Shown: positions 1-64,000 of the stretch, in pieces
Layout: each line of letters starts with the position of its first letter
Position numbering within the stretch: the first letter of the stretch is position 1
NCBI GenBank assembly: GCA_016787645.1
Contig: JAEUUF010000022.1
Coordinates: 496,001-560,000, forward strand
Reading direction: 5' to 3'
From: Cyclobacteriaceae bacterium
GTDB lineage: Bacteria; Bacteroidota; Bacteroidia; Cytophagales; Cyclobacteriaceae
Length of the DNA: 64,000 nucleotides
The notes under the pieces: model-generated
What the model was told of the DNA's origin: nothing
What the model saw: only the letters and a program-made list of their open reading frames with translations
The model's database searches: none
Position numbers and translations under genes: made by a program

Positions 1-1610
1 TGCCCGGTGGGCACTTCGTATTCCTTGCGCCAATATTCTGTCTTCGTCATCATCTCTTCAATCTCTGACTGCGTCGTCGAACTGATCTTGAGATCTGACC
101 GCACCCTTGCCGTAATCGCTTTCCGTGCTGCCTCGGGTTCAAAGAACGTAGCCACGAATCCATCGAGCGCATCATACCAGTCATGGTTGCCCGGGATGGC
201 GTAGACCGGCTTGGTCACTCCCTTGAAGGGCATCCAGAATTTCTTTTCATAATCGCGCAGTGCGCCGGTCGGGTATACCACGTCCGAGGAGATGACCACG
301 AACTTCACCTCGGGCTTGTTGCTGACGGCAATCAGCTGATCCTTGAGAACCAGCTGGGACGCATCGCCTTCGCCCGTATCGCCGATCACCACAAATGAAA
401 AGTCACCATTCGCCGGCACGCCGGGTGGTTGCAACCGAAAAGCTTTCGGGCCCAATCCTTCGCCTGAACTTTCAATCATGGCCACCCGCCAGGTATCGGC
501 GCGGTTGGCAGCCCATTTGTCCCAAATACCAGACGCCCAGTTCTCGGTATCGAAATACCAGCTCATACCCAATACCGGCATTACTGCAACGAGCAAGGCT
601 GCCCAGGGAAGTCCGAATTTCAAACCTGTCCGTATGGCGGTTGGAAGGGAGTATCCGACCTTGATGAACCGGACCTCTCCTCGAATCCGGTGAGAGAGCC
701 ATGCGGCGATGAGGCCTCTCGGGCTATACCACCGCCGCTGCGTTTCCTCAACTTCAGACACCCAACTCCAGAGCCGCTGCGCTCGCTTGCGCATCAACTT
801 CAGGAATAGGAGACGCAAGGGCGCAATGATGACGTAAGTAACCATGAGCGCAATTACCATGTCTCCAATGGTGGCAACCACTGGGGAAAGAATGCCGAGA
901 TAACTCCGGTCCAATCCCATTCGACCCAGATGAATGACAAACAATACCATTATGAACGTGATGATCCATCGCTTATCGTGAGCGGCGCTCTGTTCCTCTT
1001 CTTGTTTGATGCGTTCCGTGACAGCCGCTACCTGGGGGTTGCCCGCCAATCCGATTTTAGCAGCAACGTCCTCATCCACGCGATCCAACTGACCTGTTTT
1101 TGCGAGAAGGATATTGAATCCAATACCTATCAACCGAAATCCAACCGCTAACGTCAGCAACCAGGTTTGCCCTTTCCCTTCCCAAAAAAGTAATGTGCCT
1201 ACCACCAGTGCATTTCCGACTCCCGCCGCGAGATCAACCCAGCGAAGCGTCCTGCCGCGCTTTGCCTTGAAGAAAATCCAAAAATACCGGAAGCCATCTA
1301 TGGCAAACACCGCGATGATGAACAGGTAAAGCGCCCGGGCCTGGAAGAGAATGGCGTTGATAAGGATGATCGCCATCAAAAAACTAAGGGCCGCACTGCG
1401 TCGTGTAGATATCCTGGAAGTCCAGTCGGGTCGCTTGAAGCCATCATGGATTTCCAGGATGCCCACCCAGATCAGAAGTTCCCCGAGGTAGTGTTCTATG
1501 GCATTGCCCGGCCAAACAGGCGCCAGGAAGGCGAGCCCGCCAAACACAAAGCACACGGAAGACCACGCCCATCGATCCCATTGCAGATCACGAAATGGAT
1601 TTTCACGCAT
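1..1610 (-). CDS. Membrane-anchored calcineurin-like metallophosphoesterase (C-terminus cut by window edge)
   Basis: An open minus-strand frame runs from the ATG at 1610 to the left edge without a stop, so the C-terminus is missing. I translated it by hand. The first roughly 340 residues are rich in hydrophobic segments (several likely membrane helices), with one more helix before the catalytic part. The catalytic part starts with VVIGDTGEGD, then SSDVVYPTG and PGNHDWYD, which match the metal-binding blocks of calcineurin-like phosphoesterases. An in-frame TAG lies shortly upstream of the chosen ATG, so no earlier start is likely. It begins 36 bp after the YfcC-type transporter gene on the same strand, suggesting co-transcription. 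Substrate is unknown; an active site facing away from the membrane is inferred only. Confidence 0.85.
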   Translation of the reverse strand, partial: MRENPFRDLQWDRWAWSSVCFVFGGLAFLAPVWPGNAIEHYLGELLIWVGILEIHDGFKRPDWTSRISTRRSAALSFLMAIILINAILFQARALYLFIIAVFAIDGFRYFWIFFKAKRGRTLRWVDLAAGVGNALVVGTLLFWEGKGQTWLLTLAVGFRLIGIGFNILLAKTGQLDRVDEDVAAKIGLAGNPQVAAVTERIKQEEEQSAAHDKRWIITFIMVLFVIHLGRMGLDRSYLGILSPVVATIGDMVIALMVTYVIIAPLRLLFLKLMRKRAQRLWSWVSEVEETQRRWYSPRGLIAAWLSHRIRGEVRFIKVGYSLPTAIRTGLKFGLPWAALLVAVMPVLGMSWYFDTENWASGIWDKWAANRADTWRVAMIESSGEGLGPKAFRLQPPGVPANGDFSFVVIGDTGEGDASQLVLKDQLIAVSNKPEVKFVVISSDVVYPTGALRDYEKKFWMPFKGVTKPVYAIPGNHDWYDALDGFVATFFEPEAARKAITARVRSDLKISSTTQSEIEEMMTKTEYWRKEYEVPTG

Positions 1611-1646
1611 AGGCTCAAGGATAGTTGAACTAATCCACTACCGAAC

Positions 1647-2981
1647 TTACATCAACACCCCGGCAATCACCAGTACAGCCACACAAAAGATTCCGATCAC
1701 GATCAGCCTTCGGATCGCAAACCGAAACCATTGGTCATAGCCTATGCCTGCCAGCCCGATGATAGCCATCAACGCACCATTCGTGGGACTGATCATGTTC
1801 ATGAGAATTGCGCCATATTGGAAAGCGAGTACACAGACCTGCCTCGAAAGACCAACTAAATCTGATAGTGGAGCAAGGATCGGTATGGTGAGTACCGCCT
1901 GGCCGGCATAGCTGGGGACTACAATGTGTAATGCGAACTGCGCCATCATCATCCCAATCGCCGATATGGCAGGCGGCATACCTTCCATCGGGATAAATAG
2001 TCCATGGATAATTGTGTCCAGAATCTTGCCATCGATCAGTACGAGTGAAATGCCATGGGCAAATCCGACAATCAAGGAGGCGAACGTCATCTCACGAAGT
2101 CCTTCCACATAGGCAACACAAGTTCCATTTACCCCCAGCTTACCCATCAGCCCGGCGAGTACAGCCACCACAAAGAATTCGGCGGCCATTTCATTGAAGC
2201 TCCATCCCCAGGCCATCAGCCCGATGATCAGGATCACAAAGGCAAGTCCCACAATTAGGAGAATAAGTTTGTGGGAAAAGGAGACCGGTCCCTCCATCGT
2301 CACCTCCCCGGGTTCAATCTCCAATCGATGGCGGCGGCCATAGCGAATTACCAGGGTCATCCATAAGGCAAATGCAATCATCAGGGCTACTACCTGAAAT
2401 CCTGCCGCGTTGAGAAAAGGCAACTGGGCAATCTTCTGTGCAGTGACGGCGCCGAAGGGATTGAGCGGACTGAACGAAGCTCCTATGACCGTACACCCAT
2501 AGCTGCTGGCTACCATCACCAACGCATCATAGCCCAGCCTCCGTGTGAGCATCAGGAGCACAGGTATCAGCGGGATTACCTCCTCTTCCATACCCTCCAA
2601 GGCTCCACCGGTAAGAAAGAAAAGCCCGGTGAGTACTAACGTGACTTCCTCTTTTCCTTTGAGCCGGCGGGTGAGCAGCACGATTCCTTCTTTCAATGCG
2701 CCGGTTTTCTCAATGACATAGAAGCATGCGCCAACCATGAAGATCAGCGCGATTACTTCTCCTCCTGCAACGATCCCCCGGGGAATCGCCACCAGGATCT
2801 CGAAGGGAGAGAGCGGTTCAGCACTCATCACATGGTAAGAACCCGGAACCACAACCTCGCGCTTAGCAGACTCATCAAATCGGCGCTGGTACTCTCCTTT
2901 GGGAAGTAAGTACGTGGCCACTCCCGCCAACAGAATAAAGATGACAATGATGAGGAGCGTGTGCGGGAAGCGGGCAGCCAT
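1647..2981 (-). CDS. YfcC/DcuC-superfamily membrane transporter
   Basis: A 444-residue polytopic protein with an N-terminal helix (LLIIVIFILLAGVATYLLP) followed by the short charged stretch PKGEY typical of YfcC-like proteins, and internal glycine-rich segments such as TGGALEGMEEEVIPLIPVL and SSYGCTVIGASFSPLNPFG. These resemble the DcuC/YfcC (PF03606) family, whose characterised members move C4-dicarboxylates, arginine/ornithine or other amino acids. It is divergent from the aminotransferase-led catabolic cluster, with a 177 bp shared upstream region, so uptake of an amino acid or its derivative for that cluster is a reasonable inference. Substrate cannot be read from sequence. Confidence 0.85.
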   Translation of the reverse strand: MAARFPHTLLIIVIFILLAGVATYLLPKGEYQRRFDESAKREVVVPGSYHVMSAEPLSPFEILVAIPRGIVAGGEVIALIFMVGACFYVIEKTGALKEGIVLLTRRLKGKEEVTLVLTGLFFLTGGALEGMEEEVIPLIPVLLMLTRRLGYDALVMVASSYGCTVIGASFSPLNPFGAVTAQKIAQLPFLNAAGFQVVALMIAFALWMTLVIRYGRRHRLEIEPGEVTMEGPVSFSHKLILLIVGLAFVILIIGLMAWGWSFNEMAAEFFVVAVLAGLMGKLGVNGTCVAYVEGLREMTFASLIVGFAHGISLVLIDGKILDTIIHGLFIPMEGMPPAISAIGMMMAQFALHIVVPSYAGQAVLTIPILAPLSDLVGLSRQVCVLAFQYGAILMNMISPTNGALMAIIGLAGIGYDQWFRFAIRRLIVIGIFCVAVLVIAGVLM

Positions 2982-3158
2982 AGAGGGTGTTAATCAAAGC
3001 TATGAAAATGTGGTCAAACCCTTGCCCATCGTGTGATTGAAGCGGGTGGCTGAGGCTCCCGAAGCCACCGATGTCACGACCCACGCTAGAAACTCTCATG
3101 GACCTCCCCGCTTACTTGTCTTGACTCCTGCACAGACTTTAACTAACTAGAGTCACTC

Positions 3159-4421
3159 ATGGGCCACAACATCCAACCCCTGCTGAACAAAGAGTACCTG
3201 AAGGCCATCTCCGCCCAGGGCATCTACATCAAAGACGAAAACGGGAAACAGTACCTCGATGGCTCTTCGGGCGCGGTGACTTGTTCTCTGGGGCATTCCC
3301 ATCCGGCTATCGTTGAGCTGATCCGCCAGCAGGCCGGCAAACTTCAGTTTGTCTATCGTTCACAATTTGGTTCCGTCGAAGCGGAGCAGTTGGCTACTAA
3401 ACTTTTTGCCCTTTCTCCCCAGAACGCCTACCGTCACACGTTTTTTGTCAACAGCGGAACCGAGGCGATTGAAACGGCCATGAAAACCGCGCTGCAGCAT
3501 TGGCTGGAACGGAATCAGCCGAACAAAATTCAATTCATCAGTCGCTGGAAAAGCTATCACGGAATTACGATGGGCGCGCTCTCCCTTTCCGGTCACCCGC
3601 TCCGCCGTCAACGGTTTGAAACCACACTGCAAAAATATCCAGTGCTCAAGTCGGATCTTGAAAAGGATTCAATCGAGGTACACGAACGCGAATTGCGAGA
3701 AGTCATTGACCGTATGGGAGCCGACACGATCGCGGCCTTTGTCGCTGAACCCATCGTGGGGGCTGCCGGTACTGCGCTGACCCCACCCGCAGATTATTAT
3801 CGCCGAATAAAAGCTGTCTGCAAGGAAAACGATATTCTATTCATCGCCGACGAAGTAATGAGCGGCCTGGGCAGGACCGGAAAATGGTTTGGACTGGAGC
3901 ATTGGCATGAAACAGCCGACATCGTCGCAGTAGGAAAAAGTCTCGGTGCTGGCTACGCTCCAATAGCCGCAACCCTGATGACCGATGAAGTACTGGAGCC
4001 GATAAAGAAAGGTACCGGACTCATCATGAGCGGCCACACCTACAGCGGGCACCCGCTTTCCTGTGCCACCGCACTCCGTGTCCTGGAAATTGTGGAAGAA
4101 GAAAAATTGCTCAATAATGTCGTCGCACAAGGCGACTATCTCAAAGCGAACCTGCAGGCACTTCAGCGTCGTTTCCCTGTAATTCATACCGTGCGAGGAA
4201 AAGGACTGATGTTGGGCGTCGAATTTGACCCGGCGCAGAAAGGCCATCAGGCCAAGCTCATTGATCGCTGTTTCCAGAATGGTTTGCTCGTGTACCCTTC
4301 TGTGGGTGGCCCGGAAGGCAAAGATGAAAACGGCATCCTCATCGCTCCCCCGTTCATCATCACCCGCACCGAATGTGACATCCTCTTAGAAAGACTCGTA
4401 AAATCCCTCGATGAGTGTTGA
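3159..4421 (+). CDS. Class III PLP-dependent aminotransferase (YodT-like; first gene of beta-lysine-type catabolic cluster)
   Basis: 420 residues with the class III aminotransferase landmarks: NSGTEAIETAMK (PLP phosphate binding), FIADEVMSGLGRTG (Asp contacting the pyridine nitrogen) and VAVGKSLGAGYAP containing the Schiff-base lysine. Full length for the family. It heads a plus-strand run with two CoA-transferase subunits, an M20 deacylase and an AblB-type acetyltransferase. From memory this is the gene order of yodT-yodS-yodR-yodQ-yodP in Bacillus subtilis. The inferred substrate is N6-acetyl-beta-lysine, giving 3-keto-6-acetamidohexanoate; a beta-alanine or diamine aminotransferase is the alternative. 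The 85 bp after it holds an A/T-rich repeat tract. Confidence 0.88.
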   Translation: MGHNIQPLLNKEYLKAISAQGIYIKDENGKQYLDGSSGAVTCSLGHSHPAIVELIRQQAGKLQFVYRSQFGSVEAEQLATKLFALSPQNAYRHTFFVNSGTEAIETAMKTALQHWLERNQPNKIQFISRWKSYHGITMGALSLSGHPLRRQRFETTLQKYPVLKSDLEKDSIEVHERELREVIDRMGADTIAAFVAEPIVGAAGTALTPPADYYRRIKAVCKENDILFIADEVMSGLGRTGKWFGLEHWHETADIVAVGKSLGAGYAPIAATLMTDEVLEPIKKGTGLIMSGHTYSGHPLSCATALRVLEIVEEEKLLNNVVAQGDYLKANLQALQRRFPVIHTVRGKGLMLGVEFDPAQKGHQAKLIDRCFQNGLLVYPSVGGPEGKDENGILIAPPFIITRTECDILLERLVKSLDEC

Positions 4422-4454
4422 ATAGGCAGCAGGAACAACAATGGCCCTATTCAT

Positions 4455-4488
4455 TTCCAAATTCTCAAATCTTCAAATTTTCAAATTG
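4455..4488. repeat. Short TCAAAT direct repeats in intergenic gap
   Basis: Between the aminotransferase and CoA-transferase genes lie four imperfect copies of a 7-8 bp unit (tccaaat, ctcaaat, ttcaaat, ttcaaat). No hairpin or start signal is apparent in them. Similar runs are familiar from intergenic spaces of Bacteroidota (recollection, not checked). Confidence 0.5.
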
Positions 4489-4506
4489 ACTAGCTTGCAC
4501 TGACGC

Positions 4507-5232
4507 ATGCCTTCCTTCAACAAAGTCACCGATCTTTCCACGATCCGTCCATTGTTTTTCGACGGCATGACCTTATTGTTCGGGGGCTTTGGCGGGGTAG
4601 GCTCACCTCCCGGCCTGGTCGACTGCCTGATTGAGTCGGGAGTCAAGAATGTTCATCTCGTCGGCAACGACGCCGGGTTCCCCTGGATCGGGATGGGTAA
4701 GTTCATTTGCCTGGAGCGGGCAACCTCCTTGATCGCCTCACACATCGGCTCGAACCCCATTGCCGGCGAATTGATGAACCAGGGAAAACTGCAAGTAGAA
4801 TTTTCTCCCCAGGGAATCCTCGTGGAGCGCATCCGCTCCGGCGGTGTGGGGTTGAATGGCTTTCTTACCGAGATCGGCATGGGCACAAAGCTCGAGTACA
4901 ACAAGCCCCGCGTAAAGATCGGCGAGAAGGAATTTATGTATGAAGCACCAATCACCGGCGACGTAAGCATCGTGTACGCGAAGAAAGCGGATACCTTCGG
5001 CAACCTCGTGTTCGACAAGACTGCACGGAACACCAATCCGTACGTGGCGATGGCCGGCAAGATCACCATCGTGGAAGCGGATGAAATCGTGGAGATGGGT
5101 GAGCTCAACCCGGAGGAGATCATTGTGCCCGGGATCTATGTGAAACACATCGTGCCCTCAAAGGGCTACAACTGGAAATGGATATGGGAGATGCCCGACA
5201 AATCATCGCGCAACGCGCCGCCCGCGAAATAA
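4507..5232 (+). CDS. 3-oxoacid CoA-transferase family, subunit A (YodS-like)
   Basis: 241 residues. The N-terminal part contains the glycine-rich loop FGGFGGVGSPPGLVDCLIESG and later SHIGSNP, as in subunit A of family I CoA-transferases (AtoD/ScoA/GctA type). Subunit A carries no catalytic Glu; it builds the CoA-binding half of the active site. Its last 55 bases overlap the start of subunit B in another frame, indicating translational coupling and a heteromeric enzyme. In this cluster the likely task is to load CoA on a 3-oxo acid produced by the upstream aminotransferase. Acetoacetate:CoA transferase is the conservative alternative. Confidence 0.88.
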   Translation: MPSFNKVTDLSTIRPLFFDGMTLLFGGFGGVGSPPGLVDCLIESGVKNVHLVGNDAGFPWIGMGKFICLERATSLIASHIGSNPIAGELMNQGKLQVEFSPQGILVERIRSGGVGLNGFLTEIGMGTKLEYNKPRVKIGEKEFMYEAPITGDVSIVYAKKADTFGNLVFDKTARNTNPYVAMAGKITIVEADEIVEMGELNPEEIIVPGIYVKHIVPSKGYNWKWIWEMPDKSSRNAPPAK

Positions 5233-5825
5233 ACGATGGGATGATCGTGAACCTGGGAATTGGCATTCCATCCCTTGTTCCCGATTACCTTGACCCATCG
5301 CTCAACGTCTTCTTTCAGGCGGAGAACGGAATTCTCGGCATGGGCCCGACTCCGAAACAAAACGCCGATGGGAACCTGAGCAACGCGGCGGGCTATCCCG
5401 TCACCCTCCTGAAAGGCGGCAGCTACTTTGACAGCGCGGTCGCCTTCGGCATGATTCGGCGTGGATGTGTCGATGTATCGATCCTGGGTGCCTTGCAAGT
5501 CAGTGCGGCTGGCGATCTGGCCAACTGGATTGTTCCCGGAAAACGTGTTCCCGGTGTAGGCGGTGCCATGGAGCTGGCGTACGGAGCCAAGAACCTTATC
5601 GCACTGATGACGCATTGTGAAAAAGACGGGCAACCGAAGATCGTGGAGAAGTGCACACTTCCCGTGACCACCTACCACTGCGTGAAAAAGATCATCACCG
5701 ACCTGGCTGTGTTCAGCATTGTAGGGGGCACACTGCGACTGGATGAATTAATGCCAGGCGCAACTTTACCCGAGGTCCAGGAAAAGACCGGCGCAAAGTT
5801 CATATTAGTCAATAGTGTCCGCTAA
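5178..5825 (+). CDS. 3-oxoacid CoA-transferase family, subunit B (YodR-like)
   Basis: 215 residues with NLGIGIPSLVPDYL near the N-terminus and QAENGILGMG, which holds the catalytic glutamate of family I CoA-transferases. The later segments GGAMELAYGAK and GGTLRLDELMPG are also standard for subunit B. The start is either the ATG at 5178 or the one at 5184; both lie inside the 3' end of subunit A. The 148 bp following the stop contain a GCGCCTT-rich repeat rather than a clear terminator, so continuation into the deacylase gene is plausible. Confidence 0.88.
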   Translation: MDMGDARQIIAQRAAREINDGMIVNLGIGIPSLVPDYLDPSLNVFFQAENGILGMGPTPKQNADGNLSNAAGYPVTLLKGGSYFDSAVAFGMIRRGCVDVSILGALQVSAAGDLANWIVPGKRVPGVGGAMELAYGAKNLIALMTHCEKDGQPKIVEKCTLPVTTYHCVKKIITDLAVFSIVGGTLRLDELMPGATLPEVQEKTGAKFILVNSVR

Positions 5826-5831
5826 TACCCT

Positions 5832-5877
5832 TCGCGCCTAATTGCGCCTTAATTGCGCCTTAAGCGCCTTTGCGAGA
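5832..5877. repeat. GCGCCTTAA-type intergenic repeat, copy 1
   Basis: The gap after CoA-transferase subunit B contains three successive GCGCC(T) words (gcgcctaattgcgccttaa, attgcgccttaagcgcc, gcgcctttgcgaga). A related block occurs at 8053-8097 at the end of the acetyltransferase gene. The two are followed by partly similar sequence (attcaggacta and atcaggatta), so they look like copies of one small dispersed element. Confidence 0.55.
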
Positions 5878-5973
5878 CCACAAAACCCTGCTACCACGCC
5901 CAGGCGCAAAGTGTGAGATTCCTCTTGAATCAAATTCAGGACTACCCTACCTTGAATAACCAATCAACAGCGG

Positions 5974-7242
5974 ATGTCCAACATCGAAAAAATATACTCC
6001 TACATTGACGCCCATCAACGGGAGGCCTGTGACTTGTTGAGCAAACTCGTCCAGCAAGCCAGTACCCAGGGTAACGAGCAGGGCGTACAGGCCGTGGTGA
6101 TCCAGAAATTGAAATCGCTGGGCCTTGAAGTCGACGTCTGGGATCCCGAGTACAGTGTCCTGGCCACTCATCCCTACTTTGTTCCCTCCCGAATCAATTA
6201 TGCCGGAAGTCCCAACGTGGTGGGCACCCTTCGCGGCGCGGGCGGCGGCCGTTCCATCATACTCAATGGCCACATTGATGTGGTGCCCGAGGGTGATCGC
6301 ACCAAATGGTCAGATGATCCCTTCTCGGGTATTTTGAAAAACGGGAGGGTGTATGGCCGGGGCACTACTGACATGAAAGGCGGAAATGTTTCCATGATGT
6401 TCGCCCTGGAATCACTCCTCCGCTCTGGAATCAAACTGAAAGGCGATGTGATTTTTCATTCTGTCATTGAAGAAGAATCGGGTGGCGTTGGTACGCTCGC
6501 TACATTGATCAGTGGGTACAAGGCAGATGCTGCACTTATTCCGGAGCCGACAAACATGAAGTTGTTTATCAAACAACAGGGTTCGATGTGGTTCCGCGTC
6601 AGTGTTGAAGGTCGGTCCGCGCACGGGGGTACCCGGTATGAAGGCGTCTCAGCCATTGAAAAGGCCGTGTTAGTGCACCAGGCGATTCTCCAGCTTGAAG
6701 CCAAGAGAAACGCACGCATTACTGATCCACTCTATAAAGGAATCCCGATTCCCGTGCCGATCAACATGGGTAAAATCCAGGGAGGCTCGTGGCCATCGTC
6801 CGTGGCTGACCTGGTCACCATCGAAGGGCGCATCGGTGTTGCCCCGGAAGAAGAAATGAAAGCCGTGAAAGAAGAGCTGGGTGCTTGTCTCCGCGATCTT
6901 TGCAAACAAGACCCATGGCTGAACGAACATCCTCCCAAACTGGAATTCTTCGGCGCGCAGTGGGTACCCAATTCCCTCAGCGAAAACCATCCGTTTGCCC
7001 AAACGGTCAGGTCCGCTTTCGGGGAAGTGTATGGCAAGCCGGTAAAGATTGAGGCATCTCCCTGGGGCACGGACGGTGGGTTGCTGGCCAAAGTAGGTGG
7101 CATCCCCACCCTGGTCATCGGACCCGGCGAAACCAAAATGGCCCACTACCCCGACGAATACATCGAAGTCAGCGAAATGATCCGCGCGGCGAAAGTGTTT
7201 TCCCGTGTGCTGATCGACTGGTGCGGCACAACCGCCTCGTGA
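5974..7242 (+). CDS. M20/ArgE-DapE family deacylase (YodQ-like)
   Basis: 422 residues. Metal-ligand blocks of family M20 are present: NGHIDVVPEGD, GRGTTDMKGGNVS, then EEESGGVG with the catalytic and ligand glutamates, and a C-terminal HYPDEYIEVSEM ligand region. The stop and the next ATG are adjacent (TGAATG), so it is coupled to the AblB-type acetyltransferase. Known M20 members remove N-acyl groups or succinyl groups from amino acids. In this cluster the inferred reaction is removal of acetyl from 4-acetamidobutyrate (or its CoA ester product) to yield GABA; acetylornithine deacetylase is less likely because no arginine biosynthesis genes are near. Confidence 0.87.
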   Translation: MSNIEKIYSYIDAHQREACDLLSKLVQQASTQGNEQGVQAVVIQKLKSLGLEVDVWDPEYSVLATHPYFVPSRINYAGSPNVVGTLRGAGGGRSIILNGHIDVVPEGDRTKWSDDPFSGILKNGRVYGRGTTDMKGGNVSMMFALESLLRSGIKLKGDVIFHSVIEEESGGVGTLATLISGYKADAALIPEPTNMKLFIKQQGSMWFRVSVEGRSAHGGTRYEGVSAIEKAVLVHQAILQLEAKRNARITDPLYKGIPIPVPINMGKIQGGSWPSSVADLVTIEGRIGVAPEEEMKAVKEELGACLRDLCKQDPWLNEHPPKLEFFGAQWVPNSLSENHPFAQTVRSAFGEVYGKPVKIEASPWGTDGGLLAKVGGIPTLVIGPGETKMAHYPDEYIEVSEMIRAAKVFSRVLIDWCGTTAS

Positions 7243-8067
7243 ATGACCCGTACGCTTCATCATGCAAACGCAACCGTAGTCGTTTATGAAGACGAGTTCA
7301 GCCGCCGTATCCGTATGGATGATTATACTGGAAAGCTGGACGCTGTATTGGAACTGATAAACCAAAACATACCATCGTGGGCAGAAAAGCTGATTCTCAA
7401 GGTTCGCCCCCAGGATGTCGCCTTTTTCAAAAGCAAAGGGTTTGAGCAGGAAGCCTTCATCGCGGGTTACTTTTCAGGCATCGACATGTACTTCATGGTG
7501 CGCTATCTATCATCAGAACGAAGTCACTCGCCGCGGGAGGCCGACGAAGCAGCCATTATCCGTGCTGTGCTGTTGACTCCTTCCTCCTCTTTCCCCGCCA
7601 CACTCATCCCCGTAAAATTTGCAGAGCTAGCGGATGCTGAAAATCTCGCGAGTCTTTATCGGGAAGCTTTCCGAATTTATCCTACACCGGTATATGACCC
7701 GGCTCATGTCAGAAAAACCATGGAGGAAGGAACCGTCTATGCATTCGTCCGCGAAGGAGACAAAGTGATCAGTGCGGCTTCTGCGGAGATCAACGTTAAA
7801 TACAAAAACGCGGAGCTCACTGATTGTGCTACGGCGGAAGGCCATGAGGGAAAAGGGTACATGCGTGCGCTGCTCCTGGCGCTGGAAGAAAATCTGAAGG
7901 GTCGCGGCATCACCTGCTGCTACACCATTGCTCGGTCGGCTTCATTCGGTATGAATAAAGTATTTCATCAACTGGGATACACGTTTGGTGGCAGGATGAC
8001 ACAGAACTGCATGATCTATTCAGGGATGGAGGACATGAATGTTTGGCACAAATACTTTGCGCCTTAA
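7243..8067 (+). CDS. ablB: Beta-lysine N-acetyltransferase, AblB/YodP type
   Basis: 274 residues. The N-terminal half (about residues 1-100) is not a GNAT fold but contains the characteristic sequence AFIAGYFSGIDMYFMVRYLS seen in the AblB family. The C-terminal half is a GNAT domain with the acetyl-CoA loop EGHEGKGYMRALLLALEE near residues 205-222. AblB makes N6-acetyl-beta-lysine, an osmolyte in methanogens and a catabolic intermediate elsewhere. Its usual partner, the radical SAM lysine 2,3-aminomutase (AblA/KamA), is not next to it here or in the rest of the window. Adjacent CoA-transferase and deacylase genes favour catabolism over osmolyte synthesis. Its last codons lie inside an intergenic-type repeat. 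Confidence 0.85.
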   Translation: MTRTLHHANATVVVYEDEFSRRIRMDDYTGKLDAVLELINQNIPSWAEKLILKVRPQDVAFFKSKGFEQEAFIAGYFSGIDMYFMVRYLSSERSHSPREADEAAIIRAVLLTPSSSFPATLIPVKFAELADAENLASLYREAFRIYPTPVYDPAHVRKTMEEGTVYAFVREGDKVISAASAEINVKYKNAELTDCATAEGHEGKGYMRALLLALEENLKGRGITCCYTIARSASFGMNKVFHQLGYTFGGRMTQNCMIYSGMEDMNVWHKYFAP

Positions 8068-8097
8068 AATTGCACCTTAACCTGCGCCTTTGCGTGA
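8053..8097. repeat. GCGCCTTAA-type repeat, copy 2, overlapping the ablB stop codon
   Basis: The block tttgcgccttaaaattgcaccttaa followed by tgcgcctttgcgtgaa resembles the block after CoA-transferase subunit B. The first copy of the word supplies the last codons and the TAA of the acetyltransferase (ending Phe-Ala-Pro), so the element appears to have been recruited as the 3' end of a gene. Confidence 0.5.
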
Positions 8098-8190
8098 ACC
8101 TAACTTCAATCAGGATTATCGCTTCAAATCGTCCCGGAAACCAAACATAAAAGTCCACAAAAAAATCGAGGACTCTGATTACATTTAGGA

Positions 8191-10722
8191 ATGCATAGGA
8201 TGATTGTGCTCCTGCAGGTTTGTTTCATCATCTCACTTGAAACAACCGCACAACGAATTCCGGTCCTCAACCAGATTGACCTACCGCACAGTTACTACTT
8301 CCGCGAGCTCTACCTCCCTCAACTGACAAGCGGTCCCTCCTCCGCTTCCTGGATGCCTGATGGAAATAGGCTGGTCTATTCCATGGCGGGTAGCCTTTGG
8401 ATACAGTCCATCGGAACTGAAGATGCCACCCAACTCACGGATGATGCCGGCTACGATTACCAGCCCGATGTCTCCCCCGACGGAAAGCAAGTGCTCTTCG
8501 TCCGGTACACCGGCGCAGCGATGGATCTCATGCTATTCGACCTGGGCACGAAGAAATCTTTCCGGCTCACCGAGGGCAAGACAGTCAATCTCGAGCCGCG
8601 CTGGTCGCCTGACGGGACAACGATTGCTTTTGTATCCACGGCGAATACCGGTCACTTTGTTCTTCACACCGGCACTGTGCGCGACAACCAGTTGATCAAT
8701 GCGAAGGCCCTCATCCCCGATCGGAAAAGCGAAGCCAAGCGGTACTACTACAGCGCGTTCGATCATGCCATTAATCCAACCTGGTCGAAGGATGGCAAGC
8801 TCATCTACTTCATTTCAAACCGGGAAGTTGCCCATGGAACCGGAAACCTGAGCGCCATCGATGTTACTTCCGGCGAAATCAAAACCATTCGCGATGAGGA
8901 AACCAACTGGCGCACCCGGCCCGATGCTTCCCCCGACGGAACACGCCTTGTGTACAGCAGCTACCTCGGGCAAAATTGGCACCAACTATTTATCCTTCCG
9001 GTTCAAGGTGGCTACCCGGTGCCCCTTACCTACGGTGATTACGACAAAATCTTTCCGCGTTGGTCTCCGGATGGAAAAACCATCGCTTTCATTTCCAACC
9101 AGGGGGGTAACACTTCGCTTTGGTTACTCGATGCTTATTCCGGCAAACAAACGCGGGTAGCTGTGAAAAAAAGAAATTATCTCTTGCCTCACGTGCCCCT
9201 TACACTCTCTGTCCAGGATGACCAGGGAAACGGAATTCCGGCGCGCATTAGCCTGGTAGACGGCCGCGGAAAATTCTACAGCCCGGACGACATCTGGGTC
9301 CACGCCGATGACGCCTATTACCCGTCCCTGCAATCCACAGAAACACATTACTTCCATGCCCTCGGAAAAGTGGTCATCCAGATTCCCAAGGACAGTATCA
9401 TGGTAACGGCCAGCCACGGGCCCCATCACGTGGTAACACACGGTAAGGTCTTTGCTAAACAGGTTGATGCGGTCGCTCTCCAGCTTAAGATTCCGCGTCT
9501 CGAGATCCCCGCAGTCTTTGGAACGTGGCGGAGCGGAGACGTGCACGTACACATGAACTATGGAGGAAACTACCGTAACACTCCCGGGCAACTCGCCAAC
9601 CAGGCGGCTGCAGAGGATCTGAATTTTGTATTCAATCTTATCGTCAACAAGGAGCAACGAATTCCTGATGTGAGTTACTTCAATTCCAATACGACAAACA
9701 CATCAACACCTGGGGTTACTGTCCTTCACGGCCAGGAATTCCATACCAGTTACTGGGGCCATCTTGGCCTGCTTCAATTGAGGGAGCATCTTATTTTGCC
9801 GGACTACTCCGGTTACCCCCAAACGGCGGTGGCCAGTACCTTTCCCCACAACAGCTTCATCGCTGACCGCGCGCACGAACAACAGGCCCTGGTAGGTTAC
9901 GTTCACCCATTTGAACAATCTGAAATTTTCCCCAATCAATCGGCTACACTGACCAACGCCCTCCCGGTTGATGCGGCCCTGGGCAAGGTGGACTACTATG
10001 AACTGGTCGGCTTCTCCGATCACCGCGCCTCGGAAGCAGTTTGGTACCAACTACTGAATGCGGGACTCAAGATTCCGGCGGCGGCTGGCACTGATGCCAT
10101 GGCTAATTATTCCAGTTTGCGTGGGCCAGTCGGGTTGAACCGCGTCTATGTTCGTGGGAATAATGACATGACTACGGAAGCTTTTCTGACAGAACTGAAG
10201 GCCGGCAGAAGTTTTGTCACCAATGGCCCATTAATTGGTCTCGACGTAGAGGGAAAAGTTCCGGGTGACAGCCTTAAGCTGACCGCAAAAAAGAAATCAG
10301 TCAGCTACCACGTCTTTTTGCGAAGCAATGCACCGGTGGATCACCTGGAGGTAATTTATAATGGCGAAGTAGTTGCCTCGCTCATCAATGGTCAGCCGGC
10401 TACAACCCTTGACATCAACGGGAAGATTGCCGTGAAAGAGTCAGGGTGGCTCCTGGTGCGCGCCTGGAATTCCAAGGCACTTCCTGAAGTGATGGATCTC
10501 TATCCGTATGCGAGCACAAATCCGGTTTATCTTACCGGAGGCGCTGAATCGCCGAAACGTGCGGTAGCCGGGGCCTATTTTGTGCAGTGGACACAGCGAC
10601 TCGAAAAGCTGGCCGGTGCCTTTGCTTCGTATCGAACTGAACAGGAAAAAGCAACTGTGCTCGATGATATCATCAAGGCCAAGGTGTACTATCAATCCCT
10701 GGCAGGCTCCACCAAACGCTAA
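8191..10722 (+). CDS. Secreted PD40/TolB-like propeller fused to CehA/McbA-like metallohydrolase
   Basis: 843 residues. A hydrophobic start (MIVLLQVCFIISLETTAQ) looks like a signal peptide; ATG at 8191 or 8200. About residues 45-330 hold at least five PD40/WD40-like repeats of the form PDGxxLVYSS or SPDGKTIAFISN. From about residue 450 the sequence GDVHVHMNYGGNY starts a CehA/McbA-type PHP-like metallohydrolase domain, followed by HGQEF, GYVHPFEQ and AAAGTDAMANY, which supply further His/Asp ligands. The propeller probably presents or gates substrate; the actual substrate is unknown. It is 11 bp upstream of a secreted CocE-type hydrolase, so the two probably act in the same periplasmic process. 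Independent of the preceding cluster is likely given a 123 bp gap. Confidence 0.82.
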   Translation: MHRMIVLLQVCFIISLETTAQRIPVLNQIDLPHSYYFRELYLPQLTSGPSSASWMPDGNRLVYSMAGSLWIQSIGTEDATQLTDDAGYDYQPDVSPDGKQVLFVRYTGAAMDLMLFDLGTKKSFRLTEGKTVNLEPRWSPDGTTIAFVSTANTGHFVLHTGTVRDNQLINAKALIPDRKSEAKRYYYSAFDHAINPTWSKDGKLIYFISNREVAHGTGNLSAIDVTSGEIKTIRDEETNWRTRPDASPDGTRLVYSSYLGQNWHQLFILPVQGGYPVPLTYGDYDKIFPRWSPDGKTIAFISNQGGNTSLWLLDAYSGKQTRVAVKKRNYLLPHVPLTLSVQDDQGNGIPARISLVDGRGKFYSPDDIWVHADDAYYPSLQSTETHYFHALGKVVIQIPKDSIMVTASHGPHHVVTHGKVFAKQVDAVALQLKIPRLEIPAVFGTWRSGDVHVHMNYGGNYRNTPGQLANQAAAEDLNFVFNLIVNKEQRIPDVSYFNSNTTNTSTPGVTVLHGQEFHTSYWGHLGLLQLREHLILPDYSGYPQTAVASTFPHNSFIADRAHEQQALVGYVHPFEQSEIFPNQSATLTNALPVDAALGKVDYYELVGFSDHRASEAVWYQLLNAGLKIPAAAGTDAMANYSSLRGPVGLNRVYVRGNNDMTTEAFLTELKAGRSFVTNGPLIGLDVEGKVPGDSLKLTAKKKSVSYHVFLRSNAPVDHLEVIYNGEVVASLINGQPATTLDINGKIAVKESGWLLVRAWNSKALPEVMDLYPYASTNPVYLTGGAESPKRAVAGAYFVQWTQRLEKLAGAFASYRTEQEKATVLDDIIKAKVYYQSLAGSTKR

Positions 10723-10733
10723 CTCCTCCGCTT

Positions 10734-12497
10734 ATGGTATCTCGTTGCCTGGTGTTCCTTTTTGCGATTACGATTTCGCCTGTATTTGCCCAACACCCAT
10801 ACAATGTCGTGCGCGAAGAGGTCATGGTTCCGATGCGTGACGGGGTGAAACTCGGGGGTATTCTTTACCGACCCGATCAGCCTGGAAAATTTCCTGGTAT
10901 TGTTTACCGGACACCGTACAGTATCGATGACTATGATGGCTATGCAGAGTTTCCTTTAAAGGCCGCCAAGCAAGGTTACGCCGTATTGCTGGTGGATGTC
11001 AGAGGTCGTTTGAGAAGCGAGGGGAACTTCGAGGCTTACCGTACAGAAAAGCCGGATGGATATGATGTGATCGAATGGATGGGTACACGGCCTTTCTGTA
11101 CCGGAAAAGTAGGAACCTACGGTGGCTCCTATCCCGGCATTGTGCAATGGCTGGCCATGTCGCAGGCACCGCCCCATCTCGCAGCGGCTGCTCCGGAAAT
11201 GACGCCGATCGGCAGTCACCATTTCTTTTACTATGGTGGCGCCTTTTCGCATCCTTGGCTCGACTGGTTTGTGCCCTACATCTTCGCCGACAAACGCAAG
11301 CGCGCCAATGATATTTCCGGACCCTGGGATGACGAGCCCGCGACAGAAGAATGGGAAAAATCGGATCGCCGAAAATGGTATCAATTCCGTCCGTTGATCG
11401 ATTTGCCCTTACTCAAACCCTATGCCCCAGAGTACTACGAATGGCTTCGGCACCCGGAACTTTCTTCCTGGTGGGACTTCGTCAACGTGGAAAAGGATTT
11501 TGGAAAGATGAGAAACCCGGTCTTCCTGGAAAGCGGCTGGTACGACGCGGCCTACGGTCCGGAAGGAGCAACCCGGGGTTTCAACAAAATGCGGAAAGAG
11601 GCAGCCACACCGGAGGCACGGGAACAATCCATCTTGATTCTCGGCCCCTGGAATCACACATCGTTAAATACCCGGAAGACCAAATTCGGTGAGATGGACT
11701 TTGGGCCCAACGCCGGCATGGACTATGACGCTGAATTGCTGCGCTTCTATGACCGGCACTTGAAAGGGCGTGAATCTTCAAGCGGAATACCCGCGGTGAG
11801 CATCTTCGTTATGGGAGTAAACGAGTGGCGAACAGAGAAAGAGTGGCCCTTGACACGTGCTGTGCCCACGTCATTTTATCTTTCCGGTACCGGTGCATCT
11901 AAATTGGGAACGCTCGTCACCAAGCCCGGCAAGGATGCCCGCGACACGTATGTCTTCGATCCCTCCAATCCGTTTTGGGACAAGTCGTATGAAAAATCCT
12001 ATCCCTACGATCAGCGGGAAAACGAATCACGCCCTGACGTGTTGGTGTACACCAGTGATGTGCTGACGGAAGATGTCGAAGTGATCGGTGAAATTGCAGC
12101 TGAGCTGTTTGTCAGCTCGGGTGCTTTGGATACCGATTTCAGCATCACGCTTTCTGATGTGTATCCGGATGGTCGATCCATCAATCTACACGGACTCGAT
12201 GCCGGCTATTTGAGGATGAGATACCGGGGTGGTTTTGAATACCAGGAGCTGATGAAACCCGGGGAGGTTTACAAAATCCGGCTTGGTCAGGTGTACACAG
12301 CCAATCGATTCCTGAAAGGTCACCGCATTCGTTTGGCCATAACCAGCAGCAAGGCACCGCATTATGATCCAAATCCGAATACGGGGAGAGTGATCGCGGA
12401 AGAGAAGAATTTGATCCCCGCGAGGAACACAGTGCATTCGGGAGTGAAATATCCGTCTCGGATAATATTGCCGGCGATGCCGTCTATTAAATACTGA
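10734..12497 (+). CDS. Secreted CocE/NonD family serine hydrolase (S15-like)
   Basis: 587 residues with a signal peptide (MVSRCLVFLFAITISPVFAQ). The N-terminal alpha/beta-hydrolase domain starts with MVPMRDGVKLGGILYRP and has the nucleophile elbow GGSYPG with Ser132. Typical later blocks of the family include a helical cap (about 150-260), the catalytic GWYDA segment and the His-containing GPWNHTS. The C-terminal jelly-roll (about 400-580) is the X-Pro dipeptidyl-peptidase C-terminal domain. Family members hydrolyse acyl esters, amides or N-acyl chains (cocaine esterase, glutaryl-7-ACA acylase, X-Pro dipeptidases). Follows the propeller-hydrolase gene by 11 bp, probably one operon. Confidence 0.88.
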   Translation: MVSRCLVFLFAITISPVFAQHPYNVVREEVMVPMRDGVKLGGILYRPDQPGKFPGIVYRTPYSIDDYDGYAEFPLKAAKQGYAVLLVDVRGRLRSEGNFEAYRTEKPDGYDVIEWMGTRPFCTGKVGTYGGSYPGIVQWLAMSQAPPHLAAAAPEMTPIGSHHFFYYGGAFSHPWLDWFVPYIFADKRKRANDISGPWDDEPATEEWEKSDRRKWYQFRPLIDLPLLKPYAPEYYEWLRHPELSSWWDFVNVEKDFGKMRNPVFLESGWYDAAYGPEGATRGFNKMRKEAATPEAREQSILILGPWNHTSLNTRKTKFGEMDFGPNAGMDYDAELLRFYDRHLKGRESSSGIPAVSIFVMGVNEWRTEKEWPLTRAVPTSFYLSGTGASKLGTLVTKPGKDARDTYVFDPSNPFWDKSYEKSYPYDQRENESRPDVLVYTSDVLTEDVEVIGEIAAELFVSSGALDTDFSITLSDVYPDGRSINLHGLDAGYLRMRYRGGFEYQELMKPGEVYKIRLGQVYTANRFLKGHRIRLAITSSKAPHYDPNPNTGRVIAEEKNLIPARNTVHSGVKYPSRIILPAMPSIKY

Positions 12498-12517
12498 AGC
12501 ACACAAAACCTGCTGGT

Positions 12518-13552
12518 ATGAAGTACATTTTTGGTTTTTTCTTTCTGGCGGTTCAATGGAGTGGGGCGATGGCGCAGAAACTTGAGATTGGAATAGTAGA
12601 CTACTACGGGCTTTCCGCGCCGGGCGCTCCTGCAAAAAGCCAGGTGGAGGCATGCCTCGCCTTCAAGACGGGAGACCAGCTCGATCCAGAAAGCAAGAAT
12701 ATTTGGAAAGACCCAACCATCGCCTGCCTTAAGAAACTTCCAGGTATAAAACAGGTCAAGCTCGAAGGGGTTTGCTGCGACGAGCAGAACAGGGTCATGA
12801 TCTTTGTCGGCGTGTTGCCGCATCCCGCACCCGCCGAAGCCCATCGATCCTTTACGTTGGATGAAAGACTTCCTGTCGAATTGGTTGCTGCGTATGACAC
12901 ACTGCTTGGTGGGATGATGATAGCCATTCAAACTGGCCAGGCCGATGAAGATGATACAAAGGGCCATGCCCTCTTCCGCTTTCCAAAAGCAATTGAACCC
13001 CAACGACTGTTTGCTGCCTATGCTTCAACCCATTTGGCAACGCTTAGGGAGGTACTACACCACTCCAGACATGACAAGGACCGTGAAGTGGCCAGTTGGG
13101 TGATAGCCTTTGCCGAAGACAAGCAGGGTATTGTCCGGGATTTTGTTGAAGCCGCCAGCGATCCCAGCGAAGACGTGCGCAATAACGCCATCAGGGCCCT
13201 GGGCATCCTGGACAATTACTTCAGGCAGGCAAAAGTGGATGTTTCAATCGACCCAACGCCTTTTGTTGAAATGATGAACTCTATAACGTGGTCTGATCTC
13301 AACAAAAGCGCAAACCTGCTAGTCTCGTTGACCTCGGACAGAAACCCTGGGCTAATGGCCAAATTGCGAAAAGAGGCCTTGTATCCCTTGGCGGACATGG
13401 CCCGTTGGAAAAGTACTGGCCACGCTTACCCCGCATTCATGATCCTCGGCCGGATGGCTGGCTGGCCCGATGAGGTCACCTATCAACGGGCGAATGCAGA
13501 TCGCATGAAATGGATCGACGCCGCGTTGCTCGAAATTGAGAGGAAGAAGTAG
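12518..13552 (+). CDS. Secreted protein of unknown function with HEAT-like region
   Basis: 344 residues with a signal peptide (MKYIFGFFFLAVQWSGAMAQ). Residues about 22-95 (LEIGIVDYYGLSAPG then FKTGDQLD and LPGIKQVKLEGVC) resemble a POTRA-like alpha/beta unit, which is a weak visual impression. Residues about 165-230 contain helical pairs with DREVASWVIAFAEDK and DVRNNAIRALGIL, typical of HEAT-type repeats. Not recognised as a named family. It starts 20 bp after the CocE-type hydrolase and shares its direction, so it may be the third gene of that operon; a protein-protein interaction role is inferred. Confidence 0.6.
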   Translation: MKYIFGFFFLAVQWSGAMAQKLEIGIVDYYGLSAPGAPAKSQVEACLAFKTGDQLDPESKNIWKDPTIACLKKLPGIKQVKLEGVCCDEQNRVMIFVGVLPHPAPAEAHRSFTLDERLPVELVAAYDTLLGGMMIAIQTGQADEDDTKGHALFRFPKAIEPQRLFAAYASTHLATLREVLHHSRHDKDREVASWVIAFAEDKQGIVRDFVEAASDPSEDVRNNAIRALGILDNYFRQAKVDVSIDPTPFVEMMNSITWSDLNKSANLLVSLTSDRNPGLMAKLRKEALYPLADMARWKSTGHAYPAFMILGRMAGWPDEVTYQRANADRMKWIDAALLEIERKK

Positions 13553-13593
13553 GCGGTACGGCCGACAACCGAGATCGGGAATGCCACGGTAGC

Positions 13594-13917
13594 CTACGGC
13601 CGATCGGCCGTCTCCAACTTGATGTAAAGTTCCAATTGATCCATCACCCCGCCCTGTCGATCCGCACCACCCTGCAAGGGCAGGTACCACTCCTGTTCGC
13701 CATCCATAGTCACAAAGAGCGATAACCCTTCATCCATGTGATGATAGGAATAACCAAGGAAAACCCACGACACTCCGGGCGCATGCAGGTCATTGTCAAA
13801 ATCCAGGAACTCCCGGCTGACGATATATCGTCTACCGGGTTCCAGGTGTCCCCAGTTTCGTCGCTTTTGCGGAAGAATATGCCCGGTATAGGTTCCTTTC
13901 GGAAATGGTCCTCGCAT
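13594..13917 (-). CDS. Small conserved-looking protein, DUF3601-like
   Basis: 107 residues on the minus strand, alone in the gap between the HEAT-like gene and nth. The composition is that of a real globular protein: LEPGRRYIVSREFLDFDND, then VSWVFLGYSYHHMDEGLSLF and DQLELYIKLE. The pattern 'pGxxYxVxxxFxDfDxxxHxxGxxWxFLGYxxxxxxxGLSLFV' recalls DUF3601 from memory. No signal peptide. Function unknown. The gene converges with the HEAT-like gene (41 bp between stops) and diverges from nth. An extended antisense reading of nth overlapping its start is a shadow and was not used. Confidence 0.6.
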   Translation of the reverse strand: MRGPFPKGTYTGHILPQKRRNWGHLEPGRRYIVSREFLDFDNDLHAPGVSWVFLGYSYHHMDEGLSLFVTMDGEQEWYLPLQGGADRQGGVMDQLELYIKLETADRP

Positions 13918-13997
13918 CGGCGGAAGGTAACAGGTTGATTCGGGTATTCACTTACTCCATCTGATTTTCTGGTATCTTTCGATATAACCAGCGCTGC

Positions 13998-14675
13998 ATG
14001 AAAGCCGTCAACTGGAAAAAAGAACTTCAACCCTTGCTGCAAAAGTACCGTGGCAAGAAGCACCCGCTCGATCACCGCACACCCTATGAGTTGATCGTGG
14101 CGGTGGTGCTGTCGGCGCAGGACTCCGACCGAAACATCAATAAGCTTTCGCCCGCCCTCTTCAATGCGTTCCCCGACATGGCCGCGCTGGCCGCTGCGGA
14201 CGCTGACTCCGTTATTCCTTTTGTCCAGAAGGTACTCGGTCACCGGAAGAAAACGGGTTGGCTGTTGGAGATTGCCCGCACCATTAAAGAAGACAAGAAC
14301 ATTCCCACCACCCTCGAGGAACTTACCAAACTTCCCGGAATAGGAAGAAAATCGGCGAATGTCATCCTTCGTGAAATGGGTCAGCCCGCAGTGGGCATCA
14401 TTGTCGATCTCCACGTCGTGCGCGTGGCTCCCCGCCTTGGCATCGCCCAGGGCACTGATCCCAAAAAGCTGGAGAAGCAATTGATGGATGCCACGGATCC
14501 AAAAGACTGGGGCGAGGTGGGCATGGCAATCTCTTTCCTCGGCCGCGAGATCTGTCGTCCGAGCAATCCGAAGTGCGAGGAGTGCGTGATGCGGAAGGTG
14601 TGCATTTACACCAAGACGCTGGTGAAGCCCTCAAAGGCAGCGACAAAGAAAAAGGCAACTTCTAAGAAGAAGTAG
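13998..14675 (+). CDS. nth: Endonuclease III (DNA glycosylase/AP lyase)
   Basis: 225 residues. The helix-hairpin-helix segment KLPGIGRKSANVIL contains the catalytic lysine (K118) and VDLHVVRV supplies the catalytic aspartate (D137). A four-cysteine cluster with spacing C-x6-C-x2-C-x5-C (C186, C193, C196, C202) binds the 4Fe-4S centre. A Lys/Ala-rich tail of about 18 residues (KPSKAATKKKATSKKK) extends beyond the usual end and may strengthen DNA binding. It removes oxidised pyrimidines in base excision repair. A TATCTTTC near 13972 is a 7/8 match to the Bacteroidota -7 box. Downstream lie nested inverted repeats that could end transcription from both sides. Confidence 0.95.
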   Translation: MKAVNWKKELQPLLQKYRGKKHPLDHRTPYELIVAVVLSAQDSDRNINKLSPALFNAFPDMAALAAADADSVIPFVQKVLGHRKKTGWLLEIARTIKEDKNIPTTLEELTKLPGIGRKSANVILREMGQPAVGIIVDLHVVRVAPRLGIAQGTDPKKLEKQLMDATDPKDWGEVGMAISFLGREICRPSNPKCEECVMRKVCIYTKTLVKPSKAATKKKATSKKK

Positions 14676-14689
14676 AAATCACCCACCTT

Positions 14690-14773
14690 TACATTTTACA
14701 TTCGCTATTCTACATTTTGCGGTTAAAGCCAAGTGAAGAACCGCAAAATGTAAAACGATAAATGTAAAATGTA
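14690..14773. terminator. Nested inverted repeats between convergent genes, possible bidirectional terminator
   Basis: Inner arms 14711-14724 and 14739-14752 are perfectly complementary over 14 bp (tacattttgcggtt / aaccgcaaaatgta) around a 14-nt loop. Outer arms 14690-14700 and 14763-14773 pair over 11 bp (tacattttaca / tgtaaaatgta). The structure separates nth (+) from the P1 peptidase gene (-). No long T tract follows directly, so a terminator role is an inference; a mobile repeat is the alternative. Confidence 0.5.
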
Positions 14774-14788
14774 GAAGGCTTTAGGTTT

Positions 14789-15952
14789 TCACTTTAATCT
14801 CCCATACTTCTTCAGCGCCGCCACGAGACGGTCATGCGGAATCGCATAGACTTTGTTTCCATTGATCCCTTCCATCGTCTCGGCGGCAATCATCGCATTC
14901 ACAATGGCTTCTTCCGTCGCCGCGGCGGTAGCTTCAAACAATGGACTGATTTGATCGTTGGGCAGCATCTCCAGGTGGGCAATGCCTTCGTTTTTGGACA
15001 CTTCCGGATTGGCCGTGCTGAAGGCGATGAATATATCGCCGGAAGAATTTCCTCCGCGGCCACCCACCACACCGAGGCCAAGAGAAACCCGCTTCACAAT
15101 ACGTTCCAGCTGGTGCGGCAGCAGCGGAGCATCCGTAGCGACAACCACAATGATCGAGCCCTGGTCGGTGTCTGGCTTACCTTCCTGGGGAAGCAGATCC
15201 GGAATTTCTTTCCCAACCGGCACGCCGGCAATTTGCAATAACGGTCGTCGGCCGTAATTCGCCTGCACCAGCACGCCCACCGTGTATCCACCCTGCTTCG
15301 TCTCCAATACACGGGAGGATGTCCCAGTGCCACCCTTAAATCCATGGCAAACCATCCCGGTGCCTCCCCCGACATTTCCCTCCTTCACCGGCCCTGGAGC
15401 TGACGATTCCATCGCATCAAACGCGTCCTGTTTCGTCACATGGAATCCGTTAATGTCATTGAGAAAACCATCATACGTCTCGGCCACCACCGGTAAACTC
15501 ACATCGCCATCATAACTTCCTGGCTTCATACGTTTGGCGTACCACTCAATGACGGCGTCACGAACAATACCAACACTGTGTGTATTGGTAATCAGGATGG
15601 GCGATCCCAGGCCGCCCGATTCATCCACCCAGGTTGTACCGGTCATTTCACCATTGCCATTCAAGGTGAACCACGCCGCGAAGACCCGGTCGAGTGAACC
15701 CTTGCCCCGGGGGAAGATAGCGGTCACCCCAGTGCGAACAGGCCCTTTGCCAACCACCAGTTTGCCACTGCCGGAAATCAATGTTTTGAATCCTACCTCG
15801 ACTCCCTTCACATCGGTAATGGCATTGAAAGCCCCCGTCGTTCCCTCAAATGGAATTCCAAGATCCCGGCCGCGTGGCTTTGTTTTCTGGGCATTCGCTC
15901 CCGCGCCAACCAGCACCAGAGCCAGCATCACGCACAAATTTCTTATGGTCAT
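14789..15952 (-). CDS. P1 family peptidase (DmpA/beta-peptidyl aminopeptidase type), secreted
   Basis: 387 residues with a signal peptide (LCVMLALVLVGAGANAQ). The sequence GTTGAFNAITDVKGVEVG at the mature N-terminus, ITNTHSVGIVRDAV in the middle, and VGGGTGMVCHGFKGGTG followed by TSSRVL match the DmpA family. These are Ntn-like hydrolases that self-cleave just before the nucleophilic serine; here the site lies in GTSSR (about residues 210-214). Known members release N-terminal D- or beta-amino acids from peptides. Its ATG overlaps the stop of the upstream GabT-like gene by 4 bp, so the two are translationally coupled; a link to beta-amino acid use is an attractive inference. Confidence 0.9.
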   Translation of the reverse strand: MTIRNLCVMLALVLVGAGANAQKTKPRGRDLGIPFEGTTGAFNAITDVKGVEVGFKTLISGSGKLVVGKGPVRTGVTAIFPRGKGSLDRVFAAWFTLNGNGEMTGTTWVDESGGLGSPILITNTHSVGIVRDAVIEWYAKRMKPGSYDGDVSLPVVAETYDGFLNDINGFHVTKQDAFDAMESSAPGPVKEGNVGGGTGMVCHGFKGGTGTSSRVLETKQGGYTVGVLVQANYGRRPLLQIAGVPVGKEIPDLLPQEGKPDTDQGSIIVVVATDAPLLPHQLERIVKRVSLGLGVVGGRGGNSSGDIFIAFSTANPEVSKNEGIAHLEMLPNDQISPLFEATAAATEEAIVNAMIAAETMEGINGNKVYAIPHDRLVAALKKYGRLK

Positions 15953-17256
15953 GATTTCGTGTTAGTCAATTGCAACAATTGCTTCCGGAGAATCTGTAAT
16001 CCTCTATTCAATTGGCCATCTGTTATGGTGAGCGGGCTCAATACGCGAACAACATTCCCTCCTGTCCCGGCGCTGATGATCAACAGTCCATTCTCCGAAC
16101 ACGCGTTGAGCAGTTTCTTTGTCAAGTCAGCATCGGGTTGATGGGGGTCACCGTTCTTCACAAGTTCAAACGCCGTCATGGCGCCAAGTCCACGAACATC
16201 CCCGATGGCAGTACATTCCTTTTGGAGAGCGCTGAAAAACTGCATCACCTTTTTGCCGATTCTTTTTCCCCTCTCGTTGATCTTGATTTTTTTCATGTAC
16301 TCGATCGTGGCCAGGGAGGCCGCGCAGGCAACGGGGTTGCCGAGGTATGTTCCGCCCAAGGTTCCCTTCGTAGTTTTGTCCATTACCTCCGCCCGGCCGA
16401 TGACCGCACCAATCGGCATACCGCTACCCATGGACTTCGCCCAGGTGGAAATGTCCGGGACTATACCATAATGCGAATAGGCTGACCATGCTCCAGTGCG
16501 ACCAAACCCAGTTTGCACTTCATCTACCACGAGTAAAATGCCGTGCTGCTTGCAGATGCGGGATAGTCCCAGGATATATTCCTTGGGCGCGACCACAAAC
16601 CCGCCTTCGCCCTGCACCAGTTCAACGATCACCGCGGCTACCTGTGTTGGATCGACGATCGTGTGCAACGCATCGTCGAAGGATTGTAGTTCACGTTTTA
16701 CAAAGGCCTTCATCGATAATCCATCCCCTCGTTTATAGTAATCGGGGAACGGCAGTCGATATACCTCCGACGCAAAGGGACCGCAGCCAATCTTATATCC
16801 AGTCTTTGAGGTAAGTGTCATCCCCAATAATGTCCTCCCATGAAATGCCCCTGTGAAGCAAATGATACCCGGGCGGCCGGTTGCCTGCCGGGCGATCTTC
16901 ACGGCATTTTCCACTGCCTCAACACCTGAATTGGTCAGCATCACTTTCGTTTTCTTTCCGTGAGGCAGGAGTTTTGCCAGGGTCTCACACAACTCCACAT
17001 AAGGCTCATAGATGGCCACTGGAAAACAAGCGTGGATCAATGATTGGCTTTGACGAATGATTGCATTCACCACCGGCCGTGGGCAATGTCCTGCGTTCAG
17101 CACACCAATACCTCCCGCAAAATCGATATACGATTTCCCATCTTCATCGCGGATGATGGCGCCGCTCCCCGACGCAATGGTGAGGGGCGTGAACATCCCC
17201 ATGCCTTCCGGAACGATTGCGTTTCTCCGGGCAATCAGCTTATCCGATTTCTTCAT
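15949..17256 (-). CDS. gabT: 4-aminobutyrate aminotransferase-like class III aminotransferase
   Basis: 435 residues with NSGVEAVENAVKIAR (PLP phosphate loop), GAFHGRTLLGMTLTSK, VVDEVQTGFGRTG (catalytic Asp) and TWAKSMGSGMPIGAV (Schiff-base lysine). These blocks and the length fit GABA:2-oxoglutarate transaminase, although related omega-transaminases cannot be excluded. It converts GABA to succinic semialdehyde. It is coupled (4 bp overlap) to a secreted P1 peptidase. It is a second, distinct class III aminotransferase beside the one at 3.2 kb, which is what an acetyl-beta-lysine route would need. A terminator-like hairpin sits within its upstream leader. Confidence 0.82.
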   Translation of the reverse strand: MKKSDKLIARRNAIVPEGMGMFTPLTIASGSGAIIRDEDGKSYIDFAGGIGVLNAGHCPRPVVNAIIRQSQSLIHACFPVAIYEPYVELCETLAKLLPHGKKTKVMLTNSGVEAVENAVKIARQATGRPGIICFTGAFHGRTLLGMTLTSKTGYKIGCGPFASEVYRLPFPDYYKRGDGLSMKAFVKRELQSFDDALHTIVDPTQVAAVIVELVQGEGGFVVAPKEYILGLSRICKQHGILLVVDEVQTGFGRTGAWSAYSHYGIVPDISTWAKSMGSGMPIGAVIGRAEVMDKTTKGTLGGTYLGNPVACAASLATIEYMKKIKINERGKRIGKKVMQFFSALQKECTAIGDVRGLGAMTAFELVKNGDPHQPDADLTKKLLNACSENGLLIISAGTGGNVVRVLSPLTITDGQLNRGLQILRKQLLQLTNTKS

Positions 17257-17278
17257 TCCTCAAATTACGGCATTGGGT

Positions 17279-17311
17279 AAAAAAGAAAAAGCTGCCTGGC
17301 GGGCAGCCTTT
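17279..17311 (-). terminator. Terminator-like hairpin with T-run in the leader of the GabT-like gene
   Basis: Read leftward, a 6-bp GC-rich stem (gctgcc at 17291-17296 with ggcagc at 17302-17307, 5-nt loop) is followed by TTTTTCTTTTTT. This is a good intrinsic terminator pointing toward gabT, only about 23 bp before its start codon, although no gene precedes it on that strand. It may be an attenuator, or the end of a short untranslated RNA starting near 17390. Confidence 0.6.
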
Positions 17312-17418
17312 TCAACCTTATAAAACCCAAAACCAAAAAATGCCAAAGAATCGAAACTGATAATGGCAGATAACCTGAATACCTGAGGAGCCCAAAAGGT
17401 AAACGCCCTCAAAAGCCG

Positions 17419-17426
17419 TACTTTTG
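17419..17426 (+). promoter_or_regulatory. Bacteroidota-type -7 box (TACTTTTG) for era
   Basis: An exact TAnnTTTG match ends 10 bp before the era start codon, implying a very short leader. No convincing -33 TTG was found at the usual distance. Confidence 0.55.
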
Positions 17427-17436
17427 CACGAAATCC

Positions 17437-18318
17437 ATGAACCCACAGCACAAAGCCGGATTCGTCAGCATTGTCGGCAAACCGAACGTGGGGAAGTCCA
17501 CGCTCATGAACCGGCTGGTTGGCGAAAATCTGTCGATCATCAGCCCCAAAGCCCAGACCACACGTCACCGCATCATGGGCATGCTCAACACCGACGACTA
17601 CCAGATCGTCTATTCCGACACGCCCGGCATCCTGGAACCGAAGTATGCGCTCCATGAAGCGATGATGAACTATGTTAAGGTGTCGTTGGAGGATGCGGAT
17701 GTAGTCCTGCTGGTGATTGAATATGGAGAGAAGTTTGATCCTGTTCTTCATGAACGCTTCAAGTCGATGATGGTGCCCATTCTCCTGCTGGTCAATAAAG
17801 TTGACAAGGCGCCGCGGACAGACCGAAAAGTGATCATAGATTACTGGAAGAGTGCCTTGCCGGTGAAAGAAGTTATTCCGGTCTCCGCGCTCACGGGGGA
17901 GAATGTTGAACAAATTCTCCCGGCGCTCCTTAACCTGTTGCCCCTGCATCCCGGGTATTTCCCCAAAGATGACCTTACCAACCGCAGCGAACGCTTCTTT
18001 GCTTCGGAGATTATCCGTGAGAAGATTTTCTACAACTATAACCAGGAGATACCCTATAGCACTGAAGTAGGCATCGAGGATTTCAAGGATGAAGAGAAAC
18101 TAATTCGCATACGGGCCACGTTGTTCGTGGAACGTGATTCTCAAAAAGGAATTCTCATCGGCAAGGCCGGTTCCTCGCTGAAGAAGGTGGGCACGCAAGC
18201 CAGGGAAGATATGGAACGGTTCTTTGGGAAGAAGGTCTTCCTGGAGACACACGTCAAGGTCGCCTCTGATTGGCGTAAGCAAAAGGAGAAGCTGCGCATG
18301 TTCGGTTACCTCGAATAG
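17437..18318 (+). CDS. era: GTPase Era
   Basis: 293 residues, the normal length. G1 GKPNVGKST, G3 DTPG, G4 NKVD and G5 SALTG are present, followed by the C-terminal KH domain with the RNA-binding GKAGSSLKKVGTQAR signature. Era binds the 3' end of 16S rRNA and assists 30S maturation. It begins 10 bp after a -7 box and is followed 48 bp later by der, another ribosome-assembly GTPase with its own -7 box. The upstream region is shared with the divergent gabT leader. Confidence 0.97.
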   Translation: MNPQHKAGFVSIVGKPNVGKSTLMNRLVGENLSIISPKAQTTRHRIMGMLNTDDYQIVYSDTPGILEPKYALHEAMMNYVKVSLEDADVVLLVIEYGEKFDPVLHERFKSMMVPILLLVNKVDKAPRTDRKVIIDYWKSALPVKEVIPVSALTGENVEQILPALLNLLPLHPGYFPKDDLTNRSERFFASEIIREKIFYNYNQEIPYSTEVGIEDFKDEEKLIRIRATLFVERDSQKGILIGKAGSSLKKVGTQAREDMERFFGKKVFLETHVKVASDWRKQKEKLRMFGYLE

Positions 18319-18339
18319 GTCGGGTCCGATCCTTATAAC

Positions 18340-18347
18340 TACCTTTG
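18340..18347 (+). promoter_or_regulatory. Bacteroidota-type -7 box (TACCTTTG) for der
   Basis: Exact TAnnTTTG match between era and der, 19 bp before the der start codon. It suggests that der can be transcribed separately from era. No clear -33 element. Confidence 0.55.
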
Positions 18348-18366
18348 CCCCGATTTTTCACCAAGC

Positions 18367-19674
18367 ATGTCAAACATAGTTGCCATTGTCGGTCGTCCCA
18401 ACGTCGGGAAATCCACCTTCTTCAACCGATTGGTTGAAAAGCGCGAGGCCATTATGGACGACATGCCCGGCGTCACGCGCGACCGCCATTATGGCTACGC
18501 GCAGTGGACTGGTAAGTATTTCACCGTGATTGATACCGGCGGGTACGTCACTGGTTCGGAGGACAAGTTCGAATCTCAGATCCGGAAGCAGGTCGAAGTA
18601 GCCCTTGAGGAGGCCACCGCAGTAATTTTCATGGTCGATTGTCGCGATGGCTTGACTGGTTTTGACCGGGACTTCGCCAACATTATTCGCAAATCAAAGA
18701 AACCGGTCTTCATTGCTGCTAACAAAGCAGACACCCCGGATAAGTCGGTGCTCGCCAGTGAATTTTATGGAATGAAGCTCGGTGAGGTGTACCCGATTTC
18801 GGCAGAAAATGGAAGTGGAACCGGCGAGTTGCTGGACGACCTCGTCAAGGTTTTTCCCCAGGAGGGCGTTGAAGATCCCCATGCCGGCATTCCCAAGATC
18901 GCCATCCTCGGACGCCCGAATGTCGGAAAGTCCTCGTTCCTGAATGTGTTGCTTGGACAAGAGCGGAGTATTGTCACGGACGAGGCCGGCACAACCCGTG
19001 ATGCCATCCATTCCCGGTACAAAATGTTTGGCAATGACTTTATCCTCATCGACACGGCCGGGATCCGCAAGAAAAGTAAAGTGCATGAGGACATCGAATT
19101 CTATTCAGTCCTCCGGTCGTTGCGCGCCATGGAAGAATGTGACGTCTGTATTGTCGTGGTGGATGCTCAGCGAGGCCTCGAGTCGCAGGATGTTTCCATC
19201 ATCGCCCTGGCGCAGAAGCAAGGCAAAGGAATTGTCATTATGGTCAATAAGTGGGACCTCATGGAGAAGGACAGCAAGACGGCCGACAAGATCCGGAAAG
19301 AGATGCTGGAAAGCCTGGCGCCAATCACTTATGTCCCGATTTTGTTTGCCTCCGCCTTGAACAAACAAAGGATCTACCAGGTCATGGAGAAGGCCGTAGA
19401 AGTCTACAACAACAAGATCAAGAAGATCCCTACCTCGCAGCTCAACGATGCGCTGTTACCGGAGATCATTCACTATCCTCCTGCGGCCACGAAGGGGAAG
19501 CACATCCAGATCAAGTACGTTACGCAGGTAAATGCCGCAACGCCAACGTTTGCATTCTTCTGCAACCTGCCCCAGTACATTCAGGAATCCTATCAACGTT
19601 TCCTGGAGAACAAGCTCCGGGAGAACTTCGACTTCACGGGCGTGCCCGTTCGTCTCTTCTTTCGGAAGAAATAG
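18367..19674 (+). CDS. der: Ribosome-associated GTPase Der (EngA), double G domain
   Basis: 435 residues with two tandem GTPase domains: GRPNVGKSTF with DTGGY in the first and GRPNVGKSSF with DTAGI in the second, each with an N/TKxD base-recognition motif (NKAD, NKWD). The C-terminal KH-like domain ends with TGVPVRLFFRKK, as usual for Der. It acts in 50S subunit assembly. Full length, no anomalies. The intergenic region downstream holds a -7 box for the small lipoprotein gene. Confidence 0.97.
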   Translation: MSNIVAIVGRPNVGKSTFFNRLVEKREAIMDDMPGVTRDRHYGYAQWTGKYFTVIDTGGYVTGSEDKFESQIRKQVEVALEEATAVIFMVDCRDGLTGFDRDFANIIRKSKKPVFIAANKADTPDKSVLASEFYGMKLGEVYPISAENGSGTGELLDDLVKVFPQEGVEDPHAGIPKIAILGRPNVGKSSFLNVLLGQERSIVTDEAGTTRDAIHSRYKMFGNDFILIDTAGIRKKSKVHEDIEFYSVLRSLRAMEECDVCIVVVDAQRGLESQDVSIIALAQKQGKGIVIMVNKWDLMEKDSKTADKIRKEMLESLAPITYVPILFASALNKQRIYQVMEKAVEVYNNKIKKIPTSQLNDALLPEIIHYPPAATKGKHIQIKYVTQVNAATPTFAFFCNLPQYIQESYQRFLENKLRENFDFTGVPVRLFFRKK

Positions 19675-19755
19675 GCAATTCAGGTTTTTTGGCCAGCTAA
19701 CGGCCATTTGGGAAAATTATTCGACCCCAATCCTCAAGAATGTCGCGAATTCAGT

Positions 19756-19763
19756 TAATTTTG
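19756..19763 (+). promoter_or_regulatory. Bacteroidota-type -7 box (TAATTTTG) for small lipoprotein
   Basis: Exact TAnnTTTG match 28 bp before the ATG of the 56-residue lipoprotein. With the strong terminator after the gene it defines a monocistronic unit. Confidence 0.55.
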
Positions 19764-19791
19764 CAGCCTAAATTCCTAAAACCTGTAAACT

Positions 19792-19962
19792 ATGAAAAAA
19801 GTAATCGCACTGGTAATGGTATGCGGTTTTGCCCTTGCATTTGCATCGTGTGGTGGTGGCGGTTCCAAGACTGAGTCAACGACCGACACAACTGCAGTTG
19901 CTCAAGACACTACCGCAGCTCCTGCAGACACGACCAAGACCGACACTACACAGATGAAGTAA
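19792..19962 (+). CDS. Tiny Thr/Asp-rich lipoprotein
   Basis: 56 residues: a lipoprotein signal (MKKVIALVMVCGFALAFASC) with the lipobox ending at Cys20, a GGGGS spacer, and then a low-complexity tail made of repeated TTDTT / QDTTAAPADTTKTDTT units. Such small outer-membrane-type lipoproteins are common in Bacteroidota and have no known function. Support comes from an ideal signal sequence, a -7 box at 19756 and an intrinsic terminator right after the stop. No domain is recognisable; the acidic Thr-rich tail is probably disordered. Confidence 0.8.
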   Translation: MKKVIALVMVCGFALAFASCGGGGSKTESTTDTTAVAQDTTAAPADTTKTDTTQMK

Positions 19963-19980
19963 TTGGTCCCTGCCCAGCAA

Positions 19981-20019
19981 AACAAAAAGGCTTTAGGAAA
20001 CTGAGGCCTTTTTGTTTTT
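19981..20019 (+). terminator. Intrinsic terminator after the small lipoprotein gene
   Basis: The arms aacaaaaaggc (19981-19991) and gcctttttgtt (20006-20016) pair around a loop of about 14 nt, and the right arm runs into a T-rich stretch. It lies 18 bp after the lipoprotein stop and shortly before the SprT-like gene. Confidence 0.8.
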
Positions 20020-20036
20020 CTGTCCATCTTGCCTTC

Positions 20037-20648
20037 ATGCAACTGGCCCAGCTCTGCTCCTTGCTGGAAAAACAAGTCCCTCCGGGCTCATTGGATTACT
20101 GCCTTCAGTTGTGGAAGGAAAACCCATTTCAATTCACCCTTCGACATTCGCGGGTCACCAAGCTCGGTGACTTCACCTGCCGCCCCGGTCAGTCACCACG
20201 CATCACTGTAAACGCCGACAGTCATCCCTACGTCTTTCTGCTTACTTATGTTCATGAAGTAGCCCATCTTCGCGTGCATTCACGCCTCGGATGGAAAGCA
20301 GCCCCGCATGGGCGGGAATGGAAGGAGGCCTTTCGTTCACTTTGTGAGCCGCTCTTTACACTTGCAATCTTTCCGGAAGAAGTCGCCCTTGCGTTAAGGC
20401 GACATTTGAAAAACCCCAAAGCTTCCAGTCTGACCGATGCCCATCTTACCCGTGTGTTGCATCAATACGATGAAGAAAAAAAAGATGCGCTCCGACTGGC
20501 CGATTTGCCGGAAGGAAGCCAGTTCCAGATTCGGGGGCGATGGTTTGCCAAAGGAAAGTTGAGAAGAACCCGGGTGCTCTGTAAAGAGATTGTCTCACGC
20601 CGAAACTACCTCATTGCGGCGGATGCCCTGGTTGGCAGCAATCGCTAG
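20037..20648 (+). CDS. SprT-like zinc metalloprotease domain protein
   Basis: 203 residues. HEVAH at 73-77 is the zinc-protease motif, followed by a third likely ligand in HGREWK; this is the SprT-like (SPRTN/Wss1 relative) arrangement. The C-terminal part (about 130-200) is basic, with FQIRGRWFAKGKLRRTRVLC, and lacks the four-cysteine zinc ribbon of some relatives. Eukaryotic relatives degrade DNA-protein crosslinks; the bacterial role is not established. It converges on murQ, and the two genes share a CTAG that provides both stop codons. The start is close behind the lipoprotein terminator, so it needs its own promoter, which I do not see clearly. Confidence 0.8.
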   Translation: MQLAQLCSLLEKQVPPGSLDYCLQLWKENPFQFTLRHSRVTKLGDFTCRPGQSPRITVNADSHPYVFLLTYVHEVAHLRVHSRLGWKAAPHGREWKEAFRSLCEPLFTLAIFPEEVALALRRHLKNPKASSLTDAHLTRVLHQYDEEKKDALRLADLPEGSQFQIRGRWFAKGKLRRTRVLCKEIVSRRNYLIAADALVGSNR

Positions 20649-21454
20649 GATTGCCTTCCCGCCGCGCGCACTGCTTTCCGAACCGATCCGTATTTTTTTA
20701 ACAAACGACTTGCGCTCGCCGAATTAACTCCAAGCTCCTCCATGATCATTCGTGTACCCCGGTCAATCAGTTTGTTGTTCGTGAGCTGCATGTCGACCAT
20801 TTTGTTACCCTTGATTCTTCCCAGGCGAATCATTGTGGTTGTCGAGATCATGTTGAGTGCGAGCTTCTGTGCCGTCCCTGCCTTCATCCGGGTTGAGCCG
20901 GTCACAAATTCTGGTCCCACGATTATTTCCAACGGATGATCCGCATGCCGCGCTAGTTCGCTTCCGGCATTACAGGTGATACAAGCCGTGGTGATGCCCC
21001 TCTTCCGGGCTTCCTTCAGTCCGCCAATCACATAAGGTGTGCGGCCCGAGGCTGCGATGCCAATGAGCACATCCTTTTTGTTGATGCGGTATTTCTGGAG
21101 GTCCTTCCAGGCCTGTTTCGTATCATCTTCTGCGTGTTCGACCGCACGACGAATGGCTTTGTCTCCTCCCGCTATCAATCCAATTACTTTTCCTTCAGGC
21201 ATGCCATAGGTAGGCGGAATCTCCGACGCATCGACGACGCCGAGCCGGCCACTGGTTCCCGCCCCGATATAAAACAGCCGCCCTCCCGCACCCATCCGTT
21301 CGACAATAACTTTTATCAGCGACTCCATGGCTGGAATCACCCGCTTTAATGCCTTTGGCACTGTGGTATCTTCCTTATTGATGTTCATGAGAAGACGCCT
21401 TACGCTCATGCGTTCGAGATCATCGTACCAAGAAGTTGATTCTGTCGTACTCAT
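20645..21454 (-). CDS. murQ: N-acetylmuramic acid 6-phosphate etherase
   Basis: 269 residues with a SIS fold: YIGAGTSGRLGVVDASEIPPTYG and IAASGRTPYVIGGL are diagnostic of MurQ, as is the late TGSTRMKAGTAQKLALNM block. It cleaves the lactyl ether of MurNAc-6-phosphate to give GlcNAc-6-phosphate and D-lactate in peptidoglycan recycling. The start codon overlaps the stop of the upstream sugar kinase by 4 bp (ATGA), so kinase and etherase are co-translated and act in sequence. Shorter than the E. coli enzyme by about 30 residues, at the ends only. Confidence 0.95.
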   Translation of the reverse strand: MSTTESTSWYDDLERMSVRRLLMNINKEDTTVPKALKRVIPAMESLIKVIVERMGAGGRLFYIGAGTSGRLGVVDASEIPPTYGMPEGKVIGLIAGGDKAIRRAVEHAEDDTKQAWKDLQKYRINKKDVLIGIAASGRTPYVIGGLKEARKRGITTACITCNAGSELARHADHPLEIIVGPEFVTGSTRMKAGTAQKLALNMISTTTMIRLGRIKGNKMVDMQLTNNKLIDRGTRMIMEELGVNSASASRLLKKYGSVRKAVRAAGRQS

Positions 21455-22302
21455 GATAGCCTAAGGTCATTCTGATGATACAGTGCAAGCCCTGCAATGG
21501 GTGTCTCCAAAATGTTCCTTACGGTGATCCCTTTGTCATTTCCCACCTGTCGGAGCAAATCACTGAAATAAAATGCAATCGAACCAACGAAGTGAACCGG
21601 CATCTCCCGGTATCCTTCATACTTCATCACATTTTCTTCATAGAAGGAAGCGAATGCGTTATACACCAATTGGTAGCAGTAAGGCTCTTTCAGGTGTTGA
21701 AAAATAAATTTAGAGAAGGTCGCGAGGAAAGTACTCGGTTTCTCCTGTTGATAAATCTTCTCCAGGAACTCCTCGCGGGTGAACGGAAACCGTTGCTGAA
21801 ATTGTCGTGCCAGTTGTTCCGGCATTTTCTTGCGCAGGTAATCCACCAGCAGTGCCTTTCCCAAGCTGGTACCCGATCCCTCATCTGCCAGGATCCATCC
21901 CAGGTTGGCAACCTGCTCGGCGATTCTTATTCCATCATAGCGGCAAGAGTTTGAGCCAGTCCCAAGGATGCAGGCAATTCCTTTTTCACGTCCGCACAAT
22001 GCCCGTGCAGCACCCAACAGGTCCCATTCGATATCTACCGACGCCTTTGAAAAAAATTCAAGAAAAACTGACCGGACAAGTTCCTGGTTTCGTGGTGAAG
22101 AGACTCCCGTGCCGTAATAAAAGATCTTTGTTACCTCGCCACTGACAACAGGAAGCAATTGATCCTGAATACTGGTTCTAAGGTGTTCGAGCGGCTGATA
22201 ATACGGATTGAATCCCGGCGTCTGCGCCTGCTGAATGGTTCCATCTTCAGCCAACAGGCGCCAGTCAATTTTGGAACTTCCACTATCGGCTACGAGAATC
22301 AT
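21451..22302 (-). CDS. BadF/BadG-type N-acetylmuramic acid/N-acetylglucosamine kinase (MurK-like)
   Basis: 283 residues. The first residues LVADSGSSKIDWRL form the phosphate-1 loop of the ASKHA sugar kinases, and CILGTGSNSCRYDG with GWILADEGSGTSLGK form the phosphate-2 and adenosine regions; this is the BadF/BadG/BcrA/BcrD ATPase family, which includes GlcNAc kinase and the MurNAc kinase MurK. Coupling to murQ makes MurNAc the favoured substrate: phosphorylation here, ether cleavage by MurQ next. No transporter (MurT-like) is adjacent. GlcNAc may also be used. Confidence 0.85.
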   Translation of the reverse strand: MILVADSGSSKIDWRLLAEDGTIQQAQTPGFNPYYQPLEHLRTSIQDQLLPVVSGEVTKIFYYGTGVSSPRNQELVRSVFLEFFSKASVDIEWDLLGAARALCGREKGIACILGTGSNSCRYDGIRIAEQVANLGWILADEGSGTSLGKALLVDYLRKKMPEQLARQFQQRFPFTREEFLEKIYQQEKPSTFLATFSKFIFQHLKEPYCYQLVYNAFASFYEENVMKYEGYREMPVHFVGSIAFYFSDLLRQVGNDKGITVRNILETPIAGLALYHQNDLRLS

Positions 22303-22357
22303 TTTGGGGTTCGCTAGCCTTCAAAGATCGATGAATTGGTTTGAATGATGGTCAATT

Positions 22358-22609
22358 TCAAGTGGAAATAGTGGCCAATCGGCCTATAACCGTTAGTCGC
22401 TCAAATACCTCATCGGTGTGTGGTGCATCCGGCAACTCCATCGTCAGGTCCTGGCCTGCCCAGTGCTCGTAGTGCTTGCCCTCTTTCCACATTCGGGAAT
22501 GGGAGACGTCGTACACAAGACCTTTGTAGGCAATCCAAACCTGGGGCTTATCCTGGCCGTACCGCAACGACAATTGCGCCAGGGTCACCAGCGGGAGATC
22601 ACTCTTCAT
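22358..22609 (-). CDS. Cytochrome b5-like heme-binding domain protein
   Basis: 83 residues consisting of one domain. VWIAYKGLVYDVSHSRMWK followed by GKHYEHWAGQDLTMEL and then DEVFERLTVIGRL fits the short bacterial cytochrome b5-like heme/steroid-binding family. There is no signal peptide or membrane anchor, so it should be cytosolic. The His residues in GKHYEH are candidate heme ligands. It precedes murK on the same strand by about 55 bp. Function unknown; a small electron carrier or ligand-binding protein. Confidence 0.75.
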   Translation of the reverse strand: MKSDLPLVTLAQLSLRYGQDKPQVWIAYKGLVYDVSHSRMWKEGKHYEHWAGQDLTMELPDAPHTDEVFERLTVIGRLATIST

Positions 22610-22726
22610 GGGTTAGCCCGGCGTGACAGAAAATGGCGAGTACGGCGCCAAAATTCCGGTTTTCCTGGAAAAAGGATCCCATGAATGCTAAACTCTTTAT
22701 CTTTCTGATTCTAAAAAATCAAACCT

Positions 22727-23974
22727 ATGAAATCTTTCACGATCCTTTGGGTCTTCATCGCATTCCTCGCATTTTCCTGTGCTGAAAAGAAACCCGTGGA
22801 CCGCATGAACGACGAGCAACTCCGCGCTTATGCAGATGAGCTCGCGCACAAATACATCATCACCGACGGTCACGTCGACCTTCCGTTCCGTCTCAAGATG
22901 GACAAGTTTGTGGTGAGCCGGGAATACATGGGCATTCCCATCAAAACGGAGGAAGGAGACTTTGACTATGAGCGGGCCAAAAAAGGCGGACTTGATGCTC
23001 CATTCATGTCCATCTACATCCCTTCCTCCTACCAGTTGCAGCCCGATATGGGCAAGGGATTGGCTGATTCACTCATCAACATGATTAGTGGAATTGCCGA
23101 GAATCTCCCTGACAAGTTTGCGCTGGCAGGCTCGGTGGAAGAAGTGCAGCAAAATTTCAACAAGGGTCTCATTTCGCTCCCCATGGGGATGGAAAACGGC
23201 GCACCCATTGGGAACGATCTTAAGAATATAAAGTACTTCTACGACAGAGGTATCCGCTACATCACGCTTACCCATGGCAAGGACAATCAAATTTGTGACT
23301 CCTCGTATGACACCCTGCACACCTGGAAAGGACTGAGTCCCTTTGGCCGGGAGGTAGTCGCCGAAATGAATCGCGTCGGCATCATGGTGGACATCTCACA
23401 CGTGGACGACAGCACCTTCTACCAGGTCATGCGAATCACCAAGGCGCCATGCATCGCCTCTCATTCTTCCTGCCGACGCTTTACCCCCGGCTTCCAGCGC
23501 AACATGAATGATGACATGATCAAGAAACTCGGCGAAAATGGTGGCGTCATCCAAATTAACTTTGGCTCTGGCTTCCTGGATTCGGCTGTGTCAGCACAAA
23601 ACGATGAGAACCGGAAGAAGCTCCGGGCCCTCCTCGAAGAAAAAGGCCTCTCCATGCGCGACTCACTCGCGAAGCCAATCATCGATCAGTTTCGAAAAGA
23701 GAACCCTTCGCTTTATGCCGATGTCGAAACCGTAGCCAACCATATCGATCACGTGGTTAAACTGGTGGGCATTGACCATGTTGGAATAGGATCAGACTTT
23801 GACGGCGTCGGCGACAGCCTCCCAACTGGCTTGAAGGATGTGTCCCAGTATCCCAACCTCATTTATGCCTTACTCAAGCGGGGATACACGGAATCGGACA
23901 TTGAGAAGATCTGCTCCGGTAATGTCTTCCGCGTCTGGAAGAAGGTGGCGGAAGTGGCATCACAAACTATGTAG
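22727..23974 (+). CDS. Membrane dipeptidase (peptidase M19), lipoprotein
   Basis: 415 residues. The N-terminal signal ends in FLAFSC with the lipid-anchored Cys at 18. DGHVDLPF near 47-53 gives the first metal ligands of the renal dipeptidase family, SLPMGMENGAPIG holds the bridging Glu, and VDISHVDD, ASHSSCRRF and HVGIGSDFDGVGD supply the remaining His/Asp ligands. Family members cleave dipeptides, including those with a C-terminal D-amino acid. Location next to the MurNAc recycling pair suggests hydrolysis of cell-wall or environmental dipeptides in the periplasm. TATCTTTC at about 22695 is a partial -7 match. Confidence 0.92.
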   Translation: MKSFTILWVFIAFLAFSCAEKKPVDRMNDEQLRAYADELAHKYIITDGHVDLPFRLKMDKFVVSREYMGIPIKTEEGDFDYERAKKGGLDAPFMSIYIPSSYQLQPDMGKGLADSLINMISGIAENLPDKFALAGSVEEVQQNFNKGLISLPMGMENGAPIGNDLKNIKYFYDRGIRYITLTHGKDNQICDSSYDTLHTWKGLSPFGREVVAEMNRVGIMVDISHVDDSTFYQVMRITKAPCIASHSSCRRFTPGFQRNMNDDMIKKLGENGGVIQINFGSGFLDSAVSAQNDENRKKLRALLEEKGLSMRDSLAKPIIDQFRKENPSLYADVETVANHIDHVVKLVGIDHVGIGSDFDGVGDSLPTGLKDVSQYPNLIYALLKRGYTESDIEKICSGNVFRVWKKVAEVASQTM

Positions 23975-24040
23975 TCGATTACCATCTGAAGGAATAAGGA
24001 ATTCATTGAACCTATGAAATCGCACGTTGGCGAAAACGTT

Positions 24041-27000
24041 ATGAAAGGGCTGCGGATCGCCTTTGCGGCAATGTCCCTGGTGGCTTTGATGTTTCCGGCG
24101 CTTGAAGCTTATGGTCAGCCCGGAATCAAATCATTCCACTTTCCATCCAAAGTTACCGCGGCTGATTACGATCATCGCTTTGTCCTGGCCAAACTGAAAC
24201 CCGAGCATAAGGACAAGTTCCGAGGCACTTCCGGTCGGACAACCTCAACACTTTCCGCAGCAGGCATTTCCGCTGTCCGTGAATTGATGCCCTCGAAGGC
24301 TGTGCTGGCCGCAAAGACCAAGAACGGCCCCCGACGAAGCTTTTCCAATGTAGATACGGGATTGTACTTCCGCATTTTCTGCACACCCGGGACCTCCATA
24401 GAGGATTTCATTAACGGGCTTTATGGCACCGGGTATTTCGAGGTGGTCGAGCCCGAGTATGTGAACCGGATGTTCTACACGCCTTCCGATCCACAGTTAA
24501 TGAACCAGTATTATATCTCAAACATCAAGGCCATCGAAGCTTGGGACGTCACCAAGGGGGATCCTTCGCTAACCATCGCCATCGTGGATTCCGGAGGTGA
24601 TCTGTTTCATGAGGACCTCATAGGAAATCTCTACACCAACACGCTTGATCCCTCGGATGGGATTGACAATGATGGTAACGGGTATGTTGATGATTCCCAA
24701 GGTTGGGACTTCATTGGTGGTGACCTCGCCAACCTGAATGATCCAGCTTTCGTCGGCGATAACAATCCGCAGTTGACGGTGGGGGGATTGTTGGGGCATG
24801 GTGTCAACGTCGCCGGATGCGCCAGCGCCACGACCGATAACGCCATCGGCATCGCTGGCGTTGGATTCAAGACCAAGCTGATGTTTACCAAGCACTCGGC
24901 CGATAATCAGCCCACCACGAATGGAAGTATTTACCTCGGCTACGATGGTATGTACTACGCCGCCCTGGCGGGTGCCGATGTAATCAACCTTTCCTGGGGT
25001 GGTATCAATCGCAGCCAAATCATCCAGGACATTATCAACTTCATCACCACCGACCTGGGGGTCGTTGTGGTTGCCGCCGCCGGCAACGATGGAACGGATA
25101 CCCCGTTCTACCCCGCTGCATATGACAATGTGATTTCGGTGGCGGCTGTCAACCAGCAGAACGTCAAAGCCACCTTTAGCAACTATGGATCGTATGTCGA
25201 TATCTCCGCGCCGGGTGTTGCGATTTTCACGACCGCCTTTGACAGCAAGTACACTTCAACGCAAGGGACCTCTTTCAGTTCACCGATTGTGGCCGGAGCC
25301 GCAGCCCTTGTGAAAGCTCACTTCCCCACATACACGTCCCAACAAGTGGCCGAGCAGCTCCGGGTTACGGCCAATCGGACTGAACTGGATGCCAACAACC
25401 CCGTCTTCGTCGGCAAACTGGGATTCGGGGTGCTGGATGTTAAATCAGCGCTTACCAACATCTCTCCTTCTGTCAGGGCCTCCAATCCAAAGCTATTGAA
25501 CGCAAGTGGTTCCCCGGCCCAAATGGGAGAGAAGGGTTACCTCACCATGACGTTCAAGAATATCCTGGCCGCCACCTCATCCGCCCTTGAAATCAGTATT
25601 TCAGAGAACTCCGCCTTTGTCAGCGTTGTGAAAGGTTCAATTCGACCTGGTGCCATAGCTGCGGGTGGAACCATCAACAATCAACTTTCTCCGTTTGAAC
25701 TTCAGATCGCCAGCTTTGTTCCAGATAATTTTGAGATTCCCGTCACGATCACTTACAAGGATGGAGCTTATGAGGATCGGGAAGAGGTGATTTTTCTGCT
25801 CAACCCAACGTTTATCGATGTGGATGAGAACCTGGTTACGACAACAGTGAGCAATACCGGTCGGATTGGTTATGAGGATACCGAGAGCGATATCCGTACC
25901 AAAGGGTCAGGGTTTGTGTTTGATAACAACTCGACACTTTACGAAATGGGGATCATCATGGGGACCGGCACGGGGACTCAACTTTATAATAACGTAAGGG
26001 CCACCAGCAACACCTTCGACCAGGATTTTGTTTCTATCGGCCAGCGGATCGGGGAAATCACTCCCGGGCTCCGTTCATCCTCCGAAATCTCCGGAACCCT
26101 GAGCAACAGCACTACCGGGTCGGCACAGGCATTCCAGTTAAAGTACCGCAGTCTTGCCTGGAAAGAGGCTCCGTATGACAAGTTTGTCATTATGGAATAC
26201 ATCATCTCGAACCCTACGCCGAATGCAATCAACGGTTTCTATTTCGGGCTATTTGCCGACTGGGATATCACCGAGAATGGTGCACAGGATGCTGCCAAAT
26301 GGGACGCCCCCAACCGGTTGGGGTACGTTTATCCCTTCAGCGGGTCCGGCTTGCCTCACACCGGAATTCAATTGCTCACGGGCTCACCGCAGTATTATGC
26401 CATCGATAACAACCAGAGTGTCGTCGGAAATCCCTTTGGACTTTATGATGGCTTCACGGACAGTGAAAAATTCTCTGCCTTGTCCAGCAGTCGGCCAGAA
26501 GCGGGCGTCGCGAACGGTGGAGGCGATGTTAGCCATGTTGTCAGCGCGGGGCCTTTTACTATTCCCGCGGGACAAGAAATCAAAGTGGCATTTGCCCTTC
26601 ACGCCGCACAGAACTTTGCAGAACTTCAACAGTCCGCGGCATACGCTGATACTGTATACAACTACACGGTGAATGCACCCAAGCCAACCGTGGCTGCTGC
26701 CAACGCTTGTTATGGAGGCGGAACATCCTTGACTGCAACTGGAGCGACTTCATTCAATTGGTACAAGAATTTCACGGGTGGGCAGCCTTTCTTTTCGGGC
26801 CCAGTGTTCACGACCGGCAATCTTTTCAATGACACTACCTTCTATGTTTCGAATGCAGACAACACATATGAAAGCGTGCGCACACCGGCAAAAGTAATCA
26901 TCAAGGCGAACCCCAGGGTTTCAACTTCCGGATCGACATCGATTTGCAGCAATGAATCTGTGACTCTTTCGGCCGTCGAGGCAGACAGCTACCTCTGGAG

Positions 27001-27622
27001 CAATGGCGCAACAACCCAGGCCATCCAGGTAAGTGCCCCGGGAAACTATTCGGTAACTGTTAACAGTTTGGCACCTGCCTGTCAATCTACGTCGATACCC
27101 GTTACAATAACCAACATCACTGCTCCGGTGGCCTCCTTTACCATGTCCGGAGCATTGAAAACTTTTTCACCCATCCAGTTCACTGACCAGAGTACAGGAG
27201 CCGTTTCCTGGAATTGGGATTTTGGGAACTCGTTGACCAGTACCAATCAAAATCCAAGCACTACTTACCAAACGCAGGATGCTTATGAAATCACTCTCCG
27301 GATTGCTGCTGCGAATGGCTGTAAGGATACAGTAAAACAAACCCTGGACGTAATTACGGGACTTGAAGATGTGAACGACCACACGTTGGAGGTTTACCCC
27401 AATCCCGTGAAATCAACGGTTCAAATTTCCTTCGAGGATGGTCTGCAAGGTTCCCGATCGGCTGAACTATTGACGGTCCAGGGGCGTGTATTGTATCGCA
27501 CAGAAACGGTGATGGCGTCGCGACTGGAGATTCCCATGGCCGATCAACCCGATGGTGTCTACCTGGTGCGCATTGCTATGGCCAACCGGATCATTACCCG
27601 AAAAGTGGTCAAAATTCACTGA
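24041..27622 (+). CDS. Subtilisin-family (S8) serine protease with PKD-like domain and type IX secretion sorting domain
   Basis: About 1,193 residues from the ATG at 24041; an ATG nine codons earlier (24014) is possible, but the later one gives a cleaner signal peptide (MKGLRIAFAAMSLVALMFP). The catalytic triad is visible: D183 in AIVDSGG, H253 in LLGHGVN and S411 in GTSFSSP, with AAAGNDG as the oxyanion region. A propeptide lies between about 40 and 150. Then follows a long region of beta-type modules, an Ig-like 'SNGATTQAIQVSAPGNYSV' stretch, a PKD-like domain (PIQFTDQS, WNWDFGN) and the C-terminal sorting domain starting LEVYPNPVKST and ending RKVVKIH. It should be exported by T9SS and anchored or released at the surface as a degradative enzyme. 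Confidence 0.93.
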   Translation: MKGLRIAFAAMSLVALMFPALEAYGQPGIKSFHFPSKVTAADYDHRFVLAKLKPEHKDKFRGTSGRTTSTLSAAGISAVRELMPSKAVLAAKTKNGPRRSFSNVDTGLYFRIFCTPGTSIEDFINGLYGTGYFEVVEPEYVNRMFYTPSDPQLMNQYYISNIKAIEAWDVTKGDPSLTIAIVDSGGDLFHEDLIGNLYTNTLDPSDGIDNDGNGYVDDSQGWDFIGGDLANLNDPAFVGDNNPQLTVGGLLGHGVNVAGCASATTDNAIGIAGVGFKTKLMFTKHSADNQPTTNGSIYLGYDGMYYAALAGADVINLSWGGINRSQIIQDIINFITTDLGVVVVAAAGNDGTDTPFYPAAYDNVISVAAVNQQNVKATFSNYGSYVDISAPGVAIFTTAFDSKYTSTQGTSFSSPIVAGAAALVKAHFPTYTSQQVAEQLRVTANRTELDANNPVFVGKLGFGVLDVKSALTNISPSVRASNPKLLNASGSPAQMGEKGYLTMTFKNILAATSSALEISISENSAFVSVVKGSIRPGAIAAGGTINNQLSPFELQIASFVPDNFEIPVTITYKDGAYEDREEVIFLLNPTFIDVDENLVTTTVSNTGRIGYEDTESDIRTKGSGFVFDNNSTLYEMGIIMGTGTGTQLYNNVRATSNTFDQDFVSIGQRIGEITPGLRSSSEISGTLSNSTTGSAQAFQLKYRSLAWKEAPYDKFVIMEYIISNPTPNAINGFYFGLFADWDITENGAQDAAKWDAPNRLGYVYPFSGSGLPHTGIQLLTGSPQYYAIDNNQSVVGNPFGLYDGFTDSEKFSALSSSRPEAGVANGGGDVSHVVSAGPFTIPAGQEIKVAFALHAAQNFAELQQSAAYADTVYNYTVNAPKPTVAAANACYGGGTSLTATGATSFNWYKNFTGGQPFFSGPVFTTGNLFNDTTFYVSNADNTYESVRTPAKVIIKANPRVSTSGSTSICSNESVTLSAVEADSYLWSNGATTQAIQVSAPGNYSVTVNSLAPACQSTSIPVTITNITAPVASFTMSGALKTFSPIQFTDQSTGAVSWNWDFGNSLTSTNQNPSTTYQTQDAYEITLRIAAANGCKDTVKQTLDVITGLEDVNDHTLEVYPNPVKSTVQISFEDGLQGSRSAELLTVQGRVLYRTETVMASRLEIPMADQPDGVYLVRIAMANRIITRKVVKIH

Positions 27623-27701
27623 TTGTCTTCTTTCCGGGAAATCCCGGTTAACGCCGAATTAAAAGTGAAGACGGTAGGCGTCCGTTGCTGAATTTCCTGC
27701 C

Positions 27702-27709
27702 TATTTTTG
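27702..27709 (+). promoter_or_regulatory. Bacteroidota-type -7 box (TATTTTTG) deciding the carB start
   Basis: Exact TAnnTTTG match upstream of carB. Transcription from here would begin near 27715, so the in-frame ATG at 27685 would be outside the message. This supports the ATG at 27739, which also begins the conserved protein. Confidence 0.55.
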
Positions 27710-27738
27710 TCGCCGGTTTAACCATCCCTCCTACCCGA

Positions 27739-30555
27739 ATGCCCCGCGACAGAAGTATCCGCTCCGTACTGATCATCGGCAGCGGTCCCATCATTATTGG
27801 CCAGGCGTGCGAATTTGACTACGCCGGCTCCCAGGCCGCCCGCTCCCTGCGGGAAGAGGGAATCGAAGTGGTGTTGATCAACTCCAACCCCGCGACGATC
27901 ATGACCGACAAGATCAATGCGGATCACGTCTACCTCAAGCCCCTGGAAAAAAAGTACATCCGGGAAATTCTTGAAAATCATCATATCGACGCCGTATTGC
28001 CCACCATGGGCGGCCAAACGGCGCTTAACCTTTGTATCGAATGCGATAAGGCCGGCATTTGGCAACATTATGGCGTCCGCATCATCGGCGTGGATATCAA
28101 GGCGATTGAGACCACGGAAGACCGCGAGAAGTTCAGGCTGAAAATGCATGAACTGGGAGTAGGGGTATGCAAAGGGGCTACCGCCACCTCCTTCCTTCAA
28201 GGCAAGGAGATTGCACAGGAAATCGGTTTTCCCCTTGTCATCCGGCCCTCTTTTACCCTGGGCGGTACAGGAGGCGGCTTCGTCGAGAAGCCTGAAGACT
28301 TTGATGAGGCACTGAACCGTGGCCTGCATGCTTCACCCATTCACGAAGTATTGGTGGAGCAGAGCATCATGGGCTGGAAGGAGTATGAACTGGAACTTCT
28401 TCGCGATGGCGTCGGAAATGTGATCATCATCTGCTCGATCGAAAACTTTGACCCGATGGGGATTCATACCGGCGACTCGATTACCGTCGCCCCGGCCATG
28501 ACGCTACCCGATACGGTATACCAGCACATGCGCGACCTCGCGATTCGGATGATGAATGGAATCGGAAAATTCGCAGGCGGATGCAATGTGCAATTCTCGG
28601 TGAACCCGGACAACGATGACCAGATCATTGGCATAGAAATCAACCCTCGCGTGTCACGGTCTTCCGCCCTGGCCTCCAAGGCCACCGGGTACCCCATTGC
28701 GAAGATCGCGGCGAAGCTCGCCATCGGGTATAACCTCGATGAATTGCAGAATGCCATTACCGGCACCACAACGGCTTACTTCGAACCTGCGCTCGATTAT
28801 GTGATTGTGAAAATACCCCGCTGGAATTTTGACAAGTTCCACGGCGCCGATCGCCGCATTGGCCTTCAGATGAAATCGGTTGGCGAAGTGATGGGCATCG
28901 GCCGAAATTTCCAGGAGGCTCTTCAGAAAGCCTGTCAATCACTTGAAATACGCCGCAACGGACTGGGTGCGGATGGCAAGGAACTTACCAAACAGGCGGA
29001 TTTACTTCATAGCCTTGAGCATCCAAGCTGGAACCGATTGTTTCATGTGTATGATGCCATGAAACTCGGCATCTCGATGAAGACTATCCAGAAGTTGACC
29101 AAAATCGACCCCTGGTTCCTCGAGCAAATCTGGGAATTGATTGAACTCGAAAAGGAAATCGAGAAGTATAACCTGGATACGATCCCCAAGGAGCTTCTGC
29201 GAAAAGCCAAGGAGAAAGGATACGCCGATCGGCAAATTGCCCATCTTCTCCGCTGCCTGGAAAGCGAAGTTCACAAGAAACGTCGCGCCCTGGGCATCTA
29301 CCGGGTATACAAACTCGTAGACACCTGCGCCGCAGAATTTGAAGCAAAGACACCTTACTACTACTCTACCTTCGACACCGAAAATGAGTCCGCGGTTTCC
29401 AACAAAAAGAAGGTGATCATCCTTGGATCGGGGCCCAATCGCATCGGCCAAGGTATCGAATTTGACTACTCCTGTGTACATGGGGTGCTCGCCGCCAAGG
29501 AGTGCGGCTACGAAACCATCATGATCAACTGCAACCCAGAGACCGTATCCACGGATTTCGATATTGCGGACAAACTTTACTTTGAACCTGTGTTCTGGGA
29601 ACATCTCTGGGACATTATCCAACATGAAAAGCCCGAAGGAGTCATCGTTCAACTCGGCGGGCAGACGGCCCTGAAGCTGGCCGAGAAGCTGCACAAATAC
29701 GGTGTGAAGATCATGGGGACTTCTTTCGAAGCGCTCGACCTCGCCGAAGACCGCGGCAGCTTCTCCACGCTGCTGAAAGACCTCAGCATTCCTTATCCGC
29801 ACTTCGGTGTAGCCCGCGACGCCGATGAGGCTCTCGAAGTTTCAAAAACGATAGGCTTTCCCTTGCTCGTGCGCCCCTCTTATGTCCTGGGCGGACAAAG
29901 CATGAAGATCGTGATCAATGAGAAGGAACTCGAGGATCACATTCTCGACATCTGGAAGCACCTTCCCGAGAACAAAGTGTTGCTGGATCACTTTCTCGAT
30001 GGCGCAATAGAAGCCGAAGCCGACGCCATTTGCGACGGTGAGGATGTTTACATCATCGGCATCATGCAACACATCGAGCCGGCAGGTATTCACAGTGGAG
30101 ATTCCTACGCCGTGTTGCCTCCGTACAACCTCGGTGACTTTGTCATTAAACAAATCGAGAGTCACACCAAACGGATTGCCCTCGCGTTGAAGACCGTAGG
30201 ATTGATCAACATCCAGTTCGCCATCAAGAACGATAAGGTGTACATCATCGAAGCCAACCCGCGGGCCTCACGCACAGTTCCCTTCATTTGCAAGGCCTAC
30301 GACGAACCTTACGTGAATTATGCCACCAAGGTGATGCTGGGTGAAAAGAAGATCAAAGACTTCAACTTCAAACCGACCAAGAAGGGTTATGCCATCAAGG
30401 TGCCGGTATTCTCCTTCTCCAAATTCCCCGATGTCAACAAGCAGCTGGGACCGGAAATGAAATCCACCGGTGAGGCCATCTATTTCATCGACGACCTGAT
30501 GGACGATTACTTCATGAACATCTACTCCGAAAGGAATTTGTACCTGAGCCGGTAG
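27739..30555 (+). CDS. carB: Carbamoyl-phosphate synthase large chain lacking the C-terminal MGS-like domain
   Basis: About 938 residues from MPRDRSIRSV; an upstream ATG at 27685 adds 18 non-conserved residues and lies before the likely transcription start. The N-terminal carboxyphosphate ATP-grasp half has IGSGPIIIGQACEFDYAGSQ and IEINPRVSRSSALASKATG. The central oligomerisation region follows at about 390-530, and the carbamoyl-phosphate ATP-grasp half has LGSGPNRIGQGIEFDYSCVH and IEANPRASRTVPF. The protein ends soon after KVPVFSFSKFP, so the roughly 130-residue allosteric domain of the E. coli enzyme (binding UMP and ornithine) is absent. This is, from memory, normal for Bacteroidota. Supplies carbamoyl phosphate for pyrimidine and arginine synthesis; carA is not adjacent. 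Confidence 0.95.
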   Translation: MPRDRSIRSVLIIGSGPIIIGQACEFDYAGSQAARSLREEGIEVVLINSNPATIMTDKINADHVYLKPLEKKYIREILENHHIDAVLPTMGGQTALNLCIECDKAGIWQHYGVRIIGVDIKAIETTEDREKFRLKMHELGVGVCKGATATSFLQGKEIAQEIGFPLVIRPSFTLGGTGGGFVEKPEDFDEALNRGLHASPIHEVLVEQSIMGWKEYELELLRDGVGNVIIICSIENFDPMGIHTGDSITVAPAMTLPDTVYQHMRDLAIRMMNGIGKFAGGCNVQFSVNPDNDDQIIGIEINPRVSRSSALASKATGYPIAKIAAKLAIGYNLDELQNAITGTTTAYFEPALDYVIVKIPRWNFDKFHGADRRIGLQMKSVGEVMGIGRNFQEALQKACQSLEIRRNGLGADGKELTKQADLLHSLEHPSWNRLFHVYDAMKLGISMKTIQKLTKIDPWFLEQIWELIELEKEIEKYNLDTIPKELLRKAKEKGYADRQIAHLLRCLESEVHKKRRALGIYRVYKLVDTCAAEFEAKTPYYYSTFDTENESAVSNKKKVIILGSGPNRIGQGIEFDYSCVHGVLAAKECGYETIMINCNPETVSTDFDIADKLYFEPVFWEHLWDIIQHEKPEGVIVQLGGQTALKLAEKLHKYGVKIMGTSFEALDLAEDRGSFSTLLKDLSIPYPHFGVARDADEALEVSKTIGFPLLVRPSYVLGGQSMKIVINEKELEDHILDIWKHLPENKVLLDHFLDGAIEAEADAICDGEDVYIIGIMQHIEPAGIHSGDSYAVLPPYNLGDFVIKQIESHTKRIALALKTVGLINIQFAIKNDKVYIIEANPRASRTVPFICKAYDEPYVNYATKVMLGEKKIKDFNFKPTKKGYAIKVPVFSFSKFPDVNKQLGPEMKSTGEAIYFIDDLMDDYFMNIYSERNLYLSR

Positions 30556-30586
30556 GTTTAAGAGTTACCACTCGTGCTGTATTACA

Positions 30587-31045
30587 TCATTGAAATTCGA
30601 ACAGGTATTTCTCATCATAGGTGATGTTGAAATCCTCCAGCAGGCGGACATACTCGGTCCGAAATGACTCTTGTTGATGATGCTCCTCCTGGTTGAGGAT
30701 GTATTGAATAACATAATCGATCTGGCTGCGTGAATACGAGAAGGCTCCAAATCCTTCCTGCCAGCAGAACTTTCCCTGAATCCAATGCTGACCATTGATG
30801 AAATTGGACGACCCTGCTTTCACATCGCGTACCAGATCCGAAATGGCCATTCGTGGCTTCAGTCCCACGAGAAAATGGAGATGATCCGGCATGCAGAAGA
30901 TTGCCAGCATTTTGTGGTCGCGTTCCTGTACTATTCCGGTGATGTATTTGTGTAATTGTTCGCGGTTTTGTTTATAGATGAGATTTTGTCGTCCCTTGAC
31001 GGCAAACACAACATGAATATAAATCTGTGTGTAGGTATTTGGCAT
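30587..31045 (-). CDS. REP-associated tyrosine (Y1, HUH) transposase, RAYT/TnpA_REP type
   Basis: 152 residues. IHVVFAVKGRQNLI is the N-terminal strand of IS200-like TnpA, FCMPDHLHFLVGL carries the HUH metal-binding pair, and FSYSRSQIDYVIQYILNQ includes the candidate nucleophilic tyrosine. The C-terminal extension EYVRLLEDFNITYDEKYLFEF is typical of the stand-alone RAYT clade in Bacteroidota. No insertion-sequence ends or companion TnpB is present. Its start codon is 11 bp from a palindrome and about 100 bp from a 16-unit palindromic array, so it is probably the enzyme that mobilised or copies those elements. Reading frame is intact. Confidence 0.88.
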   Translation of the reverse strand: MPNTYTQIYIHVVFAVKGRQNLIYKQNREQLHKYITGIVQERDHKMLAIFCMPDHLHFLVGLKPRMAISDLVRDVKAGSSNFINGQHWIQGKFCWQEGFGAFSYSRSQIDYVIQYILNQEEHHQQESFRTEYVRLLEDFNITYDEKYLFEFQ

Positions 31046-31056
31046 GTTAACGGGTC

Positions 31057-31069
31057 GCTCCTATGGAGC
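31057..31069. repeat. Single REP-like palindrome next to the RAYT start (GCTCC-TAT-GGAGC)
   Basis: Perfect 5-bp stem with 3-nt loop located 11 bp outside the transposase start codon. Read on the minus strand it continues GCGACCCGTT, matching the tail of the array units (GGCGGCCCGTTT), so it looks like a diverged copy in inverted orientation. Confidence 0.6.
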
Positions 31070-31110
31070 TTTGGTGTCACGCAATAACACGGTATTTCTA
31101 CAAACTGGAC

Positions 31111-31124
31111 GTCCCTACCGGGAC
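31111..31124. repeat. Second single palindrome (GTCCC-TACC-GGGAC)
   Basis: Perfect 5-bp stem and 4-nt loop between the first palindrome and the tandem array. Same architecture as the array units but different stem sequence. May be another diverged element of the same family. Confidence 0.55.
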
Positions 31125-31142
31125 TGGAAATCCTGACTATTT

Positions 31143-31572
31143 TTTGTAGCCCCGCCAGGGGCGGCCCGTTTGTAGCCCCGCAAGGGGCGACCCGTTTGTA
31201 GCCCCGACCAGGGGCGACCCGTTTGTAGCCCCGCCAGGGGCGGCCCGTTTGTAGCCCCGTCCAGGGGCGGCCCGTTTGTAGCCCCGTCCAGGGGCGGCCC
31301 GTTTGTAGCCCCGTCCAGGGGCGGCCCGTTTGTTAGCCCCGTCCAGGGGCGGCCCGTTTGTTAGCCCCGTCCAGGAGCGGCCCGTTTGTAGCCCCGTCGA
31401 GGGGCGGCCCGTTTGTAGCCCCGTCCAGGGGCGGCCCGTTTGTAGCCCCGTCCAGGGGCGGCCCGTTTGTAGCCCCGACCAGGGGCGGCCCGTTTGTAGC
31501 CCCGCCAGGGCGGCCCGTTTGTTAGCCCCGTCCAGGGGCGGCCCGTTTGTAGCCCCGACCAGGGGCGGCCCG
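31143..31572. repeat. Tandem array of 16 REP-like palindromic units (25-28 bp)
   Basis: Each unit reads TTTGTAG-CCCC-GTCCA-GGGGC-GGCCCG with small variations. The GTAG at the 5' side followed by a GCCCC/GGGGC stem mirrors the conserved tetranucleotide-plus-palindrome layout of REP elements linked to RAYT transposases (known from studies of REP/RAYT systems). The loop varies (GCCA, GCAA, GACCA, GTCCA, GTCGA); three units have TTTGTTAG; one has GGAGC; one has lost a G. Units 5-12 are the most uniform, apart from a few changes. The array ends 20 bp from the stop of the permease gene. A frame open through it (RGGPF.. repeats) is an artefact of the 27-bp period. Confidence 0.92.
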
Positions 31573-31592
31573 TTTGTGGATATTTTTTGGAA

Positions 31593-34046
31593 TTATTCTC
31601 TGCGGAGAGAATTAACCGGGTTGACCACAGCGGCTTTGATAGATTGATAGCTCACCGTCAGCATCGCAATGGCCACCGCGATAAATCCGGCAATGAGAAA
31701 CGTGTCGATACCGATTGGAATCCGGTAAGCAAAGCCGCTCAGCCATGCATCCATGGCATACCAGGCCAGCGGCATGGCTACCACGAAAGAAATCACGACC
31801 AACTTGGCAAAATCCCTGGACAGCAGGAGCACCACACCGGGCACAGATGCGCCCAGCACTTTTCGTATTCCAATTTCCTTGGTTCGCTGGCTCGCCGTGT
31901 ATGCCGACAATCCAAACAGTCCGACACACGCAATGATGATGGCCAGGCCCGAGAATACCCGGAAGATTCTCCCGGATTGCTTTTCCTGGGCATAGTCCTT
32001 ATTCAGGTTATCTTCCAGAAACTCATATCGGAAAGGGGCTGTGGGAGCCAATTCCTTCCAGAGCGCCTCGATTTTCTGGATGCCCGCTGAGGGATCTCCC
32101 TTCAATCGAATGGCTACATAAGGCATGTTGGACGGCTTGTTCAATACCTCTGAGCTGAACATCACCAACGGCGTGATCTCATCCCGGAGGGATTGAAAAT
32201 TAAAATTGCTGACAACCCCAATCACCGTAAAGAGTCTCTCCTTCTGACGGACTGTATCTCCCCGGAACAAATCTGAATTCTTAAGTCGCGATCCGACAGG
32301 ATCTTTCAGACCAATGGTTTTAACGGCTGTTTCATTGAGCAAGATGCTCAGTGAATCGTTCGTCTCTCTCGAAAAGAATTTTCCTTCTTTGATATGAAAG
32401 CCGATGGCCGGCGCAAAATCATCATCAAAAATCATCGACTTGACTGTGAGTACTTCGTTGGAGCCCTCCGGCTGAAACATCTGCCCGAAGTTGTCGTTGC
32501 GGTTACCCACGCGCGAAGTAGTTCCAGCCGTTGCGCTTACTTCTGGCATCTGTCGAACTTTCTCAATGAATGATTCCTCGCTTTGTTGAAGGGCAAACGC
32601 TCGTTCCACAATAAGAACAGATTCCTTGTCAAAACCCAGGTCCTTATTCATCATGAAATCCATTTGCCGGCCTACCAGTAAAGTGGCCACAATAAGAAAT
32701 ACGGAAATCATGAATTGAAATACGACCAAGCCATTTCGAAGCCATGAACCTGTTGAGCTCCGGCTAAAGGAGCCCTTCATCACTTCCGCGGGTTTGAATG
32801 AGGACAAAACGAAGGCAGGGTAAAGTCCTGCCAACACGCCCACCAGCAAGGCAAAACCGGCCAGCGCGATGACCAGGATTGGGTCAAATACCAGCGGAAG
32901 CGTCTTCTCCACCAGGTTGTTGAAGAATGGCAGAAGGAAATAGGACGCGGTAACCGCAAGGGCCGTACTCAGGAAAGCCAGCAAAATGGCCTCCAGCAGA
33001 AACTGAATAATCAATTGGTTCTTCACCGATCCAAGCACTTTTCGAACTCCCACTTCACGTGCACGCGAAGTTGAGCGAGCTGTCGCCAGGTTCATAAAAT
33101 TTATACAGGCGATAACCAGGATCAGCCCGGCGATCAGTGAGAGGCCCCACACATACTTCCTGTTCCCGCTTGGGGTTGCCGTAAACTCCAGGTTCGTGGG
33201 ATCAAGGTGGATAGAAGTCAGCGGCTGAAGAAAGTACCGATATCCATTCCCGGCTTTCCTATAGTCCTCCCAGCTTTGTTTTAGCTCGCGCTCAATTTGA
33301 CCGGAAGCATACCGATCCACCATAGCCGGGAACTTCGCTTCGAGTGTTTTGTAATCAGAACCGGGTTTGAGTTTGATATAAGTATGAGAATCAAAACTGA
33401 TGAAGTTTTCCTGTGCGAAGAACTGGGCGGAATTGAAGGTCGCCACCAACTCGAACTGCGCATGTGAATTAGAAGGCCAGTTCTCAAACACGCCTGTGAC
33501 CTTAAACTCTCCAAAGTTGCCATAAAGCGTTTTGTTGATGGGCTCTTCTGCTCCGAAGAACTTGTCGGCGACGGCCTTGCTAATAATTACCTGGTTCGGA
33601 AGATTTAGTGCAGTCTTCGCATCACCCTTCAGCATGTTCACCGGAAAGAATTTCAAAAATGCTGAGTCGGTGAGGTAGACGTTGTCTTGTTCAAACGTGC
33701 GGACCTCGTTTTCAGAAACCTTGTAGTTAAAGGGTACTTCGTTATTGGGACCCAGCAGATGGAGACTGGATTCCACTTCGGGATAATCTCGCTCCATGAC
33801 CTGCGCATAACTGTGCGGGATTACACCATAAAAGGTGGAGTGGTTGGGATACTTTCGTTCCAGTCCGACCTTGAATATCCGATCCCCGTCTGCTACGAAC
33901 GTGTCGTAAGAAGTCTCGTAACGAACATACAAAACGATTAAGAGGCAGGCGGTAATGCTGACCGCCAGCCCGGTGACGTTGATGGCTGTGTAGATGCGTT
34001 GCTTGACCAGGTTGCGGATAGCGACGCGCAGGAAGTTTGAGAACAT
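31593..34046 (-). CDS. FtsX/MacB-type permease with duplicated core
   Basis: About 817 residues from MFSNFLRVAIRNLVK; the frame opens 19 codons earlier, but that extension is not membrane-protein-like and the chosen start matches the family N-terminus. Layout: helix and MacB-like periplasmic domain, three-helix FtsX block containing ARSTSRAREVGVRKVLGS (about 345), second periplasmic domain, second FtsX block with ASQRTKEIGIRKVLGAS (about 740). Such large stand-alone permeases are abundant in Bacteroidota and probably pair with MacB-like ATPases encoded elsewhere for export of peptides, lipids or stress agents. No ATPase gene is adjacent. The palindromic array begins directly after its stop. 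Confidence 0.9.
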   Translation of the reverse strand: MFSNFLRVAIRNLVKQRIYTAINVTGLAVSITACLLIVLYVRYETSYDTFVADGDRIFKVGLERKYPNHSTFYGVIPHSYAQVMERDYPEVESSLHLLGPNNEVPFNYKVSENEVRTFEQDNVYLTDSAFLKFFPVNMLKGDAKTALNLPNQVIISKAVADKFFGAEEPINKTLYGNFGEFKVTGVFENWPSNSHAQFELVATFNSAQFFAQENFISFDSHTYIKLKPGSDYKTLEAKFPAMVDRYASGQIERELKQSWEDYRKAGNGYRYFLQPLTSIHLDPTNLEFTATPSGNRKYVWGLSLIAGLILVIACINFMNLATARSTSRAREVGVRKVLGSVKNQLIIQFLLEAILLAFLSTALAVTASYFLLPFFNNLVEKTLPLVFDPILVIALAGFALLVGVLAGLYPAFVLSSFKPAEVMKGSFSRSSTGSWLRNGLVVFQFMISVFLIVATLLVGRQMDFMMNKDLGFDKESVLIVERAFALQQSEESFIEKVRQMPEVSATAGTTSRVGNRNDNFGQMFQPEGSNEVLTVKSMIFDDDFAPAIGFHIKEGKFFSRETNDSLSILLNETAVKTIGLKDPVGSRLKNSDLFRGDTVRQKERLFTVIGVVSNFNFQSLRDEITPLVMFSSEVLNKPSNMPYVAIRLKGDPSAGIQKIEALWKELAPTAPFRYEFLEDNLNKDYAQEKQSGRIFRVFSGLAIIIACVGLFGLSAYTASQRTKEIGIRKVLGASVPGVVLLLSRDFAKLVVISFVVAMPLAWYAMDAWLSGFAYRIPIGIDTFLIAGFIAVAIAMLTVSYQSIKAAVVNPVNSLRRE

Positions 34047-34176
34047 GAAATAAAGACGATAGAAAGTAGAAATAGGTTTGCCTTCCGAACCAATTTCGGT
34101 CAAAATGGCCCAAAACTGCCGTTTTCCCTCCCAAGTTGGCGGAAACTTCTACCTTTAGGCCTCGTTTTCAGGAGCT

Positions 34177-34392
34177 ATGTGGAAGCTGATTATCATCCTG
34201 GTTCTCATCATTTACCTACTGAACAAGATCTCGGTGGTACTCTTCCGGGTCATGGGACGCCCCCAAGCCCCTCCGCAGAACTTTCGCCCCCCTTCCGGCG
34301 ATGGCGTACATGTAGATAATGCCACTAAAAGAACACCGCGCAAGGGGGGAATAAAAGGCGGTGAGTACGTGGACTACGAAGAGGTCAAGTAG
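34177..34392 (+). CDS. DUF4834-like small membrane protein
   Basis: 71 residues: one N-terminal transmembrane helix (LIIILVLIIYLLNKISVVLF) and a short Pro/Gly-rich tail ending GEYVDYEEVK. This architecture fits the small DUF4834 family of Bacteroidota. Function unknown. It precedes dapF by 44 bp in the same direction, and a TACCTTTA (7/8 of the -7 box) lies about 20 bp before it. The conserved acidic end suggests a cytoplasmic partner-binding tail (inference). Confidence 0.65.
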   Translation: MWKLIIILVLIIYLLNKISVVLFRVMGRPQAPPQNFRPPSGDGVHVDNATKRTPRKGGIKGGEYVDYEEVK

Positions 34393-34436
34393 ATCTTCGA
34401 ATCCTTCTATTCATTTCATTCCATATTCTTTGACCA

Positions 34437-35216
34437 ATGAGCATTGTCCATTTTTACAAATATCAGGCTGCCGGCAATGACTTTCTCCTGGTGGACAACC
34501 GCAGCGGGGAGTATGCCTTCTCTTCAGAAGAAATTGCCGGACTTTGTCATCGAAGGTTTGGCATAGGTGCCGACGGCATCATTTTCTTAAACCAGGAACC
34601 CGGTGTTGATTTCCGGATGGTCTACCACAATGCCGATGGAAGCACCAGTTTTTGCGGAAACGGATGCCGCGCGATTGTACACTTTGCTCAGGTGCTTAAC
34701 GTCATTGATCGCACCGCCGTGTTTATGGCTCACGATGGACGACACGAAGCCCAGATCCTTGACGATGGAAATATTCGAGTATCGCTGAACGACGTGCGTA
34801 CGATTGAGCCAAAAGGTCCCGATGACTTCTATATCAACACGGGGACTGATCATCATGTCCGCTTTGTTGAGGGCCTCGACAACTATCCAGTCGTGGAGGA
34901 GGGCCGGAAAATCCGGTACAGCTCCTCCTATCCACGCGGAACAAATGCCAATTTTGTGGAGCGGCAAGCCGGCGGACAAATTGCCTTCCGGATTTACGAA
35001 CGCGGTGTGGAGGATGAAACACTTTCAAGTGGATCGGGAGCAACCGCTTGTGCCCTGGTGGCTGCCCGGCGCTACGATCTGCCATCGCCTATTTTAATAA
35101 AGGCCCGCGGGGGATACCTGTTGGTAGAATTCCAATCCAAACCGGACGGCGCGTTTACCAACCTCTTCTTTATAGGCCCCGCTCAACTGGTTTTTGAAAC
35201 CCGACTGGAGATCTGA
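34437..35216 (+). CDS. dapF: Diaminopimelate epimerase with Cys-to-Ser change at the second catalytic position
   Basis: 259 residues. The fold signatures are present: YQAAGNDFLLVDN at the N-terminus, DGSTSFCGNGCR with catalytic C73, and the second half-site EDETLSSGSGATACAL. In studied enzymes this last block reads ETLACGTGATA, with the second catalytic cysteine; here codon 198 is AGT (Ser), confirmed by reading the bases at 35028-35030. Everything else is full length. DapF interconverts LL- and meso-diaminopimelate for lysine and peptidoglycan. The substitution may abolish or alter epimerisation, or the family branch may tolerate it. Confidence 0.9.
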   Translation: MSIVHFYKYQAAGNDFLLVDNRSGEYAFSSEEIAGLCHRRFGIGADGIIFLNQEPGVDFRMVYHNADGSTSFCGNGCRAIVHFAQVLNVIDRTAVFMAHDGRHEAQILDDGNIRVSLNDVRTIEPKGPDDFYINTGTDHHVRFVEGLDNYPVVEEGRKIRYSSSYPRGTNANFVERQAGGQIAFRIYERGVEDETLSSGSGATACALVAARRYDLPSPILIKARGGYLLVEFQSKPDGAFTNLFFIGPAQLVFETRLEI

Positions 35217-35236
35217 GGCCAACCGGAAAACGGGCT

Positions 35237-36358
35237 ATGTGGCAATATTTTACCATACGGAGAGCCTGCCATTTCCCTCGACTCTTTGCCGTTATTTGGC
35301 TGTGCTCGCCGCATCCAGCGAAGGGCCAGCCTGATGATTCCCTCCGCCATTCCTATTTCGTCGGAGTTAAAGCCCACGGAGGATTTATCATTCCACATTC
35401 AACTGAAATCATCAATGTCTCAGGCACTCGCCCGGTAGGATTTCAACTGGATGTAAGTCGGATCAATCGCTCAGCCAGAGCCTGGAACAAGTGCAACTGT
35501 TATAGTCAGGTGGGATTAAGTTTTGCATACTTCAACTATCAAAACCCCACGGTCTTGGGTTCATCCTACAACCTGATCGCGTACATGGAACCTCTTCTTA
35601 CCTACCGGCCCAGGCTCAACTTTCGGTTTCGAACGGGTGCCGGGCTCACCTACCTGAACCAAATCTATGATGCAGACACAAACCCCACCAATCTCTTTTT
35701 CAGCTCTTCTTTGAGTGGGTTTCTCATGGTTGGATTTTCGGCCCACTACTCGTGGAGCCCGCACTGGAATACCAACCTGGGCTTGCACTACAATCACATT
35801 TCCAACGGCGGTCTCCAGCAACCTAACAAGGGAATGAATTTTCCCACCCTAAATCTTGGCGTAGAGTACAACCTGAACCCTGTCGTGCTAAGACCCCGGG
35901 GAGAAAAGGCTGTGGTGGATCGCAAGGTTCATCCCTTCATCGGTGGATTTGGCAACCTGCGAACCGTTGAGTCCACCCCGGCCGAACCCAGCACCAATAG
36001 ATGGCAATTGGGGATTTACGGGGGCATTCTGAAGAAATTTACCACCACCAACGCCTGGTTGATCGGCACTGAATTCTCCTACGACGGCTCCATCAAAGAA
36101 AAAGGTGAGCGTAATGGTGAAGTAGTAAGCCCTTGGCTCTTTTCCATACTCGGGGGTCATCAATTCTGCTTCGGAAGATTCGGCTTCAGTCAGCAGATTG
36201 GGCATTACACCTATCGGGATTACGCATTCCGGACAGACATTTTCCAGCGGTACGCCATCACCTATTTGATCGCCATGAAAGTTTCGGTGGGTATCTCCCT
36301 GAAAGCTCATGCCCAGGAGGCCGAGCAGATGGATGTGCGCGCAGCCTATGTCTTTTGA
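35237..36358 (+). CDS. Lipid A 3-O-deacylase, PagL/acyloxyacyl hydrolase family
   Basis: 373 residues, an outer-membrane beta-barrel with alternating aromatic strands (e.g., SQVGLSFAYFNYQ). The catalytic block LHYNHISNGGLQQPNKG contains the PagL His-x-Ser pair at His187 and Ser189. A leader of about 30 residues (RLFAVIWLCSPHPAKGQ) may be a signal peptide. Length is about twice that of Pseudomonas PagL: residues 220-373 form an additional C-terminal half with more strands. PagL removes the 3-O acyl chain of lipid A in the outer leaflet. It follows dapF by 20 bp and so may share its message. Confidence 0.82.
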   Translation: MWQYFTIRRACHFPRLFAVIWLCSPHPAKGQPDDSLRHSYFVGVKAHGGFIIPHSTEIINVSGTRPVGFQLDVSRINRSARAWNKCNCYSQVGLSFAYFNYQNPTVLGSSYNLIAYMEPLLTYRPRLNFRFRTGAGLTYLNQIYDADTNPTNLFFSSSLSGFLMVGFSAHYSWSPHWNTNLGLHYNHISNGGLQQPNKGMNFPTLNLGVEYNLNPVVLRPRGEKAVVDRKVHPFIGGFGNLRTVESTPAEPSTNRWQLGIYGGILKKFTTTNAWLIGTEFSYDGSIKEKGERNGEVVSPWLFSILGGHQFCFGRFGFSQQIGHYTYRDYAFRTDIFQRYAITYLIAMKVSVGISLKAHAQEAEQMDVRAAYVF

Positions 36359-36537
36359 GCCACAAATCACTGCCATCGACCTGACAAAATGCCCATTTCC
36401 ACCACTTTGGGCCTATAATTGCACCCCTGAAAACCATAACTTTACGCCTCTTATTGGCTGGCCGTGGCTCTGTGGCAAATCCCTGTTGATCCGCCGCTTT
36501 CGGGCAACGAAAAACCAACAACGAACAACGACGATTC

Positions 36538-39500
36538 ATGCTGAAGCTCATCGCCAAATTGTTTGGCACCAAATCAGACAAGGACATTAAGCGGATGATG
36601 CCGCTGGTCGAAAAGACCAAACAGGAGGGTCAAGCCCTGCTGAGCATTTCCAATGACGAACTCCGGAACCAAACCCGCCAGATCGAATCCCGCATTGCGG
36701 AAGCCCTGAAGCCCATCGACGACCAGATTGCCGCGCTACATAAACAGATCGCGGACAGCCCGGAGATGGACCTGCATGAAAAAGAAGCCTTGTTTCAGCA
36801 GATTGATGCGCTGGGGCTGACCCGGAATAAAGAGCTTGAAAAGGTACTTATCGAAGTCCTTCCAAAAGCTTTTGCGATCGTGCGCGAAACCGCCCGGCGA
36901 TTTAAAGAAAATTCTGTCCTCGAAGTGACGGCCTCTGAACAAGACCATCGCTTCGCTGCGCAGTATGAAAACGTAACCATTGAGGGCGACAAAGCGCGAT
37001 GGGCCAACCAGTGGAAAGCGGCCGGTAACCTGGTTACGTGGGACATGGTGCATTATGATGTGCAAATCATTGGCGGCATTGCGTTGCACGAAGGAAAAAT
37101 TGCCGAGATGGCTACAGGCGAAGGAAAAACACTTGTGGCGACTTTCCCCGCCTTCCTCAACGCATTGGCTCGAAGGGGTGTTCACATCGTCACGGTCAAT
37201 AACTACCTGGCCACACGCGATAGTGAATGGATGGGGCCGTTGTTTATGTTTCATGGCCTCCGTTGTGATTGCATTGACAAACATGAGCCAAATTCCAACG
37301 CACGCAGAAATGCGTATCAGGCGGACATTACTTATGGAACCAACAACGAATTTGGTTTCGATTACCTGCGCGACAACATGGCCCGCGATCCGGAAGAGAT
37401 GGTGCAGCGCGGTCATCATTATGCCATGGTCGACGAGGTGGACAGCGTGTTAATTGACGAAGCACGAACCCCGCTCATTATTTCGGGTCCTGTTCCCCGG
37501 GGCGATGAACATGAATTCTACGACCTCAAGCCGCGCATATTCAAGCTGGTGGAGGCCCAGAAGAAACTGGTGACCCAGTTTCTCAATGACGCCAAGAAAC
37601 TTATTTCGGAAGGCAACGAACGAGATGGCGGTCTTGCGCTATTTCGTGCTCACCGGGGAATGCCAAAATTCAAACCGCTGATCAAATACCTCAGCGAACC
37701 TGGCATCAAACAAATACTGCAGAAGACGGAGAACTTTCACCTGGCAGACAACAAGAAAGAAATGCCGCATGCCGACGCTCCCCTCCTCTTTATCATCGAT
37801 GAAAAGGACAACAGCGTTGACCTGACGGACAAAGGAATTGACCTAATTACAGGTGAGGGAGAAGATCCCCGGTTCTTTATCCTGCCGGAGATCGGGATGG
37901 AATTGAATAAGATCGAAAAAGACTCCACCCTTGATACCCAGGCCCGCTTCGAAAAGAAGGAGAATCTCATTCGCGAATACTCCACCAAATCCCAGCGCAT
38001 TCACAGCGTAAACCAGTTGCTGAAAGCCTATACCCTCTTTGAGAAGGATACCGAATACATCATTGTGGACGGCAAAGTGAAGATCGTCGATGAGCAGACG
38101 GGGCGCGTCCTCGAGGGCCGACGCTATTCCGATGGTCTGCACCAGGCGATCGAAGCAAAGGAAAATGTGAAAGTGGAAGATGCCACGCAGACCTACGCCA
38201 CGATTACGCTGCAGAACTACTTTCGCATGTACCACAAACTGGCGGGCATGACGGGAACCGCTGAAACCGAAGCCGGTGAATTCTGGGATATCTACAAACT
38301 GGACGTGGTGGTCATTCCCACCAACAAACCAGTAACTCGCGTTGACATGGATGATCTTGTGCACAAAACCATGCGCGAGAAATTCAATGCAGTGGTGGAG
38401 GAAATTGTAACACTGACCAAGGAAGGCCGGCCGGTGCTTGTCGGAACAACTTCCGTCGAAATATCTGAGCTGCTGAGCCGAATGCTACAACTGCGCAAGA
38501 TCAAGCACAACGTCCTCAATGCCAAGCAACACCAACGCGAAGCAGAGATCGTGGCAGAGGCTGGACATCCCGGCACAGTCACCATCGCTACCAACATGGC
38601 CGGCCGTGGTACAGATATTAAACTAACTCCTGAATCCCGTGCCGCAGGTGGACTGGCCATCATTGGTACCGAGCGTCACGAATCACGCCGTGTCGACCGC
38701 CAGCTGCGGGGACGCTCCGGCCGCCAGGGGGATCCAGGAACCTCGAAGTTTTATGTCTCGCTGGAAGACAACCTCATGCGCCTGTTCATGCCCGAGCGGA
38801 TCGCTCGCCTCATGGACCGCCTGGGCTTGAAAGAGGGGGAGGTGATTTCCCATTCGATGGTGACCAGTTCCATTGAACGTGCCCAGAAAAAAGTGGAAGA
38901 AAATAACTTCGGCATCCGGAAGCGCCTGCTGGAGTATGACAACGTGATGAATTCGCAGCGCGATGTGATCTACCGCCGACGCCGAAACGCACTTTATGGT
39001 GAGCGTCTGCAGCTTGACATTCTCAACATGTTGTTCGATACCTGCGACGACATTGTCGCCAATGCCAAGGCGGCTGAATCGCTGGATAACCTCAAAATGA
39101 GCGTCCTGACCTCGCTTGGCCTGGATTTTGCAATCACCCAGGAGGAATTCGAAAGCAAGGATGTCGCTACCCTGTCGGAGCAACTTTACCAACAGGCGCT
39201 GCGACATTATGAAGCAAAGAACAAATTGGCTGCACAAAAAGCTTTACCCATTCTCCAGGAGATCAACCGGACGCGTGGCGCAACCATTGAAAACGTACTG
39301 GTTCCCTTTAGCGATGGCGTAAAACAAATTGGGGTCTCCGCGCCACTCAAGAAGTGCATTGAGACGAATAACGCCGAGCTGATTCGTGCCATGGAAAAAA
39401 TGATTACCCTGGCCATCATCGATCAGCAATGGAAGGAACACCTGCGGGACATGGATGATCTCAAGCAAAGCGTGCAAAACGCGGTGTATGAACAGAAAGA

Positions 39501-39888
39501 TCCTTTGCTCATTTATAAATTCGAGGGCTTCGAAGCATTCAAGCGTTTCATCGCCCGGGTGAATGAAGAGACCATTTCCTTCCTGATGAAGGCTGAGATT
39601 CCCATCCAGGAACAGGACGAGGTACAAGAGGCGCGAGCTCAGAAACGACAGCGGTATAGCGAACAGAAGGATGAGTCGCGTTCCTTGCTTCAAGGCGGCA
39701 ATGAATCCGCAGAACAACAGCAGCGACCGGTGGAACAGAAGGTTGCCCCCGTCAAATCCGAACGAATTGCCGGCCGAAATGATAAGGTAACTGTACAATA
39801 TCCGGATGGACGCGTTCTTAAGGATGTGAAATACAAGAAAGTAGAGGATGACGTGGCCAGTGGCCGATGCATTGTTATTGAGCAGTAG
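36538..39888 (+). CDS. secA: Preprotein translocase ATPase SecA (long Bacteroidota form without zinc motif)
   Basis: 1,116 residues. Walker A MATGEGKT begins near residue 191 and the DEAD-type box DEVDSVLIDEAR near 299. The preprotein-crosslinking region and the second nucleotide fold (TIATNMAGRGTDIKL, RHESRRVDRQLRGRSGRQGDPG) follow. The region 330-470 is longer than in E. coli SecA. The C-terminus ends YPDGRVLKDVKYKKVEDDV and lacks the CxCGSGKKYKxCC zinc-binding tail that binds SecB. Drives Sec-dependent export. The SPOR-domain gene begins 2 bp after its stop. The 179 bp upstream contain no further gene. Confidence 0.97.
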   Translation: MLKLIAKLFGTKSDKDIKRMMPLVEKTKQEGQALLSISNDELRNQTRQIESRIAEALKPIDDQIAALHKQIADSPEMDLHEKEALFQQIDALGLTRNKELEKVLIEVLPKAFAIVRETARRFKENSVLEVTASEQDHRFAAQYENVTIEGDKARWANQWKAAGNLVTWDMVHYDVQIIGGIALHEGKIAEMATGEGKTLVATFPAFLNALARRGVHIVTVNNYLATRDSEWMGPLFMFHGLRCDCIDKHEPNSNARRNAYQADITYGTNNEFGFDYLRDNMARDPEEMVQRGHHYAMVDEVDSVLIDEARTPLIISGPVPRGDEHEFYDLKPRIFKLVEAQKKLVTQFLNDAKKLISEGNERDGGLALFRAHRGMPKFKPLIKYLSEPGIKQILQKTENFHLADNKKEMPHADAPLLFIIDEKDNSVDLTDKGIDLITGEGEDPRFFILPEIGMELNKIEKDSTLDTQARFEKKENLIREYSTKSQRIHSVNQLLKAYTLFEKDTEYIIVDGKVKIVDEQTGRVLEGRRYSDGLHQAIEAKENVKVEDATQTYATITLQNYFRMYHKLAGMTGTAETEAGEFWDIYKLDVVVIPTNKPVTRVDMDDLVHKTMREKFNAVVEEIVTLTKEGRPVLVGTTSVEISELLSRMLQLRKIKHNVLNAKQHQREAEIVAEAGHPGTVTIATNMAGRGTDIKLTPESRAAGGLAIIGTERHESRRVDRQLRGRSGRQGDPGTSKFYVSLEDNLMRLFMPERIARLMDRLGLKEGEVISHSMVTSSIERAQKKVEENNFGIRKRLLEYDNVMNSQRDVIYRRRRNALYGERLQLDILNMLFDTCDDIVANAKAAESLDNLKMSVLTSLGLDFAITQEEFESKDVATLSEQLYQQALRHYEAKNKLAAQKALPILQEINRTRGATIENVLVPFSDGVKQIGVSAPLKKCIETNNAELIRAMEKMITLAIIDQQWKEHLRDMDDLKQSVQNAVYEQKDPLLIYKFEGFEAFKRFIARVNEETISFLMKAEIPIQEQDEVQEARAQKRQRYSEQKDESRSLLQGGNESAEQQQRPVEQKVAPVKSERIAGRNDKVTVQYPDGRVLKDVKYKKVEDDVASGRCIVIEQ

Positions 39889-39889
39889 C

Positions 39890-40417
39890 ATGAATAGCCG
39901 TAAGAAATTGATAAGCATCTTGTTGGCCCTCCCCCGGGGAGCAGCAATGATTGCGCTCCTTCTTGCGTGCACTTCCAATTTCCTCTATGCCCAACGTACA
40001 CGCGCTTACTACCATGAAGATCTTTACGGCCTGCGTCCTCGTTACGAAGAACCGGTCGATACAGTCATCGAATCGCCCGCTCACCAGCCTAAACGTTTTG
40101 TGGCTGCTACGGCCAATGTCAACGAAAGGGTAGACGATGTACTTGACAGCATCAATCGGTTTAACGTCACCCGGAAATTCATTGAGGGATTCACGATCCA
40201 GGTGTATTCCGGGCAAAACCGCGAGGAGGCCATGAATGTAAAAAAGAAGCTATCAGCCGAAACCAACCTCAACGCCTTGCTCGAATACAACCAGCCCAAA
40301 TTCAGGGTGCGGGTAGGGAGTTATTATTCCCGCCTGGAAGCGCAAAAAGATCTCCTTCGGCTGAAGCAGATCTTTTCAAATGCGATCCTCGTTCCCGAAA
40401 AAATTCTGGTCCGCTGA
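39890..40417 (+). CDS. SPOR-domain exported protein
   Basis: About 175 residues from MNSRKKLISILL; an upstream in-frame ATG at 39848 is inside secA and adds non-signal sequence. A signal peptide (MIALLLACTSNFLYAQ) is followed by a disordered linker and a C-terminal SPOR domain (about 105-175): FIEGFTIQVYSGQNREEAM and FRVRVGSYYSRLEAQKDLLRL. SPOR domains bind denuded glycan strands of peptidoglycan at division or turnover sites. It is tightly packed between secA (2 bp) and the amidohydrolase (TGATG overlap). Confidence 0.85.
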   Translation: MNSRKKLISILLALPRGAAMIALLLACTSNFLYAQRTRAYYHEDLYGLRPRYEEPVDTVIESPAHQPKRFVAATANVNERVDDVLDSINRFNVTRKFIEGFTIQVYSGQNREEAMNVKKKLSAETNLNALLEYNQPKFRVRVGSYYSRLEAQKDLLRLKQIFSNAILVPEKILVR

Positions 40418-41607
40418 TGTCTCTCCTGGAACTGGTCCGCCAGCAATCGTTATCCATCGCCCCTGATGTTGTGCGGTGGCGCCGACACCTCCATTCGTAC
40501 CCAGAGCTCTCTTTCCAGGAAGTGAAGACGGCGCGCTTTGTGGCTGACACATTGCGTGAAATAGGCCTGAACCCTACAGAAGGTATAGCGGGCACCGGCG
40601 TGGTTGCGCTCCTGGAAGGAAAGAATCCATCCAGGAAAACCATTGCCCTGCGTGCCGATATGGATGCGCTGCCTATCCACGAAGCCAATACCGCTCCCTA
40701 CGCCTCAAAGAATCCGGGCGTGATGCATGCGTGCGGTCACGACGTTCATACCACCTCGCTGCTGGGAACGGCCAAAATCCTTTTCGGAATTCGTGATCGC
40801 TTCGAAGGGTCCATCAAGTTTGTGTTTCAGCCGGGAGAAGAAAAAAATCCAGGCGGAGCCTCGTTGATGATCAGGGATGGCGCATTAAAGAATCCTGCTC
40901 CGGCTGCCATTATCGGGCAACATGTAATGCCCCTGCTTCCAACCGGGACCATTGGCTTCCGCGAAGGAATGTATATGGCCAGCTCCGATGAAATCTACCT
41001 CAAGGTGATTGGAAAGGGGGGACACGCCGGTGCTCCTGAACTGCTGGTTGACCCAGTCATCATTGCAGCCCATATCCTTGTTGCCTTGCAACAAGTCATC
41101 AGTCGCAATGCCAATCCAAGGCAAGCCACCGTTCTTTCTTTTGGAAAAATAGCTGCCAATGGCGCTACCAACATCGTACCTAACGAGGTAACCATCGCAG
41201 GCACCTTCCGGGCACTGGATGAATCGTGGCGCGCTGATGCCCTCCAGAAGATAACCACTATGGCGACAGGCATAGCCGAAAGTATGGGTGGCCAATGTGA
41301 GGTAACTATTTCCCGTGGCTATCCCTATCTCGAGAACAATCCCGAACTCACGCGACGGATTCGAGCGGCCGCGGAAGAATATGTTGGAAAAGACAAGGTG
41401 GTGGACCTTGATATAACCCTGGGGTCGGAAGACTTCGCGTTCTATTCCCACCAAATACCCGCATCTTTCTATCGCCTTGGCACACGGAATGAAGCCAAGG
41501 GAATAACTTCCTATGTCCACACACCCACGTTCGACATTGATGAAGATGCCCTGAGCCTCGGACCCGGTCTGATGGCTTGGATGGCACTCCGCGAATTGGC
41601 CGATTGA
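40417..41607 (+). CDS. M20 amidohydrolase (N-acyl amino acid hydrolase/hippurate hydrolase type)
   Basis: 396 residues. HLHSYPELSFQE near the start, HACGHDVHTTSLLGTA with metal-ligand Cys/His, FQPGEEKNPGG with the catalytic Glu pair, and SEDFAFYSHQIP near the C-terminus place it in the M20D/IAA-amino acid hydrolase group. The start codon overlaps the stop of the SPOR gene (TGATG), implying coupling. Substrates are N-acyl or aminoacyl amino acids; no obvious signal peptide, so cytosolic. Distinct from the M20 deacylase of the aminotransferase cluster. Confidence 0.92.
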   Translation: MSLLELVRQQSLSIAPDVVRWRRHLHSYPELSFQEVKTARFVADTLREIGLNPTEGIAGTGVVALLEGKNPSRKTIALRADMDALPIHEANTAPYASKNPGVMHACGHDVHTTSLLGTAKILFGIRDRFEGSIKFVFQPGEEKNPGGASLMIRDGALKNPAPAAIIGQHVMPLLPTGTIGFREGMYMASSDEIYLKVIGKGGHAGAPELLVDPVIIAAHILVALQQVISRNANPRQATVLSFGKIAANGATNIVPNEVTIAGTFRALDESWRADALQKITTMATGIAESMGGQCEVTISRGYPYLENNPELTRRIRAAAEEYVGKDKVVDLDITLGSEDFAFYSHQIPASFYRLGTRNEAKGITSYVHTPTFDIDEDALSLGPGLMAWMALRELAD

Positions 41608-41672
41608 TCGTTCGGCCAGCGTTAAGTCTGTGTTAATTCCTTTATGGTTGACCGCCCGTCCCTATCTTTACC

Positions 41673-43286
41673 ATGGCCATGCAAGACGGTCGTCCCACAC
41701 CTGAGTTAATTCCCACTAAAACGACCGACTGGAAGGTAGTGGCGAGGAATACGGCGTATATCCTTTTCGCTCTGTTGATTTTCCTCTTTGCCCTGGACCT
41801 CATGTTGTCCGCGTTGCAGCACCTCGGCAAGACGGCTGCAGAAACAATCATATTGGCGACCTCCAATCCTTTCACCGCCCTGTTTATTGGATTACTGGTG
41901 ACTGCCATCATACAAAGCAGCACGGCGACCACCTCGATGACGGTAGCCCTGGTGGCGTCGGGCTCACTTCCTTTGCAGAGCGCGATCCCTATCGTCATGG
42001 GCGCCAACATTGGGACTACCATCACCAGCACCATTGTTTCGCTGGGATTTCTTCCCCGCAAGAAAGAATTCCGGCGCGCTGTCTCGGCAGGTACGTATCA
42101 TGACTTCTTCAACATCCTCACGGCGACTGTACTGTTTCCCCTCGAATACTATTTTCAATTTCTTTCAGGTATAGCCCAGTTCATAGCCAAGACGTTTTTT
42201 AGTGAGCCTGTGGGCTTTGATGGCGCCAACTTCACACTTCTTGGCGGTGGACTCAGTCGCGTTACCGACTGGATTTCCCTTACGATCGACAACGCCTTTG
42301 TGCTCATCATCGCATCGCTCATTATTCTATTTGGCTCCATCCTTTTCTTTCGCAAAGTGCTCACCCAACTTCTTGGCTTTGGGTCACCCGATCGTTTCCA
42401 GCAGTTCTTTTTTCACAACGCCTGGAAGTCATTTGGGTGGGGATTTCTCACCACGGCGGCCATTCGCTCCAGCACCGTGACCACGTCACTGGTGGTTCCC
42501 CTGGTGGCGCAACGTGTGGTCAAGCTCCGGAAAGCAGTTCCATTTATTCTGGGCGCCAACATTGGGACGACCATCAGTGCGTTCGTGGCGGCTATGGTGA
42601 ATTCCAATGCGGCCATTAGCATAGCGATTGCCCACTTCCTCTTCAACTTCATCGGCCTTGTCCTTTTTTACCTGTTGCCCGGCGTTCGCGAATTACCCAT
42701 TACCCTGGCAACCGGACTTGGACGCCTGACTATGAAATACCGGATGGTTGGTTTTGCTTACCTGCTGCTTACCTTCTTCATCATCCCTTTTTCCCTGATC
42801 TATTGGAATCGGAATGCTGTTGCGGTGACCGAGCTCACCTACCAACGCCTGGAGGGTGGGATTAGGAGCAACACCACGGTGATCACCCGAACCTTTCAAA
42901 ACCAATTCATCAGCAGCTGGACAGAATATCCCGGGGAGCAGACTTCCGGCCCTTCCCGCATTTATTCGGTCTATCACAAAAACAACCTGCTCATCATCAA
43001 CAATGAACTCTTCGAGATGAATCGACCGGGCTTTTGCCGGGATGGAGAGGACAGTGGGGGAAAGTTCACTATGTGCATCAAAGAAATTCTTCCCCTGTTC
43101 CAACTTACCTCCGGACTTTCGGTGGACTCGGTTTATGTCTTCGAAAAAAAATACGAACGTCAGGACCTTCCGATCACGCTGAGCTACATCGGCGCAGGAA
43201 ACTACCTGTTGGTGAAGCGTGAAACCCGTGATTCACTCGAGCAGGTAATCCTGTTGGAAGAACTGAGCAAGATCAGCCAGAAGTAA
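41673..43286 (+). CDS. Na+/phosphate cotransporter family protein (NptA-like)
   Basis: 537 residues. Two inverted-repeat signatures are seen: LLVTAIIQSSTATTSMTVALV with VMGANIGTTITS (residues about 74-115) and RSSTVTTSLVVPLV with LGANIGTTISA (about 258-300). These QSSTATT-type blocks define the PF02690 Na/Pi cotransporter family. About eight helices, then a C-terminal extramembrane domain (about 380-537) with no PhoU similarity that I can recognise. Start is ATG 41673 or 41679. It may move phosphate or another anion with sodium. A TATCTTTA upstream is a partial -7 box. Confidence 0.92.
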   Translation: MAMQDGRPTPELIPTKTTDWKVVARNTAYILFALLIFLFALDLMLSALQHLGKTAAETIILATSNPFTALFIGLLVTAIIQSSTATTSMTVALVASGSLPLQSAIPIVMGANIGTTITSTIVSLGFLPRKKEFRRAVSAGTYHDFFNILTATVLFPLEYYFQFLSGIAQFIAKTFFSEPVGFDGANFTLLGGGLSRVTDWISLTIDNAFVLIIASLIILFGSILFFRKVLTQLLGFGSPDRFQQFFFHNAWKSFGWGFLTTAAIRSSTVTTSLVVPLVAQRVVKLRKAVPFILGANIGTTISAFVAAMVNSNAAISIAIAHFLFNFIGLVLFYLLPGVRELPITLATGLGRLTMKYRMVGFAYLLLTFFIIPFSLIYWNRNAVAVTELTYQRLEGGIRSNTTVITRTFQNQFISSWTEYPGEQTSGPSRIYSVYHKNNLLIINNELFEMNRPGFCRDGEDSGGKFTMCIKEILPLFQLTSGLSVDSVYVFEKKYERQDLPITLSYIGAGNYLLVKRETRDSLEQVILLEELSKISQK

Positions 43287-43369
43287 ATTCGCCCAAAAAG
43301 CGGTCCTCACTGGTTTCAAAACTGACTTTTGCTCCCGGCTAAAAAGCCAAAATCACCTATATTGCACCT

Positions 43370-43735
43370 ATGGATAAAATCGCTGAGTCCATCCTGAAGT
43401 TCCTGAAATTAGACAGCCTGGTGAACCACGTGACCGGGTATGTGGAGGCCAGGATTGAATTAATGAAGGTGGAGATTCGCGAGGACATCGCGAAGACGGT
43501 TGCCCGCGCCATCGTGGTGATTTCACTCATTCTCATCGGTTTTCTTTTCCTGCTTTTCCTCAGCGTCGGCCTGGCCCATTTCATCACCGCCTATCTGAAT
43601 TCGGCTTACCTCGGCTATTGGTCGGTGGCAGGCCTGTACGGACTTATTTTCCTTATACTCTTTGTGTTCCGAAAAAGCATTTACGCGACCTTTGAACACA
43701 AGCTGATGAAAGTGATCAAACACAAAGAAAAGTAG
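43370..43735 (+). CDS. Holin-superfamily III-like membrane protein
   Basis: 121 residues with an amphipathic N-terminal segment (LVNHVTGYVEARIELMKVEI) and two hydrophobic helices (VVISLILIGFLFLLFLSVGL and YWSVAGLYGLIFLILFVF), ending in basic residues. This matches the 'phage holin family / Holin-X' (PF07332) proteins that are widespread in chromosomes and are not lytic phage genes. There are no phage genes around. It precedes another small membrane protein by 2 bp, probably co-functional in envelope stress. Confidence 0.75.
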   Translation: MDKIAESILKFLKLDSLVNHVTGYVEARIELMKVEIREDIAKTVARAIVVISLILIGFLFLLFLSVGLAHFITAYLNSAYLGYWSVAGLYGLIFLILFVFRKSIYATFEHKLMKVIKHKEK

Positions 43736-43737
43736 CC

Positions 43738-44139
43738 ATGGAATTGCTCGAGACCCAAGACCCGGAGAGAAAACGGCTGCTGGAAACTTCCGATCACCAC
43801 AAGCGCGCCATGGAGAAGGAGTTGAGCGAACTGACCCAGAAGACTGACCGCGTGCTGAAAAATGCGCTCATCATCGGCGGTTCACTGGCACTGACGTTTG
43901 TTGTCATTACGGCGCTTTCCAAGCGAAGAAAGAAAAAGAAGAAAAAGCTCGCCCTGCAGGCGGCCGAGCAACCTGGCATTACTCAAACGGAGGAACCGGA
44001 AGAGGATGATTCACCCTCGTTCATCAACCAGATGGGTCATCAGTTACTCAACCAGGCTTCCGTTATCCTGCTTGACCTCGCCCGCCAGGGACTTAAAGAA
44101 TACCTTGCCTCACGAAATACGAAGGATGACCATTCTTGA
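43738..44139 (+). CDS. Small single-helix membrane protein of unknown function
   Basis: 133 residues: an acidic, helical N-terminus (HKRAMEKELSELTQKTDRVL), one transmembrane helix (LIIGGSLALTFVVITALS), a poly-Lys stretch and an acidic/polar tail ending in a helical region. No named domain. It starts 2 bp after the holin-like gene and its 3' end overlaps the GGGP synthase start by 14 bp, so these three form one transcription unit. Confidence 0.7.
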   Translation: MELLETQDPERKRLLETSDHHKRAMEKELSELTQKTDRVLKNALIIGGSLALTFVVITALSKRRKKKKKKLALQAAEQPGITQTEEPEEDDSPSFINQMGHQLLNQASVILLDLARQGLKEYLASRNTKDDHS

Positions 44140-44884
44140 GATCATCCAACAGCGACACCAGGCAGGAAAAAAATCCATCGCCGTACTCATTGATCCCGAC
44201 AAGATTGACGACTTGTCGCGTCTTCGTCACTTGATTCACCTGGCGAACGAAAATTGCATCGACTTCTTTTTCGTTGGCGGCAGCCTGATCACCACCCTTA
44301 ACCTGGCCGATGTCATTCGCACAATCAAGGACAATGTCAGCATCCCTGTGGTATTGTTCCCGGGCAGTTCGTTGCAAATTGATCCTGGTGCCGACGCGAT
44401 TCTGTTTCTATCCCTCATTTCCGGCAGGAACCCGGACTTGTTAATTGGCCAGCACGTACAAGCCGCTCCCATTCTGAAGAACAACCGGATTGAAGTCCTG
44501 CCTACCGGGTACCTGTTGATCAACAGCGGGCGTATCTCTTCAGTTGCTTACATCAGCAATACCACGCCCATTCCGGATGACAAATATTCCCTCGCCGCCT
44601 GCACCGCATTGGCTGGAGAAATGCTCGGCCTTCGCCTCATCTACCTGGATGCCGGCAGCGGTGCTGAGCGCGAGATTAGCAGCAAGATGATTGCCTCCGT
44701 CCGGAAGACCATCAATGTTCCGCTTCTCGTTGGCGGCGGAATCAACACCCCCCAGAAAGCCTTTGCCGCATTGGAGGCCGGTGCCGACATGATCGTGATC
44801 GGCAATGCGCTCGAAAAAGACCCCGATTTGCTCACTGAAATCAGTGAGCAAGTATGGGAGTGGAACCAGCGCGTAGAGAAGTAG
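44126..44884 (+). CDS. Geranylgeranylglyceryl phosphate synthase family (PcrB/GGGPS-like)
   Basis: 252 residues from MTILEIIQQRHQAG; a longer frame opening at 43898 reads through the previous gene and is rejected. A TIM-barrel prenyltransferase: IAVLIDPDK at the first strand, FFVGGSL, VVLFPGSSLQIDPGADAILFL and the phosphate-binding VGGGINTPQKAFAALEAGADM with IVIGNALEK. These match GGGPS, which makes the ether bond of archaeal lipids and is also found in Bacteroidota. In bacteria its lipid product is not clearly established. It overlaps the preceding small membrane gene by 14 bp. Confidence 0.88.
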   Translation: MTILEIIQQRHQAGKKSIAVLIDPDKIDDLSRLRHLIHLANENCIDFFFVGGSLITTLNLADVIRTIKDNVSIPVVLFPGSSLQIDPGADAILFLSLISGRNPDLLIGQHVQAAPILKNNRIEVLPTGYLLINSGRISSVAYISNTTPIPDDKYSLAACTALAGEMLGLRLIYLDAGSGAEREISSKMIASVRKTINVPLLVGGGINTPQKAFAALEAGADMIVIGNALEKDPDLLTEISEQVWEWNQRVEK

Positions 44885-44937
44885 TCGAAGGTTTACAGCT
44901 TTGTCCCAGGGACACAATTCCAAAGAAAGTCTCTTTG

Positions 44938-44945
44938 TATATTTG
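44938..44945 (+). promoter_or_regulatory. Bacteroidota-type -7 box (TATATTTG) upstream of the DUF3857 pair
   Basis: Exact TAnnTTTG match; transcription would start near 44952, giving a leader of about 75 nt before the preferred ATG at 45027. This makes the frame opening at 44901 unlikely to be the true start. Confidence 0.5.
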
Positions 44946-45026
44946 AAATACCCTCTGCCTTTGATGAACGATTGGAAGCCATTGACATCGGTTTCAATCC
45001 AGCACACATTGCTGATCCGCCAACTC

Positions 45027-46865
45027 ATGCGGATTAAATTTTCTCTTCTGGTTGTAATTTCATTCCCCTTTCTGTGTGCGACGGGTCAAGTCCTTGACTA
45101 CACCACAGAAATCCGGATGGAGAACGGCAAGCACATCACCGAAGAAACCGTCCTGATTCAGATCAACAACCGGGATATGGAGTGGTTGACCGACGTCTCC
45201 ATATTCTACCAGGAAGGCGACAACACCGAAGTTCTTGAGGCCAATGTGTTGAACATGGAAGGGAAAGTGCTTCGGGCGGTCAGCAAAAAGGAAATCAAAA
45301 CAAGAAATTATCGATCGGGCGGAGTATTCTTTGAAGATAGTTGGGTCGATGAATTCAAACTGAAATGGCATCAGTTTCCCTACAGGATTCAGTATCGCTA
45401 TCGCATCACCACCAACAAATATATCTACCTCTGCCGCTGGTACCCCTACATTGAAAACACGCCGATCCGGAGAGCGACGCTTCGGGTAACTTATCCAAAG
45501 GATCTTGCAGTAACCCTTTATCGACCACCTGGTCTTAAAGAAGATTCCGTGACCCTCAAGGGCAAGGTAATTCGCAGCTGGGAATTCTTGAATATCCCTA
45601 AACTCCAAGAAGAAAAGTTATCTCCGGCTTTTTTTGATTTGATTCCCTGCATTATTGTCGCTCCCAAAATGTTTACTTATGGAATCCCGGGTAAACTCGA
45701 TTCCTGGGCTTCCTTTGGTATGTGGCAGGCCGAATTAAACGCGAACTCAGATGATCTCCCGGACTTGGAGCGATACAAGATAACTGATCTGCTGAAAGGC
45801 GGAACCAACCGTATCGATACGATAAAGAGACTGTATCATTACTTACAGGACAACACCCGGTACATCAATGTTTCATTGGATGTGGGCGGACTGAAGGCTT
45901 TCCCCGCCTCCTATGTCAGTGCCAACAAGTATGGCGACTGCAAAGCCCTTACCATCTTCATGAAATCGATCTTGAATTTTGCTGGGATCCCTTCTTACTA
46001 TACGAAAATCAATGGTGCTCGCAACCCAAGAACCGTTCGTCCTCAGATTCCTGGACAGCAATTCAATCACATTATCTTATGTGTTCCCATGGGACGCGAT
46101 ACGGTATGGTTAGAGAATACGGCCAACTCTTTGCCATACAATTATCTGGGCACTTTCACGCAGGGTCGTCCTGCCCTTGTCGTGAATGGAGAGCACAGTC
46201 GGCTCGTTCGGACGCCCGCACTGACACTCGACCAGGTCTATTGCCGAAAGGAATTCAATTTCCACCTGGACATGGAGGGCACAAACCGGGCCACCGCAAG
46301 TTGGGAACTCCGTGGAGATGAATTCGAAACGCTCAAAGACCATCAGCAAAACAGCCAGGAGCAGGATGTCCGTTCGGTCATTGAAAGCAGCCTTCCGCGG
46401 AATGGGCTTTCGCTCACTCGCTGGGAAATTCAACAGCCAACGAGAGACACCCCAGTCCTTCATGTTAAACTGAACCTGGAACTTACGGACCCGGTCCGCA
46501 GGCTAGGGAAATCATTGGTGGTAAAATCCTTGCCCTTCCCTACCATTGACCTGGAGGACCCCGGGCAGCGAACCACGCCCGTCCGCATCAACTATCCCAT
46601 CAACGAGGAGCAGATACTCACCTATCACTTGCCTACCCTTACAAACTATGCAGTGACGCTACCCAGGAATATTGAACGCCGGTCAACCTATGGGTCCTAT
46701 GTTGTTCGCTATACCCATGAGGGACAAACCCTTCGGGCGGAAAGGCACCTAATAGTTCATCCAGGAACTATTCCCCTTGTCCAGTACAATGAATTCTTTG
46801 CTTTCATGGGGTCGATCCAAGAAAGCAATCGGGAATCGTCCTTCCTTCTCGAGCCTAAACCATAA
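45027..46865 (+). CDS. DUF3857/transglutaminase-like exported protein, copy 1
   Basis: About 612 residues from MRIKFSLLVVISFPFL, a signal peptide; 42 codons of extra open frame upstream lack any signal features and precede the probable transcription start. Residues about 20-260 form the DUF3857 beta domain. Then a transglutaminase core: LYHYLQDNTRYINVSLDVGG and ANKYGDCKALTIFMKSIL with the catalytic Cys, and FNHIILCVP with a likely His. A C-terminal beta domain follows. Function unknown; in Bacteroidota such proteins are exported and often clustered. The second copy starts 47 bp downstream. Confidence 0.85.
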   Translation: MRIKFSLLVVISFPFLCATGQVLDYTTEIRMENGKHITEETVLIQINNRDMEWLTDVSIFYQEGDNTEVLEANVLNMEGKVLRAVSKKEIKTRNYRSGGVFFEDSWVDEFKLKWHQFPYRIQYRYRITTNKYIYLCRWYPYIENTPIRRATLRVTYPKDLAVTLYRPPGLKEDSVTLKGKVIRSWEFLNIPKLQEEKLSPAFFDLIPCIIVAPKMFTYGIPGKLDSWASFGMWQAELNANSDDLPDLERYKITDLLKGGTNRIDTIKRLYHYLQDNTRYINVSLDVGGLKAFPASYVSANKYGDCKALTIFMKSILNFAGIPSYYTKINGARNPRTVRPQIPGQQFNHIILCVPMGRDTVWLENTANSLPYNYLGTFTQGRPALVVNGEHSRLVRTPALTLDQVYCRKEFNFHLDMEGTNRATASWELRGDEFETLKDHQQNSQEQDVRSVIESSLPRNGLSLTRWEIQQPTRDTPVLHVKLNLELTDPVRRLGKSLVVKSLPFPTIDLEDPGQRTTPVRINYPINEEQILTYHLPTLTNYAVTLPRNIERRSTYGSYVVRYTHEGQTLRAERHLIVHPGTIPLVQYNEFFAFMGSIQESNRESSFLLEPKP

Positions 46866-46912
46866 TATCACAACGGAATTTGATCTACCACACCAATTAG
46901 ACAGATTACAGC

Positions 46913-48910
46913 ATGAAGACACACCTGATCATTCTTCTCCTGTTCACTGCCTTCGTCCCGGCCAGTGCCCAGCGACTCACTCCGGTGTTTGGCACTCTTA
47001 CGGACAGCGAAAGGGCGATGACCTCCTATGAAGCTGATCCTGAAGCCCCGGCTGTCGTCCTTTTTGATATCGGGGATTCCTATTTCTTCGACACAGATAA
47101 TGGCTATGACATCCGATTCACGCGAATGAAGCGTCTCAAAGTCCTTTCGCGGGCGGGAATCCAGGAAGCCTCTACCGTATCTATCCCATTCTATGTGGAG
47201 AGCCCAACCAAAACAGAGAAAGTTGTCTCCATTGAAGCCTACACCTACAACTTCAAGGATGGTTTGGTCTACAAGAAAGCACTCGACCCTTCTACAGTCT
47301 TCGAAGAGAAAGTCAATAATTTCTATCGCCTGAAGAAATTTGCCTTCCCGGATGTACAGGAAGGCTCGATCCTGGAATACAAGTACGTACTGGAAACTCC
47401 CTTCCAATTCAACTTGCCGGACTGGAACTTCCAGGCTAAAGTTCCCACGCTGTACAGCGAGTACACCGTAAAGATGATTCCCTTCTATGAGTATGTGTTT
47501 ATTGCCCAGGGCATTTCCAAATTTGACTATCAGAATTCAGAAGTTTCCAAAAAGAAACGCGCATGGGGAACCATAACGGAGAACCATGGGGGCAACACTG
47601 GATCTGGCTTCGAGTTTTCGGACATGGTTCATACCTATGCCATGAAGAACATTCCTGCTTTTACGGATGAATCCCTCATCACGTCCGCCGAAGACTACAT
47701 CATGAAGATGGATTTTCAATTGTCAAAATTCAATCGGCCCAGGGGCGGATCAGAGACTATCATAACTACATGGCCTGAGCTGAACAAAGAGCTGTTGGCT
47801 AATGAACGCTTTGGAAAATACCTTAACAACAGCACAAAATTTTCCAAGCGAATCCTGGAAAAGGAACTTGTGCTGGCGCCAGATATGCCGGAAGAAAAGA
47901 AATGTGAGGCCATCCTCGAGTATGTTCGTACCAGCTTCCAATGGGATAATTACTTCGGCTATTTTGCCTCCAAGTCTGCCAAGGAATTTGTCGAGCAGAA
48001 ATCAGGGAATATCAGCGACATCAATCTTTTCCTCGTCAGCTTGCTGCGGGAGGCCGGGATCAACGCCGATCCGGTAATTCTAAGTACGCGGGCGCATGGC
48101 AAGATCAGAGCCGATTACCCATTTGGTCATTACTTTAATGCCACCATTGTTTTGGTCAACGGGAAGCGAAGCTTCCTGATGGATGGATCTGATCGGCTGC
48201 TGGCTTACGACCGAATCCCCATTCGCTGTATCAATGAAAAAGGACTAGTAGTATCTGAAAATGAAGTGAAATGGGTAAGCCTGGAACCACGGTTGCCCAG
48301 CCTGGACGAGAAAACAATTAACCTGAAAATTGATCCCGATCAAGCGATCGCCACGATTTCCGGTAAAATTGCCGGCACTGAATACAAAGCCTACGAGTAC
48401 AAACAGAAGTTCGAGAATGATTCTGCTGAATTCAAAAAGTACCTGTTGCAAGAACACCAGGTGAAAGCTACCGGGATCCAGTTCCTCAGTTATGACAAGC
48501 CCAAACTCCCTTATGCGATGGTCTTCAAGGGGACTATCCCCCTCGAAAAAATCGGCAACAAAATTGTCGTGCAGCCACTCCTGGGTTTCTCGCTGAAAGA
48601 GAATCCGCTCCACCAAGCATCGCGCACTTACCCGGTTGACTTTATCTTTCCTCAAAACAGCAAGGTAAAGACCACCGTGTCAATCCCGGATGGCTACGCG
48701 GTGGAGGCACTTCCTGAGCCCATCATGATGGACAACGAAATCGCCCAGGTAAAACTGGCCCATACCTTGTACGGCAGTGACCTCGAAATTCAGGCTGATT
48801 ATGTCCTAAAGAAATCCACTTATTCCTCTGCTGATTATTCGAAACTGAAATTCTACCTGGGAATGATCGTGAAGGGCTTTAACGCCCCTATTGTCCTCAA
48901 TAAGAAGTAG
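46913..48910 (+). CDS. DUF3857/transglutaminase-like exported protein, copy 2
   Basis: 665 residues with a signal peptide (MKTHLIILLLFTAFVPASAQ). The DUF3857 domain is followed by a transglutaminase-like region: LEYVRTSFQWDNYFGYFA then EFVEQKSGNISDINLFLVSL. Here the position of the catalytic Cys in copy 1 (YGDCKAL) corresponds to SGNISDINL, which has no Cys, so the copy is probably not catalytic. GHYFNATIVLV and the C-terminal domain fit the family. It ends 3 bp before the stop of the convergent permease gene. Confidence 0.85.
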   Translation: MKTHLIILLLFTAFVPASAQRLTPVFGTLTDSERAMTSYEADPEAPAVVLFDIGDSYFFDTDNGYDIRFTRMKRLKVLSRAGIQEASTVSIPFYVESPTKTEKVVSIEAYTYNFKDGLVYKKALDPSTVFEEKVNNFYRLKKFAFPDVQEGSILEYKYVLETPFQFNLPDWNFQAKVPTLYSEYTVKMIPFYEYVFIAQGISKFDYQNSEVSKKKRAWGTITENHGGNTGSGFEFSDMVHTYAMKNIPAFTDESLITSAEDYIMKMDFQLSKFNRPRGGSETIITTWPELNKELLANERFGKYLNNSTKFSKRILEKELVLAPDMPEEKKCEAILEYVRTSFQWDNYFGYFASKSAKEFVEQKSGNISDINLFLVSLLREAGINADPVILSTRAHGKIRADYPFGHYFNATIVLVNGKRSFLMDGSDRLLAYDRIPIRCINEKGLVVSENEVKWVSLEPRLPSLDEKTINLKIDPDQAIATISGKIAGTEYKAYEYKQKFENDSAEFKKYLLQEHQVKATGIQFLSYDKPKLPYAMVFKGTIPLEKIGNKIVVQPLLGFSLKENPLHQASRTYPVDFIFPQNSKVKTTVSIPDGYAVEALPEPIMMDNEIAQVKLAHTLYGSDLEIQADYVLKKSTYSSADYSKLKFYLGMIVKGFNAPIVLNKK

Positions 48911-48913
48911 CCT

Positions 48914-51310
48914 TTACTCATACCTCAACGTATCCACCGGGTTCATCCGGGAGATTCTTATCCCGTGGTAAAGTAGTGTGACGACAGCTAATAATCCGTT
49001 GAGCAACCCGCAGATCAGAAAGAGGCCGGCCCCAATTTCTGTCCGGAAAGCAAAACTGGTTAACCAGTTCTGTTCAAACAGGTACCCAAGGGGTACTGCG
49101 ATGACAAAGGCCACGAGGATCAGCACTAAAAAGTCTTTGATCACAAGGAGAATTACCCCAATGGCATCCGCGCCAAGGATCTTTCGCATGCCCATCTCGC
49201 GGGTACGGCGTTCCATGGCGAAGGATGACAAGCCAAACAACCCCAGCATTGAAATGAAAATAGCCAGCGCCGCAAAGACAATGAATAATGATCCACTTTG
49301 TTGCTCAGACCGGTAAAGATTGTTGTATTGCTGATCCAGGAACTGGTACTCAAACGGTATACCCTCTGCCAGCGTATTCCACGTGTCAGAAAGAAATCTC
49401 AGGGTCTCCGTCAGTCGCTCCGGCTTCACTTTCACCAGGAGATACTGGTAACTATCCGGATTGAACTCGAAGACCAAGGGGCCAATCGTGTGATGCAGCG
49501 ATTGAAAATGAAAATCATCCACCACACCCATCACCGGTCCCGGCTTTTGATTACCGTGCCGTATGCTGATCAGTTTTCCCGACGCATCCTCTTCCGTCCA
49601 ACCAACGGCATTTAATGCCTGTTGGTTGAACACAAAGCGGTTCATTGAATCATTTGGCTGCAGGCTTTGAATCAAGGTTTCGCCCTGCCTCACTGGAATG
49701 CCCATTACCCGGAAGAAGTCCACATCCACAGATACGCAATACACACCTTGGGATTGTGAAGATGTGACGTCAATATTTTCCGCGGTTTGAATGTCCGTAG
49801 GCAGTTGAGAAGTCGCCGTTGCACCCAGCACATCAGGGTGGCGCAGTACCTCCGATTTCAAAACAGGTATCTTTTCCCGTATGCCTGGCAGATTCACATC
49901 CAGCACCAAGGTATGGTCAGGCTGAAATCCCAGGCGGGTATCTCGAAGAAACATTACCTGTTTGTAAGTAATCGCCGTGCAGATGGTGAGCGCAATGGAG
50001 ATGGTGAACTGGGAAACCAACAGCAATTTTCTTGTGCTGATTCCCCGCGAGATGGATCCTCCAGTAGGTCGAAATAGCCTGGCGGGTTCAATAGAAGAAA
50101 GCGCCCAGGCCGGCGAAACGCCCGTGAGAAGACCGACCAAGAAAGCAATGGCTGCTGCCATCCCCAACCAGCGTGGCTGCAGAAACGATTGAGCAAAAAA
50201 TGTCTGCCCGGTCACCCCCATCAGTAAAGGCCGTCCACCCTCCGCGAGAAGGGCTGCGATGACAAAGGCCAACGATGTAATCATCAGTGATTCGGTCATC
50301 AATTGGGTGACCAATTGCTTGCGTGATGCACCCAATACTTTTCGAATACCTACCTCTTTGAACCGTTGCATATGCCGTGCCGTAGCCAGGTTCGTATAAT
50401 TCACCATCGCCACCAGCAAGACCAATATCGCGATGGACACGAAGAGGTAGACATATGTATTGTTCCCGTTCGCCTCCAGCTCAAATTTTCGATTCGAGGT
50501 AAGGTGAATGTCAGCGACCGGTTGAAGCCTTAAGTCAAGCCCTTTTCCGACATGTTCAGGATCATCGGGGAAATTGTCCAGCAGTTTTGCGACCTTCTCT
50601 TCCAGCGCCACCGGGGAGGCACCAGGTTGCAGCCTCACATAGGTATGAAACACGATACCACTCCAGACACTGTTCTCCGCGTTCTTGATCCATGGGTGTG
50701 AGCGCATGGAGGCCAGCGCATCAAAGTGAGTATGTGTGTTGGGCGGAAGATCTTCCATCACTCCGGTCACCTCCATATCCCGGTCTTTACCCACGCGAAT
50801 CATCTTTCCAACGGCGGGCTCATGGCCAAAGAATTTTCGCGCTGCGCTCCGGGTAAGAACAACCGTGTTCGGACGTAAAAGCGCAGTTGCCGGATTTCCA
50901 TCCTCCATATGAAATCCAAAGAGGGTCAAGTAGGTCGAATCGGCATAGAAGAACCGGGTGTCGGTGAACACCCGTCCTTCCGTCGTGATGAGGGTTTTGC
51001 TGCCCAGGAATCCCTGGTTGAACAATCGCGCACTGGTTTCCACTTCCGGAAACTGCGAAAGCACCCGCGTTCGAACCATCGGGTAAGTGGTTGCCATTCC
51101 CGGCTCGGAAGATTCGTCCCAATCAGTGACCACCCGGTAAATGCGATCATAGTTTGGATACTGTGTATCGAAACTGGTTTCAAATTGGACCCACGAAAAG
51201 ATCAGGAAGCAGGTGGCCAGTCCAATCGCTAAGCCCAAAGCATTGATGAAGACATAAAGCCTATCTTTCACCAATAGCCGCAATGTCGAGCGCAAATAAC
51301 TTTGAATCAT
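48914..51310 (-). CDS. FtsX/MacB-type permease with duplicated core, second copy
   Basis: 798 residues with the same layout as the permease at 31.6-34.0 kb: N-terminal helix (VFINALGLAIGLATCFLIF), periplasmic domain, FtsX block with ARHMQRFKEVGIRKVLGASR (about 330), second periplasmic domain and second block with ERRTREMGMRKILGADAIG (about 700). The two are paralogues with clear divergence. No ATPase gene is adjacent. Convergent with the DUF3857 pair, leaving only 3 bp between stops and no visible terminator. Confidence 0.9.
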   Translation of the reverse strand: MIQSYLRSTLRLLVKDRLYVFINALGLAIGLATCFLIFSWVQFETSFDTQYPNYDRIYRVVTDWDESSEPGMATTYPMVRTRVLSQFPEVETSARLFNQGFLGSKTLITTEGRVFTDTRFFYADSTYLTLFGFHMEDGNPATALLRPNTVVLTRSAARKFFGHEPAVGKMIRVGKDRDMEVTGVMEDLPPNTHTHFDALASMRSHPWIKNAENSVWSGIVFHTYVRLQPGASPVALEEKVAKLLDNFPDDPEHVGKGLDLRLQPVADIHLTSNRKFELEANGNNTYVYLFVSIAILVLLVAMVNYTNLATARHMQRFKEVGIRKVLGASRKQLVTQLMTESLMITSLAFVIAALLAEGGRPLLMGVTGQTFFAQSFLQPRWLGMAAAIAFLVGLLTGVSPAWALSSIEPARLFRPTGGSISRGISTRKLLLVSQFTISIALTICTAITYKQVMFLRDTRLGFQPDHTLVLDVNLPGIREKIPVLKSEVLRHPDVLGATATSQLPTDIQTAENIDVTSSQSQGVYCVSVDVDFFRVMGIPVRQGETLIQSLQPNDSMNRFVFNQQALNAVGWTEEDASGKLISIRHGNQKPGPVMGVVDDFHFQSLHHTIGPLVFEFNPDSYQYLLVKVKPERLTETLRFLSDTWNTLAEGIPFEYQFLDQQYNNLYRSEQQSGSLFIVFAALAIFISMLGLFGLSSFAMERRTREMGMRKILGADAIGVILLVIKDFLVLILVAFVIAVPLGYLFEQNWLTSFAFRTEIGAGLFLICGLLNGLLAVVTLLYHGIRISRMNPVDTLRYE

Positions 51311-51521
51311 AGAACTTCAATGGATGGACGAAACTCAGAAATCCACGGCGCTTTCAAAATGATATCGGTCACCTGATGAGTACTTCGTTTTTATTGCAAG
51401 GTTACCCAAACTGACCCATTCTGAGGGAAAATACACCTTCCGGAATAAGATTAGCTGAACATCACGTTTATGGCACTGGTTAGGACTGTTCTAATTCATA
51501 AATTCATGGAGATAGTAACCG

Positions 51522-52037
51522 ATGGGCAAAGCTGATAAAAAGGACTTGCTGCGCTTCATGAAACCCTTCCCGCCAGATATGCAGGCAAGGGCCCTTTGGC
51601 TGCGGGATTTTGTTTGGGATATGTACCCCACTTCCAACGAACTGATTTATGACAATTACAATGCCCTTGCCTTCGGCTGGTCAATCACCGACAGGCTGGG
51701 GCATGTGTTCTGTACGATGGCCATGGGCAGAACCAGTGGCAACCTGCATTTCGGCTTCTACTATGGCGCTGCACTGAGCGATCCGGAAAAGCTGCTTATC
51801 GGCAAGGGAAATCAATACCGTTACCTTCTCGTGCACGATCTAAAGAAGTTTCCAGCCGGTTATATCAAGAAGCTCATCAAAGAAGCCTATGCGCACTCGC
51901 TTGGAAAATTAAAAGATAAGTCAGCGCTGGTCAGCGGAAAAACCATAACTAAATCCATATCGCACTCAAAGCGAATCCTGGCAAGGAAGACAAAATCAGA
52001 ATCATCGGGCAAGCCAAAAAAGAAAGTCAAAAAGTGA
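51522..52037 (+). CDS. DUF1801-like domain protein with lysine-rich tail
   Basis: 171 residues. MYPTSNELIYDNYNALAFGW, then FCTMAMGRTSGNLHFGFYYG and LIGKGNQYRYLLVHDL resemble DUF1801/YdhG-like proteins. The last about 45 residues are very basic (ARKTKSESSGKPKKKVKK). Function unknown; the tail suggests nucleic-acid contact (inference). A near-palindrome TTAGGACTGTTCTAA lies 28 bp upstream. It converges with the DUF3089 gene, leaving 4 bp. Confidence 0.65.
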   Translation: MGKADKKDLLRFMKPFPPDMQARALWLRDFVWDMYPTSNELIYDNYNALAFGWSITDRLGHVFCTMAMGRTSGNLHFGFYYGAALSDPEKLLIGKGNQYRYLLVHDLKKFPAGYIKKLIKEAYAHSLGKLKDKSALVSGKTITKSISHSKRILARKTKSESSGKPKKKVKK

Positions 52038-52041
52038 TCCG

Positions 52042-53091
52042 CTAGTTCCGAGTGCCGGATACAGCGCTCTGCTCCAGGTACGTGACCACCCGAAGCGCTA
52101 CATTTTCCCGAATGTTGTTGTAAAACAGGTTCATGTCAGCACGGTGCCAGATTTTGGTTCGTAACAATGCCCGCCCCTTGACATAGGGCTTGTTAATCCA
52201 AAGCATGTTCTTGTGATTTTGTGCATCAGCAAGTTGAGGTACCATCGTAAACTTCAATCCAACCCCACCTGCATTCAGTTCTTTGGAAGCAAATTCTTCC
52301 GTGGTATTCCACAATAGTGGATTAACGGATAATGCCTTCGGGTAATACTTATCATACGTCTTGGGTGTATACCCACGGGAAAAAGTATTCCAGGATGCCC
52401 AGACACCAATCTCTCCAGGTCTTTCGGTAGGAACAATTTTCTTGAACGCGTCGCGGGGGATGGCCCTGCCGACGAGGTAGGCAACTACCAATTTTTGCTG
52501 CAACGGCTTATCATCGAAGAACTCCTGCATCAGCCGCTGTGTATGGTAACTGCCCTGGCTGTGTGACGCAATCACAATCGGGCGGCCTTGGTGGTAGTGG
52601 TCCAGGTAATATTGAAAGGCCGCCCGCACATCCTGGTAGGCCAGTTCCAACGCGAGTTCACCATCTTCCGGGTGGTTGGTATAAAAGGCATACAAATGAG
52701 CTTGCCGGTAGTAAGGCGCATAGACGCGGCAAGTTCCATTGAAGATACTGGCCTGATTAAGGATCGTCGAAATTTGAATTTCCCGATTGAGTGTGACGTC
52801 ATTAACATCAGCATTCCAGGGGTGTCTTTCGTTGGGCTTGCCGGTATAGATCGTTGGATAAACAAAAAAGACATCGGCGGCAGCAATCGCTTGTTGGTTC
52901 CGGAGTGTGGAATTCAGAGGAATACTATCTGCCGCATCACGTTTGTCGGGCAGGGAAGCCCAGTGTTCCAAACGAGAGTAGTCGGGCGGCGGCGGAGCCA
53001 CCTGTGCATCATAATGATTATAAACTGCCTGGATCTTGGGAGAACAGCCAACAGCAGCCAATACGGTCAGCAAGATCCAGCATCTCCTCAT
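52042..53091 (-). CDS. DUF3089 lipoprotein, alpha/beta-hydrolase-like
   Basis: 349 residues with a lipoprotein signal (MRRCWILLTVLAAVGCS, Cys16). ADVFFVYPTIYTG, then PIVIASHSQGSYHTQRLMQE with the GxSxG-like elbow S-H-S-Q-G, and ARAIPRDAF are typical of the DUF3089 lipase/esterase-like family. Likely an outer-membrane or periplasmic hydrolase; substrate unknown. It follows the acyl-CoA dehydrogenase on the same strand by 4 bp, probably in the same transcript, although the enzymatic link is unclear. Confidence 0.85.
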   Translation of the reverse strand: MRRCWILLTVLAAVGCSPKIQAVYNHYDAQVAPPPPDYSRLEHWASLPDKRDAADSIPLNSTLRNQQAIAAADVFFVYPTIYTGKPNERHPWNADVNDVTLNREIQISTILNQASIFNGTCRVYAPYYRQAHLYAFYTNHPEDGELALELAYQDVRAAFQYYLDHYHQGRPIVIASHSQGSYHTQRLMQEFFDDKPLQQKLVVAYLVGRAIPRDAFKKIVPTERPGEIGVWASWNTFSRGYTPKTYDKYYPKALSVNPLLWNTTEEFASKELNAGGVGLKFTMVPQLADAQNHKNMLWINKPYVKGRALLRTKIWHRADMNLFYNNIRENVALRVVTYLEQSAVSGTRN

Positions 53092-53095
53092 AATC

Positions 53096-54235
53096 TCAGC
53101 GAAGGAGTTCGCGACTAATCACCATCTTCTGTATCTCTGTTGTGCCCTCATAAATCTGCGTAATCTTGGCATCACGCATGAGGCGCTCCACATGAAATTC
53201 CTTCACATAGCCATAGCCACCATGAATTTGTACCGCCTCGGTGGTAACTTCCTGGGCGATCTGCGAGGCAAATAATTTGGCCATGGCAGCTGCCTTGACA
53301 AAATTCTTTTTCTGATCCTTCAGGTAGGCAGCCTGCCAAATGAGGAGTCGCGCTGCATCAATCTTCGTCGCCATCTCGGCCAGCTTGAATTGGATGGCCT
53401 GGTGATCGCACAACTGCTTGCCAAACGCCTTCCGCTCTTTGGAATACTTGAGGGCCAATTCATACGCTCCGGATGCGATCCCGAGTGCCTGCGCAGCAAT
53501 TCCGATGCGCCCTCCGTTGAGTGTACTCATGGCAAATGTAAACCCATATCCTTCCACACCAATCCGGTTGGCTTTAGGAACTTTAACGTCCGTGAACATC
53601 AACGAATGCGTATCGCTGCCGCGAATTCCCATCTTGTCTTCCTTGTTCCCAATTACAAAACCGGGCATGCCCCTCTCCACGATCAGGCAATTAATTCCTT
53701 TGTGCTTTTTAGCCGCGTCGGTTTGACACATGACCAGATAAACGCTGGCGCTGCTGCCGTTGGTAATCCAGTTCTTTGTGCCGTTGAGCAGATAATAATC
53801 CCCCTTGTCTTCCGCGGTAGTCCGCTGGCTGGTGGCATCCGATCCGGCTTCGGGTTCCGACAGGCAGAATGCTCCCAACTTTTCTCCCGCGGCGAGCGGC
53901 TTAAGGTATTTTTCCTTTTGTGCCTCTGACCCATGCATCTCCAAACCCCAGCACACCAGCGAGTTGTTGACCGACATCATCACGGAGGCAGAAGCATCTA
54001 CTTTGGAAAGCTCTTCCATGGCCAGGACGTACGAAATGGTGTCCATGCCGCCGCCATTGTAGTTGGGACTGGTCATCATTCCCATAAAGCCCAGTTGACC
54101 CATACGCCGTTGGAGCTCTTCCGGAAATTTCTGATGCTTGTCGCGCTCCAGGACTCCGGGCAGCAATTCATTCTGCGCAAAATCACGAGCCGCTTGCTGT
54201 ACGGCGAGGTGTTCTTCAGTAAGTTGAAAATTCAT
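53096..54235 (-). CDS. Acyl-CoA dehydrogenase (short-chain/butyryl-CoA type)
   Basis: 379 residues from MNFQLTEEHLAVQQAARDFA; the frame extends 66 codons further upstream across a terminator hairpin and is rejected. Motifs of FAD-dependent acyl-CoA dehydrogenases are clear: FCLSEPEAGSDA, NGTKNWITNGSSA and the C-terminal QIHGGYGYVKEFHVERLMRD, then TQIYEGTTEIQ with the catalytic Glu. It introduces the alpha-beta double bond in fatty-acid or branched-chain amino acid oxidation. The ETF partner genes are not in the window. Confidence 0.95.
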   Translation of the reverse strand: MNFQLTEEHLAVQQAARDFAQNELLPGVLERDKHQKFPEELQRRMGQLGFMGMMTSPNYNGGGMDTISYVLAMEELSKVDASASVMMSVNNSLVCWGLEMHGSEAQKEKYLKPLAAGEKLGAFCLSEPEAGSDATSQRTTAEDKGDYYLLNGTKNWITNGSSASVYLVMCQTDAAKKHKGINCLIVERGMPGFVIGNKEDKMGIRGSDTHSLMFTDVKVPKANRIGVEGYGFTFAMSTLNGGRIGIAAQALGIASGAYELALKYSKERKAFGKQLCDHQAIQFKLAEMATKIDAARLLIWQAAYLKDQKKNFVKAAAMAKLFASQIAQEVTTEAVQIHGGYGYVKEFHVERLMRDAKITQIYEGTTEIQKMVISRELLR

Positions 54236-54285
54236 CGACCAAGTTGGTTTTGGCGAGTTGAAAGTAGTAAGGATTGAGGTAATGT

Positions 54286-54318
54286 AAAACAAAAAGACCC
54301 CGGCCATGGCCGAGGTCC
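54286..54318 (-). terminator. Intrinsic terminator of the YugP-like metallopeptidase gene
   Basis: On the minus strand a GACCTCGGCC/GGCCGGGGTC hairpin (54296-54317, one internal mismatch) is followed by TTTTTGTTTT. It lies just after the metallopeptidase stop and before the acyl-CoA dehydrogenase start. Confidence 0.85.
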
Positions 54319-54336
54319 TGTTGTGCTTAAGGCTGA

Positions 54337-55044
54337 TTACTCGTCGCGGCCTGCACCGAGGTACATCATGACATAGTAAATCAAGGTTGTTATGGCTCCG
54401 ATGGCAGCCACCACATAGGTCATCGCAGCCCACTTCAGGGCATCTTGCGCCATGTCATACTCACCGGTAGTTACAATGTTCCGGGTGCGAACCCAGGCCA
54501 GGGCGCGACGGCTCGCATCAAATTCAACCGGCAATGTGATAATGGCAAACAGCGCAAAAACACCGTAGCAGACAATCATGATCTGCAATGCGGTAGTCCA
54601 CGGCAGGATATTACCGGCAAAGAATCCGCCGAAGATCATGGCCATGAAAATGAAGTTCAGCACGCTCGCGCTGATGTTCTGAATCGGCACCATGGCCGAA
54701 CGAAACTGGAGCATGGAGTAGGCTGTGGCGTGTTGCACAGCGTGGCCGCATTCATGAGCCGCCACAGCGGTGGCAGCAGCATTACGTCCATGATATACGC
54801 CCTCACTCAGGTTTACGGTCTTGGTAGCCGGATTGTAGTGGTCCGTCAACTGACCTTCCACGCTCACTACCTGGACATCATGGATGCCGTTGTCGGCCAG
54901 CATAAGCCGGGCGATCTCTGCCCCAGTCAAGTCCTTGGTCAGGTGAGTCTGCGAGTACTGTTTGAACTTGCTCTTCAGGCGGGAGCTTACTATCCAGCCA
55001 ACAATCATGAAAAATCCGCCAATGATCAATGCGCCAAATCCCAT
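54337..55044 (-). CDS. YugP-like neutral zinc metallopeptidase, membrane bound
   Basis: 235 residues. A membrane helix near the N-terminus (GALIIGGFFMIVGWIVSSRL), then NLSEGVYHGRNAAATAVAAH leading into HECGH (97-101), the zinc motif, and several hydrophobic helices (e.g., VLNFIFMAMIFGGFFAGNI and MTYVVAAIGAITTLIYYVMM). This is the PF04298 family. Substrate unknown; probably membrane protein quality control. It follows rfaE2 on the same strand with a 12 bp gap, and its own terminator closes the unit. Confidence 0.9.
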   Translation of the reverse strand: MGFGALIIGGFFMIVGWIVSSRLKSKFKQYSQTHLTKDLTGAEIARLMLADNGIHDVQVVSVEGQLTDHYNPATKTVNLSEGVYHGRNAAATAVAAHECGHAVQHATAYSMLQFRSAMVPIQNISASVLNFIFMAMIFGGFFAGNILPWTTALQIMIVCYGVFALFAIITLPVEFDASRRALAWVRTRNIVTTGEYDMAQDALKWAAMTYVVAAIGAITTLIYYVMMYLGAGRDE

Positions 55045-55056
55045 AGTTATATCCTG

Positions 55057-55551
55057 TTAGGTTGTCTTAATTTTCTCTACAATGCGGGTGGTGGAATACC
55101 CCGGCACAAAATCGATGGTCTTCACTTCCCCGCCAGCATTTTTAACAACATCTGCGCCAACGATGTTTTCTGCCAAATAGTCACTGCCCTTGACCAAAAC
55201 CTGCGGAACAAGCTCAGAAATGAGCTTTAAAGGTGTGTCCTCATTAAAATACACCACCAGGCTAACCGATTGAAGAGCGGCCATCACTCTTGCCCTGGAA
55301 CGCTCATCCTGGATGGGACGTTGAGGGCCCTTGAACCGGGAAACCGAGTCATCTGTGTTCAAACCGACTACCAGCACATCCCCCAGGTTCCTCGCCTTCT
55401 CCAGGTAATCGACATGACCCAGGTGAAGCAAGTCAAAGCAGCCATTGGTAAACACCACGCGCTTGCCCTGGCGTTTCCACTCGGCCACCTGGGCTTTGGC
55501 CTCCTCAAGGTTCCTTATTTTGTCCGCTGACTTCTCCATCGAATAATCCAA
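55057..55551 (-). CDS. rfaE2: D-glycero-beta-D-manno-heptose 1-phosphate adenylyltransferase
   Basis: 164 residues. RVVFTNGCFDLLHLGHVDYL with HLGH at 43-46 is the cytidylyltransferase-like nucleotide-binding motif, and VLVVGLNTDDSVSRFKGPQRPI with LVKGSDYLAENIVGADVV continues the match to the C-terminal half of HldE/RfaE. It makes ADP-heptose for LPS core. The kinase half (RfaE1) is not adjacent. Two starts are possible (55551 or 55539); either overlaps the end of the upstream membrane-protein gene by 25-37 bp. Confidence 0.9.
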   Translation of the reverse strand: MDYSMEKSADKIRNLEEAKAQVAEWKRQGKRVVFTNGCFDLLHLGHVDYLEKARNLGDVLVVGLNTDDSVSRFKGPQRPIQDERSRARVMAALQSVSLVVYFNEDTPLKLISELVPQVLVKGSDYLAENIVGADVVKNAGGEVKTIDFVPGYSTTRIVEKIKTT

Positions 55552-56519
55552 TAACTGAAAATCAAAGATAAGACGCCGCCGACGATCATCGTGACGGTTT
55601 GCCAGGCGTGGAAGATGAATACAAATACGATAGCATCCGACTGAGGGAGGTGATATAACGTTACCAGGCCAAGGGGCACAATGGTGTGATAGGATCCCGT
55701 ACCGCCAGGAAGCGGCGCCGCCATCGCGATGGCCCCCAGGGCAAACAGGGTGAGTACCGCACCCACACCCATCTCCCGCGTCGTATCAAATGCAAGGATG
55801 ACGCAATAGCTCATCAGGAAGTAAAGAAACCAGATGGCCACCGAATAGAAGATGAATAGCCACTTGTTCTCCATTTGAAAGATCGACAGGAGTCCGGCTC
55901 TGAAGCCCTCAAGAATCTTGTGGAGCCGCGGATTCTTTCGGAATGCATACACCAGGCCGCCTATCGCGAGCACGCCAAGCACCGCCACCACCAGCCACGC
56001 TGGGACCTTAAATGCTTTACCCTCTCCTGAGCCAATCCCCAGGGAGGCCATGAATTCCATCAATTTGTCCCATTCAACCAGGAATGCAAGGACAATCACC
56101 AGAAGCAGGGAGAGCACATCCACGATGCGTTCCACCACTACGGTGCCAAAAGAAACTTCGACCGGAGTTTTTTCAAGCTTGAGGAGATTATAGCAACGCG
56201 AAATCTCGCCACCCCGTGGAATCGCCAGGTTGACGAGGTAACCCACCATCAAGGAAAGAAAACTGTTGACGAGGGAAACTCTGTTGCCCGTAGGTGCCAG
56301 CAGCATCCTCCATCGTTCAGCGCGCAACACATGACTGACATATGCTACCGCCACCATCAGGAGGAGGTAACCTTTGGAAGATTTTTGCCATGCCTTCCAG
56401 ATGAAATCAAATTTGTTCTCCCCCTCTCCTACGGTGAGTCCTCGCAGCGAAAGCCACAGTAACGCGGCTGCGAGCAGGATCATAATCAGGTATTGGATAT
56501 AGACACGTAATCGTTGCAC
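55515..56519 (-). CDS. Lysylphosphatidylglycerol synthase transmembrane-type / flippase-like protein
   Basis: 334 residues with about eight helices, including LIMILLAAALLWLSL and WFLYFLMSYCVILAFDTTRE. The pattern LRAERWRMLLAP, then GYLVNLAIPRGGEISRCYNL, VVVERIVDVLSLL and PLPGGTGSYHTIVPLG identifies the PF03706 (UPF0104, MprF N-terminal-like) family. No LPG-synthesising C-terminal domain is present, so lipid translocation is the inferred activity. It overlaps rfaE2 downstream, pointing to envelope lipid functions. Confidence 0.88.
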   Translation of the reverse strand: MQRLRVYIQYLIMILLAAALLWLSLRGLTVGEGENKFDFIWKAWQKSSKGYLLLMVAVAYVSHVLRAERWRMLLAPTGNRVSLVNSFLSLMVGYLVNLAIPRGGEISRCYNLLKLEKTPVEVSFGTVVVERIVDVLSLLLVIVLAFLVEWDKLMEFMASLGIGSGEGKAFKVPAWLVVAVLGVLAIGGLVYAFRKNPRLHKILEGFRAGLLSIFQMENKWLFIFYSVAIWFLYFLMSYCVILAFDTTREMGVGAVLTLFALGAIAMAAPLPGGTGSYHTIVPLGLVTLYHLPQSDAIVFVFIFHAWQTVTMIVGGVLSLIFSYWIIRWRSQRTK

Positions 56520-56861
56520 GGTAGGCGCTTGAAGTTTAAATCAGGTTGGGTTGCGTAGTCTGATGGTCTCGCAACCGCAAAGCAGGGAAGATCGACGCCG
56601 CCCGGGAGAAGGGTTTGACGGGGCTATGCAAAGGGGAGAAAGTTGTGCTACGGAACAAATTGAGGGGTACGAAGCATGCTGCATATAACGCAGAACGGAG
56701 TATTTGAAATTGGGCTCGCAAAGCCGTGATCTCCTCAAAAACGTGCATTCCCAGCCCTAATTCGGAAGGGAGCAAATATAGGCTTAATAATTGAGCCTGA
56801 GTTGAATAAGGGTTGGATTTCCCGTATCTTTGTGCCCTCGTTTCTCCAAAAAAATACAACT
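56520..56861. other. Intergenic region between divergent genes, no convincing gene
   Basis: These 342 bp separate the flippase-like gene (-) from the glycogen synthase-like gene (+). A 107-codon minus frame exists but has no conserved look. The right end contains a small stem (ggctt / gagcc around 56783-56799) and the -33/-7 promoter. The rest shows no RNA gene or repeat that I can see. In related Bacteroidota I recall panC and panD at this place; neither is present here. Confidence 0.5.
56801..56832 (+). promoter_or_regulatory. Bacteroidota-type promoter: -33 GTTG, 20 bp, -7 TATCTTTG
   Basis: The -7 box TATCTTTG (56825-56832) is an exact TAnnTTTG match, with GTTG 20 bp before it, the expected spacing. 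It is the best promoter match in the window. It makes the ATG at 56862 the true start of the synthase gene. Confidence 0.65.
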
Positions 56862-57665
56862 ATGTCCAAACTCCGGATCCTCTATGTAGCCAGTGAGATC
56901 AACCCTTTTCTGCAGACATCGGAGGTCGCAGAATTCGTACGCAAGCTTCCTCAGGCCATGCAGGAAAAGGGCATGGAAATCCGCATTCTGGTGCCGCGTT
57001 TTGGGCTTATCAATGAGCGCAAGAACCGCCTTCATGAAGTTGTCCGGCTCTCCGGGATCAACATTTCGGTAGGCGATGAGGAGAAACCCCTGATCATAAA
57101 GGTCGCCTCCATTCCCAATGCCAAGTTGCAGGTGTACTTCATTGACAACGAAGACTATTTTCACCGCAAGTCGATGTTTCACGACAAGGAGAACCGTTTC
57201 TACGAAGACAATGATGAACGCGCCATTTTCTTTTGCAAGGGCGTGATAGAAACGGTCCGCAAGCTAGGCTGGGGACCGGATATCGTGCATTGCAATGACT
57301 GGATCACTAGTTTCATTCCATTATACCTGAAGACAACCTATAAGAACGATCCACTGTTTAAGAATACAAAAACCGTGTTCACCATCTACAACAATAGCTT
57401 TACCCACAAATTCAAGGGTGATCTAATGGGCAAGGTGAAGATGATGGATATTGAAGACAATATGCTCGGCCACCTCAAGACAGCCGATTACGAAGGCTTT
57501 ATTAAATTGGGGGCCCAATTTGCAGATGTTGTTTCTGTTGCCGGAGACAATAAGAAGCTGGAAGGATTAGTTAAGAAAATTAAAGAGAAGAAAGTTGAAA
57601 CCATTGAGAAGGACGACAACTATACGGAGTCATTTTACAACCTGTATACCGAGTTGGCCGGCTAA
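56862..57665 (+). CDS. Glycogen/starch synthase-like protein, catalytic N-terminal domain only
   Basis: 267 residues from MSKLRILYVASEINPFLQTS. The GT5 N-terminal domain has ILYVASEINPF (normally with KTGG; here LQTSE replaces it), VPRFGLINER and DIVHCNDWITSFIPLYL. The entire C-terminal Rossmann half that binds ADP-glucose in glycogen synthases is missing, and the KxGG-type glucosyl-acceptor motif is changed. The conserved use of this short form in Bacteroidota (recollection) suggests it is stable, and perhaps not an active synthase. Precedes the DUF4270 gene with a 71 bp overlap. Confidence 0.8.
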   Translation: MSKLRILYVASEINPFLQTSEVAEFVRKLPQAMQEKGMEIRILVPRFGLINERKNRLHEVVRLSGINISVGDEEKPLIIKVASIPNAKLQVYFIDNEDYFHRKSMFHDKENRFYEDNDERAIFFCKGVIETVRKLGWGPDIVHCNDWITSFIPLYLKTTYKNDPLFKNTKTVFTIYNNSFTHKFKGDLMGKVKMMDIEDNMLGHLKTADYEGFIKLGAQFADVVSVAGDNKKLEGLVKKIKEKKVETIEKDDNYTESFYNLYTELAG

Positions 57666-59127
57666 ACCGGTCGCCCTTGCTCTTTCCTGGGTTTTCCTTC
57701 TTATCCTTTCCTGTAAAGACGACGCCTCCCTGGTCGGCTTTCGCAAGGATCCAAGATTAGCAACGCGTTTTGTCGAAATCCCCCTGGATAACAGCGTGAT
57801 TTTGCGTGAGCCCATCATTACCCAGAATATTTCTACCGATGATGTCTCCCGACTGCTCGTAGGAAAAGCCACCGATCCTGACTTTGGAAGCCTTGAAGCC
57901 AAAGCTTTCTTTAATTTTTCTCCCCCTATTCAGCAGGACCTTCCTACGGCGGCTGCCACATTTGTGTCGCTAACCCTGCAATTGAAATTTGATTATTACG
58001 TCTTTGGAGCCACCGACAGTTCAGACCTTCAACTTCAGGTTCACGAGATCCTCGAACAAATGACGCCTGATCGTATCTATTACAGCGGAACCCAGGTACT
58101 CTATGACGCACCCGCCATAGGTGACACCACATTTGCACCAGGTCCCGACGCCATTGCTGATGCCTGGATCAAGAATACGGACAACAATGCAACCAACAAT
58201 GTCTTCTTTAGCATTCCGATCAGGCTATCGGGCTCTATCGGCCCTAATCTCCTTGACGATCTCATCAACAATCGCAACATCCTTAACGACTTCGCGGAAT
58301 TCAGTGCGAAGTATCCTGGACTAGCCATCACGATGCCGGTGGGCAATAAAATTCTGGGCTTTACCCCCGTGTACAGCCTTCCTACCCCGACTACCGTTGA
58401 TTCTCGCCTGATCTTGAAATACGTCGAGAATAACACAACGGTTCAATTAGATTTACCGATCTACTACACTTCAATCAACAATATTTTTAATCCCGTAGTC
58501 AGCTTCACTAATCTTCAACCCAACCGAAGCGGCGGCCCTTTGGACGGATTAATCCCTTTCCAGGACCACAACCCGGGGGATGGCAAGATGTATGTTCAAA
58601 GTGGGACTGGGATTATGTCCAAGTTTAACTTGAAGAAGATTTATGATTATTTCGATACCGTCAATTACGCGGTGATCAATTCTGCCGAGATGATCCTGGA
58701 CAACACTTACATTGGGCGGAATCCACAGGAATTTCAACTTCTGCTCCTTGATTCACTGAACCAGTTCAGGGACATCTACGCAGATACACTTGTGAACGGC
58801 AAAGAAGTTAATGATCCCTACTTGGTCAAAGTAAAGAATGGAGTTGTTCCCCTGGCGGTCGGGAAGGAAACCCGCGTGGCACTCTTTAATGAACTGACCG
58901 GAAGCACTGCTTCCATTAACCAAGCCACCGGCAAAGTTGGTCTAACGATTATGACCGAGTTCTTTCAGCAAATCATTTCTCATAAAGATGAAAAGGGCCG
59001 CGCCTTGTCCTTTGCTCTCCACCCATTGGATAATGAGTTCAACAAATCGGTCAGTATCCTGAAGCTTGCTCCAAGCTCCGCCAAAGTGAGGATTTATTAT
59101 TCCACTCCGTTAACTTCATTGCCGTAG
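57595..59127 (+). CDS. DUF4270 lipoprotein, beginning inside the upstream gene
   Basis: 510 residues. The only ATG in frame is at 57595, inside the last 71 bp of the synthase gene, giving an unusually long basic n-region (MKPLRRTTTIRSHF), then a hydrophobic stretch and lipobox ending LLILSC. The rest is beta-rich and Thr/Asp/Asn-rich with sequences such as DSSDLQLQVHEI and NSAEMILDN, matching the DUF4270 family of Bacteroidota lipoproteins. Function unknown; possibly surface-exposed. It ends 4 bp before glmS, so synthase, DUF4270 and glmS look co-transcribed. Confidence 0.75.
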   Translation: MKPLRRTTTIRSHFTTCIPSWPAKPVALALSWVFLLILSCKDDASLVGFRKDPRLATRFVEIPLDNSVILREPIITQNISTDDVSRLLVGKATDPDFGSLEAKAFFNFSPPIQQDLPTAAATFVSLTLQLKFDYYVFGATDSSDLQLQVHEILEQMTPDRIYYSGTQVLYDAPAIGDTTFAPGPDAIADAWIKNTDNNATNNVFFSIPIRLSGSIGPNLLDDLINNRNILNDFAEFSAKYPGLAITMPVGNKILGFTPVYSLPTPTTVDSRLILKYVENNTTVQLDLPIYYTSINNIFNPVVSFTNLQPNRSGGPLDGLIPFQDHNPGDGKMYVQSGTGIMSKFNLKKIYDYFDTVNYAVINSAEMILDNTYIGRNPQEFQLLLLDSLNQFRDIYADTLVNGKEVNDPYLVKVKNGVVPLAVGKETRVALFNELTGSTASINQATGKVGLTIMTEFFQQIISHKDEKGRALSFALHPLDNEFNKSVSILKLAPSSAKVRIYYSTPLTSLP

Positions 59128-59131
59128 CTCT

Positions 59132-60967
59132 ATGTGTGGCATTGTCGCTTATGTCGGTCACCGTCAGGCCAGTGAGGTCATCATCAAGGGGCTAAAACGT
59201 CTTGAGTACCGGGGTTATGACAGCACCGGCATTGCACTGCTCAATGGAGCCTTGAATGTCTACAAAAAGAAAGGCAAGGTGTCGGAACTTGAATCCTATC
59301 TGAAAGGCCTCGACCTGGATAGCCATATTGGTATGGGGCACACGCGATGGGCCACCCACGGCGAGCCCAGCGATGAAAATGCGCATCCCCACTACAGCGC
59401 CACCAAGAACCTGGCCATCATCCACAACGGGATCATAGAGAACTACGCTGCACTCAAACAAGAACTTCTCCGCAAGGGACATCAATTTCTGAGTGAAACG
59501 GACACGGAAGTGTTTATTCACTTTATTGAAGACATTAAAGAGAAAGAAAAATGCCCCCTCGATGAAGCTGTGCGGCTTGCTCTTTCCCGGGTGGTAGGCG
59601 CCTACGCCATCGTGGTGATGTCATTCGAAAATCCTGACCTGCTCATCGCCGCCCGCAAAGGGAGCCCCCTCGTGGTTGGTGTGGGGAAAGGAGAATTCTT
59701 CATGGCCTCTGATGCGACGCCGATCGTCGAATACACCAATGAGGTCGTATATCTTAACGACCAGGAGATCGCCATAGTGGACAATGGGAAACTGACGATC
59801 AAGAACGTCGCCAACCTTCCGCTTACTCCTTACATTCAAACGATCGACATTGAGTTGGAAGCGATTGAAAAGGGGGGTTATGAACACTTCATGCTCAAAG
59901 AGATCTTTGAGCAACCTCGAAGTATCCAGGATTGCATGCGGGGCCGGCTCGATGCCGCGTCGAACCGATTGATCCTTGGTGGTCTCCGGGAATACATCCA
60001 GAAGCTGGTCCACGCTGACCGAATCCTCATCGTTGCCTGCGGGACCTCCTGGCATGCGGGCCTTGTCGCGGAATATTTCTTCGAAGAGTTCTGTCGAATC
60101 CCCACCGAAGTGGAGTATGCCTCTGAGTTCCGCTACCGCAACCCGATCATTCGCGAAGGCGACGTAGTCATTGCCATTTCACAGTCGGGCGAAACCGCTG
60201 ATACCCTGGCCGCAATCGAGCTGGCCAAGTCCAAAGGCGCTATAATTTTTGGTGTCTGCAACGTAGTAGGATCTTCCATCCCCCGGATGACACACGCCGG
60301 AGCTTACACGCACGCCGGTCCCGAAATCGGTGTGGCCAGCACGAAAGCATTCACGGCACAACTCACGGTGCTGAACATGATCGCGCTGATTGTTGCCCGT
60401 CAAAAAGGAACAATTACCGAGCAGAAGTATCATGAGATGCTCGTGGAAATGGAAAATATTCCTGCCAAGGTGGAGAGAGCGTTGGCCCTCAATGATACCA
60501 TCAAAACCCTGGCCGCTGAATTCAAAGACGTCAGGAATTTCTTGTACCTGGGACGTGGCTACAACTTCCCCGTGGCCCTCGAAGGCGCTCTTAAGCTGAA
60601 AGAGATTTCCTATATCCACGCAGAAGGTTATCCGGCCGCTGAAATGAAGCATGGCCCGATTGCCCTCATCGATCACGAAATGCCTGTAGTGTTTATTGCT
60701 ACAAAAGATAGTTCCTACGAAAAAGTGGTATCCAACATCCAGGAGGTAAAGGCCCGGAAAGGTCGTGTCATTGCGGTGGTGACCGAAGGCGACACGCAGA
60801 TCCCAAAAATGGCAGAGTTCACACTTGCCGTTCCTCCGACCATTGAACCCTTGATGCCCCTTATCTCCGTAATTCCACTCCAACTCCTATCGTATCACAT
60901 TGCTGTGTTACGTGGAGCCAATGTGGATCAGCCCAGGAACCTGGCAAAATCAGTAACGGTAGAATAG
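59132..60967 (+). CDS. glmS: Glutamine-fructose-6-phosphate aminotransferase (isomerizing)
   Basis: 611 residues. The protein begins MCGIVAYVG with Cys1 after Met removal as the glutaminase nucleophile, and HTRWATHGEPSDENAHPHYS belongs to the glutaminase domain (1-240). Two SIS domains follow, with VACGTSWHAGLVAEYFFEE, ISQSGETADTLAAIELAKSK and the C-terminal DQPRNLAKSVTVE tail. It makes glucosamine-6-phosphate, the entry to UDP-GlcNAc for peptidoglycan and LPS. It is four bases after the DUF4270 stop. No glmS ribozyme was looked for with success. Confidence 0.97.
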   Translation: MCGIVAYVGHRQASEVIIKGLKRLEYRGYDSTGIALLNGALNVYKKKGKVSELESYLKGLDLDSHIGMGHTRWATHGEPSDENAHPHYSATKNLAIIHNGIIENYAALKQELLRKGHQFLSETDTEVFIHFIEDIKEKEKCPLDEAVRLALSRVVGAYAIVVMSFENPDLLIAARKGSPLVVGVGKGEFFMASDATPIVEYTNEVVYLNDQEIAIVDNGKLTIKNVANLPLTPYIQTIDIELEAIEKGGYEHFMLKEIFEQPRSIQDCMRGRLDAASNRLILGGLREYIQKLVHADRILIVACGTSWHAGLVAEYFFEEFCRIPTEVEYASEFRYRNPIIREGDVVIAISQSGETADTLAAIELAKSKGAIIFGVCNVVGSSIPRMTHAGAYTHAGPEIGVASTKAFTAQLTVLNMIALIVARQKGTITEQKYHEMLVEMENIPAKVERALALNDTIKTLAAEFKDVRNFLYLGRGYNFPVALEGALKLKEISYIHAEGYPAAEMKHGPIALIDHEMPVVFIATKDSSYEKVVSNIQEVKARKGRVIAVVTEGDTQIPKMAEFTLAVPPTIEPLMPLISVIPLQLLSYHIAVLRGANVDQPRNLAKSVTVE

Positions 60968-60983
60968 CCACTGCGCAAGCACG

Positions 60984-61499
60984 TTGGAACCTGCACCCCT
61001 TACACTGGAACTTGTTCACGAAGCCACTTCGCCGCGCATGGCGGATATTCGTTCGCTCTTTGAAGAATATTCCAAAGGACTGGGTATTGATCTATGCTTC
61101 CAGGGATTTGATCGGGAACTGAGGGAACTGCCCGGTGATTATCGCCCGCCGGGTGGAGTACTTTTGCTGGCGTTAGCCGATGGTCAAGCGGCCGGATGCT
61201 GTGCGCTTCGGCCCCTCAAAAACGATACTTATCCGAATGCGGCTGAAATGAAGCGGCTGTACGTGCGACCCTCTTTCCGCGGAAAGGGAATTGGAAAAAG
61301 ACTGGTAGCTCATGTGCTGACCACAGCGAAAAGACTGGGATACTCTGAAGTACTCCTTGATACCCTTCAGTCCATGGAAGAGGCAAGAGCGCTATACCAA
61401 AAAGTGGGATTCGTGGAGATCCCATCCTATTATTCCAACCCCATTGCGGGTGCACACTACCTGAAACTTACGCTCTCAGAGGCCAGCCTCGCGTACTAG
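60984..61499 (+). CDS. GNAT family N-acetyltransferase
   Basis: 171 residues with a probable TTG start at 60984; the next ATG (codon 19) would cut the first strand and helix of the fold. ADIRSLFEEYSKGLGIDLCF is the N-terminal helix region, LLALADGQAAGCCALRPL strand 4, and RLYVRPSFRGKGIGKRLVAHV the acetyl-CoA loop. The substrate is unknown. Converges with the next minus-strand gene and overlaps it by 24 bp. Confidence 0.8.
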   Translation: MEPAPLTLELVHEATSPRMADIRSLFEEYSKGLGIDLCFQGFDRELRELPGDYRPPGGVLLLALADGQAAGCCALRPLKNDTYPNAAEMKRLYVRPSFRGKGIGKRLVAHVLTTAKRLGYSEVLLDTLQSMEEARALYQKVGFVEIPSYYSNPIAGAHYLKLTLSEASLAY

Positions 61500-62135
61500 C
61501 AGCGGACAAACCATGTAGCGCTCATCGCCTGAATCCTGCTCTGCGGCCCGCAGCACCTTCGCCACATTCGATAACCCGATTCGATTCGCCCATTCAAAAG
61601 GTCCGTAGGGGTAGTTTGTTCCCAACTTCATCGCCAAATCGATATCCTCGCGCGAAGCGGTGCCTTCCTCGAGTGTAAAGTATGCTTCATTGATAATCAT
61701 ACAGATGACCCTTGGCGTCACCATTCCCGCCTGGTCGGCAACCACCTGATAGGCGGTACCCAACTGCTGGCAAACGGCTGCCAGTCGATCACGATCCGTT
61801 TCAGCTGAAATGGTCACCTCCAGCAACTCGCGATTTACCAAGGTCCGCAAACCACAAAAGCCAAAAGTAGAATGGCGCAGCTGCGGGGCTTGCGCTAACA
61901 GAGACGACAGTCGAACCAAGGACGTATCCAGAAAAACTACACCATTCATTGCTGATGGATAATATTTCAATTGCTCGGGATGGCCTGGGCTCGCAAAATC
62001 GAAGACTACATCGGATGAGGAAAGCTGGTCAGTCGCACTCTGGAGACTCTCTGCGGATGAAATGAAATTCACACCGCCAAATTTCTCCCGACATTCGGCG
62101 ACCTGGTCATTCGTACCAATAATGAGGAGCTTCAT
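61476..62135 (-). CDS. 3-hydroxyacyl-CoA dehydrogenase-like protein with degenerate Rossmann domain
   Basis: 219 residues. The C-terminal part (about 125-215) matches the 3HCDH C-terminal helical domain: QAGMVTPRVICMIINEAYF, SREDIDLAMKLGTNYPYGPF and a conserved W-A-N. The N-terminal part (MKLLIIGTNDQVAECREKF) keeps strand order but lacks the GxGxxG nucleotide loop and the usual catalytic His/Asn pattern. It is also about 60 residues shorter than the classic enzyme. Probably not a competent NAD-dependent dehydrogenase; a regulatory or substrate-binding role is inferred. Confidence 0.75.
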   Translation of the reverse strand: MKLLIIGTNDQVAECREKFGGVNFISSAESLQSATDQLSSSDVVFDFASPGHPEQLKYYPSAMNGVVFLDTSLVRLSSLLAQAPQLRHSTFGFCGLRTLVNRELLEVTISAETDRDRLAAVCQQLGTAYQVVADQAGMVTPRVICMIINEAYFTLEEGTASREDIDLAMKLGTNYPYGPFEWANRIGLSNVAKVLRAAEQDSGDERYMVCPLLVREAGL

Positions 62136-62206
62136 GTGCCGAAAGCGATCATCGTTTTTTGTGCGCCAAAATTCAGATATTTGATCAAAAGTACCACGAG
62201 AATCAC

Positions 62207-62587
62207 ATGGCTAAAAATGTAATCTTTTCGCCGGCCGCTCCTGCGCCCATCGGGCCGTACAGCCAGGCAATCCAGGTCAATAACCTGCTGTTTGTCTCTG
62301 GTCAGATCGCCATTCAACAAGCGACGGGAACATTGGTTACCGGTACGATTGAAGAAGAGGCGAAGCAGGTGATGATGAACATTGCTGAAGTGTTGTCCGC
62401 TGCACAATACAATTTCTCCCATGTGGTCAAGACTACCATCTTCCTCAAGGACATGAATAACTTCCCCAAGGTGAATGCTGTCTACGGATCCTATTTTGCC
62501 AGCGAGCCTCCCGCCCGGGAAACCGTGGAGGTGAGTCGCCTGCCCAAGGATGTGAATGTGGAAATTTCCTGTATTGCCGTGAAGTGA
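62207..62587 (+). CDS. ridA: RidA family protein (enamine/imine deaminase)
   Basis: 126 residues from MAKNVIFSPAAPAPIGPYSQ; the frame begins 16 codons earlier but the conserved start and probable promoter (GATATTTG at 62176-62183, 7/8 of the -7 box) favour 62207. FVSGQIAIQQATGTLVTG, VVKTTIFLKDMNNFPKVNAVYG and PPARETVEVSRLPKDVNVEIS are standard RidA blocks with the catalytic Arg. Trimeric proteins of this family hydrolyse 2-aminoacrylate from PLP enzymes. Its stop overlaps the GTG start of the next gene. Confidence 0.95.
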   Translation: MAKNVIFSPAAPAPIGPYSQAIQVNNLLFVSGQIAIQQATGTLVTGTIEEEAKQVMMNIAEVLSAAQYNFSHVVKTTIFLKDMNNFPKVNAVYGSYFASEPPARETVEVSRLPKDVNVEISCIAVK

Positions 62588-63048
62588 TCTCCCTGCTGCC
62601 TTCCTTCCGGGAAACGCTGGTGCTTCGGTGGAATGCGCGCGATACCTACGAACGACTGGCAGCCAGCACCAGTAACAAACCATTTCTCCAGGGCGATGAG
62701 CAAGAACTGCTTTTCAGCGGATGGGTATTGCCTGAGCGCATGCGCCTCTCCTTGCGAAGCCGAAGACCTACCCATTATGCACCCCTGGTCATCGGCCGCC
62801 TGGAAGCAACCTCATCCGGCTGCCTGCTGTTGTTGAACTATACCCTATTCCCCACCACCCGGGTACTGGTTCAGCTTTGGTCTGTGTTCATTGCGCTCAG
62901 CGCAGCGATTGCCTATTATCAGCTCAAGAACCCCTACTACCTTTCGGGTGGCGCCCTGCTTCTTGCCGCCATCTACTTTATCGTGTGGTCCAACTTTCAG
63001 CTTCAATTGCGCCCACTCCGTGAAGCGATTCATCGCGTCGTTGCGTAA
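62584..63048 (+). CDS. Membrane protein of unknown function
   Basis: 154 residues with a GTG start overlapping the ridA stop (GTGA). The N-terminal 75 residues are soluble (NARDTYERLAASTSNKPF), followed by two hydrophobic helices (LLLLNYTLFPTTRVLVQLWS region and YLSGGALLLAAIYFIVW). No family recognised. It lies between ridA and gltX, the latter with its own -7 box. Confidence 0.65.
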   Translation: MISLLPSFRETLVLRWNARDTYERLAASTSNKPFLQGDEQELLFSGWVLPERMRLSLRSRRPTHYAPLVIGRLEATSSGCLLLLNYTLFPTTRVLVQLWSVFIALSAAIAYYQLKNPYYLSGGALLLAAIYFIVWSNFQLQLRPLREAIHRVVA

Positions 63049-63058
63049 GTGAAATTCG

Positions 63059-63066
63059 TACCTTTG
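63059..63066 (+). promoter_or_regulatory. Bacteroidota-type -7 box (TACCTTTG) for gltX
   Basis: Exact TAnnTTTG match 15 bp before the gltX start codon, implying a very short leader. No clear -33 element. Confidence 0.5.
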
Positions 63067-63081
63067 GGTTCAGCCCTTTGT

Positions 63082-64000
63082 ATGAACGTTCGCGTCCGCT
63101 TTGCCCCCAGTCCCACCGGAGCCCTCCACATCGGCGGTGTCCGGACTGCGCTCTATAACTTTCTGCTGGCTCGCCAGACCGGTGGCACCATGATCCTCCG
63201 TATTGAAGACACTGATCAGAATCGGTATGTGCCCGGTGCCGAAGAGTATATCCTTCAATCACTCGCCTGGGCTGGGATCAAAATTGACGAAGGCGTTGGC
63301 CCCGGAGGCCCGCATGCGCCCTATCGCCAATCCGAGCGAAAAGCTATTTACCAAAAGCACGCCAGGGAGTTGGTAGACTTGGGGCATGCCTACTACGCAT
63401 TCGATACAGAAGCAGACCTCGAGGCCATGCGCCAGCGTACGCCCAATGCCCAATACGACAGCACCACGCGCCTCCAGATGAAAAACTCGCTCTCCTTGCC
63501 AAAGGAGGAAGTACAAAAGCTTCTGACATCCGAGCCTTACGTTATCCGGCTGAAAATACCATCCAACGAAGAAATTCATTTGAATGACCTTATTCGCGGC
63601 GAAGTGAAGGTCCATTCCTCGCAACTCGATGACAAGGTCCTCATGAAATCGGATGGCATGCCAACCTACCACCTCGCAAATGTGGTAGACGACTTCTTGA
63701 TGCAAATCTCCCACGTCATCCGCGGGGAGGAGTGGCTACCCTCGGCGCCTCATCATGTGTTGCTGTACCGGTTCTTCGGTTGGTCAAACGTGATGCCGCG
63801 CTTCGCACACCTCCCGCTATTGCTCAAACCCGATGGCAACGGCAAACTCAGTAAGCGCGATGCCGATCGAATGGGCTTCCCCATTTTCCCCTTGACCTGG
63901 ACCGATCCCCGAACCGGCGAAACATCGAAGGGATTTCGAGAAAGCGGGTACTTGCCTGAGGCGATGATCAACTTCCTGGCCTTACTGGGATGGAATCCCG
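63082..64000 (+). CDS. gltX: Glutamyl-tRNA synthetase (C-terminus cut by window edge)
   Basis: The open frame from ATG 63082 runs to the right edge, 306 codons. [24 protein letters not shown] contains the HIGH-type motif (HIGG), [16 protein letters not shown] follows, and [15 protein letters not shown] holds the KLSKR ATP-binding loop. These are class I GluRS signatures. The missing part is the anticodon-binding domain. Start agrees with the immediately preceding -7 box. Confidence 0.95.

Follow-up and report, generated by a model that had tools for sequence, protein, structure and literature searches.

Does the small Y1 transposase-like gene at this locus have the palindromic array beside it as its partner and, if so, is the pair a REP/RAYT system, as a sequence-only reading had proposed, or a partnership of another kind? 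The gene and its repeats form a cassette of 1037 bp (30556..31592, no strand assigned) within a 64,000-nucleotide stretch of a Cyclobacteriaceae genome, hereafter the window, to which all coordinates refer. The gene occupies 30587..31045 on the minus strand and, as had been claimed, is intact: it encodes 152 amino acids, carries the subclass 1.2 signature discussed below, and was identified by its ORF, by Pfam (Y1_Tnp, E=2.1e-25), by NCBIfam and by alignment. An AlphaFold2 model of the product is confident (mean pLDDT 91.2).

The array, also correctly described by the earlier reading, extends over 31143..31577 on the plus strand, so that its tail strand is opposite to the gene. It consists of 16 abutting elements of about 27 bp with the unit GCCCC-GTCCA-GGGGC-GGCCCG-TTTGTA(G), and Tandem Repeats Finder scores it at 752 (period 27, 16.2 copies, 94% matches). 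The only other tandem repeat in the window lies at 5834-5863 (11-bp unit, 2.8 copies, score 53). An intact GCCCC/GGGGC stem with the tail end 18 nt past the loop is found in 12 of the 16 units, the final one having TGG for TAG; two of these 12 also allow an equally long alternative stem, for which the GCCCC reading was counted. Two further units carry an extra T (19 nt), and the remaining two have a broken stem. Between array and gene lie the two palindromes reported at 31057-31069 and 31111-31124, which belong to two single elements on the gene (minus) strand. One is a complete element (31098..31124; GTCCC-GGTA-GGGAC-GTCCAG-TTTGTAG) whose TAG again ends 18 nt past the loop and which is the top genome-wide match of our element model R1 (E 0.07). 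The other is a half-tail element (31050..31069; GCTCC-ATA-GGAGC-GACCCGT) ending 4 nt ahead of the ATG; similar half elements occupy the gene-proximal position in relatives whose flanks were read.

The REP-like layout attributed to the units, GTAG followed by a hairpin, takes on a different meaning in this register. GTAG is indeed present at the base of the stems, but because the units abut it belongs to the 3′ tail of the unit before, whose TTTGTAG shares its last G with the start of the next stem. GTAG-tagging as a property of the family was rejected: GT[AG]G occurs 0-2 nt 5′ of the stem on 28 of 2436 family strands, where about 57 are expected at equal base frequencies, and the precise window layout, where the final G of GTAG comes from the stem itself, is found on 19 of the 2436, nine of them in the window locus itself.

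The cassette is flanked by the stop codons of two convergent genes, carB (30555) and a MacB/FtsX-type permease (31593). A genome of the same genus (G683, locus L171) lacks the cassette: the two stop codons there lie 1 bp from each other, and the permease is 74% identical. We compared 20 carB loci, comprising our own and those of 19 of the 28 other matched genomes (two loci being incomplete in length), and tblastn with the Y1 protein gave a match only in our own genome. At one other locus (L177) a related permease lies about 570 bp downstream of carB, and the remaining carB loci gave no permease match. Insertion of the cassette in the window lineage is likely, the direction of the change being unpolarised.

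We assign the protein by its motifs to subclass 1.2 of the TnpA-Y1 family, which a published survey defines by the signature Y---Q--HH together with DH-H, WQ, a short core, a specific C-terminus and a length of about 150 amino acids (Quentin et al. 2018, PMC6006769). The window protein displays DHLH, WQ and YILNQEEHH, matched to the survey's table and text, and a short C-terminal segment that is conserved among its relatives; no variation was seen at Y115, Q119, H122, H123, D54-H55-x-H57 or W95-Q96 across the 17 relatives in the alignment. The NCBIfam model for IS200 gives 74.5 bits (cut-off 55) versus 40.7 bits (cut-off 80) for the REP-associated transposase. In a tree of 43 rows (18 of 126 subclass 1.2 loci, 16 of 30 RAYTs and nine distinct IS200 proteins) the RAYTs branch apart with 100/100 support, leaving the window protein outside and among IS200-type proteins. 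At E<=0.001 a profile of the 17 relatives matches eight distinct PDB sequences, each of them named as a transposase or hypothetical transposase, and TnpA-REP (4ER8) is absent from these matches. The closest are 2xm3 (E 9.8e-13), which we take to be ISDra2, and 2a6m, which is ISHp608 (6.8e-8).

Counting the window gene, the genome holds three Y1 homologues, the other two being 48% (L002) and 28% (L003) identical to it. L003 (G000:C5:199819-200229) shows Y---Q--HH by eye and sits nearer to the IS200 proteins in the tree, so that the 18 subclass 1.2 rows do not form one clade; two CCACGCCC/GGGCGTGG palindromes lie near it, with no tandem array. A true RAYT is also encoded in this genome, at G000:C25:4112-4561 (NF047646, 92 bits, above cut-off).

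A common element emerges from the flanks of related genes. From those of 12 relatives we read the form as approximately A-NNNCC-loop-GGNNN-spacer-TTTRTAG. Among 360 hairpin-tail pairs with offsets of 16-30 and loops of 3-4, the tail ends exactly 18 nt past the 3′ end of the loop in 315, and stems of 5, 6, 7, 8 and 9 bp behave alike; longer stems must therefore shorten the spacer. Within 500 bp of the gene at loci L041-L120, a hairpin at 18 nt accompanies 115 of the 230 TTNRTAG tails, compared with a mean of 3.5 (largest 31) at other offsets, and four decoy tails gave 1, 1, 3 and 7. Further out the figure falls to 8 of 149 tails (500-1500 bp) and 21 of 339 (1500-4000 bp). Since 12 of these loci had been read before the pattern was written down the test is not blind, and the other offsets and the decoys serve as its internal controls.

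For the family as a whole we reduced 149 loci to 126, leaving out eight in which no Y---Q--HH gene was recognised and 15 whose protein was a duplicate, and retaining L003. With hairpins defined by a stem of at least 5 bp and a loop of 3-5, a TAG ends at 18 nt in 388 cases, versus a mean of 21.8 at other offsets; because the tail is otherwise left free, about 22 of the 388 are expected by chance. At least one such hairpin lies within 800 bp of the gene at 112 loci, with 14 lacking one. The stricter TTNRTAG at 18 nt is present at 82 loci (250 strands) and absent from 44, and a TTTRTAG tail is found in 210 of 419 elements.

In the controls the element is at background level. TTNRTAG at 18 nt occurs on no strand at 22 RAYT loci (those of 30 with full flanks), on one at 29 IS200 loci (from nine genomes, with near-identical copies of the same IS among them) and on two at 49 distal segment pairs. 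The looser TAG at 18 nt is likewise at background beside RAYT genes (3, against a mean of 4.6 at other offsets), beside IS200 genes (5, against 6.7) and at 2.5-3 kb from the subclass 1.2 genes (4, against 4.4). For all that the protein belongs to the Y1 family and the GCCCC stems of the array have GTAG at their base, a classical REP/RAYT system, in which the gene would be a RAYT and the units GTAG-tagged REPs, is hardly credible in view of the signature (Y---Q--HH, not Y---NP) and tree placement that refute RAYT membership, the IS200-type HMM and PDB matches, the unenriched GT[AG]G, and the 22 RAYT loci of the same order without a TTNRTAG at 18 nt. What endures of that proposal is the partnership itself, between a Y1 transposase and a hairpin repeat that looks cognate to it.

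Elements occur in both orientations, with the tail pointing toward the gene in 278 of the 419 and away from it in 141, the window array being of the latter type. The earlier reading regarded such an array as unusual. Tandem arrays are in fact common in the family, being present at 40 of the 126 loci versus none of 47 distal controls, and it is the short unit that is rare: periods of 26-27 bp account for three of the 40 arrays and periods of 48-56 bp for 22. Far longer tandem units, of about 237 and 289 bp, lie beside the same gene family at L015 and L033. Relatives of the protein are also found in records titled Verrucomicrobia, Planctomycetota, Acidobacteria, Desulfonema and others, many of which are MAGs. 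TAG at 18 nt was seen in 15 of 16 listed loci from other-phylum or Ignavibacteria records, including Desulfonema (eight elements) and Planctomycetota, and no such element was found at the Anaerolineales locus. A plasmid search returned two records, both larger than 600 kb and typed non-mobilizable.

Element and gene are also associated across genomes. In 291 genomes of the order, R1 (built from 38 of 39 training elements, an AT-rich element from L135 being left out) matches at E<=0.05 in 88 of 118 genomes bearing the gene (protein query match at E<=1e-20) versus 25 of 173 others, an odds ratio of 17 obtained with at most 24 candidates scored per genome, with relatedness uncontrolled and with some training loci drawn from the surveyed genomes. 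The model is insensitive, as the 30 gene-bearing genomes without a match include the window's own. Nine of the 25 positive genomes without a close gene have a distant match to A1 (subclass 1.2), and 16, G186 and G148 among them, have no A1 match at E<=1e-8. Genomes with many elements and no close gene, such as G110, G186 and G148, may have lost the gene, may contain one that was missed, or may have another enzyme in charge. Similarity of the tail, spacer and loop increases with protein identity (Mantel r=0.18, 0.25 and 0.10, respectively, each p<=0.001) versus r=-0.02 for the stem, and the tail is the same as that of the nearest protein neighbour in 52 of 112 cases where 17 are expected. This covariation of tail and protein may also come from common descent of the two partners.

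The array had further been put forward as a possible origin of copies spread through the genome, for which searches of its own genome provided no examples. The pattern GCCCCN(3-5)GGGGCN10TAG has 16 matches in 4.0 Mb (reversed control, 0), 11 in the window array and five in an array beside L002, so that the GCCCC form was found in two arrays only, each next to a subclass 1.2 gene; L002, the second such gene, has units of 26 bp with a tail that is mostly ATGATAG and a TAG again at 18 nt. The window unit at up to three mismatches gave 12 matches in the genome, all inside the array, and R1 at E<=1 gave three, all by the window gene, among the 150 of 575 candidates that were scored and with a model that misses most units of the array itself. 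Dispersed copies were thus found by none of the unit, R1 or GCCCC-stem searches, which copies with other stems could escape.

Dispersed units are present in other genomes of the order, where we picked regions by hand from the list of best matches: 20 in five genomes, then 36 in six. Inverted ends, with a plus element followed by a minus element over a span of 136-160 bp, were seen in 21 of the 36, giving dispersed inverted hairpin pairs of the REPIN or MITE kind in these genomes only. The rest comprise seven with only a plus element, seven with only a minus element and one with two minus elements; the order minus then plus does not occur among the 36, and one of the first 20 regions (L252) reads minus, plus, plus. 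By eye, many of the units contain four hairpins (outer, inner, inner reversed, outer reversed) with the inner half tails almost joined. Gene loci often show the same order of elements with the gene at the centre, such that the small units look like a bracketed gene from which the gene has been removed, and these intergenic units of about 140-160 bp resemble miniature mobile elements. Two genomes rich in them, G186 and G148, have no subclass 1.2 gene at E<=1e-8 in assemblies that are incomplete (82% and 89%). Longer inverted repeats, GAGCCTGTTCAAA ... TTTGAACAGGCTC, enclose many four-hairpin units of G186 (L264-L279), and the units of G148 have a different pair that is AATGCGAATCAGG-like.

Hairpins between genes may simply be bidirectional terminators or mRNA-stability hairpins, near the transposase merely through its insertion there. 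Their positions would suit such a role: in 14 of the first 20 dispersed regions no listed element falls within an ORF of at least 100 aa (six have some, in ORFs that are possibly spurious), and the window cassette itself sits between convergent genes. We nevertheless consider this very improbable. It does not account for a tail at exactly 18 nt that drops to background both beside other Y1 genes and at a distance of 2.5-3 kb, nor for a tail that covaries with the protein, and a known RNA family was rejected for 30500-31700, a search of which against Rfam returned no match at E<=1.

A further alternative is that the hairpins are the ends of complete IS200/IS605-like insertion sequences, the protein moving its own gene and the miniature units being deletion derivatives. 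The gene is indeed often bracketed by inverted ends (151 elements are upstream sense and 127 downstream antisense, versus 60 and 81 in the other orientations), the carB-permease junction is empty in G683, and the dispersed units resemble the bracketed gene minus the gene. Against this, the two ends of IS200/IS605 elements are not known to be inverted copies of each other, and the window copy has elements on the 5′ side of the gene only and none on the 3′ side. The near-identical multiple copies expected of such elements are not seen in our genome, where the homologues are as distant as given above. At six Flavobacterium and Chryseobacterium loci (L044, L045, L046, L047, L051 and L053) the gene is held between the same two neighbours, which suggests long vertical residence. 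The dN/dS ratio ranges from 0.017 to 0.231 in the 16 pairs with computable dS (of 40 listed from 142 pairs at 75% identity or above), many of them with dS above 1. Judged by its neighbours and by dN/dS, this behaves as a kept gene. The survey's description of the subclass, with low copy number, a mean identity of 36.2% between intragenomic copies and no IS properties, also counts against this reading (PMC6006769), and we regard a self-mobilising insertion sequence as unlikely.

We instead consider it likely that the hairpins are the cognate single-stranded DNA recognition and cleavage sites of the subclass 1.2 Y1 (HUH) protein. The base composition of the elements suggests which strand would be folded. 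Among 354 three-base loops read on the tail strand, 182 are GNA and 87 ANC, with three TNC and one GNT, and 213 of 276 five-pair stems are preceded by A and followed by G; this one-sided bias in loop and flank suggests that the tail strand is the substrate. GNA triloops are specially stable in DNA. In predicted DNA folding the advantage of the tail strand is small (-4.76 versus -4.61 kcal/mol on average, with the lower value in 268 and the higher in 141 of the 419), and the strand argument therefore depends on the GNA asymmetry. When pairing between a guide and a cleavage site was sought by mutual information, no complementary guide pair stood out; the signals were strongest at the loop ends and at the pair closing the foot of the stem, for the most part A and G.

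On this model of hairpin recognition, the strand with the 3′ tail would fold into a hairpin of 5-7 bp with a small loop, often GNA, which the protein would bind on exposed single strands. Binding would place the catalytic Tyr115 at a fixed distance, at the TAG tail 18 nt past the loop, and strands could then, most likely at replication forks, be cut by Tyr115 at or near this tail and rejoined to a different unit or to a target. Around the gene such reactions might leave copies that bracket it (hairpin-tail, gene, tail-hairpin) as well as tandem arrays, which may grow by strand transfer between units or by ordinary slippage; in other genomes, such ends with no gene between them would make up the miniature intergenic units of about 140-160 bp.

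These findings suggest a previously unrecognised partnership of enzyme and repeat, which is REP/RAYT-like yet distinct. A literature search that included the tail and hairpin strings, and whose scope was articles other than supplementary files and bioRxiv, returned no recognised description of the element. We lean towards the broader view that the Y1 family has, on its IS200 side, a second REP/RAYT-like system, in which subclass 1.2 would be a long-kept single-strand nuclease that has its own hairpin-tail repeat, set by a constant distance of 18 nt, in several phyla and mobilises miniature four-hairpin units. If so, an orphan subclass of HUH nucleases gains a substrate and a precise rule (a hairpin, then TAG at 18 nt), partnerships of enzyme and hairpin would have arisen or persisted in both halves of the Y1 family, and there would be an explanation for a class of intergenic repeats found in Bacteroidota and perhaps in further phyla. 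A further single-strand cutter would also become available for study alongside IS608 and TnpA-REP.

How does this system compare with those already described? With subclass 1.2 as surveyed, the window protein has in common the signature, DH-H, WQ, the length of about 150 amino acids, an occurrence in Bacteroidota and a low copy number (PMC6006769). The survey's table and text place the subclass mostly in Cyanobacteria and Bacteroidetes and enter it as "no" in the REP column, whereas most of the loci examined here bear the hairpin-tail element, contradicting the published description (PMC6006769). The survey's automatic REP search, as described there, demanded GT[AG]G 5′ of the hairpin (PMC6006769), and a 3′ tail would therefore be missed. 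IS200/IS605 elements such as IS608 and ISDra2 provide the closest solved structures by sequence and also combine a hairpin with a nearby conserved site. The differences are that the bracketing ends here are inverted copies, that we detected no guide sequence of the type that, in the published account of IS200/IS605, lies 5′ of the palindrome and selects the cleavage site (PMC8266576), and that the subclass 1.2 gene is not, according to the survey's text, amplified as an IS (PMC6006769). The Y1 genes of TIRYTs and TIRtrons, like ours, have on either side inverted repeats that are not GTAG REPs, but in the portion of the source bearing on them they are described for RAYT-like proteins and without a hairpin-tail rule (PMC3733652). 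There is also a parallel with REP/RAYT, where, as far as the published descriptions extend, a Y1 gene is again flanked by short hairpins, dispersed intergenic inverted pairs and tandem clusters occur, and the type of repeat tracks the protein (PMC8266576, PMC3116915, PMC3733652); the E. coli TnpA-REP is reported to cleave at CT beside the REP (PMC8266576). The two differ, on the same accounts, in that the protein here is of class 1 and RAYT of class 2, in that a 3′ TAG tail at a fixed distance from the loop takes the place of GT[AG]G 5′ of the stem, and in that the dispersed unit here often has four hairpins. The system probably works like REP/RAYT, with a different class of protein and a different repeat layout.
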